Of a DNA stretch of 32,529 nt, positions 1-32,529 are shown piece by piece. This DNA is from Campylobacterota bacterium (GTDB lineage: Bacteria; Campylobacterota; Campylobacteria; Campylobacterales; Sulfurimonadaceae). Positions within the stretch are counted from its first letter, which is position 1, and every line of letters starts with the position of its first letter. The DNA lies in NCBI GenBank assembly GCA_013607665.1, contig VCAX01000007.1, positions 1-32,529 of the forward strand, in the 5' to 3' direction. The notes under the pieces are model-generated. The model saw nothing but the letters and a program-made list of their open reading frames with translations, was not told where the DNA came from and ran no database searches. Made by a program: the position numbers and the translations under genes.

Positions 1-59
1 AAAAGAATAAAGTTTTTAAACTTTTCAGACTCTACAAGTGCGTATATTTTTGCATGCAT
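1..59 (-). CDS. Start of an unidentified gene downstream of sulP (truncated by window edge)
   Basis: On the minus strand an ATG (59-57) opens a frame that runs off the window after 19 codons (MHAKIYALVESEKFKNFIL). A strong Shine-Dalgarno (AGGAGAG) sits about 5 bases upstream and overlaps the TAG stop of the SulP gene. The gap to that stop is only 10 bases, so the gene is almost certainly co-transcribed with sulP and is translated efficiently. Too little protein is visible to name a family. A small regulatory partner of the transporter is possible, but this is speculation from position alone. Confidence 0.6.
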   Translation of the reverse strand, partial: MHAKIYALVESEKFKNFIL

Positions 60-69
60 TTTGACTCTC

Positions 70-1608
70 CTAGTAATTAATGGCGACCTTATAGGTTGGG
101 TCATCCTCTTCGTAGGTACAGTGCGGTCCAGCCTTTTTCATGATTTTTTTACAATCTTCACTGAGGTGACGAAGCAGTAGATTTTTTCCTGCATCTTCAT
201 ACTTTTTGACTAAAGCATCAATGGCTTCAACACCGGAAAAGTCCATGACTCTGGCATTTCTAAAATCGATGACGACTTTTGGAGGGTCATTTTTGATGTC
301 GAAATTATCTGAGAATGTCGTTGCACTTCCAAAGAAAAGAGGCCCTTCGAGCTCATAGACTTTCGTACCGTCTGCTTCAACATAGCTTTTTGCCCAAATA
401 CGTGCGTGCTTCCATGCAAAAACGAGAGCAGAGATGATGACACCAATGATAACGGCAACAGCTAAATCTTCAACAACCGTAATGATAGTAACGACTACCA
501 TAACAAAGACATCCGTTTTTGGCATATGTTTAAGATGTGAAAAGCTAGACCACTCAAATGTTCCGATACTCACCATAAACATGATACCAACAAGCACACC
601 AACGGGAATTGTATTGAGTACATCCGTCAAAGAGATAACCAAGACAATGAGACCTACTGCCGCTGTAAATGAAGAGAGTCTGCCAAGTCCGCCTGAGGTA
701 AAGTTGATGATGGACTGCCCAATCATTGCACATCCTGCCATCCCTCCAAAGAAACCACTTGCAACATTCCCACAACCAAGGGCGATACACTCCTGATTTC
801 CGCTTCCGCGCGTACCGCTCATCTCATCAAGTACCGCAAGTGTAAGCAGAGATTCGATAAGCCCGACAAGTGCCATAATAACAGCATAAGGCAGAACCAT
901 AATCATTGCATCGAGACTAAAGAGTGTATCTAGAATAATGAGATGCGGCAATTTTCCTTTAAACTCTGAAAGGTCAGCTAATGCACCGACAGTTAAGGTG
1001 TCGATTTTCAAATAATAGACAATTAGTGTCAGCACTACAATGGCGACAAGGCCGGAAGGAACAGCTTTTGTGACTTTTGGCAGAAAGTACATGATAAGCA
1101 TTGTTACCACGACAATAATATACATACTCATTCCCTGCCCATCAAAGAACTTAAACTGTGCCATAGCGATGACAATGGCAAGACCATTGACAAAGCCATA
1201 AAGCGCCGGCTGTGGTACAAGACGGATGAACTTTCCAAATTTCAGTACACCGACAAGTATCTGGATAACACCTGCCATAATAGTAGCAAGCAGGACATAG
1301 TTGAGCATATGAATATAGAGCTCATCGCCGCTCATCCCAAGTGCAGTGAGTTTTGCATTTGCTTCAAGGACCAGCCCGACAATTACAACGGCAACACTCC
1401 CTGTCGCGCCAGATATCATTCCCGGTTTACCACCGATAAGTGCAGTGATAAGCCCTAAAATAAAGGCAGTATAGAGCCCGACAATGGGACTCACACCCGC
1501 TATAAAACTAAAGGCGATCGCTTCAGGAACAAGAGCAACGGCAACAACAAGTCCTGAGAGAATGTCGTTTTTGATATTTGGCGATGTATATTTTTTTATG
1601 TCAAACAA
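70..1608 (-). CDS. SulP-family inorganic anion transporter with C-terminal STAS domain
   Basis: This is a 512-aa multi-pass inner-membrane anion transporter. The first ~400 residues are a SulP core of many hydrophobic helices, with the early motif ALVPEAIAFSFIAGV and a Gly-rich stretch (GGMAGCAMIGQS) typical of the family. From about residue 415 there is a short STAS domain with VIDFRNARVMDFSGVEAID. Family members carry sulfate, bicarbonate or other anions; the substrate cannot be read from sequence. Bicarbonate is attractive for a CO2-fixing organism, but that is inference. The start is TTG: AAGGG lies 7 bases before it, and the ATG 4 bases further upstream (1612-1610) opens only three codons before a stop. 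It begins 3 bases after the valS stop, so the two are co-transcribed. Length and domains look complete. Confidence 0.9.
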   Translation of the reverse strand: MFDIKKYTSPNIKNDILSGLVVAVALVPEAIAFSFIAGVSPIVGLYTAFILGLITALIGGKPGMISGATGSVAVVIVGLVLEANAKLTALGMSGDELYIHMLNYVLLATIMAGVIQILVGVLKFGKFIRLVPQPALYGFVNGLAIVIAMAQFKFFDGQGMSMYIIVVVTMLIMYFLPKVTKAVPSGLVAIVVLTLIVYYLKIDTLTVGALADLSEFKGKLPHLIILDTLFSLDAMIMVLPYAVIMALVGLIESLLTLAVLDEMSGTRGSGNQECIALGCGNVASGFFGGMAGCAMIGQSIINFTSGGLGRLSSFTAAVGLIVLVISLTDVLNTIPVGVLVGIMFMVSIGTFEWSSFSHLKHMPKTDVFVMVVVTIITVVEDLAVAVIIGVIISALVFAWKHARIWAKSYVEADGTKVYELEGPLFFGSATTFSDNFDIKNDPPKVVIDFRNARVMDFSGVEAIDALVKKYEDAGKNLLLRHLSEDCKKIMKKAGPHCTYEEDDPTYKVAINY

Positions 1609-1611
1609 GCA

Positions 1612-4239
1612 TTAACCCTTCAGTGAGCTAAGTTGCTCTAGTACTTTTTCACGTTTCTCTTGTGCTTCTGCAAGGGCAGTGCGGTTTTTCTCTAAAACAT
1701 CTGCAGGTGCATTGGCTACAAAGCGTTCGTTATTTAGCATACCACTGAGTTTGCCTATCTCTTTTTGGAGTTTTTCATCCTGTTTTGTCAGTTTGTTGAT
1801 GATTGGCGTGAGGTCAATGGAGTCTGTCGGAATGAAGGTCTCACATTTATCGGCAATGTCACTCACTGCATTGTCGATTTTTTCTTCTGTAAACTCTACA
1901 GCTTCCACTTTTGCAAGTTTTGCGATGAACGGCAGCATCATAGCTTTGTCTTTCTCACTGAGTCCGTCAATTTTTACATAGGCCTTTTCTATTTTTTGGT
2001 TTGCCATATCTACAAGTACTTTTGCACGGCGGATAGAGACGATAGCATCCATAATGATCTCAAATTTTGCCTCTTCTTTGCGTCTTTTTACCTTATGAGG
2101 GAATTTTTTGATCATAATAGAGTCTGCATCATCAAGCGAAGTGCCGCTAAGTTGATGGTAGAGATGCTCTGTAATAAACGGCATAAAAGGATGCAACAGC
2201 TTCATAGCCTCTTTAAAGATTGCACCAAGCTCTACGATGGCACCTTTGTCTGCTTTAGAGAGCTCAATACCCCAGTCACAAAATTCATTCCATAAAAATC
2301 TGTACATTATAAGGGCAGCATCATTGAATTTATACTCATCGAGATAATCACGTACTTCTTGTGTTGCAAAGTTAAGACGGCTCATCATATAGCGTCCTAA
2401 ATCGCTTTCAACGCAAAAACCGCTTAGATCAGGGAAAGTCTCGACATTTATCTGCAGATATTTTGCAGCATTGTAGAGTTTGTTGGTAAAGTTACGGTTT
2501 TGTTCAAGCTTATCCGTACTCATTCTGATGTCACGTCCTTGTGCTGCTGAGATAGCAAGGGTAAAACGCAGAATGTCCGCTGAGTATTTGTTGACCATAT
2601 CGAGCGGATCGATGACATTTCCGCGAGATTTACTCATTTTGTTGCCGTGTTCATCACGAACGAGGGCATGAAGATAGATGTCTTTAAAAGGAAGCTCTCC
2701 AATGAAGTGCTCTCCCATCATCATCATTCTCGCAACCCAGAAGAAGAGGATGTCAAAACCGGTAATGAGCAGAGAGTTAGGATAAAACTCTTTCATATCT
2801 TCTGATTTGAAAAGTTTGTCCATCTCAACATCGCCGTTCCCCCAACCAAATGTTGAGAATGGCCAAAGTGCAGAGCTGAACCAGGTATCGAGTACATCAG
2901 GGTCTTGATGAAAGTTTTTAGAGGCACACTTAGGACATGCTGCAGGATGCTCTTCAGTAGAGGCAAACTCATGTCCGCAATCGTCACAGTAAAAGACAGG
3001 AATCTGATGTCCCCACCAAAGTTGGCGTGAGATACACCAGTCACGCAGCTCTCCCATCCAAGAGTTGTAAGAGTTTATCCAGTGTGGCGGGAAGAATTTT
3101 GCCTCACCCGCATTTGTCTTTTTAATAGACTCATCAGCCACCTCTTTACGCACAAACCACTGTTTTGAGATGTATGGCTCAACAACGTTTTTACAGCGGT
3201 AGCAGTGCCCGACTTGGTGTTTGTGGTCTTCGATTTTTACAGTGAAACCCTCTTCATCAAGACGTTTGACAATAATGTCACGCGCTTCAAGACGCTCTAA
3301 GCCCTTAAATTCGCCTGCATAGTCATTTAAAATCCCTTTTTCATCAAATACAGTGATAAACTCAAGATCATGACGCTTTCCGACTTCGTAGTCATTTTGG
3401 TCGTGTGCCGGTGTAACTTTTACGACGCCTGTTCCAAACTCCATGTCAACATAGGAGTCAGTGATGACTTTTACAGTGCGATCGAGCAGTGGCAGCTTGA
3501 TTTCTTTACCGATGATATCTTTGTAACGTGCATCATCAGGATGTACCATAACAGCGGTATCTCCAAAGTATGTTTCAGGACGTGTTGTCGCCACCTCGAC
3601 AAAGCCGCTGCCATCAGCAAACGGGTATTTGATGTGGTAAAACTTGCCATCCTCTTCTTCATGTTCCACTTCGATGTCTGAGAGTGCACCATCATGTGTA
3701 CACCAGTTGACCATATAGTTTCCACGGACAATGAGCCCTTCGTTGTAAAGATGAACAAATGCTTCTTTTACAGACTTTTGCAGGCCTTCATCCATTGTAA
3801 AACGCTCACGCTCCCACGCAGGAGAGACACCCATCTTACGCAGTTGTTCTGTCATAATGCCTGCAGACTCTGCTTTCCATTTCCAAGCACGCTCTAAAAA
3901 TGCCTCACGGCCAATTTCTTCTTTTGTCGTGCCTTCAGCTAAGAGTTGTTTCTCAACGACATTCTGTGTTGCTATTCCGGCATGATCCGTTCCCGGCTGC
4001 CAAAGTGTTTTGTAGCCATCCATACGTTTGTAGCGTGTAATGATATCTTGGAGTGTAAAGGTAAGTGCGTGACCAATGTGCAGTCGCCCTGTAACATTTG
4101 GCGGCGGCATCATAATAGCGAAGTTTTTTCCCTCTTCCTGGATGGCTTTGTTGCCGTCTATTTCGAAGTACTTTCTCTCTTCCCAAATTTTATAGTATCT
4201 GTTTTCTGTCTCTTGTGGATTGTATTTGTTCTCTGACAT
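1612..4239 (-). CDS. valS: Valyl-tRNA synthetase
   Basis: This 875-aa cytoplasmic class I aminoacyl-tRNA synthetase charges tRNA-Val. The HIGH signature is at residues 54-57 inside PPPNVTGRLHIGHA, and KMSKS is in GNKMSKSRGNVIDP, near residue 530. Between them lie the editing domain and a C-x2-C...C-x2-C zinc-ribbon-like insert (YCDDCGH, CPKCASK) just before the DPDVLDTWFSSALWP motif. The last ~70 residues are the Lys/Glu-rich coiled-coil arm typical of bacterial ValRS. The length is normal. The ATG start has AAGG about 7 bases upstream. The gene heads valS-sulP and has its own -10 element in the 49-base gap after the diguanylate cyclase gene. Confidence 0.98.
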   Translation of the reverse strand: MSENKYNPQETENRYYKIWEERKYFEIDGNKAIQEEGKNFAIMMPPPNVTGRLHIGHALTFTLQDIITRYKRMDGYKTLWQPGTDHAGIATQNVVEKQLLAEGTTKEEIGREAFLERAWKWKAESAGIMTEQLRKMGVSPAWERERFTMDEGLQKSVKEAFVHLYNEGLIVRGNYMVNWCTHDGALSDIEVEHEEEDGKFYHIKYPFADGSGFVEVATTRPETYFGDTAVMVHPDDARYKDIIGKEIKLPLLDRTVKVITDSYVDMEFGTGVVKVTPAHDQNDYEVGKRHDLEFITVFDEKGILNDYAGEFKGLERLEARDIIVKRLDEEGFTVKIEDHKHQVGHCYRCKNVVEPYISKQWFVRKEVADESIKKTNAGEAKFFPPHWINSYNSWMGELRDWCISRQLWWGHQIPVFYCDDCGHEFASTEEHPAACPKCASKNFHQDPDVLDTWFSSALWPFSTFGWGNGDVEMDKLFKSEDMKEFYPNSLLITGFDILFFWVARMMMMGEHFIGELPFKDIYLHALVRDEHGNKMSKSRGNVIDPLDMVNKYSADILRFTLAISAAQGRDIRMSTDKLEQNRNFTNKLYNAAKYLQINVETFPDLSGFCVESDLGRYMMSRLNFATQEVRDYLDEYKFNDAALIMYRFLWNEFCDWGIELSKADKGAIVELGAIFKEAMKLLHPFMPFITEHLYHQLSGTSLDDADSIMIKKFPHKVKRRKEEAKFEIIMDAIVSIRRAKVLVDMANQKIEKAYVKIDGLSEKDKAMMLPFIAKLAKVEAVEFTEEKIDNAVSDIADKCETFIPTDSIDLTPIINKLTKQDEKLQKEIGKLSGMLNNERFVANAPADVLEKNRTALAEAQEKREKVLEQLSSLKG

Positions 4240-4270
4240 TGTAGACCTTGCAAGTATTTAAAATTGCGCG

Positions 4271-4278
4271 ATTATATC
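4271..4278 (-). promoter_or_regulatory. Probable valS promoter, extended -10 (GATATAAT)
   Basis: The minus strand reads TTTTTCGATATAATCG, with TATAAT at 4276-4271, about 31 bases before the valS start. An A/T-rich stretch precedes it and no good -35 is visible, as is usual for sigma-70 promoters in Campylobacterota. Near-identical elements precede dapC, fliL and the TlpA-like gene. Confidence 0.65.
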
Positions 4279-4288
4279 GAAAAAGAGC

Positions 4289-5110
4289 TTAGATACCTTT
4301 GATTCTCTTTTTGATTTCTACTTTATCGTCATACATGTTCTCATCAGCTTTTTGGATAATCTCTGTGAGTTTGTCACCTGTTTGAAAAGGAGAGATTCCA
4401 AATGAAAAACTGAGTGTAAACATCTCTTCATGCGCTTTTAGTTTTTTAGCAAGAACACTCTCACGCAGCTTGTGCAATATTTTACTGCTTTGTTCAAGAG
4501 ATTTTTCTTTAGGGAAGAATAGAAGAAACTCATCACCCCCATAACGCACGACATTTTTACTGATACTTTTGAGTCTGTTTGCAATAAAAATGAGCACTTT
4601 GTCTCCAATGATATGCCCATGCGTATCATTGATCTGCTTGAAATAGTTGAGATCAATAAGGACCAAAAGTCCATCTTGATTAAATGATTCATTGTCATCT
4701 TGCATATAGTTGTCATGAAGCCATTTTCGATTGTGTGTATGTGTGAGCTCATCTTGATAGACAGACTCACGCAGCTTTTCTACTTCAAGACGAAGTGCTT
4801 CTGTTTCATGTAAAACTTCATTGAGAAGAGTGTCGTTTTTCTCTTTAATGGCATTGATGGCTTTTGTAGTGTTTTTGTTTAATAAATTTGCATTCTGTAC
4901 TGTTTTTTCTTGGATTTGTTCTAAATTAGAGCATGCATCTTCAAGAATTTTGCGTGAAATTTCTTCTTCATTTTCAAGAGAAATATTATGTTCATCTGCA
5001 AATTTTGAAAAAACAGAACCATAAATAGAAGATGTGACGACTTCCATATCTTCGATGCTTTCTTTTGTCTCATTGGTAATGATTTTAAAAACTGTACGAT
5101 CCTCTTGCAT
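4289..5110 (-). CDS. GGDEF diguanylate cyclase
   Basis: A probably cytoplasmic enzyme of about 273 aa that would make cyclic di-GMP from two GTP. The N-terminal half is helical and partly coiled coil, with no membrane segment and no recognised sensor domain. The C-terminal GGDEF domain is intact: QDELTHTHNRKWL at its start, an exact GGDEF in VVRYGGDEFLLFFPKE, then SFSFGISPF and ADENMYDDK. The inhibitory I-site RxxD normally just upstream is absent: the two key positions carry Ser and Lys. I place the start at the ATG at 5110. The ATG at 5119 directly abuts the only Shine-Dalgarno (AAGGA), whereas 5110 has it at a proper 9-base distance. The signal it senses is unknown. Confidence 0.9.
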   Translation of the reverse strand: MQEDRTVFKIITNETKESIEDMEVVTSSIYGSVFSKFADEHNISLENEEEISRKILEDACSNLEQIQEKTVQNANLLNKNTTKAINAIKEKNDTLLNEVLHETEALRLEVEKLRESVYQDELTHTHNRKWLHDNYMQDDNESFNQDGLLVLIDLNYFKQINDTHGHIIGDKVLIFIANRLKSISKNVVRYGGDEFLLFFPKEKSLEQSSKILHKLRESVLAKKLKAHEEMFTLSFSFGISPFQTGDKLTEIIQKADENMYDDKVEIKKRIKGI

Positions 5111-5140
5111 CTTTGCCATTCCTTGAATATTGTTGCTATA

Positions 5141-5146
5141 ATTGTA
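5141..5146 (-). promoter_or_regulatory. Candidate -10 for the GGDEF gene
   Basis: In the 99-base divergent gap between the cyclase gene and the helicase gene, the minus strand carries GGGTACAATTATAG. TACAAT (5146-5141) lies about 30 bases before the start at 5110. This is assigned only by position and similarity to TATAAT. Confidence 0.45.
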
Positions 5147-5198
5147 CCCTCATTAAGATTAAAACTGCGTCAATTAGTACATTTTAATAGTAGCAGGG

Positions 5199-5204
5199 TA
5201 TAAT
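5199..5204 (+). promoter_or_regulatory. Candidate -10 for the UvrD-like helicase gene, possibly giving a leaderless mRNA
   Basis: GGGTATAATTCC places a perfect TATAAT only 5 bases before the helicase ATG (5210). A transcript from it would start at or very near the A of the start codon, and no convincing Shine-Dalgarno is present. A second plus-strand TATAAT at 5137-5142 (TTGCTATAATTG) would give an ordinary ~60-base leader. Which one is used cannot be told from sequence. Confidence 0.4.
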
Positions 5205-5209
5205 TCCGC

Positions 5210-7291
5210 ATGCCGTTAAGCCGTTTAAATGAAGAGCAGTATGCAGCTGCTACTTCCAAAGCAAATCAAAATCTTATTATCGCTTCAGCCGGAACAGGAA
5301 AAACATCGACAATAGTCGGAAGAATCGCCTATTTGCTGCACTCCGGAATAGAGCCGCAGGAGATACTGCTGCTTACTTTTACAAATAAGGCTGCTGCAGA
5401 GATGGTAGCCCGTGTAGCAGAATATTTCGGAGCGGATGTTGCCAAGAAGATAGATGCCGGAACTTTTCACGCAGTGAGCTATCGCTGGCTCAAAAAACGC
5501 GATAAACGCGTGGTACTCAAACAGCAGCGTGAACTCAAAACCCTCTTTCGTTCAGTCTTTGAAAAACGCTCTTTTATGCATATAGATGCTGAAGTACAGC
5601 CTTATGGCGGTAGCTATCTTTATGACCTTTATTCCTACTATCAAAATACAGAGTTAAAGAGACATTTTGAAAGCTGGCTGATTGAAAATTATCCCGAACA
5701 TGAACTTTTTGCAATGATCTATGCCGATGTAGTTGATGAGTTTGAAGCACTCAAAAAGGAGTATGGTTTTTTAAACTTTAATGATCTGCTCTTAGAGTTT
5801 CGCAAGATGGCAAAAGAGAGTGAGCTTGGTTATAAAGAGGTACTTGTCGATGAGTATCAAGACACCAATGCCCTGCAGGGTACACTCATCGATGCGATGA
5901 ACCCGCCCTCACTTTTTTGTGTGGGAGATTATGACCAGTCCATCTATGCTTTTAACGGTGCGGATATCAGCATTATCGGCTCATTTACGAAGAAGTACCC
6001 TGATGCGGTTGTCCATACACTGACAAAGAACTACCGTTCATCCCGACCGATCCTCTCTTTGGCAAACAAGGTCATAGAGATAAACGAGCGAATTTATCCA
6101 AAAAAATTGGAAGTGACGCGTGATTTTGATGCCCAATTACCTAAACTTTTAGCTTTTGATGAACTTTTTGACCAGTATCATGGTGTGGCAGACAAAATTG
6201 CCAACAGCACGACTTCGCGTGAGGAGATAGCCGTTATCTTTCGGAACAACTCTTCAGCGGACGGTATTGAAGTAGGGCTGCGTGAGCTTGGTATTGCCTG
6301 TAAACGCAAAGGTGGTACGAGTTTTTTTGATTCGCGTGAGGTTAAAGCTGTTTTAGACCTTTATACACTGCTTGTTAACGAAGCCGATATGATGGCCTTT
6401 ATCCACCTCTTTGAATTTGCTCGCGGTATTGGATCTGCCATGGCAAAAGAGCTCTACAATGCTTTGAAATCTTTAGGGCAGGGAAGTATGTTTTATGGAC
6501 TCTACGCTCCTGATGAGTCGATGAAAAATCCTTTTGAAAAACGTAAGCTCAATCATCAGCTCGGTCTTTTTGATGACTTTTTGGAACTCGGTGCAGTAGG
6601 GAAGTATGCAAAGCTTGGATTTGAAGCAAAATTTATGAAAAATCCGATTTTAAAACACCCAAAGCTCACAAAAGAATCAGCAACTTTTTTACATAACTTT
6701 TATCTGCTCTTTCGAGATTTTAAAGGGATTAAACAGCCGCGAACCATTGTGCGAAAAATCGCCGATTCGGAGCTTTTTAAATACATCGCAGAGTATCTCT
6801 CTATAAAACGCGCTACGCTCAAAGACGGCAGTATCGATGAGAAGCAAAAAGAGGAGTCTCTCATCCGCATAAACAGAAAGATGCTGCTGCTTCAGGAACT
6901 TGCAAAGCCCTACAGCGAGCATGACCGTTTTTTAAATGCGATGATACTTGGCTCATCCGACCTCACGCAGGGTGAGGGAGTCAATCTTTTAAGCGTGCAT
7001 GCGAGTAAGGGATTGGAGTATAAAGAGGTCTATGTGGTAGATTTGATGGATGGGCGTTTTCCAAACAGAAAGTTGATGCAGCGTGGCGGGAGTCTTGATG
7101 AAGAGCGACGCCTTTTTTACGTGGCAGTGACGCGTGCGAAAGATATTTTGTATCTCAGTTATGCCAAATATGACAAAATCAAAAAGCAAAACTTTCTGCC
7201 AAGCCAGTTCCTTTATGAAGCCGGTTTAGTTGCAAAAGATGAAAATTATCGAGCTCTTGTGATGAAAGAGGCCGATAAAGAGGAAGATTAA
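5210..7291 (+). CDS. UvrD/Rep-type superfamily 1A DNA helicase
   Basis: This 693-aa ATP-dependent 3'-5' DNA helicase is probably active in repair or replication restart. All main motifs are visible in order: a Q-motif-like start (LNEEQYAA), Walker A SAGTGKTS (residues 26-33), LTFTNKAAAEM (Ia), DEYQDTN (II, around residue 214), GDYDQSIYAFNGA (III), LTKNYRSSRPI (IV), VHASKGLEYKEV (V) and FYVAVTRAKD (VI). The length fits UvrD/Rep/PcrA and is too short for AddA or RecB. Which paralogue it is (UvrD, Rep or a lineage-specific one) cannot be settled by eye. It stands alone on the plus strand. Its TAA stop shares bases with the stop of the convergent EI24 gene, so little room remains for a terminator. 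Confidence 0.93.
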   Translation: MPLSRLNEEQYAAATSKANQNLIIASAGTGKTSTIVGRIAYLLHSGIEPQEILLLTFTNKAAAEMVARVAEYFGADVAKKIDAGTFHAVSYRWLKKRDKRVVLKQQRELKTLFRSVFEKRSFMHIDAEVQPYGGSYLYDLYSYYQNTELKRHFESWLIENYPEHELFAMIYADVVDEFEALKKEYGFLNFNDLLLEFRKMAKESELGYKEVLVDEYQDTNALQGTLIDAMNPPSLFCVGDYDQSIYAFNGADISIIGSFTKKYPDAVVHTLTKNYRSSRPILSLANKVIEINERIYPKKLEVTRDFDAQLPKLLAFDELFDQYHGVADKIANSTTSREEIAVIFRNNSSADGIEVGLRELGIACKRKGGTSFFDSREVKAVLDLYTLLVNEADMMAFIHLFEFARGIGSAMAKELYNALKSLGQGSMFYGLYAPDESMKNPFEKRKLNHQLGLFDDFLELGAVGKYAKLGFEAKFMKNPILKHPKLTKESATFLHNFYLLFRDFKGIKQPRTIVRKIADSELFKYIAEYLSIKRATLKDGSIDEKQKEESLIRINRKMLLLQELAKPYSEHDRFLNAMILGSSDLTQGEGVNLLSVHASKGLEYKEVYVVDLMDGRFPNRKLMQRGGSLDEERRLFYVAVTRAKDILYLSYAKYDKIKKQNFLPSQFLYEAGLVAKDENYRALVMKEADKEED

Positions 7292-8073
7292 GCTTCAGCT
7301 CTTAGTTTTCGCACCTCAATAAAATAACTGTGCCCTAAGTAGATGACATAAAAGACAGAGGCAAAGAAGATGACAAAAGGGATGAGTGAGAGCAGGTAGA
7401 GTCCGAGAGTTTTTAATCTGAGCGTTGAGCCGTAGAAAAAACTTATTTTCATAGCTTCCTCTTCTGTACAGATATTGGAGCTGACATCGTAGGTCATCAT
7501 CTTGTGAAAAAAGTAATACAGCGGCAGATTAAAAGCGATGATATTGACAAGTGGAATAAAATAGAGCGGAATAAAGAGAAAAAAGAGCGCTACCATAATG
7601 AAAATCCATTTGAGTGTTAGAAAAATGCTCTCTATGGTATTTGAATAGCCTATCATCTCTACATCTTGATAGTGCCTTGCCTGTATCTCACGCAGGATGT
7701 TATGGGTTAAAAAACCGATGACGAGCAGTGCTACAAAGATGGATGCATAGAGTGTTAAAAAACCGCCAATGGTATAGATGAAAAAAGTCGCTATCCATGA
7801 TGTAAGTGCAGAGCTCATTAAAAATTTCATGATGGCAGTTCCGGCAAGAGTAGCTTGGAAACTCTCAGTATGCGGGACTCCGTTTTCAATGGTAGTCTGT
7901 GTTGTCTGTACTTCCATTGTTGTGAGTTGGTCCACACCCATACCTGCTACGATAAAGAAGAGAATATAGAGCACTATCATACTCAGTATAAAAGGCATAA
8001 TGGAGTAGGTGATCATCTTCTTTGTGAAGAGATCTTTGAGACTGAGAGTGAGTATATTTGTTTCGTCATTCAT
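7288..8073 (-). CDS. EI24/CysZ-like inner-membrane protein
   Basis: This 261-aa protein has about four to five hydrophobic segments (near residues 20-45, 85-125, 150-185 and 225-250) and the overall pattern of the EI24 family (CysZ in Enterobacteria, where it takes part in sulfate uptake). In this lineage the family is usually annotated only as EI24 domain, so a sulfate role is not claimed. It is the last gene of the lemA operon. Its ATG directly follows the TAA of the upstream YtfJ-like gene with no gap. Its own stop overlaps the helicase stop on the other strand through the palindrome TTAA. Confidence 0.7.
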   Translation of the reverse strand: MNDETNILTLSLKDLFTKKMITYSIMPFILSMIVLYILFFIVAGMGVDQLTTMEVQTTQTTIENGVPHTESFQATLAGTAIMKFLMSSALTSWIATFFIYTIGGFLTLYASIFVALLVIGFLTHNILREIQARHYQDVEMIGYSNTIESIFLTLKWIFIMVALFFLFIPLYFIPLVNIIAFNLPLYYFFHKMMTYDVSSNICTEEEAMKISFFYGSTLRLKTLGLYLLSLIPFVIFFASVFYVIYLGHSYFIEVRKLRAEA

Positions 8074-8595
8074 TTATAGGTTTTCCTCTATGAGTTGAAA
8101 TGCTTTTTGCATATCATCTTCGCTCATTTTACCGGATTTGTAAAACATGAGTTTTCCATTTTTGTCAAAAATGAGAATATTTGATGCATCATCACCAAGA
8201 GCCCACTCTTTTACAAGAACTTTGTTTTTGTCTTTAACGTAAATGGTCTTTGGAAACTCTTTTTGTTTGCTTTTGAGAATGGACTCTATAATGAAGTTTG
8301 GTTTCCAGGTAGCAGCAAGGTTGATAATGGCAATGCTGCCAAAAGCACCTTTTTTTCTGTACTCTTTTTTCTTGAGTGCTTGGGAAAATGCTTCATTGAC
8401 ATCTTTCTCATCAGGGTCTACATAGAACATGACATAGAGTTTATCGTGAAGCATATTTGAGTTCCACGCTTTAGCGTCTTTGACGAGTCCGCCATTCTCA
8501 CCTGAGATGCTAACCTGCTTTGGTTGTTCACCGACTGTAACGGCAAAAAGATTTAGTGCAGCAAGAAGTGCTGCTAGTCCAGTTTTAATTTTCAT
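8074..8595 (-). CDS. YtfJ-like periplasmic thioredoxin-fold protein
   Basis: This 173-aa protein has an N-terminal signal peptide (LAALLAALNLFAVTVG) and so is probably periplasmic. The body matches the YtfJ/HI0045 family in layout: an AWNS start, a central strand with NLAATWKPNFIIES, KEFPKTIYVKDKNKVLVKEW, then SNILIFDKNGKLMFYKSG and a helical end. The fold is thioredoxin-like, but there is no CxxC pair (no cysteine at all), so it cannot be an ordinary disulfide oxidoreductase. Its function is unknown in the family. It shares an ATGA stop/start overlap with the upstream DUF3137 gene, so the two are translationally coupled. Confidence 0.7.
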   Translation of the reverse strand: MKIKTGLAALLAALNLFAVTVGEQPKQVSISGENGGLVKDAKAWNSNMLHDKLYVMFYVDPDEKDVNEAFSQALKKKEYRKKGAFGSIAIINLAATWKPNFIIESILKSKQKEFPKTIYVKDKNKVLVKEWALGDDASNILIFDKNGKLMFYKSGKMSEDDMQKAFQLIEENL

Positions 8596-9551
8596 TTTTT
8601 ACTCCATAATTTTTGATTGAGCTTCAGCTCTTCTACGATGCCTATGGCAAGATGTAGTGTTGCTACATACTCCATTGCTATTTTATAGTTTAAAAGTGAA
8701 CGAAAAACAGCCGGCTCGAACATATCGTCATTATACTCGATTGCCATATATATTTTTCCACGGATGAAAGAGACATAGAGTGGGTGTTTTGAGCGTTTTT
8801 TATAGTTTAAGAGCTTTTGCATAAGTGTATGGGTGAGGATATATCTCGCTTCGACCTGATCGGTTCCATAGACAACGAATGCCTTCTCAAATTCAGGTGA
8901 GTCCATTTTGACGAGCTGCTTGCGTGAGAAGTTGTTTGTCTGCAGCCATGAGCCGATGAGGTCGCCAAAGGTCGACTTGGCATAATCAGGCAGGATGACA
9001 GTCTCTCCGTAAAAGTTCTTATGAAAATCCGAAACGATGAAGAGTCCTTGAAAAATGGTACTCCATGACTCTCTGCCCTTGGAGTCTTTATGGCGTTTTT
9101 CTGCGTGAAAGTCAGAAAATGCAATGTCGATGCCGTCTATTTTCCCCCTTACATAGTCATTACCGCTGACACGGTCAGGCCGAGATGTAAAGAGTTTCGA
9201 GCGGTTGAAATTTGCAACGGGAATGTGCAGGTCTGGAATGTAGTCAAGATTTTCATCTATCTCATGTATGAGTGGTGCTATGACCTTTTGTTTAAAATCA
9301 TTTGCGTAGTCACTGACTAGAAAACGGTAGAGCCATCCAAAACCCGCAAGGGCAAAAACACCCATAAAAAAGAGTACATCGACATCAACATATTTAAAAC
9401 TTGAAAATGCAATGATGGCGACAATGACACCGTAGATGATGCCAAAGTTTATAACTCTTTTCTTAACTGCTTTTCTGTCCTCTTCAAGCTCCTGAAGCAC
9501 AGGATAAAGGTTCTTGTAGTAAAAGTTGGTAAGTTCACTGATGGTTTTCAT
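8592..9551 (-). CDS. DUF3137 membrane protein
   Basis: This 319-aa protein has a cytoplasmic N-terminal helix, two closely spaced transmembrane helices (about residues 35-55 and 60-80, around GVIVAIIAFSSFKY and VLFFMGVFALAGFGWLYRFL) and a large soluble C-terminal region. The region around ESWSTIFQGLFIVSDFHKNF and FVVYGTDQVEARYILT matches what I know of DUF3137 proteins, which often sit beside lemA. Its biochemical role is unknown. Its ATG overlaps the TAA of lemA by one base (TAATG), and its TGA overlaps the next start (ATGA), so translation is coupled along the operon. Confidence 0.8.
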   Translation of the reverse strand: MKTISELTNFYYKNLYPVLQELEEDRKAVKKRVINFGIIYGVIVAIIAFSSFKYVDVDVLFFMGVFALAGFGWLYRFLVSDYANDFKQKVIAPLIHEIDENLDYIPDLHIPVANFNRSKLFTSRPDRVSGNDYVRGKIDGIDIAFSDFHAEKRHKDSKGRESWSTIFQGLFIVSDFHKNFYGETVILPDYAKSTFGDLIGSWLQTNNFSRKQLVKMDSPEFEKAFVVYGTDQVEARYILTHTLMQKLLNYKKRSKHPLYVSFIRGKIYMAIEYNDDMFEPAVFRSLLNYKIAMEYVATLHLAIGIVEELKLNQKLWSKK

Positions 9552-10108
9552 TATTTAGAAAACAGCTCACCTACATTGACATTTTTTCTCTCATCTTCCG
9601 TGATCTCAAAAACATCTTTTTCTTTGTAGCCCATCATGGAAGCCATTATGTTCGTAGGGATCATTTCAAGTGCGTTATTGTAGTCTGTAACAGCCTGATT
9701 GTAAGCACGGCGCGCTGCAGCTATCTGCTCTTCGACTTCATTAAGTGAGCGCTGTAGATGCATGACATTTTCATTTGCTTTGAGCTCAGGATAGTTCTCA
9801 ACGGCTATCATAATAGAACCGAGTGCCTTTGAAATTTTAGCATCGAGATCGATTTTTTGTTTGTCTGAGATATTTGGCCGGTTTGCCTCACTTCTGAGCT
9901 TTGTCACCTCTTCAAGCAGAGATTTTTCATGATCCATATACTTTGATACCGATGCAACGAGATTGGGAATGAGGTCGTAACGCTTTTTGAGCTGAGTATC
10001 GACAGATGCGAAGATATTCTCTACTTGATTCTTCTTTACAACAAGGGAGTTGTACATTAAAACGAGAATAATCGCTATGACAATGAGTATGATGAGTGGT
10101 GTTGACAT
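9551..10108 (-). CDS. lemA: LemA family protein
   Basis: A 185-aa protein with one N-terminal membrane helix (LIILIVIAIILVLMYNSLV) followed by the LemA helical bundle: VVKKNQVENIFASVDTQLKKR, then YDLIPNLVASVSKYM. The C-terminal NIMASMMGYKEKDVFE is also typical. The length is normal. LemA proteins are conserved inner-membrane proteins, largely exposed outside the cytoplasm, without an established molecular function. It is the first gene of a four-gene operon (lemA, DUF3137, YtfJ-like, EI24) with overlapping or touching stops and starts. AAGG precedes the ATG, and a -10 element lies about 27 bases upstream. Confidence 0.93.
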   Translation of the reverse strand: MSTPLIILIVIAIILVLMYNSLVVKKNQVENIFASVDTQLKKRYDLIPNLVASVSKYMDHEKSLLEEVTKLRSEANRPNISDKQKIDLDAKISKALGSIMIAVENYPELKANENVMHLQRSLNEVEEQIAAARRAYNQAVTDYNNALEMIPTNIMASMMGYKEKDVFEITEDERKNVNVGELFSK

Positions 10109-10134
10109 AAATCTACCTTCTGTTTGTTTTATTT

Positions 10135-10140
10135 ATTATA
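10135..10140 (-). promoter_or_regulatory. Probable -10 of the lemA operon
   Basis: The minus strand has GCTATAATAAAT, with TATAAT at 10140-10135, in the 37-base gap between the flavoprotein gene and lemA. The position fits a start site a few bases before the AAGG of lemA. It would let lemA be expressed independently of the long operon upstream. Confidence 0.55.
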
Positions 10141-10145
10141 GCAGA

Positions 10146-11339
10146 TTATTTTTTGATTATATCTTGTGCTGCCAAGTAAGCGGATGCCCAGGCAAAAGCG
10201 AAGTTGTATCCACCACGGCGGCCGACGACATCAAGCGCTTCTCCTGTAAAGTAGAGATTTTTTTGTTTGTGTGATTCCATTGTCTTGGGATTGATTTCAG
10301 TCGTATCAATTCCACCACCGCTGACCTCCGCATGACGAAAACCGTGTGTCTCCTCGACTTCAAGTCTCCAGTTTGCAATAGTGTTGGCTATCTTTTTGGC
10401 CGTTTTTGTATTGATGTCTTTTGCCTCTGTTATAGGAGAGAGTTCTAAAAACTCCAATATATTTGTAGCGATCTTCAGCGGTAAAAGACCGACCAAGATG
10501 TCCACAAGAGTAAAGTGAGGCAGCTCTTTTGCAGTAGTAGTGATGTGACTTGCGATCTGCTGCTGCGTGAGACTTGGAAGCAGATTGAGTGAAACGGCTA
10601 CGTGAGAATACTCCAACAATGCTTTGGAAGCCGCCTGCGAGATATCCAAAATCGCAAAACCGGAGACACCATAGTTTGTAAAGAGAATGTCTCCTTTTGT
10701 CGTAAACTTTTTTTGATGGTTGATAAAGAGCGTCACTTCGCCATCTACTTTCGCTCCTGCCATTTTATGTACTGCTTTTACGTCGATTTCAAGCTGTACA
10801 AGGCTTGGGTAAGGGGGAATGATGTTATGCCTGAATTCCTCTGCAAATGTCTCTGAGTCACTATTGCCGCCAAGATGTGAGGCAGCGCGTGAGCCTGTTG
10901 CTACGACAACTGCATCGTATTTGGCAAAAAACTCTTTTATAGAGTTTATCTTGGCATTGTAGTGAAAAACGACACCGAGACTTTTTGCATAGGTCTCATA
11001 AATTTTTGCGACACTTTTGGCTTCATTGGAGAGAGGATAGACCTTGCCGTCTGCTTTTACTTCTAGGAGCAGTCCCATAGAGTTTGCAAACTTCTCAAAA
11101 GCGTGAAAGTCAAAACTTTTCAGAGCATGTGCAACAAAGCTGGGATTTTCACCAAAATAATCCTGTACTGAGAGATTTCTATTTGTAATGTTGCAACGAC
11201 CGTTTCCAGATACGAGAATCTTTTTTGCCACTTTGGCATTTTGCTCAAAAACAACGACATTATGACCTTTGCCGGCACAAAAAATGGCACAGGCTAAACC
11301 GCTTGCGCCACCACCGATGATTGCTATTTTTTTTGCCAT
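10146..11339 (-). CDS. BaiN/HI0933-family NAD(P)/FAD-dependent oxidoreductase
   Basis: A 397-aa flavoprotein. The N-terminus is an FAD-binding Rossmann fold (AIIGGGASGLACAIF), followed by the family hallmark KKILVSGNGRCNITN. The middle has VVVATGSRAA, and the C-terminus has the second FAD contact, LYFTGEALDVVGRRGGYNF. This is the HI0933/YhiN group, which includes BaiN of bile-acid 7-dehydroxylating bacteria; the substrate of most members is unknown and bile-acid chemistry should not be assumed here. It is the last gene of the long minus-strand cluster. Its ATG is 10 bases after the stop of the YfiR-like gene. Confidence 0.9.
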   Translation of the reverse strand: MAKKIAIIGGGASGLACAIFCAGKGHNVVVFEQNAKVAKKILVSGNGRCNITNRNLSVQDYFGENPSFVAHALKSFDFHAFEKFANSMGLLLEVKADGKVYPLSNEAKSVAKIYETYAKSLGVVFHYNAKINSIKEFFAKYDAVVVATGSRAASHLGGNSDSETFAEEFRHNIIPPYPSLVQLEIDVKAVHKMAGAKVDGEVTLFINHQKKFTTKGDILFTNYGVSGFAILDISQAASKALLEYSHVAVSLNLLPSLTQQQIASHITTTAKELPHFTLVDILVGLLPLKIATNILEFLELSPITEAKDINTKTAKKIANTIANWRLEVEETHGFRHAEVSGGGIDTTEINPKTMESHKQKNLYFTGEALDVVGRRGGYNFAFAWASAYLAAQDIIKK

Positions 11340-11349
11340 TTTTTCAGCC

Positions 11350-11883
11350 TTACTCTTTAAATTTTGAAAGTTGGATCAGGTAGGGATCAAAAACAAATCC
11401 ATACTCTTGTATGATTTTTTTATTGAGATAGGGTTGTGTCGTTTTACCAAAATAGAGTGAAACAAGCACTCCATACTCCAAATAGGCAGGGTCATAAGCA
11501 AAGGAGACAATTTTATTTTCATTTGCCCATTTAGCGATCTCACGCAGCTTTTGTTCTGTATGTTCTAGAACAATGATCGCATCAGGTTTTTGTTTCACAG
11601 CATCTTGAAAGTGCACTGCTTTTACTACTATTTTTTTATTGAGCAGCATATCAGGGTAGTCTGCTTGAATTGCATTTTTGAATTGCATAGCTGCACTGTT
11701 GTCAATCTGTTTTGCCACAATATAGATACGCAAGAGTGTATTATCACTCTTTTGAATGCTTGATTCAAGCAGGGCGATCTTTACAAAGAGTTTGGCTTCA
11801 ATATCGATGATATTGGAGTCATACTGTTTTGCAGAGAGTTGTAATAGTATGAGAAAAAGAAGAGCAAGGACTCTTTTTATCAT
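11350..11883 (-). CDS. YfiR-like (DUF4154) periplasmic protein, tentative
   Basis: This 177-aa protein starts with a clear signal peptide (MIKRVLALLFLILLQLSAK), so it is exported. I chose the ATG at 11883. It forms ATGA with the receptor stop and has GGAG about 7 bases upstream; an in-frame ATG nine codons earlier would put extra residues before the signal peptide. The mature part has no cysteine. Its layout resembles YfiR proteins: KLFVKIALLE near the start, KKIVVKAVHF in the middle, then DPAYLEYGVLVSLYFGK and a NKKIIQEYGFVFDPYLIQLS ending that parallels the family's C-terminal helix. YfiR proteins are periplasmic regulators or partners of membrane signalling enzymes. The match is by pattern only; a type 1 periplasmic-binding fold is the alternative. 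Confidence 0.5.
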   Translation of the reverse strand: MIKRVLALLFLILLQLSAKQYDSNIIDIEAKLFVKIALLESSIQKSDNTLLRIYIVAKQIDNSAAMQFKNAIQADYPDMLLNKKIVVKAVHFQDAVKQKPDAIIVLEHTEQKLREIAKWANENKIVSFAYDPAYLEYGVLVSLYFGKTTQPYLNKKIIQEYGFVFDPYLIQLSKFKE

Positions 11884-13870
11884 CGCATACTCCACTCTAA
11901 AGAGAGCCAAAAGGAGCGTCCGTCACGATGAAAATCATCTAGGTAGGTTCCTGTACCGCTATAGCTTTCATTTCCCAGTTGTGACGGAAAAGCTACATCT
12001 GCATCAAAAATATTTTTTGCACTTGCCTGTATACAAAAGACACCTTGCGTGAAGCTAAGTGTTTGATCAAACATTGTATAGCCATGCAGTGCGCTGCGTG
12101 AATCACCGGCCTCTCTTTTTCTATCACCGACATAGCGAAGTTTACTTGCAGTATGCCATTTGGAAGTTATTTGATAGTAGAGCATAGCATTTGCCAGATG
12201 ATTGGCAACAAAAGGAACATCAGTATGCTCTTTTGTACGCATTTGCATATAACTGTAGTTTGCCTGCAGTGTGAGTTGTTGATTCAAAGGCGTTTTTTCC
12301 TCGAACTCTGCACCGTAGGAGTATTGTGTATCTGCATTGTGCATAACATATGCAGCATCTCTGTAGATGAAATTTTTCATATCGGAATAAAAAATATTGA
12401 CCCTTAGCCATTTGTCAAAAGCTGCTTCATATGTATAGGCAAGTTCCAGCGTATCTATAGTCTCTGATTGCAGGGAACTGTTGCCTTGAAATTGACTTGT
12501 ACTACCGTAAAGTTCTACCCATGAGGGTACTCTAAAAGAGCGTTGGTACATAAGTTTGTAACTTTGTGTCTCATCGGCCGTATAAAGAAGCGATAATTTT
12601 GGAGCGAGGCTCGATTCTGCATCATTATAGTTGTCATATCGCAGTCCGATATTACCTGTGAAGTGTGTTGAAAATGTATAGATGTCGTTGAAGTAAAGAG
12701 CATACTCTCTTCTTGTAAGATTGTTTTTAAGACCATTGTTAGGTAATTCAATGTCCGTATCTTCAGAAACCGAAGGATCGTTAACAAAATATTTTGTATC
12801 GTTTGCCTTTGCTTGAGAAAGGAATAACCCAAAGAGGGCATTATGGACTTTGTTTTGATATTTTAAAGCAGCATCTGCATAGACAACATACTCTTTATAG
12901 TAACCGTTTCCTATGAGGTCGTAAGCTTGTCCAAGTAAACTTAGTGGTCTGAGTCGTGATTTTCCTGTATATTTGTACTGTTTATAGCCTATTTTTGCAT
13001 CAATGGAACTGTTTTTGGATATTTTAGGCGTATAGCGAAGTTCGTTGATAAAAGAGGTGTTTTGAAGATTCTTTGGATCTTGAACAATAGGCCATGCTCC
13101 ATAGCCATAGAAGTTCTGTGTATTTTTTTCAAGCCATCTGCTTGTCAGTGAAAGTTCTTTTGCAAATTGCAGTGTTATGCCTAAGGATTTATTTGTAAAG
13201 TCTTCATAGGAGGTAAAACTGTTTTGCATAGGTAAAAGGGAATAAGAATTGTACTCGCGAGAGTTGTCATTCTTTACAAAAAAACCATCAAGAGCTAGTT
13301 TTATGCCATTTGCATTGACATTTTGCGTAAATCCGATGTTGTGATTGCCAACAGTGCTGACATTTGTAAAGAGGATATTCTCTTTATGTGCGGAGGCTTT
13401 TGTGATGACATTGATAACACCGATGTGGGCATAGGAGCCATATAAAGCAGAAGCAGGTCCTCGAATGACTTCAATTCTTTGTATACTCTCTATAGGCATA
13501 TCAAGATAAAAATAGCTTGAACCGGCAAGTTCTGTATTGATACTGATACCGTCAATCATCAGTTTTATCTTATCGCGAACAAAGGATTTGTTTCCCCGCA
13601 TAATGATCTCTGTTTTGCTCCGGCTGTTCCCATAGAGAGTTCTATTCCCGGAACAGTGCCCAGTGCATCATAGAGATTTGTAATACCAAGTTTTTTGAGC
13701 TCATTTGCATGCAGGACAGAGACAATGGCAGGTGTTTTGTTGATGTTGAGTTTCGTTTTTGCAGTGATCTCAGAAGCGTCATTCAAATCTTCAAGCAGAT
13801 GTAGTTTGTCGATTTCATCTCCAAAAACAACTATGGTTACAGCTATAAATATTAAAACTATTCTTTTCAT
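11880..13870 (-). pseudogene. TonB-dependent outer-membrane receptor, interrupted by a frameshift
   Basis: Two overlapping frames together make one receptor of about 665 aa. The first (13870-13565) has a signal peptide (MKRIVLIFIAVTIVVFG) and the first half of a plug domain (TPAIVSVLHANELKKLG, VPGIELSMGTAGAKQ). The second (open from 13601 to the stop at 11880) continues with MRGNKSFVRDKIKLMIDG, RIEVIRGPASALYGS and then a full barrel with many aromatic strand ends. Continuity is lost between about 13601 and 13625, where CAGAGATC needs one extra base, or the loss of two (a possible AG duplication), to read through. The substrate is unknown; siderophore, haem, cobalamin and metal complexes are all possible. 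The start overlaps the kinase stop (ATGA), and the stop overlaps the next start (ATGA). It could also be a sequencing error. Confidence 0.85.
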
Positions 13871-15312
13871 TGTTTTTCCCCTTGTAGCGGTATCTTTATA
13901 CTAAAACAACATCCTCTTTTTGTGTTATGAACCAAGAGAGTTCCGCATAATTTTTTATCGACAATATTTTTAGCGATGTAGAGTCCTATACCTGTTCCGT
14001 GAGAGGCTGGTTTTGTACTGAAGTAAGGCTCAAAAATTGAAGAAATGATATCCTCAGGAATACCTCCTCCATTATCCTCAACAGCTATAATACCTTCCTT
14101 TTCATTTTTCGAAATAACAATGAAAATTTCACCAAAAGAGATGCTTTTGTCTGTTATTTTACTATGCAGCGCATCTTTTGCATTATTAAGCAAAATTAAA
14201 AGCAGTTGTTTAAATTCATTTTCAATACCTTCAAAAAGGAGTGGTGTTTTTTCTATAAGCTTAATGTGAATATGATGTGCTTTTAACTCATCTTTTAAAA
14301 TCTTCAGTATATCTTCAATACTCTCTTTTGGGTTGAACAACTCTTTCTTACCTTGTGGATTGAGAAAATTACGAAAATCATCGATCGTATCAGACATATA
14401 GTTGGTGTTTGCTGCAATGAGTGCGAGTTTTTCACGTAAGTTATTGTCATCGACCTTGCCGAGCATCGCTTCCATTTCAAGATTTGAGACAGAGATACCG
14501 ATGATATTAAGTGGTTGTCTCCACTGGTGTGCAATAGACTCGAGGATCTCCCCCATTGCCGCTTGACGCGATTGATGCAGCATTAGCTGTTCTTGTTTCT
14601 GCACTTTTTGCACTTCTTCTTTTATGTCGTCTTTGAGTTTTTCGTTGAATGTTTTGAGCTCTTGGAGGTGCTGCTCGATTTCGCCCATCATTGTGTTGGC
14701 AACATTTGCAATGGTCTGTATCTCTTGACTTCTATTTCTAAAGCGGATAACTTTTCTTTTTTTGGATTGTGAATACATTCTTAGGATATGAGCGATTGTT
14801 CTGAGCGCATTTAAGTCTTGTTTGACATATACATAGAACATTGAAAAGAGAAAAAGGGTGAGCAGAAAAATATATAACTGTAAGGTCAAGATTTGCTGCT
14901 GCAGGGTCTGGATATAAGCATTTGAGTAGTGTATTGTTATAGTTGCAATTTTTTTATGTGTAAAGGGGTCAATAATATTCGTTGTATAGGAAAAAAGTTT
15001 TTTTGATTTTGCATGTGTCTCTTTTTGTTTTGTGATACTGTGTTTATCAGCATATCTGACTTGTATAGACTCTACTCCATTGGCCTGTAGGATTGTTTTG
15101 AGCAGTTGTTCAAACTGTTTTTCTTGGTTAAAGGAGATATCATAGGCCATGGCCGGTTTGAGAGTATTGAGAATCAGTTTTATTTTATCTGCTTCTGATT
15201 GATTTAAAATTTTTTCAAAAGAGGTGGTTATGAAGAGATAGGTAAAGATATTTAAAAGAAGAAAAATAAGCCAAAAGAAAAAACTGAATTTGGCTATAAG
15301 TGTCTTAAACAT
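13867..15312 (-). CDS. Membrane sensor histidine kinase
   Basis: A 481-aa inner-membrane sensor kinase. It has a first membrane helix at about 10-30, a periplasmic sensor region at about 31-138 (no named domain recognised), a second helix at about 140-163, a HAMP-like linker and a long coiled coil. The phospho-acceptor box IAHQWRQPLNI has His262, an HQWRQP type common in Campylobacterota. The ATPase domain has the N box (LLILLNNAKDAL), VEDNGGGIP and HGTGIGLYIAKNI, all intact. No receiver domain is attached and no response regulator is adjacent. It begins 14 bases after mutS2 behind AGGAAAGGA, and its TGA overlaps the receptor ATG. The coupling to the receptor and YfiR-like genes suggests that it reports on the same ligand. 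Confidence 0.92.
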   Translation of the reverse strand: MFKTLIAKFSFFFWLIFLLLNIFTYLFITTSFEKILNQSEADKIKLILNTLKPAMAYDISFNQEKQFEQLLKTILQANGVESIQVRYADKHSITKQKETHAKSKKLFSYTTNIIDPFTHKKIATITIHYSNAYIQTLQQQILTLQLYIFLLTLFLFSMFYVYVKQDLNALRTIAHILRMYSQSKKRKVIRFRNRSQEIQTIANVANTMMGEIEQHLQELKTFNEKLKDDIKEEVQKVQKQEQLMLHQSRQAAMGEILESIAHQWRQPLNIIGISVSNLEMEAMLGKVDDNNLREKLALIAANTNYMSDTIDDFRNFLNPQGKKELFNPKESIEDILKILKDELKAHHIHIKLIEKTPLLFEGIENEFKQLLLILLNNAKDALHSKITDKSISFGEIFIVISKNEKEGIIAVEDNGGGIPEDIISSIFEPYFSTKPASHGTGIGLYIAKNIVDKKLCGTLLVHNTKRGCCFSIKIPLQGEKQ

Positions 15313-15326
15313 CTTTTTCCTTTCCT

Positions 15327-17549
15327 TTAGAGATGCACTATCTTAGCACCAAATCCACCCATATACTGTGGTGCATCCTCAAAGCCTTTGACACGTGGAT
15401 GCTGCTTGAGAAACTCTTTGACAGCATAGGAGAGTTTTCCTGTACCGATACCATGATAGACGATAACCTCGTCCCAGCCGTTGATAAGTGCATCATTTAA
15501 GAACTTATCGAGCACTTCTGTCGCTTCATCGGCTCGCATACCGTGCAGGTCACATTTTAATCCTGCTTTTTTTGTGACATTGAGATTGACATTGGTTGTC
15601 GCTTTTGTTTTGACGATTTTGGTATGTTTGAGATGTTTTGTTTTCACGCGCACCTTCATACCGTTTACTTCAATGATAGCCTCGTTTTTGCCTTTCATCG
15701 CAACAATAGTACCGCTTTGTGAGTGATATTTTACTTCATCACCGACTTTAAAAGTTACTTCGCGTTGGATGTTCTCTTTTTGCTCACGCGGCAGTTTTTT
15801 ATTTGCAGCATTCATGGCACGGTGAATCTCTTTTACATCGCTACCGCGAGCCGCTTTTTTTGCTTCGTTTATGGCAAGATCATATTCACGTTTGAGCTTG
15901 GCTTTTTGCTTTTGGAGTTCTCTGTGCAGCTCCTCTTTTTGCTCTTTGAGTGCAAGCTCTTTTTTTTGCAGTGCTTCGATCTTCTCATCAACGGCTTTGT
16001 GTTTTTGTTTGAGTTCACGCTCAAGCTGACTTCCACGCTCAATAAGTAAAGAGAGTTTTTCGGAGTTGTCTCCATAAACTTTTTTTGCTTCATTTACCAA
16101 ACTGTTGGCTATGCCATAGCGTGAGGCGGTCTCAAAAGCGTAACTTTTTCCAATGATGCCCTGTATAAATTCATAGGTAGGACGACGAGATCCCTCGTCA
16201 TAAACGGCTGCCATAAGCTCTACATCGTCACGATCAGCCATAAGAGCTGCCAGGCGTTTATGGTGGGTAGTGACAACAACTTTATGTCCACGTTTGATAA
16301 GATCGTCCAAAATGACCTTAAAAAGGGCTGCCGCTTCATCAGAGTCTGTTCCGAGTTCTATCTCATCAACACCGATAAGCGCAGATTTATAGCCAAATAT
16401 ATGTGCAAACTGCTGCATACGTCCTGCAAAGGTCGAGATGTCATTTTTTACATTTTGCGGGTCATCGATGATGGCTTCAATGGCTTTGAAGTTCCCAATG
16501 TGGGATTTGTTCTCATTGAGTCTCATCGGAATAATGTATTTTGCCATAAATGCAGCGGCAAGAATGGATTTGAGCAGCATTGTTTTCCCGCCGGCATTGA
16601 CACCCGTGATCATCAAAATATTTTTTGAAAAATCGACACTTATCGGTTTTGCATTATGCAGGGCAGGGTGGATAAATTCATGCAGGAGTATTTTAGAATC
16701 TTTTTGGCTTTTAAGAAGTTGGAGATTCTTACTCTTTGCAAAAAGGACACGTGCTTGGTAGTTGTCAAAACGGGTAAACTCTTTGTCTATAAAGTTAATA
16801 AAAGGCAGGAGTTCTGCAAGCTTTTGAGAAAACTCCTTTGCATAGTTGTAAAAGATGGCTTCACGCTCTTGTTCTATGTAGCGGATTTTCTCTTTTGTCT
16901 TTAAAATAGCATCAGGAGCGACATAGAAAAAGCCGCCGCTACTGCGCCCAATAACAGCACCTTTGAGCACATGGTTAAAGCCGCCGCGCACAAGCAGACA
17001 CTCTTCGTTGTTGATGTAGTGAACCTGTGTATCGACAAGGTAACCGGCAAGTTTCGAGCTGTTCATCATACGTTTGAGCGAGCCGCTCATCTCGTTTTTA
17101 TACTCTTTGATTCTTTGTGAGAGTCCAAAGAATGTCTCATCGAGATTCTCTTCAAATTTTCCTTCACTTGTGAAGTACTTTTCGACTTCTAAAAAATGCT
17201 CAGGAGTGATGATCTTCGCCATCCACTCCCCAATGAGTCCCTCAAGGTCACGATTTTTAAAGTAGCGAAAATAACGCACGACTTTAATGACTTCAAAAAT
17301 CTGTTCAAAGTTGAGTACACCGTGTTTTTTAAGATGGAGTTTTATCTCTGTGAAGTCTGCAATTTTCGGTGGTGCTTTAAACTCAAGTGCATCAAGGGCT
17401 TTGATGTAGCGAAAATGCAGCTCTTGATCACCCTCTATATAGAGCGAGTGTTTGCGTGAGAAGAAACTCTCAAACTCTGCAATATGCTGTTGCAGGTCGA
17501 GTTGCGTGATAAGTTTTGTGATTTTATTTTGTTTATTATCTATTGACAT
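15327..17549 (-). CDS. mutS2: MutS2 family endonuclease/ATPase with Smr domain
   Basis: A 740-aa protein. After a helical MutS-like core, the ABC-type ATPase shows Walker A ITGVNAGGKTMLL (around residue 314) and Walker B plus signature ALIGVDEIELGTDSDEAAAL. A long charged coiled coil follows (about 500-600), then a linker. The C-terminal Smr nuclease domain carries CDLHGMRADEA and VYHGIGTGKL. MutS2 acts on branched DNA and, in some bacteria, on collided ribosomes; in Helicobacter it limits recombination. The length is slightly under the usual ~780, but all parts are present. It overlaps the small membrane-protein gene upstream by 10 bases. The murC, small membrane protein, mutS2 order is, from memory, conserved in Campylobacter. 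Confidence 0.95.
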   Translation of the reverse strand: MSIDNKQNKITKLITQLDLQQHIAEFESFFSRKHSLYIEGDQELHFRYIKALDALEFKAPPKIADFTEIKLHLKKHGVLNFEQIFEVIKVVRYFRYFKNRDLEGLIGEWMAKIITPEHFLEVEKYFTSEGKFEENLDETFFGLSQRIKEYKNEMSGSLKRMMNSSKLAGYLVDTQVHYINNEECLLVRGGFNHVLKGAVIGRSSGGFFYVAPDAILKTKEKIRYIEQEREAIFYNYAKEFSQKLAELLPFINFIDKEFTRFDNYQARVLFAKSKNLQLLKSQKDSKILLHEFIHPALHNAKPISVDFSKNILMITGVNAGGKTMLLKSILAAAFMAKYIIPMRLNENKSHIGNFKAIEAIIDDPQNVKNDISTFAGRMQQFAHIFGYKSALIGVDEIELGTDSDEAAALFKVILDDLIKRGHKVVVTTHHKRLAALMADRDDVELMAAVYDEGSRRPTYEFIQGIIGKSYAFETASRYGIANSLVNEAKKVYGDNSEKLSLLIERGSQLERELKQKHKAVDEKIEALQKKELALKEQKEELHRELQKQKAKLKREYDLAINEAKKAARGSDVKEIHRAMNAANKKLPREQKENIQREVTFKVGDEVKYHSQSGTIVAMKGKNEAIIEVNGMKVRVKTKHLKHTKIVKTKATTNVNLNVTKKAGLKCDLHGMRADEATEVLDKFLNDALINGWDEVIVYHGIGTGKLSYAVKEFLKQHPRVKGFEDAPQYMGGFGAKIVHL

Positions 17550-17872
17550 GTGGAAGCATCTATCATCTCTGCATAGTGCGGAGTGTTCTCTTTGCCTATA
17601 AAGGTATATGTCCCTACACTGAGCGAATAACTTGAGAGATTTACCTCTTTGTTATTTTCGCAGTGGAGTGTTTTACCTTGATTGTATTTTGTAACGACAG
17701 CGAGTAGTTTTTGACTCTGCTCATTTTGATAGGTATTGTAAGCAATGGCACTGTAAATGAGCACAAAGAGCACAAGAGTAATGGATATCTTGTGTTTGCG
17801 TGAGAGTTCTGTAAAATAGTGCATAACAACAAAGAGTGCCGCGAGTGCAAAAAAAGAAAAGATATAGGCCAC
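17540..17872 (-). CDS. Small conserved membrane protein between murC and mutS2
   Basis: A 110-aa protein with two N-terminal membrane helices (about residues 2-18 and 28-46) and a ~60-residue tail, probably outside the cytoplasm. The tail carries two cysteines (LHCENN and the terminal ASTCQ) that could pair. The start is GTG, placed directly after the murC TAA with no gap; the only nearby ATG lies inside the first membrane helix. The end overlaps mutS2 by 10 bases. No family is recognised. A protein of similar size and topology occupies this position in Campylobacter, as I recall, so it is a real gene rather than a chance frame. Confidence 0.8.
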   Translation of the reverse strand: MAYIFSFFALAALFVVMHYFTELSRKHKISITLVLFVLIYSAIAYNTYQNEQSQKLLAVVTKYNQGKTLHCENNKEVNLSSYSLSVGTYTFIGKENTPHYAEMIDASTCQ

Positions 17873-19186
17873 TTAACTGACACCTCTGATTTGGTATGTA
17901 ATGTCACCGGCACCAAAACCGATGATAAGTCCTTTATCGAGTGTCTCAAGGTTCTCTTTGTCCTTTATGACAGTGATCGTGTTGTTTGCACGCTTGATGG
18001 AGTCCGCGAGTGTAAGGTTGTAATCTTTAAACTTCTCTTTGAAATCTATATTTCGTGGTGCTTCTCCAGCTGCCCATACAGGCAAGATAATAAGCTCGGC
18101 AGCGCCTTCGAAACATTTAATGAACTCATCGAGATTGTCAATTGTTCGTGAGTATTTATGCGGTTGCCAGATAGCTGTTATTTTATCAAATCCTTTGAGC
18201 TGTGCATATTCTTTGACAGATTCAAAAGTCGCTTTGATCTCTGTTGGATGGTGCCCGTAATCATCAATGATGACACTCTCATTTTCAAGTGAGATGATAT
18301 CAAAACGTTTTTTGATGCCTTTAAAAGTTAAGAGTTTTTTACGAATCTCTTCTATGTCCATAGATTCGTTAGCTGCTAAAATAGCAAGTGCAGCATCGAG
18401 TGCGATGTGCTTTCCAAATCCCCATACATCAAAACTTCCTAGATCATGGAGTGTAAAACGAGTGTGCGGTTCATTGTTGATGAGTACATATTCGATGTTT
18501 TGAATATCTTTTGAAGGATAGAGCCACTGAGCATCCACTTCATCTTTGAGTGTCGCAAGAAAAGGATCTTCGGCATTTAAAATTCGGCATTTCGCAGAGT
18601 TTATAAATCTTTTGTAGAAGTCATAAAAACGGTCATAATTGTAATCATAATACTCCATATGTTCCGGTTCTGCATTGATAACGATGGCACAGTAAGGGTT
18701 GGAGTTAATGAAACTCCCGTCACTCTCATCAGCTTCAAAGATCATAACATCACTTTTTGCATCATAACGGACATTTGAACCAAAGGCTTTGGATTCTGCA
18801 CCAATGATGGCTGAACCGTCCATAATAGAAGCAAGAATTGCGGTTGTGGTACTTTTACCATGTGCTCCGGCAACAGAATAGACTTTTTGGTCATCTAAAA
18901 TCTTTAGCAGGGCTTCACGACGAGCAAGGACCTCTATGCCTTTTTCTTTGGCTGCTATGACTTCTGGATTATCAGGACGGATGATAGCAGAGTGTACTAC
19001 GAGATCTTGATCTGTAATGGCAGAGCTTGCGTGAGGAATAGTGACATCAATACCTAAAGAGCGTAATTTTTTTGTGATGAGTGTCTCTTTGATGTCCGAG
19101 CCACTGACTGTGTGGCCTTTGTACTGCATATATTGTGCAAGTCCGGAGATGCCTATGCCGCCGATTCCAATAAAGTGAATTTTCAT
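17873..19186 (-). CDS. murC: UDP-N-acetylmuramate--L-alanine ligase
   Basis: A 437-aa cytoplasmic enzyme that adds the first amino acid (L-Ala) to UDP-MurNAc in peptidoglycan synthesis, using ATP. The N-terminal nucleotide-binding motif GIGGIGISG is at 7-15. The Mur ligase P-loop SVAGAHGKSTTT is around 104-115, followed by FEADESDGSF and the HxEHMEYY-like segment NAEPEHMEYYDY. The C-terminal domain has DDYGHHPTEIKAT and WQPHKYSRT. Length and order are normal. AGGA precedes the ATG. It begins 4 bases after the upstream helical-protein gene and ends directly against the next start. Confidence 0.98.
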   Translation of the reverse strand: MKIHFIGIGGIGISGLAQYMQYKGHTVSGSDIKETLITKKLRSLGIDVTIPHASSAITDQDLVVHSAIIRPDNPEVIAAKEKGIEVLARREALLKILDDQKVYSVAGAHGKSTTTAILASIMDGSAIIGAESKAFGSNVRYDAKSDVMIFEADESDGSFINSNPYCAIVINAEPEHMEYYDYNYDRFYDFYKRFINSAKCRILNAEDPFLATLKDEVDAQWLYPSKDIQNIEYVLINNEPHTRFTLHDLGSFDVWGFGKHIALDAALAILAANESMDIEEIRKKLLTFKGIKKRFDIISLENESVIIDDYGHHPTEIKATFESVKEYAQLKGFDKITAIWQPHKYSRTIDNLDEFIKCFEGAAELIILPVWAAGEAPRNIDFKEKFKDYNLTLADSIKRANNTITVIKDKENLETLDKGLIIGFGAGDITYQIRGVS

Positions 19187-19190
19187 AGCG

Positions 19191-19691
19191 TTAGTCCTCT
19201 TGGCTTTTTATAGAATTAAGCAACTCTTGTGCCTCTTTTACAAAACGAGAGACATAAAAAGTACCGGCAAGTTCCGTTGCTTGCAAGTCAGCAAGCTTCT
19301 CTAAAAAATCGTCAAGTGTGAGATTTTCTAAAGCAGCTGCTTGGTGCACCTTCATAGCATCAGAGAACTTTGCATCATTGCTGAGTCCTCCAAGTACTTC
19401 AAAAAGTGCTGCTGAATCTTTTGGGCTTCCTGCTGAGTAGTGCTCCATAGCATACTCATAGAGTGCACGCAGTGTGGCAAAGTCTTGTACTTCATTCATA
19501 TCCATAGTGCGGTGTGCCTCAAGTGTTTCTATCAGCTTCTCAAGGGCAAGGTCAAGAATGTTTGCGTAATAACCATGCAGTGTATCTTCATCTAAGAGTT
19601 CATGAGCCTTTTGCTTTAGAACATAGAGTGCTGCGATGTCTGCTTCTTTTTGTGCCTTTAATATCTTTGCTTTGAGTTCCTCTTTATTCAC
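19191..19691 (-). CDS. Unknown helical protein between dapC and murC
   Basis: A 166-aa soluble protein, strongly acidic and almost entirely helical by composition (Leu/Ala/Glu/Lys repeats such as ALEKLIETLEAH and LDDFLEKLADLQ). It has no signal peptide, membrane segment or catalytic motif that I recognise. The start is GTG: AAAGGAG lies 7 bases upstream, inside the end of the aminotransferase gene, which decides the choice. It overlaps that gene by 8 bases and precedes murC by 4. It lies between two cell-wall precursor genes (diaminopimelate and MurNAc branches), so a link to wall synthesis is possible but not shown. Confidence 0.8.
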   Translation of the reverse strand: MNKEELKAKILKAQKEADIAALYVLKQKAHELLDEDTLHGYYANILDLALEKLIETLEAHRTMDMNEVQDFATLRALYEYAMEHYSAGSPKDSAALFEVLGGLSNDAKFSDAMKVHQAAALENLTLDDFLEKLADLQATELAGTFYVSRFVKEAQELLNSIKSQED

Positions 19692-20823
19692 CTAAACACT
19701 CCTTTATACGCGTTAATGCATCTCTTGTCATCTCTGCACTCTCTACAAGTGCAATTCTCACATAGCCAACACCCGGGTTTTGTCCTTGTCGGTCTTGGCG
19801 TGCTAAAAATTCTCCCGGCAGGACTTTGACATTGTATGCTTCATAGAGTTTTTTTGTAAACGCCAAAGCATCACCGACATAGAGCCAGATGTAAAAGGTC
19901 GCTTCAGGTATCTCTGTGCCTAAAATCTCATGTGCTATTTGAAAATTTTCTTTGTATTTGTCGCGTGAAGATGCAACATGTGCTTCATCACTCCACGCAG
20001 CAGCAGCGGCTGCCTGTAGTGGAAGCGGGGAAGCACACCCGACATAGGTTCTGTACTTCATATACTCCTCTAAGATAGTTGCATCACCGGCGATGAAACC
20101 TGAACGCAGTCCTGGGGCACAGGAGCGTTTTGAGATAGAGTTTATGACTAAAATATTTTTAAAATCACTGTTACCGATATGTTGTGCAGCTTCAAGCAAA
20201 GATGGTGGTGCGCTTTGTGTGTAGATTTCACTGTAACACTCATCATTTAAAAGAACGAAGTCATATTGCAGTGCCAGTTTTACCCACTCTCCAAGCTCTT
20301 GAAGTGTCAGTGTTGCTGCCGTAGGATTATTTGGAAAGTTGATGATGATCAAGTCAGCTCTTTTTAATTCCTCTTTGGAGAGTGTCGGTTTGAAGTTGTT
20401 CTGTGCATCAAGGTTAATGTGAATCACCTCAGAGCGTGTTGCAATGGCTGCACCTTCATAGATCTGATAAAAAGGATTTGTATAGGCCATTACGGGATTT
20501 TCTTTATCAAAAAGTAAAAATTGCGGGAAATTGAAAAGTACCTCTCTTGTTCCAAAAGTAGGGATGATTTGCGCATCATCAAGTGTGACGCTAAATCGTT
20601 TTTGTACAAAAGTACGCATCGCTTCACGCAGTGATGCTTCTCCTGTCGTTTTAGGATATTTTTTCAGTAGAGGAGCATGCTCACAAAGTGCCTCTTGAAT
20701 GAATTGCGGTGTTTGAAACTGTGGCTCACCTATGGTTAAAACAGAAGGCGTATAATTTTTATTTGGTATAATGTTTTGTAGTAAAACATTTAGTTTTTCA
20801 AATGGATATGGTTCAAAATGCAT
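19684..20823 (-). CDS. dapC: PLP-dependent aminotransferase, probably N-succinyldiaminopimelate aminotransferase (DapC)
   Basis: A 379-aa fold-type I aminotransferase. Typical features are LTIGEPQFQTP near the start, TTGEASLREAM, the cofactor contacts INFPNNPTAATLT and LNDECYSEIY, the PLP lysine in NSISKRSCAPGLRSGF (around residue 232), and a C-terminal substrate-binding Arg in VGYVRIALV. In Campylobacterota, proteins with this layout are annotated as succinyldiaminopimelate transaminase of the lysine/meso-DAP pathway. The neighbouring murC supports a cell-wall role, but the exact substrate is inferred. It is the first gene of a long minus-strand cluster and has its own GATATAAT promoter about 30 bases upstream. 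The Shine-Dalgarno is weak. Confidence 0.82.
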   Translation of the reverse strand: MHFEPYPFEKLNVLLQNIIPNKNYTPSVLTIGEPQFQTPQFIQEALCEHAPLLKKYPKTTGEASLREAMRTFVQKRFSVTLDDAQIIPTFGTREVLFNFPQFLLFDKENPVMAYTNPFYQIYEGAAIATRSEVIHINLDAQNNFKPTLSKEELKRADLIIINFPNNPTAATLTLQELGEWVKLALQYDFVLLNDECYSEIYTQSAPPSLLEAAQHIGNSDFKNILVINSISKRSCAPGLRSGFIAGDATILEEYMKYRTYVGCASPLPLQAAAAAAWSDEAHVASSRDKYKENFQIAHEILGTEIPEATFYIWLYVGDALAFTKKLYEAYNVKVLPGEFLARQDRQGQNPGVGYVRIALVESAEMTRDALTRIKECLGE

Positions 20824-20851
20824 AATTTTTTCACTTTATTAAATTAATGCA

Positions 20852-20859
20852 ATTATATC
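20852..20859 (-). promoter_or_regulatory. Probable dapC operon promoter, extended -10 (GATATAAT)
   Basis: The minus strand reads CTTTTTCGATATAATTGC, with TATAAT at 20857-20852, about 29 bases before the dapC ATG. It shares 12 consecutive bases (TTTTCGATATAAT and its neighbours) with the valS promoter. It is the only clear promoter for the nine-gene cluster running down to 10146. Confidence 0.65.
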
Positions 20860-20891
20860 GAAAAAGTATTTATTTACCATTAGGAGTTGTT

Positions 20892-21746
20892 ATGAAAGTA
20901 TGGTTGAGTATTGTTCTTGTGCTCTTGGTTGTTGTGAGTTCAACACTGCATGTCGATGCAAGAGCGATGCAACTTTTAGATACTTCCTTTGATCGGGCTA
21001 TGGTGGCTTTTGGACTTGCAAAGGCACTCAATGCCGTCATTTCACTTATTCAGGGAACAGAACTCTCACTTACACCTGTAGGGATTGGTCTTAATTTCAG
21101 TGTTGGGGAAGTGCTTGATCCCTTTAATGACATAGTTGAGCGTTTCTCGTGGATTATGCTACTCTCTTCTGTTTCATTAGGAATTGAGAAGCTTTTACTG
21201 ACTTTGAGTTCAAAACTCTTTTTACAAGTAGTTCTTGGGGCGAGTGCGATTGCAACGCTAGCACTTCTTTGGGTAAAACAGCTTAAAAGTTCTGTTGCTC
21301 TTGCATATAGCTTAAAACTGTTTGCCTTATTACTTCTTTTGCGTTTTTTTGCCATTGTTTTTGTTCTCTCCTCTGAGCTTATGTATGATACATTACTACA
21401 AAATGAGTACCAACAAGCTACCGAGGTAATTAGCGCAACACAGGAACAGCTTGAAGATATTGAGAGTCAAAACAAAGCGATTTTAGAGAGTAAAAAAGAG
21501 CAGGGTTTTTTTGATTCACTTGAAGGAAAATACAGCGGCATTATTGCAAGTCTCAATGTTTCAAAGCAGTTGGAGTCTTTGCAAAAAAGTATTGATGAAG
21601 CAACGCGAAATATTATTACGCTTATTACTGTTTTTGTGTTTCAAACGGTGATTTTACCGCTCTTTTTTCTCTGGATATTTGTTGTTCTGTTTCGATGGAT
21701 ATTTGGCTACGAAAATGATAAACTGAAATTAGTGTACAATAACTAA
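20892..21746 (+). CDS. Unknown inner-membrane protein with coiled coil
   Basis: A 284-aa protein of no recognised family. The visible architecture is an N-terminal signal-like helix (about 3-19), an exported-looking segment of about 80 residues, two hydrophobic helices (about 105-128 and 137-160), a charged coiled coil (about 165-238, with EQLEDIESQNKAILESKKEQ) and a last membrane helix (about 240-265). I set the start at the ATG at 20892, which has TAGGAG 5-6 bases upstream. The in-frame ATG at 20847 lies inside the dapC promoter and has no ribosome site. The broken cytochrome gene follows 26 bases later, so the pair may be co-transcribed and could act together in the envelope. Confidence 0.75.
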   Translation: MKVWLSIVLVLLVVVSSTLHVDARAMQLLDTSFDRAMVAFGLAKALNAVISLIQGTELSLTPVGIGLNFSVGEVLDPFNDIVERFSWIMLLSSVSLGIEKLLLTLSSKLFLQVVLGASAIATLALLWVKQLKSSVALAYSLKLFALLLLLRFFAIVFVLSSELMYDTLLQNEYQQATEVISATQEQLEDIESQNKAILESKKEQGFFDSLEGKYSGIIASLNVSKQLESLQKSIDEATRNIITLITVFVFQTVILPLFFLWIFVVLFRWIFGYENDKLKLVYNN

Positions 21747-21772
21747 AATCTTTAAACTTATAGAAAAAACAG

Positions 21773-22264
21773 ATGAAAATAGTATTATCAACGCTAGCAG
21801 CATTGCTGTTAATAGGATGCAGTGAGAACAAATCCACAACACAAGAAAGTGAAAAAGCAGCGGCAGCTGTAAAAACTACTACGCAAGAAGTAGTTTCTTA
21901 AAAGAAAACAGAAGATAAAACTGCACAAGAGATTGTCGCTGATGTACAAAAAGCGGTTGCAGCACCAAAAACAGTAGTTGAGACACCAAAAGAAGAACTG
22001 CCAAAGCCAGTAGCAACAGCAGCAGTAGATGGTGCAAAGCTTTTTACAGCTTGTTCAGGTTGTCATGGTGCAAAAGGCGAGAAAAAAGCGCTTGGAAAAT
22101 CACAGATTATTGGTGGTTGGGAGAGTGCAAGAATTGTTACTGCTCTTAAAGGCTATAAAGACGGTACATACGGTGGTGCTATGAAAGCGGTAATGAAAGG
22201 GCAGGCCTCAAAGCTGAGTGACGCCGAGATAAAAGCGTTGGCAGATTATATTTCAGAACTTTAA
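21773..22264 (+). pseudogene. Cytochrome c lipoprotein gene with an in-frame stop codon
   Basis: One frame of 164 codons encodes a lipoprotein signal (LLLIGCSENK, lipid Cys16), an Ala/Lys/Glu/Pro-rich linker, and a class I cytochrome c domain with haem motif CSGCH, a GGW segment and a Met-containing MKAVMKGQASKLSD region (likely sixth ligand). A TAA at codon 43 (21899-21901) interrupts the linker; otherwise the frame is open to the TAA at 22262-22264. No ATG, GTG or TTG with a ribosome site lies between that stop and the haem motif, so the haem domain cannot be made independently. A single substitution from GAA, CAA or AAA would explain it. The intact remainder points to a very recent mutation or a sequencing error. 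If functional it would be a membrane-anchored periplasmic electron carrier. Its end overlaps the convergent response regulator gene by 4 bases. Confidence 0.85.
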
Positions 22265-22983
22265 CTGTTTGCAACGACTCTGTAGCCGACTCCATAAACA
22301 CTTTCTATGGAATCGGCCGGTACCTTTTTGCGTAATTTAGAAACAAGTTTTCTAATGTTTTGTGCATCAATACTCTCTTCTTGGCTTAAATAGTAATTGA
22401 CAATATCTTCATTTGGAAATATTTTTCCACTTTGACTTGTTAAAATATCGAGAAAGATTATTTCATATTTTGTAAGATAAATACTCTCTTCACCCTCTAG
22501 TAGCAATTTATTCTCTCTGTCATATCGATGGTTTTTATCTAAGTTTATAATGTGTGGTGCAGGTTGTAGGCTGCGTGGAGTATTAAGAAGCTTCTTAGAA
22601 ACTTTCAGAAGTACTGCTATGAGTTCTTGATAATCAATTGGTTTTTTTATAAAATGAGACACCCCCATATTAATTAAGGGAATAAGGTATTTGGATTCAT
22701 CATGGGCAGAGAGAATAATGATGCTTTGTTGTGGATTTATCTCATAAAGCTTTTGAGCTAGTTCTACACCATCCATATTCGGCATTCTAATATCTGTTAG
22801 AACAATATCATATATACTGTTCTTATAAAGTGCAAGTGCCTTATCACCGTCATCAACAGCATCTATTGTTTTAAAAAAGTTTTTTAGGATCTCTACAGTA
22901 CTCTCACGCAGTTCCTGATGGTCCTCTGCAAACAAAAGTTTTAAATTGCCTGTGTATTGTAATAACTCTTTTGAATGTGTCAT
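22261..22983 (-). CDS. OmpR-type response regulator
   Basis: A 240-aa transcription regulator with two domains. The receiver (about 14-130) has the acidic pair Glu20-Asp21, phospho-acceptor Asp64 in VLTDIRMPNMDG, Ser/Thr switch in IIILSAHDE and Lys in FIKKPID. The C-terminal winged helix (about 145-240) has LTKYEIIFLDIL, NIRKLVSKLRKK and the wing YGVGYRV. No kinase gene is adjacent, so it is an orphan here. The HQWRQP kinase at 13867-15312 is a conceivable partner, but distance makes that a guess. The ribosome site is weak. A GATATACT -10 candidate lies about 28 bases upstream. Confidence 0.93.
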   Translation of the reverse strand: MTHSKELLQYTGNLKLLFAEDHQELRESTVEILKNFFKTIDAVDDGDKALALYKNSIYDIVLTDIRMPNMDGVELAQKLYEINPQQSIIILSAHDESKYLIPLINMGVSHFIKKPIDYQELIAVLLKVSKKLLNTPRSLQPAPHIINLDKNHRYDRENKLLLEGEESIYLTKYEIIFLDILTSQSGKIFPNEDIVNYYLSQEESIDAQNIRKLVSKLRKKVPADSIESVYGVGYRVVANS

Positions 22984-23010
22984 GTTTAATTTTTCTTTAG
23001 TTTTTTGCTA

Positions 23011-23018
23011 AGTATATC
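23011..23018 (-). promoter_or_regulatory. Candidate -10 of the response regulator gene (GATATACT)
   Basis: The minus strand reads CTTGATATACTTAGC, with TATACT at 23016-23011, about 28 bases before the ATG at 22983. It differs by one base from the GATATAAT element seen elsewhere in the window. Confidence 0.45.
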
Positions 23019-23047
23019 AAGTATTGCTAATATATTCAATAAACAGT

Positions 23048-23055
23048 GATACAAT
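23048..23055 (+). promoter_or_regulatory. Candidate -10 of thiS (GATACAAT)
   Basis: CAGTGATACAATTTC lies about 26 bases before the thiS ATG, in the 98-base divergent gap. It matches the GATAYAAT pattern of the other promoters. AGGATATTTA provides the ribosome site. Confidence 0.5.
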
Positions 23056-23081
23056 TTCAGAAATGAGGTATAGGATATTTA

Positions 23082-23282
23082 ATGAAAATTATAGTGAATG
23101 GACAAGAAAAAGAATTTAAGGAGAATATAACGCTGCAAGAACTCCTTGAGGCTTTGTCACTAGAAGGTAAAGTTATGGCAGCAGCTGTCAATATGAACAT
23201 TGTAAAGCAGGATGAATGGCAAAATTATATTTTGCATGAGGGTGATAAACTAGAACTGCTTGACTTTGTCGGCGGGGGATGA
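23082..23282 (+). CDS. thiS: Sulfur carrier protein ThiS
   Basis: A 66-aa ubiquitin-like beta-grasp protein that carries sulfur as a C-terminal thiocarboxylate for thiamine thiazole synthesis. It begins MKIIVNGQEKEF and has the usual VMAAAVNMNIVKQDEW and GDKLELLDFVGGG; the last residues are Gly-Gly-Gly, meeting the Gly-Gly requirement for adenylation and sulfur loading. No other thi gene is adjacent, so its partners (thiF, thiG, thiH) must lie elsewhere. Its last 33 bases overlap the 3' end of acpS on the other strand. Confidence 0.93.
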   Translation: MKIIVNGQEKEFKENITLQELLEALSLEGKVMAAAVNMNIVKQDEWQNYILHEGDKLELLDFVGGG

Positions 23283-23627
23283 TCGCTCTATTGTCACAAC
23301 AGCAACAGCATATTCACCATCATGTGTGATGGAGAGAGCCGTATTTATAATATTAAACTGTTGGACGATGTTGCGTGAGAGGGCGAGTTTTGGAGCGCCT
23401 TTTGTGTCTTTGTAGATTTTCATATCAAAAAAAGAACAATCTTTTCCAATTCCAGTGCCAAGGACTTTTGAAAAGGCCTCTTTAGCAGCCCAAAAACCTG
23501 CAGCCGTTTTAGGACTTTTGATAAGTTCCATCTCTTCTTTGCGTAAAAACCTCTTTAGAGCTTTATTCCCGAAGCGCTCTATAAAGCGTTCCATACGAGA
23601 AGTCTTGATGATATCTATACCTATCAT
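23250..23627 (-). CDS. acpS: Holo-[acyl-carrier-protein] synthase
   Basis: A 125-aa enzyme that transfers 4'-phosphopantetheine from CoA to acyl carrier protein. Both magnesium-binding landmarks are present: Asp5 in MIGIDI and Glu50 in FWAAKEAFSKVLGTGIG. The C-terminal half has ALSITHDGEYAVAVVTIE, with the expected SxxHD segment. About ten residues after this (SSPADKVKQF) are encoded antisense to thiS and look like a short non-conserved tail. It lies 6 bases after fliL, a pairing I recall from Campylobacter, and is presumably transcribed from the fliL promoter. Confidence 0.95.
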   Translation of the reverse strand: MIGIDIIKTSRMERFIERFGNKALKRFLRKEEMELIKSPKTAAGFWAAKEAFSKVLGTGIGKDCSFFDMKIYKDTKGAPKLALSRNIVQQFNIINTALSITHDGEYAVAVVTIERSSPADKVKQF

Positions 23628-23633
23628 TGAAAT

Positions 23634-24191
23634 TTACTGAATGACGAACTCGGTAAAATAGATACCTTTTATTCTTCCATCTGTCAGCATTGCATTCAAA
23701 GTATCCATGATTTGCTGGGAAACTTTTTGCTTGCCTTTTTTTGATGAGATCTCTTCTAGGGTTTTTGATGAGAGAATACGAATGATTCTGTCACGCAGCA
23801 CAGGTGCTTTTGCATCAAGCTCCATACTCAACTCTTCACCTTCAAGTTCAAGTGACATTGTGACTTTGAGGTATCTTCTTCCAGAGTCGCTTTTTAAGTT
23901 TACAGTAAACGTATCGAGTGGATAGAGTGTACCGATCTGGTCTAACTTTCGAGTATCTTCAAAACTGCTTGAACTGCTTCTGCTTGACTGTTTGGAAACT
24001 GTTTTCTCTTTTACCTGTGGTGTAGTTGTCACATCAATGGCTTCATCATCACCACTCATCAATAAAACTGCAACCACAGCTCCAATGATTATGATAAGTG
24101 TCAGTACAATAATGATGATAATCATCAGCAAATTACTTGATTTTTTCTCTTTGGGTGCAGATTCTTCTTCTTTTGTCTCTTCTTCAGCCAT
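23634..24191 (-). CDS. fliL: Flagellar basal-body protein FliL
   Basis: A 185-aa single-pass inner-membrane protein around the flagellar stator. An acidic/lysine-rich cytoplasmic start is followed by one membrane helix (about 22-45, LLMIIIIIVLTLIIIIGAVV), a Ser/Thr-rich linker and the conserved periplasmic domain: YPLDTFTVNLKSDSGRRYLK, then SLELEGEELS, APVLRDRIIRILSSKTLEE and the final IYFTEFVIQ. The length is normal. The host is therefore probably flagellated. AAGGAAG precedes the ATG and a GATATAAT promoter lies about 33 bases upstream. No other flagellar gene is in the window. Confidence 0.95.
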   Translation of the reverse strand: MAEEETKEEESAPKEKKSSNLLMIIIIIVLTLIIIIGAVVAVLLMSGDDEAIDVTTTPQVKEKTVSKQSSRSSSSSFEDTRKLDQIGTLYPLDTFTVNLKSDSGRRYLKVTMSLELEGEELSMELDAKAPVLRDRIIRILSSKTLEEISSKKGKQKVSQQIMDTLNAMLTDGRIKGIYFTEFVIQ

Positions 24192-24223
24192 ATTTCTTCC
24201 TTGAAATGAATATTTTGTTTTGT

Positions 24224-24231
24224 ATTATATC
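24224..24231 (-). promoter_or_regulatory. Probable fliL-acpS promoter, extended -10 (GATATAAT)
   Basis: The minus strand has ATTCGATATAATAC, with TATAAT at 24229-24224. It sits in the 58-base gap after the carbonic anhydrase gene. It looks like a housekeeping sigma-70 element; I see no sigma-28 or sigma-54 flagellar promoter here. Confidence 0.6.
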
Positions 24232-24249
24232 GAATATTATGAAAATTTA

Positions 24250-24903
24250 TTAAGGTTGATCTTGTAAAACAAGCTCTTTTAATGGTAAAAATTCATATGT
24301 TTCTGCATTATAGTATTCAATTTTTCCTGTTTCTATATCGTAACACCATCCGTGAATATGCAGAGAACCCTCTTCAAAGCGCTTTTTTACACTTGGATAT
24401 GTGAGGATATTATCGATTTGATTGATAACGGAGAGCTTTTCCGTTAAACGTAAAAGTGCTTCTTTGTCTGCATCGGATCCAAGACTCAGTATTGCTGATT
24501 TTTTAGCATTTTCTCCAAGTTCAAGCCATTTTTTTGTATGTATTAAAGATGCATCCTCAATGGGCTCATAGAGATGTTGACAAGCACCACAGTGTGTATG
24601 CCCGCAGATTATAACCTCTTGTACCTTTAAAACACTCACTGCATATTCTATACCAGATGCTGTTGCGTGAAAATCTTCATCAGGTTGATAAGGAGGGACA
24701 AAATTGCCGACATTGCGAATGACAAAAAGGTCTCCGGGATTTGTTTGGAGCATCAAATCAGGAATGACCCTTGAGTCTGAACAGCCTATAAAAAGAGCCT
24801 TTGGGGATTGTCCGCTTTTTACGAGTTCAAGAAGGGATTCTTTATTTTTTTTAAAGTATGTTCTAAAAAGCTCATTTCCTTTTGCATACTCTTGGAGATT
24901 CAT
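24250..24903 (-). CDS. Beta-class carbonic anhydrase
   Basis: A 217-aa zinc enzyme interconverting CO2 and bicarbonate, without a signal peptide and so cytoplasmic. The zinc ligands Cys41 (in FIGCSDSR, with the Asp43-Arg45 dyad) and His102/Cys105 (in ICGHTHCGAC) are all present. VIRNVGNFVPPY and the C-terminal LHIHGWCYDIETGKIEYY are also typical. The length is normal. In an autotroph it would supply bicarbonate or CO2 for fixation or help pH balance; the sequence cannot say which. It starts 9 bases after the small protein gene at 24913-25176 with its own AAGGA site, so the two form an operon. Confidence 0.96.
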   Translation of the reverse strand: MNLQEYAKGNELFRTYFKKNKESLLELVKSGQSPKALFIGCSDSRVIPDLMLQTNPGDLFVIRNVGNFVPPYQPDEDFHATASGIEYAVSVLKVQEVIICGHTHCGACQHLYEPIEDASLIHTKKWLELGENAKKSAILSLGSDADKEALLRLTEKLSVINQIDNILTYPSVKKRFEEGSLHIHGWCYDIETGKIEYYNAETYEFLPLKELVLQDQP

Positions 24904-24912
24904 TGTACGTCC

Positions 24913-25176
24913 TTATGAACAACAGGTGATATTTAAAGACTTTATGATATCTTCAAAAATATCTCCGGTCTCACGATCGGAGTCATGATACTCAATGACC
25001 AATACTTCTTTTTTACCATTGGCAACTTTTGTCGTATACATCTCTTCAGGTTTTCTTTCATATTTTGCAAGGATAGCGTCAACATGTTCGTTTACGCACT
25101 CTTTTTCTTCAGCTGTCTCGTAAGCGATCGCCAATCGTGCAAATCTCTCTTCACTTCTAAATTCAGTATCAATCAT
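24913..25176 (-). CDS. Small acidic protein of unknown function ending Cys-Cys-Ser
   Basis: An 87-aa soluble protein, rich in Glu and Asp, with no signal peptide. It begins MIDTEFRSEERFARLAIA, has a strand-like KKEVLVIEYHDSD and ends NITCCS; a third cysteine is in KECVNEH. The paired C-terminal cysteines could bind metal or be redox active, but no family is recognised. AGAAGG precedes the ATG and a TATAAT -10 lies about 29 bases upstream, so it is a properly expressed gene. It is the first gene of a two-gene unit with carbonic anhydrase. Confidence 0.8.
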   Translation of the reverse strand: MIDTEFRSEERFARLAIAYETAEEKECVNEHVDAILAKYERKPEEMYTTKVANGKKEVLVIEYHDSDRETGDIFEDIIKSLNITCCS

Positions 25177-25204
25177 TTTTTGCCTTCTAGAATTTTATTC
25201 CGTA

Positions 25205-25210
25205 ATTATA
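25205..25210 (-). promoter_or_regulatory. Probable -10 of the small protein-carbonic anhydrase unit
   Basis: The minus strand reads AGTATAATTACGG, with TATAAT at 25210-25205, about 29 bases before the ATG at 25176 and inside the 73-base gap after radA. The run of A/T just upstream (25211-25231) fits the A/T-rich upstream regions of this lineage. Confidence 0.55.
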
Positions 25211-25249
25211 CTACTAATATAAAAAAAATCAACTTTAGAGAGGGCGATT

Positions 25250-26596
25250 TTAGTACCACTCTAAGAGTTTTGTTACTTCATCGACTATATATGTCTTCAT
25301 AAGTGTTTTTTCAAGAGGTTTCTTGGCTACAAGCGCCTTGTTGATATTTTGCATTTTTGCCTCTTTGAGTCTTACGTCAAGCCCATAGACCTCTCTTACA
25401 TCGCCGACAAGAGAGACTTCGCCTATGAATACGGTCTCTTTTGATATAGCACGGTCACGAAAACTACTGATAATGGCGGCAAGTATTGCCAAATCTGCTG
25501 CTGTTTCGGTGATTTTGATGCCTCCTGTGATGTTGATAAAGACATCATATCCTGAGAGTGGGATCTCGAGTTTTCTCTCTAAAAGGGCTAGCAGCATATT
25601 GAGGCGATTGTTGTCAAATCCTGTAGCTTGGCGTTTTGCATTGGGTGTGTGTGATTCAGAGACTAAAGCTTGTACTTCAAGAATAATAGGACGGCTTCCC
25701 TCCATAACAACAGTCAGGGCAGAACCGCTTTGCTGAGAGTTTCGATTGAAAAATCGTGAAGCAATATCTGTCGCACTTACCAAACCTTCTGCTTTCATCT
25801 CAAAAACACCGATTTCACTTGTTGCACCAAAACGATTTTTGAAACCTCGTAAAATGCGCAACTCCTGTGATGAGTCTCCCTCAAAATACAAAACAGTGTC
25901 GACCATATGTTCAAGTACCCTAGGACCAGCAATAGAGCCCTCTTTTGTGATATGCCCAATGATGAATATCGCCAAATCCTTCTCTTTGGCGATGCGCATC
26001 AATTCAAAAGTTATTTGACGAACCTGCGTGACAGAACCGGGGGCTGAACTGATGTTTTCAGAATAGATGGTTTGAATGGAATCGATAATGAGAAAATCAT
26101 AGGCTCTGTGCTCGAGTTCGACTAAAATCTGCTCAAGGCGTATCTCACTTAAAAGATAAAGCGAATCATGGTTTGATTTGAGACGATTGGCACGCAGTTT
26201 TATCTGTGATGTTGACTCTTCGCCTGTTACATATAAAACATCTTTCTTTGTTGATGCAATATTAGCACCTACTTTTAAAAGTAAGGTTGATTTTCCTACA
26301 CCGGGACTGCCTCCAATGAGGGTAAGGGAACCGGGAACTATGCCTCCGCCGAGTACATTGTCAAGCTCTATATCAAGAGAAGAGAATCTATATATTTCCT
26401 CTTCAACAACATCATTGATGCTGACTGCTTTTGCACTGCTGCCTGATGTGGATTTTGCCTGTTTGACAACCTCTTGTTGATGCTCACTCAGTTCAATAAA
26501 ACTATCCCATGCCCCGCAGTTGGTACATTTTCCCATCCATTTTGGAGTGGTAAGCCCGCAGTGTTGACACTCAAAGAGTGTTTTTTTCTTAGCCAT
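25250..26596 (-). CDS. radA: DNA repair protein RadA
   Basis: A 448-aa recombination-branch-migration ATPase. The N-terminal zinc finger has Cys10, Cys13, Cys24 and Cys27 (ECQHCG, CTNCGAW). The RecA-like core has Walker A GGSPGVGKSTLLL, YVTGEES and LIIDSIQTIYS. The RadA-specific KNRFG is in FKNRFGATSEIGVFEM. A Lon-protease-like C-terminal domain follows (PLSGYDVFINITGGIKI, then AILAAIISS), without the Lon catalytic serine expected of a protease. The length is normal. AAAGG precedes the ATG. It has its own promoter; the gene upstream is the unrelated outer-membrane protein, about 120 bases away. Confidence 0.97.
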   Translation of the reverse strand: MAKKKTLFECQHCGLTTPKWMGKCTNCGAWDSFIELSEHQQEVVKQAKSTSGSSAKAVSINDVVEEEIYRFSSLDIELDNVLGGGIVPGSLTLIGGSPGVGKSTLLLKVGANIASTKKDVLYVTGEESTSQIKLRANRLKSNHDSLYLLSEIRLEQILVELEHRAYDFLIIDSIQTIYSENISSAPGSVTQVRQITFELMRIAKEKDLAIFIIGHITKEGSIAGPRVLEHMVDTVLYFEGDSSQELRILRGFKNRFGATSEIGVFEMKAEGLVSATDIASRFFNRNSQQSGSALTVVMEGSRPIILEVQALVSESHTPNAKRQATGFDNNRLNMLLALLERKLEIPLSGYDVFINITGGIKITETAADLAILAAIISSFRDRAISKETVFIGEVSLVGDVREVYGLDVRLKEAKMQNINKALVAKKPLEKTLMKTYIVDEVTKLLEWY

Positions 26597-26622
26597 GAAC
26601 AGCCTTTTGTAAATTTTCTATA

Positions 26623-26628
26623 ATTATA
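26623..26628 (-). promoter_or_regulatory. Probable -10 of radA inside the palindrome TCTATAATTATAGA
   Basis: TATAAT on the minus strand (26628-26623) lies about 27 bases before the radA ATG. The 14-base perfect palindrome around it (26617-26630) also places a TATAAT on the plus strand, where no gene follows. Confidence 0.5.
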
Positions 26629-26646
26629 GAGGATATTGGAGTAATA

Positions 26647-26681
26647 AGTATATAATATGACAATCTGTCATATTATATACT
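26647..26681. repeat. Perfect 16-bp inverted repeat with 3-base loop
   Basis: AGTATATAATATGACA (26647-26662), loop ATC, then its exact reverse complement TGTCATATTATATACT (26666-26681). It lies between the outer-membrane protein gene (stop at 26717) and radA, about 19 bases upstream of the radA -10. Neither strand shows a T-run after the hairpin, so it is a poor intrinsic terminator. It could be an operator for a dimeric regulator, an RNA-stabilising hairpin at the 3' end of the upstream mRNA, or a relic of an inserted element. Confidence 0.85.
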
Positions 26682-26716
26682 CTCTATGAGGGGGTAGTTA
26701 AAGAGAAATATCCGTT

Positions 26717-27319
26717 TTATGGAAGAATATTGAGTCCAATAACAAGGCCTGCTGCAATTGTATAGCCTTTTGGTCCATCAATGGTAGAATCTTCATATTC
26801 GGCAATCAATGCGATATTTTCTTTTATTTCATACTCAATGCCTGCACCATACAAGATACCTGTGTCACTTTTGTCAACATTCAGTGCAGAGATTTTTTCT
26901 TGTTCGTACTCGATACCTGTTTTTACAAATACGGCTAAAGGCTCATTGATATGATATGCGTAAAGAAGATCGAGAGAAACACTGTTGTATTTTCCTGTTG
27001 CTTTTGTCTCTTCAGTTGGCGTTGTTTCAGTAATATCAACGTCTGCATATGCATAGTCAAGTTCAATGTTAACACCATATCCAGTTCTATAGCCAATGTC
27101 TATACCGAAACCTTTTCCATCTTTTCCCTCAACACGAGCATCGCCTTCTGTAATTGTATCACCATTAGAAACCAAACCTTTTATGACAACATATACTTTT
27201 TCTTCTTTGTGACGTAAATTACCATTTTCTTCATTTTCATTTATAGCTTCTTCATTTGCCATTACAGTGCTTGCAGATAAGAGTGCTGCAAGTGCTACTG
27301 TTGTAAGTTGTTTTTTCAT
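26717..27319 (-). CDS. Outer-membrane beta-barrel protein (OmpA/OmpW-like small barrel)
   Basis: A 200-aa protein with a typical signal peptide (MKKQLTTVALAALLSASTVMA). After an acidic, Asn/Glu-rich start, there are alternating strands: KVYVVIKGLVSNGD, FGIDIGYRTGYGVNIELDYA, YNSVSLDLLYAYHI, LAVFVKTGIEYEQE, ILYGAGIEYEIKENIALIAE and YTIAAGLVIGL. This is the pattern of an eight-strand barrel with short periplasmic turns. There is no C-terminal OmpA peptidoglycan-binding domain and no terminal Phe. Its role is unknown. AAAGGA precedes the ATG. It appears monocistronic, between ftsY and radA; a weak -10 (TAAAAT, 27351-27346 on the minus strand) could serve it. Confidence 0.8.
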   Translation of the reverse strand: MKKQLTTVALAALLSASTVMANEEAINENEENGNLRHKEEKVYVVIKGLVSNGDTITEGDARVEGKDGKGFGIDIGYRTGYGVNIELDYAYADVDITETTPTEETKATGKYNSVSLDLLYAYHINEPLAVFVKTGIEYEQEKISALNVDKSDTGILYGAGIEYEIKENIALIAEYEDSTIDGPKGYTIAAGLVIGLNILP

Positions 27320-27364
27320 TTGTTTTCCTTTAGTTTAGATTTGGAATTTTAACATAAAAAGAGC

Positions 27365-28243
27365 TTATGCTTCTTGTTCATATATTGCATCTAACAGACC
27401 ATCGACAAATTCAAATTTGTTAAAGGGTGTCAGGTTTTCAGGTTGTTCACCTGTTCCTACATATAAAATAGGCAGCTCAAGAGCGTAGGCAATAGAGAAG
27501 ATACTTCCTCCTTTTGCCGTGCCGTCAAGTTTCGTGATGATAATACCGTCGATGCCTATCATCTCATGGAATGCTTTTGCCTGCGTAATTGCAGAGTTAC
27601 CCTGTGTGCCGTCGATGATCAAAATAGTACGATGTGGTGCACCTTCATGTGCTTTTGCACAGATACGGTTGATCTTTTTAAGCTCATTTGCCAAGTTTGT
27701 CTGTGTATGGAGTCTTCCTGCTGTGTCGATGATGACATTGTCAAAGCCTTTGGCTTTTGCAGAGTCGATGGCATCGTAGGCAACGGCAGAGGAGTCATGT
27801 CCCTGTTTTGATGCAACAATGGGAATATCGAGTCGTTTGGACCAAAGGGTAAGCTGCTCAATGGCTGCAGCGCGAAAAGTATCGCCCGCCCCTAAAATAA
27901 CCTTTTTGCCTTCATTCTTGTATTTTTGTGCCAGTTTTGCAATGGTTGTTGTTTTTCCTGCGCCATTGACACCGACAATCAACTCTACAAAAGGAGGCGT
28001 ATAGGCAGGTTCTTTATACTCTGCATAACGGAGTGTCGCTAAAAGCTTTGATCGTAAAATCTCGCGTGTTACATTTTCCTGATAGATCTCACGCAGGATG
28101 ATCTCAACAAGTTCATACTCGACATCGGCTTCAAGCAGGATATCTTCGATCTCATCTTTTGTGAACGTGATCTGCTTCTTCGGTGCGACTGTTTTAATGG
28201 CATCGACAGTTTTGCCAAGTGATTTTTTAATAAATCCAAACAT
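27365..28243 (-). CDS. ftsY: Signal recognition particle receptor FtsY
   Basis: A 292-aa SRP-type GTPase that docks ribosome-SRP complexes at the membrane. The N domain (about 1-85, helical) is followed by the G domain: G1 IVGVNGAGKTTTIAKLA, the I-box region GDTFRAAAIEQL, G3 IIDTAGRLHTQ, G4 ITKLDGTAKGG and the closing LPILYVGTGEQPENL. The long acidic A domain of E. coli FtsY is absent, as is usual here. I chose the ATG at 28243 (MFGFIKKS), which is one base after the TlpA-like gene's stop and has GGGA 8 bases upstream. An in-frame ATG ten codons earlier lies inside that upstream gene. The two genes are therefore coupled. Confidence 0.95.
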   Translation of the reverse strand: MFGFIKKSLGKTVDAIKTVAPKKQITFTKDEIEDILLEADVEYELVEIILREIYQENVTREILRSKLLATLRYAEYKEPAYTPPFVELIVGVNGAGKTTTIAKLAQKYKNEGKKVILGAGDTFRAAAIEQLTLWSKRLDIPIVASKQGHDSSAVAYDAIDSAKAKGFDNVIIDTAGRLHTQTNLANELKKINRICAKAHEGAPHRTILIIDGTQGNSAITQAKAFHEMIGIDGIIITKLDGTAKGGSIFSIAYALELPILYVGTGEQPENLTPFNKFEFVDGLLDAIYEQEA

Positions 28244-28244
28244 A

Positions 28245-28805
28245 TTATAGTCCCAATGCGCGTTTAATATCACTCTCGATAAACTCTTCTTCTGCGGCGC
28301 CTTGGTAATATTTCAGTACTTTGCCATCTTTGTATAACACAAGAAGAGGAATACCAAAGTTGTTGCCAAGTTGCAGTTTTTTAGCGACTTCATCGATTAA
28401 ACGGCTGTTCTCACTCGAATTGACCACTGTATAGTCTGCAGAGTATTTGCTTTTAAAAGTCTCGAGTTTCGAGTTTGGAATATTTTCTTCAATTGTCAGA
28501 CCAATGATTTTTATGTTCTCTTTGTACTTTTTTTGAAGGGATGCAAGATGTGGTGCTTCTGCCTGACAAGGCGGGCACCATGTAGCAAAGATATCCAAGA
28601 TTAAAATCTTTGCTTTTGAATTATCCAAAGTATAACCTTCATCTGTTTTTTTCAGTACTAATTGCTTATTGTCGGTAGATGTAAGGACGATTTCGTTTTT
28701 TGCTAAAAGTGCATTTGCCTCTTCTTGGGATTTCTCTTCTGAAGAACAGCCTTGAAAAAGAAGTGATATTGCGAGTAAAGAAGATAAAAGTGTGATTTTT
28801 AACAT
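28245..28805 (-). CDS. TlpA-like thioredoxin-fold lipoprotein
   Basis: A 186-aa exported lipoprotein: the lipobox LLFQGC gives lipidated Cys20. The thioredoxin domain has the active site ATWCPPCQAEAP (residues ~72-83) and the cis-proline loop FGIPLLVLYKDG. Such proteins reduce or exchange disulfides in the periplasm, for example in cytochrome c maturation; the target here is unknown. It is the first gene of a unit with ftsY, an arrangement I recall from Campylobacter. A GATATAAT promoter lies about 37 bases upstream, in the short gap shared with the divergent 5-FCL gene. Confidence 0.9.
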   Translation of the reverse strand: MLKITLLSSLLAISLLFQGCSSEEKSQEEANALLAKNEIVLTSTDNKQLVLKKTDEGYTLDNSKAKILILDIFATWCPPCQAEAPHLASLQKKYKENIKIIGLTIEENIPNSKLETFKSKYSADYTVVNSSENSRLIDEVAKKLQLGNNFGIPLLVLYKDGKVLKYYQGAAEEEFIESDIKRALGL

Positions 28806-28841
28806 GAAGATTTAACCTTTGTTTGTGTAAAATATGGCGAA

Positions 28842-28849
28842 ATTATATC
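28842..28849 (-). promoter_or_regulatory. Probable promoter of the TlpA-like/ftsY unit, extended -10 (GATATAAT)
   Basis: The minus strand reads TATGGATATAATTTCGCC, with TATAAT at 28847-28842, in the 58-base divergent gap. The same gap must also hold the promoter of the plus-strand 5-FCL/rny genes. For that the best I see is the weak TAAAAT at 28828-28833. Confidence 0.55.
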
Positions 28850-28863
28850 CATAAAGATTTTAT

Positions 28864-29415
28864 ATGCCTCTTACAAAAAGTAAATTTAGAGAAAAATGTT
28901 TAAAAAAACTTGCAAATACAAAGCAAGAGAGAAAATACTATAGAGATTCTCTACTCAATAAAGCCCTTTTGCGTGAGATTCAAAGCAAAAAAAGAAAAAA
29001 TATTCTCTTCTATTATCCGTTACCAAATGAAGCAGATATCCGAAAAACTTTGCAAAAACTACGGAAAAAACATACCGTTTATTTACCGTTTATGGTGGGT
29101 AAAAGCTTTAAAATGGTACCATTTAGATTACCGCTTAAGAAAAAAAAGTTTGGTATTTTTGAAGCGGGAAATACATTAAGAGATATTAAAAAAATTGATA
29201 TAGCCATAGTGCCTACAGTTGGGGTTGATGGTAATTTACGAAGAATTGGTTTTGGAAAAGGAATGTATGATCGTTTCTTTGCAAAATTGAAAAAGAGACC
29301 ATATACTATTTTTATACAGCCAAAACTTTGTTATACGAACGAAAAGATATGCGATGAATATGATATCGCAGGTGATGTACTGATAACACCGACAAAAAAG
29401 ATTACAAGGAAATAA
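28864..29415 (+). CDS. 5-formyltetrahydrofolate cyclo-ligase family protein
   Basis: A 183-aa enzyme that would convert 5-formyl-THF to 5,10-methenyl-THF using ATP. Family landmarks are LTKSKFREKCLKKLA at the start, ILFYYPLPNEADIRKTL, the strand IVPTVGVDGNLRRIGFGKGM and YDRFF (the usual RxGxGxGxYDR loop, here with a Lys in place of one Gly), then IPI-like ending residues. It is very lysine-rich and more AT-rich than its neighbours. The Shine-Dalgarno is weak. It precedes rny by 3 bases, an arrangement I recall from Campylobacter. Confidence 0.9.
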   Translation: MPLTKSKFREKCLKKLANTKQERKYYRDSLLNKALLREIQSKKRKNILFYYPLPNEADIRKTLQKLRKKHTVYLPFMVGKSFKMVPFRLPLKKKKFGIFEAGNTLRDIKKIDIAIVPTVGVDGNLRRIGFGKGMYDRFFAKLKKRPYTIFIQPKLCYTNEKICDEYDIAGDVLITPTKKITRK

Positions 29416-29418
29416 AAG

Positions 29419-30954
29419 ATGTTAAATGAGATACTACTAGGCGGTGGCATTGCCACTGTCAGTGGGGTCGTAGGATTTTTCATCTCTAAAAAAATTACAG
29501 GCGCAAATTTTGATATTTACGTCCAGCAGGCTCAAGCCAAAGCCAAAGCCATAGAGAATGAAGCGCAGACACTTTTGGAACGTGCGCATCTTAAATCTCG
29601 TGAGATAGAGCTTGAGGCAAAAAAAGAGTTTGACAGCGCAAAAGCAAGAGCAAGAGCAGATCTGCATCAAAGAGAAGATGATATTGTGCGCAAAGAAAAA
29701 AAGATTCAGCTTGAGCAGAAAGCTTTGCAGGCGCAAAAAATTAATTTAGAGAGAAATGAAAAGTCACTCGCTTCACTGAAAGAGAGATATGAGAAAAAAA
29801 TTGACGAGGCACTTCATGCACTAGAGCACTCTGCAGGCATGACGCAGGATGAAGCAAAAAAAATGCTTTTAGCTACGGTTGAAGAAAAATCACGCGCTGA
29901 GATAGCGCATATCGTAAGACGTTATGAGAATGAAGCAAAAGAAGAGGGACAAAGAAAGGCAAATTTTATTTTGGCACAGGCAACAAGCCGTTTTGCAGGA
30001 GAGTTTGCCAGTGAGCGTTTGACAAACTTAGTGCATTTTGACAATGATGAACTAAAAGGCCGTATCATTGGGAAAGAGGGGCGTAATATTAAAGCCTTGG
30101 AGACACTGCTTGGTGTGGATATCATCATTGATGATACGCCAAATGCTATCTTGGTCAGCAGTTTTAATCTCTATCGTCGTGCTGTTGCAACAAAAACGCT
30201 GCAGTTACTGATCGAAGATGGCCGGATTCAACCGGCTCGTATTGAAGAGATATTTAAAAAAGTTTCCGATGAGTTTGAGTCAAAGATACTCGCCGAGGGT
30301 GAAGAGTTGGTCACTGAGCTCAATGTAGGTGTGATGCACCCTGAGCTTATGAAGCTGCTTGGCCGTCTGCGTTATCGTGCCAGTTATGGTCAAAATGCTT
30401 TGGCACATACACTTGAAGTTGCACATTTAGCAGGTATTATGGCTGCAGAGATGGGTGGCGATCCAATTCTTGCAAAACGAGCGGGATTACTGCATGATAT
30501 TGGTAAGGCTTTGACACATGATGTCGATGGCAACCATGTGGATCTTGGCGCTGAGATATGCCGTAGATACAATGAAGATGAAGTAGTGATTAATGCTATT
30601 TATGCACATCATGGCCAGCAGAAGATTCACTCCGTAGAGTGTGGAGCTGTTTGTGCGGCCGATGCACTCTCCGCTGCACGTCCGGGAGCACGCCGAGAAG
30701 TTTTAGAGAGTTTTTTAAAACGTGTAACTGAAATAGAAGATATCGCTTCTGCACATACCGGTGTTAAACAGGCTTATGCAATCAATGCAGGGCGTGAAGT
30801 GCGTGTTATTGTAAATGCGACTCTGGTTAATGATGATGAATCTGCGCTTCTTGCAAAAGAGATAGCAACGCAGATAGAACAAAAAGTGCAGTACCCCGGT
30901 GAGATAAAAGTGAATGTCATTCGTGAGAGCAGGGCGGTGGAGTTTGCGAAGTAG
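29419..30954 (+). CDS. rny: Ribonuclease Y
   Basis: A 511-aa membrane-anchored endoribonuclease that starts mRNA decay. It has an N-terminal membrane helix (about 3-22), a long charged coiled coil (about 30-190), a KH RNA-binding domain (RIIGKEGRNIKALETLLGVD) and an HD nuclease domain with AHTLEVAHLAGIM and LLHDIGKALTHD. The C-terminal region has VIVNATLVNDDE and YPGEIKVNVIRE. Length and order are normal. AAGGA, inside the end of the 5-FCL gene, lies 9 bases before the ATG, so the two genes are co-transcribed. Its TAG stop lies inside the stem of its terminator. Confidence 0.97.
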   Translation: MLNEILLGGGIATVSGVVGFFISKKITGANFDIYVQQAQAKAKAIENEAQTLLERAHLKSREIELEAKKEFDSAKARARADLHQREDDIVRKEKKIQLEQKALQAQKINLERNEKSLASLKERYEKKIDEALHALEHSAGMTQDEAKKMLLATVEEKSRAEIAHIVRRYENEAKEEGQRKANFILAQATSRFAGEFASERLTNLVHFDNDELKGRIIGKEGRNIKALETLLGVDIIIDDTPNAILVSSFNLYRRAVATKTLQLLIEDGRIQPARIEEIFKKVSDEFESKILAEGEELVTELNVGVMHPELMKLLGRLRYRASYGQNALAHTLEVAHLAGIMAAEMGGDPILAKRAGLLHDIGKALTHDVDGNHVDLGAEICRRYNEDEVVINAIYAHHGQQKIHSVECGAVCAADALSAARPGARREVLESFLKRVTEIEDIASAHTGVKQAYAINAGREVRVIVNATLVNDDESALLAKEIATQIEQKVQYPGEIKVNVIRESRAVEFAK

Positions 30955-30980
30955 CCTCTACTTCGCTGATTTTATTTTTT
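30946..30980 (+). terminator. Intrinsic terminator of the 5-FCL-rny operon
   Basis: GCGAAGTAG (30946-30954), loop CCT, then CTACTTCGC (30958-30966) form a perfect 9-bp stem, followed by TGATTTTATTTTTT. The last bases of the left arm are the rny TAG stop codon. The T-tract also contains the stop codon (TTA on plus) of the convergent DUF3365 gene. It works only in the plus direction, as no T-run follows on the other strand. Confidence 0.85.
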
Positions 30981-31553
30981 AATGGTTACGACGATTGCTC
31001 CACGTAGGTCACCCATTTTGTAATGTGTTGCTTTATCAAGAGGATAACGCTCTGCAATAGCGCGTTTTAATGTAGGATTTTGAATATTGCCGTGGCATTT
31101 CAAACAGACATTTTTATTGATTACTAACGGTTTATAGTATTTATACGTATTTTCATCAACTTTTTGTACAATCTGTTTTGGAAGAACTACATTGGCGCTT
31201 TTTAGCTTTTGTAGTGCTTCAAGAACTGCTGCCTCGTCTGTAGCAGGCTGGTTTGCAGGATTTCTGAACTTCATACTGATACGTTTTACATGCACACCTT
31301 TTGGAAGCTCTTTGTTGACTTTTTCTGTCAGATTATACGCTTCTTGTGAACAGAAATCCAACGCTTTCATTGGACCGCCTGCCTTCATATTTTTTTTCAT
31401 ATTAGAACCAAGTGTTTTAAGTAGAAGTTTTGCACTTTGCTTTCCTGCATGCACTACACTTTGTAATGCTTCATCTTTTTTCTTACCTTGCCCCTGAGCA
31501 ATAAGCAATGATGCGGTTAAACCCATAATCGCAATAGATTTTATCACTTTCAT
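30972..31553 (-). CDS. DUF3365 (Tll0287-like) c-type haem protein
   Basis: A 193-aa exported protein with a signal peptide (IKSIAIMGLTASLLIAQG). The body is the Tll0287-like sensor fold: ALDFCSQEAYNLTEKV, RISMKFRNPANQP and a late haem-binding motif CLKCHG (near residue 150), then ERYPLDKATHYKMGDLRGA and IVVTIKK. The single CxxCH suggests one covalently bound haem. Related proteins occur alone or as sensor domains of kinases; here it stands alone with no kinase fused, so it may be a soluble periplasmic redox or gas sensor or an electron carrier. AAGGAAG precedes the ATG and a TATAAT lies about 33 bases upstream. Confidence 0.88.
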   Translation of the reverse strand: MKVIKSIAIMGLTASLLIAQGQGKKKDEALQSVVHAGKQSAKLLLKTLGSNMKKNMKAGGPMKALDFCSQEAYNLTEKVNKELPKGVHVKRISMKFRNPANQPATDEAAVLEALQKLKSANVVLPKQIVQKVDENTYKYYKPLVINKNVCLKCHGNIQNPTLKRAIAERYPLDKATHYKMGDLRGAIVVTIKK

Positions 31554-31585
31554 ATTCTTCCTTTAATTTTTGATTTTATTGCCAA

Positions 31586-31593
31586 ATTATAGC
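31586..31593 (-). promoter_or_regulatory. Probable -10 of the DUF3365 gene (GCTATAAT)
   Basis: The minus strand reads CTTGCTATAATTTGGC, with TATAAT at 31591-31586, about 33 bases before the ATG at 31553. The same GCTATAAT octamer precedes lemA. Confidence 0.55.
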
Positions 31594-31624
31594 AAGACTT
31601 AGGATAATTTAATGCAAGTTTAAC

Positions 31625-31630
31625 TATAAT
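31625..31630 (+). promoter_or_regulatory. Probable -10 of atpB
   Basis: AACTATAATTCC holds a perfect TATAAT about 33 bases before the atpB start, in the 110-base divergent gap. A T-rich stretch and then AAGGGAG follow. Confidence 0.55.
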
Positions 31631-31663
31631 TCCCTAATTTTTTAAAGACAAGGGAGCATGCCT

Positions 31664-32338
31664 ATGGGTGAAATGTTTACTTTTTTCGGACTGATATCAG
31701 AAAATCATGATTTTCTTTTTCTAACACATATGGTTCTATCAGCATTGATTGCAGTAGTACTAGCGAAAGTCGCTATGTCAAACTTACAGCTTGTACCAAA
31801 GGGGACACAGAACCTTATGGAAGCTTATGTAGGTGGCGTACTGCAAATGGGCGCTGATGTAATGGGTAAGGCACATGCTCGTAAATATTTAGCATTAGTT
31901 GCTACTATCGGTCTTTTTGTATTTATTGCAAACTTTATTGGTATTATTCCTGGTTTTGAAGCACCTTCAGCAAACTTGAATATGACACTTACTTTGGCAC
32001 TTGTTGTATTTGTTTACTATAACTATGTTGGTATTAAAACACATGGTGTTGTTAAATACTTTGCACACTTTACAGGTCCGGTTTGGTGGTTAGCATGGTT
32101 AATGTTCCCTGTTGAGATCGTTTCTCACTTTTCACGTATCATCTCTCTTAGCTTCCGTCTTTTTGGTAATATCAAAGGTGACGATATGTTCTTGGCGGTA
32201 ATTTTAATGCTTGTTCCATGGGTAATGCCTCTTATCCCATTCGGATTACTGACTTTTGGTGCATTCTTACAGGCATTTATCTTTATGATGCTTACGTATG
32301 TTTACCTCGCTGGTGCTATCATCGTAGAAGAACACTAG
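31664..32338 (+). CDS. atpB: F0F1 ATP synthase subunit a
   Basis: A 224-aa inner-membrane protein forming the half-channels for protons (or sodium) next to the c-ring. It has five to six hydrophobic helices, and the key helix carries the essential arginine in [16 protein letters not shown]. The [16 protein letters not shown] region near the end is also typical. I chose the second ATG (31664): AAGGGAG is 7 bases before it but only 1 base before the first ATG at 31658. It lacks the other atp genes beside it; a stand-alone atpB is usual in Campylobacterota. It is followed after 11 bases by another membrane-protein gene. Confidence 0.96.
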
Positions 32339-32349
32339 ACTCCTTATTC

Positions 32350-32529
32350 ATGCAAAAAGATATCTATGAGAGAATCATAAACTTTTTGCTTGGAGCATCT
32401 TGGGCTATTGTCATTTTTGGTGCTCTAATAACTTTCAAAATCTTCATTGCAATGAGTGTAGCTCTTGCAATTTTCTTTACACTCTCATATATTATCATAT
32501 CACTCTTTTTAATTCTTGGTCTTGATGCA
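32350..32529 (+). CDS. Small membrane protein downstream of atpB (truncated by window edge)
   Basis: An open frame of exactly 60 codons runs from the ATG at 32350 to the end of the window with no stop. It encodes two hydrophobic helices (about residues 11-30 and 32-57, including FLLGASWAIVIFGALI and FTLSYIIISLFLILGL). It begins 11 bases after the atpB stop, so it is probably co-transcribed. As I recall, Campylobacter also has a small membrane protein next to atpB. An AtpI/Atp-assembly-like role is an untested guess. Confidence 0.7.
   Translation, partial: MQKDIYERIINFLLGASWAIVIFGALITFKIFIAMSVALAIFFTLSYIIISLFLILGLDA

Follow-up and report, generated by a model that had tools for sequence, protein, structure and literature searches.

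The window, a 32,529-nucleotide stretch of contig VCAX01000007.1 from a Campylobacterota bacterium, encodes what we judge, on balance, to be a Yfi-type accessory signalling cassette, a variant of the known YfiR core of biofilm signalling. It consists of a TonB-family receptor in the outer membrane, periplasmic YfiR and an inner-membrane sensor with a histidine kinase as output in place of a diguanylate cyclase; the relay between YfiR, sensor and receptor is inferred. The cassette probably joins the outer-membrane receptor, via the small periplasmic protein, to the inner-membrane sensor kinase. Sequence or predicted structure supplies the YfiR fold, the shared sensor, the gene linkage with its overlaps, the varying sites, a receptor of plug and barrel without STN, and the lack of a neighbouring response regulator.

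All genes described here lie on the reverse strand. A sensor histidine kinase of 481 aa (13867-15312; open reading frame, Pfam, structure model and motifs read directly) is followed by a TonB-dependent receptor gene and by a gene for a YfiR-like periplasmic protein of 177 aa with a signal peptide (11350-11883; sequence, Pfam and fold). The earlier note had described a three-gene trio; the kinase and YfiR-like genes do flank a TonB-receptor gene, but the receptor is frameshifted and is not one open reading frame. The ATGA stop/start overlaps claimed at the kinase-receptor junction (13867-13870) and the receptor-YfiR junction (11880-11883) are both present in the sequence, each of 4 nt. In trio loci of relatives, the first junction is ATGA in 8/12 and the second is a 4-nt [A/T/G]TGA overlap in 10/12, and because they are kept at these frequencies the overlaps exceed chance. 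The trio is bordered, as had been noted, by housekeeping genes: mutS2 (15327-17549, MutS_V and Smr domains) and a gene for an HI0933-like FAD oxidoreductase, a flavoprotein (10146-11339). No response regulator lies beside the trio in the window neighbourhood, in agreement with the earlier reading, and a REC-motif scan found none adjacent in other trio loci. A scan of the trio and of ten flanking window proteins found no OmpA domain, and Rfam found no RNA element in the window.

We found the same kinase-receptor-YfiR order in 13 Sulfurimonas-type genomes, where it occupies several different chromosomal sites, and the genes neighbouring the trio differ from site to site. mutS2 directly adjoins the flavoprotein gene in 15 of 26 informative relatives, one of the 15 carrying the trio elsewhere. 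These empty sites, together with the trio at other sites, bear out the proposal of an inserted accessory cassette; judged from the genome sequences, the trio is a mobile cassette present in some marine sulfur bacteria. A TonB receptor lies less than 700 bp away from 54 of 61 YfiR genes, in genomes that hold roughly four plug genes each.

The kinase is composed of a transmembrane segment (TM), a periplasmic PAS/Cache domain, a second TM, a HAMP-like linker, HisKA and HATPase_c. Its H, N, G1 and G2 motifs are present (AHQWRQPL, NNAKDAL, DNGGG, GTGIGL), the HisKA score is slightly below the Pfam cut-off (25.0 against 26.9 bits), and the Pfam output is HisKA plus HATPase_c with no HAMP-GGDEF cyclase. 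The periplasmic sensor domain (aa 31-140, 14893-15222), delimited by alignment, fold and tree, matches extracytoplasmic PAS/Cache folds of WalK (Z 10.8), LapD-type proteins (Z 10.7) and CitA (Z 8.3). It has no match to Pfam CHASE8; a comparison with a CHASE8-alignment profile gives E 2.6e-10 including the TM segments and is not significant without them, and it is the TM-including comparison that connects this domain to the YfiN sensor. By alignment, homologues of this sensor head kinase, GGDEF, GGDEF-EAL and hybrid-kinase proteins beside other YfiR genes. The suggestion that a kinase stands in place of a GGDEF enzyme is therefore well founded, as the same sensor domain precedes GGDEF outputs at other YfiR-receptor pairs.

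Across 149 genomes we identified 80 matches to the sensor, of which 57 lie less than 1 kb from a same-strand YfiR gene and a further 7 are arranged as in the trio. The sensor tree makes the kinase outputs polyphyletic (AU p=0.0003), and by this phylogeny kinase forms arose more than once. About 12 same-sensor proteins have no nearby YfiR, some of them nested inside the trio clade (for example, lone kinases L076-L079), so the sensor may need no YfiR or may use one encoded elsewhere. The possibility that the window kinase is a mere paralogue of unlinked kinases was ruled out by the shared sensor and the tree. It is also very improbable that the kinase merely happens to lie next to a YfiR-receptor pair with which it has no relation. 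The trio does depart from the commoner gene order, which is receptor-YfiR-sensor, and no response regulator is linked to it, but order and overlaps are conserved in 13 genomes at several sites and the kinase sensor is the one found in other YfiR-linked enzymes.

Assigning the third protein to the YfiR family required profile and fold evidence, the Pfam threshold being insufficient. DUF4154 matches the window protein at E 4.5e-4 (20.8 bits, under the 24.9 cut-off), a whole-genome family search of its own genome found no DUF4154 match over the gathering threshold, and 21 of 40 members of the YfiR-like family match DUF4154 at E<=0.01. The structure model (pLDDT 95) matches P. aeruginosa YfiR (4zhu) with Z 14.2 over 145 residues. 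The YfiR-like identity proposed earlier thus holds by fold and by family, with the window protein itself sub-threshold in Pfam; both a structural match and recurrence of the three-gene order were found. Profile searches of the YfiR and sensor alignments against PDB sequences gave no match, single-sequence profile comparisons against E. coli YfiR and DgcN did not reach significance, and no plasmid-borne relatives of the YfiR-like protein were matched. The protein contains no cysteine, lacking those of the P. aeruginosa YfiR disulfides, and both F162 and E163 of the YfiR patch are substituted.

Ligand-binding proteins also match the YfiR-like model nearly as well as YfiR does (Rhodothermus 6k1x, Z 13.5; Trp-binding 3lft, Z 12.9), and P. 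aeruginosa YfiR weakly binds vitamin B6 or Trp (PMC4887326). By sequence, the receptors nearest to that of the trio are the colicin I and B12 receptors. These observations would suit an uptake-and-sense operon: a scarce nutrient enters through the receptor and is bound by the YfiR-like protein, acting as a small periplasmic binding protein, and the kinase controls uptake genes by sensing that protein in its loaded form, with neither YfiR repression nor direct receptor-YfiR contact. We regard such an operon as unlikely: no transporter genes are recognised beside the trio at the window site, the neighbours vary between sites, the receptor-YfiR pair is also linked to cyclases and phosphodiesterases, and the linked receptors appear to be without the TonB-box-like sequence that other receptors have and that energised import would need.

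This last feature comes from the receptor N-terminus. In the window, the N-terminal segment LHLLEDLNDASEITAKTKLNINKTP (13730-13804), read directly and compared with relatives, is a signature of YfiR-linked receptors. As a strict regular expression for the signature was too narrow, matching 13 of 38 linked receptors, we used a leave-one-out profile; 35/35 YfiR-linked receptors score above 5 bits, as do only 2 of 38 unlinked receptors. Conversely, a TonB-box-like pattern occurs in 36 of 38 unlinked receptors and, outside the signal peptide, in 0 of 38 linked ones, although the pattern was devised with the unlinked receptors already in view and the linked ones may have a divergent box. More tentatively, and on the doubtful side, YfiR-linked receptors could have given up the ordinary TonB box to become dedicated outer-membrane sensors whose conserved leucine/acidic N-terminal segment is a YfiR docking tail. 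This would amount to a general relay from outer to inner membrane, different from both FecA/FecR and YfiB, that has been fitted to cyclases, phosphodiesterases, SpoIIE phosphatases and, repeatedly, histidine kinases.

The receptor consists of Plug and beta-barrel (Pfam), across two frames in the window and intact in an orthologue whose plug begins at residue 43; an STN signalling domain is absent from both. The reading frame is split inside the plug, at 13600-13612 as placed from the open reading frames and comparison with orthologues. A 5' fragment of 101 aa (13565-13870) carries the signal peptide, the N-terminal segment and the first part of the plug, and a 3' fragment of 573 aa (11880-13601) carries the remaining plug (E=2.6e-10) and the barrel (PF00593, E=1.2e-34), Pfam Plug being matched by both pieces. 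Orthologues in relatives are unbroken across this point, and the frameshift is private to the window assembly among about ten orthologues seen. The earlier treatment of the receptor as one intact gene must be corrected for this assembly. The break may be an assembly (indel) error or a recent mutation, which are indistinguishable because the source genome is a draft MAG of 141 contigs. Phase variation was rejected as the cause, since the site lacks a long simple repeat and shows no variation in relatives.

A real frameshift would leave the kinase and YfiR without outer-membrane input in the source genome, and the cassette could then be decaying towards the lone-kinase state of some relatives. 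We give this outcome somewhat less than an even chance. The break is found in the window only, and the lone kinases nested in the trio clade imply that a kinase can lose its receptor and YfiR genes or leave them behind; yet the 573 downstream codons are open and 77% identical to the orthologue in G007, a genome with an intact trio, making any loss very recent, and a draft of this kind may contain an indel error.

In the Yfi-type cassette that we favour, the YfiR protein would bind the kinase sensor domain and lock it in one state. Ligand on the receptor would alter the exposure of the receptor's N-terminal periplasmic segment, which could then bind or release YfiR, and the resulting shift in kinase activity would signal to a response regulator encoded elsewhere. 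Relay of a receptor ligand through YfiR to the kinase, as the earlier note proposed, is plausible by analogy with YfiB-YfiR-YfiN and from the gene linkage and shared domains. According to PMC3375315 and PMC4887326, YfiR represses YfiN via the YfiN periplasmic PAS domain and outer-membrane YfiB sequesters YfiR; by the same analogy with YfiBNR, the likeliest roles are repression for YfiR and de-repression for the receptor.

PMC3375315 treats the activating signal of YfiR systems as an open question. Should the natural YfiR input throughout a bacterial order be a ligand-gated receptor of the outer membrane, that signal becomes a defined, searchable molecule. A YfiR-controlled kinase would, if true, connect the recognition of nutrients or siderophores with two-component signalling with no need for a FecR-type transducer. 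The attachment of one periplasmic front end to at least four kinds of output is a clear example of module reuse.

Among known systems, YfiBNR (TpbB/AwsXRO; P. aeruginosa, E. coli) resembles the trio in its periplasmic YfiR fold, three-gene operon, inner-membrane partner with periplasmic PAS-like domain and HAMP-like linker, and outer-membrane third component. It differs in having a GGDEF output where the trio has HisKA-HATPase, and an OmpA/Pal lipoprotein, YfiB, where the trio has a TonB-family receptor; the trio also has a cysteine-free YfiR-like protein and a sensor outside Pfam CHASE8. Malone et al. 2012 (PMC3375315) report divergent YfiR-YfiN systems whose outputs are histidine-kinase, GGDEF-EAL, HPT or MCP. 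In these, the PAS sensor next to YfiR carries an output other than a cyclase, sensor histidine kinases included, and the output swap to a kinase is thus already reported in principle; TonB receptors are unmentioned in the main text of that paper. We found no YfiR-TonB receptor link in the open-access literature searched.

Transducing TonB receptors of the FecA-FecR type likewise couple a TonB-family receptor across the periplasm to a signalling output, but the trio receptor is without STN and has YfiR and a kinase instead of an adjacent FecR or sigma factor. CHASE8-type YfiR-TonB receptor loci, identified in this work in the same bacterial order, also group YfiR and a TonB receptor with a periplasmic sensor in a single operon. 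They differ in their gene order, YfiR-receptor-sensor, and in their output, which is mostly a SpoIIE-type phosphatase but also includes GGDEF and, once, a kinase. From the sequence comparisons, two elements appear new here: this related CHASE8 subtype with SpoIIE-phosphatase output, and the N-terminal segment of YfiR-linked receptors, placed where other receptors have a TonB-box-like sequence.

On the minus strand of the window, a 481-aa histidine kinase (13867-15312) with HisKA and HATPase_c domains (Pfam) and complete catalytic motifs is followed by a TonB-dependent receptor and a 177-aa YfiR-like ORF (11350-11883). As the earlier note had claimed, ATGA overlaps in the sequence join the kinase to the receptor (13870-13867) and the receptor to the YfiR-like gene (11883-11880). 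The receptor is, however, not the single gene assumed there: its plug is divided over a 101-aa 5′ frame (13565-13870) and a 573-aa 3′ frame (11880-13601), both matching Pfam Plug, and the orthologues of relatives are unbroken at this point. The break may be a true mutation or an assembly error, which are inseparable because the genome is a draft (141 contigs, 88% complete). The receptor consists of plug and barrel only, with no STN signalling domain in a domain scan; by sequence, the closest solved structures, at low similarity, are the colicin I and B12 receptors. The window also encodes a short GGDEF protein (276 aa, 4289-5119) outside the trio.

Profile and structure comparisons bear out the YfiR-like assignment. 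The DUF4154 score of the window protein (20.8 bits) is below the Pfam cut-off (24.9), but 21 of 40 homologues match, and its predicted structure (pLDDT 95) aligns with Pseudomonas aeruginosa YfiR with Z 14.2 over 145 residues; it also aligns with small ligand-binding proteins. Having no cysteine, the protein cannot form the disulfides known from P. aeruginosa YfiR (PMC4887326).

YfiR-like homologues occur in 62 of 149 related genomes. The gene order of the trio, which the earlier note proposed to look for elsewhere, recurs: we found it in a close clade of ten genomes that includes the window's own (G000, G007, G015, G021, G026, G027, G075, G079, G084, G089), some loci being interrupted by contig ends, and in three more from a scan of named genomes, where the carriers are Sulfurimonas MAGs and one Campylobacterales MAG. 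Of 12 trio loci, 8 have ATGA where kinase and receptor genes meet, and 10 have a 4-nt [A/T/G]TGA overlap between receptor and YfiR genes. When 13 loci are compared pairwise, the identities of one of the three proteins correlate with those of the others (r 0.93-0.94), to which shared ancestry contributes.

Linkage of receptor and YfiR extends beyond the trio. A TonB receptor lies less than 700 bp from the YfiR gene in 54 of 61 cases examined (47 same strand, 7 divergent), compared with about 4 plug genes per genome. Right behind the signal peptide, these linked receptors share a segment, LLEDLxxASEIATKTKLNIxxTP, whose profile in leave-one-out analysis scored above 5 bits for 35/35 linked receptors (median 50) and recognised 2/38 receptors without a neighbouring YfiR gene (best 6.8 bits). 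A TonB-box-like pattern, composed after inspection of the unlinked sequences, follows the signal peptide in 36/38 of them (L154-L193 set) and was found by pattern scan in no linked receptor outside the signal peptide. It may be that the linked receptors just belong to a single clade. One receptor initially sampled as unlinked (L167, G017) scores 56 bits to the linked profile; this receptor gene and the YfiR gene of G017 are located at two different contig ends.

Comparison of gene neighbourhoods indicates that the trio is an inserted cassette, as the earlier note suspected; it had proposed to check whether mutS2 adjoins the flavoprotein gene (HI0933-like FAD oxidoreductase) in relatives lacking the trio. 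At this junction (window 11339-15327), 30 flavoprotein loci carry the trio (3), a mutS2 end within ~13 bp of the flavoprotein gene (15) or other DNA of ~85-1100 bp (8), with 4 uninformative; G079 is a fourth trio carrier at the site. In G015 the site is empty and the trio lies elsewhere, and in G075 and G027 the trio sits between a CysZ-like and a UvrD-type helicase gene, a junction uninterrupted in the window. The flavoprotein of the window resembles that of G021 (identity 0.71) more than that of G079 (0.66), but its kinase is much less similar to the G021 kinase (0.40) than to the G079 one (0.57), which points to transfer or replacement. Several relatives (L096, L101, L108, L110, L119, L120) carry other inserts of ~0.7-1.1 kb at the same point, marking it as an insertion hotspot.

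The N-terminal region of the kinase can be aligned with inner-membrane partners of other YfiR genes, whose outputs are GGDEF, GGDEF-EAL, kinase or hybrid kinase. Judged from this shared region, the kinase occupies the place held by a c-di-GMP enzyme in other genomes, as previously suggested. The predicted structure of the region is that of a PAS/Cache domain of the extracytoplasmic kind (WalK Z 10.8, LapD-type Z 10.7, CitA Z 8.3); the published YfiN model was built on a CitA template (PMC3375315). A sensor profile search of the 149 genomes gave 80 matches: 57 on the same strand as a YfiR gene and less than 1 kb away, 7 in the trio arrangement and 16 elsewhere, contig ends explaining at least 3 of these. 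In a tree of the sensor domain, the proteins with kinase output are not monophyletic (AU p 0.00028). The trio kinases group with full support in a clade of 16 rows, four of which are kinases that have no receptor or YfiR gene linked to them. The kinase-first order is particular to this clade, receptor-YfiR-sensor being commoner elsewhere. We also observed histidine kinases with the same sensor and no adjoining YfiR or TonB receptor (L071, L073-L075, L076-L079), some inside the clade.

Escherichia coli DgcN matches Pfam CHASE8; the trio sensor does not. Comparing the sensor profile with an alignment of DgcN and CHASE8 sequences from the same bacterial order yields E 2.6e-10, and homology is likely rather than proved because significance is lost once the TM segments are removed. 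True CHASE8 proteins of this bacterial order sit in YfiR-receptor-CHASE8 operons, so, from gene order, two lineages of the module that have diverged from each other appear to share receptor-YfiR coupling. Receptors of these operons start with SLEELLN-type segments. Outputs of eight scanned CHASE8 proteins were SpoIIE-type (PP2C-like) phosphatase (6; L134, L136, L139, L142, L143, L145), GGDEF (1) and histidine kinase (1). In the genome of the window itself, CHASE8 is matched by a 149-aa frame (L150, G000:C53:18891-19190) beside a 249-aa GGDEF frame, with no YfiR gene close by; the two are possibly one gene broken by another frameshift or assembly error.

The module parts, their linkage and translational overlap, the insertion and the shared sensor are evident from sequence or predicted structure, and on them a mechanism can be proposed. 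The YfiR-like protein would bind and restrain the sensor, the receptor tail would capture YfiR in a ligand-dependent manner, and the kinase would signal to an unlinked regulator.

In the literature that could be checked, there is no earlier description of the receptor partnership, of the N-terminal signature or of the SpoIIE output: TonB receptors are not mentioned in the main text of the 2012 Yfi survey (PMC3375315), its text does not name a SpoIIE-type phosphatase output, and our searches of an open-access collection found no paper connecting YfiR with TonB receptors. The swap of a kinase for GGDEF is already known, since Malone et al. 2012 (PMC3375315) described a modular YfiR-YfiN[PAS] core in which, in distant species, GGDEF is replaced by GGDEF-EAL, HPT, MCP or sensor histidine kinases and YfiB is mostly absent.
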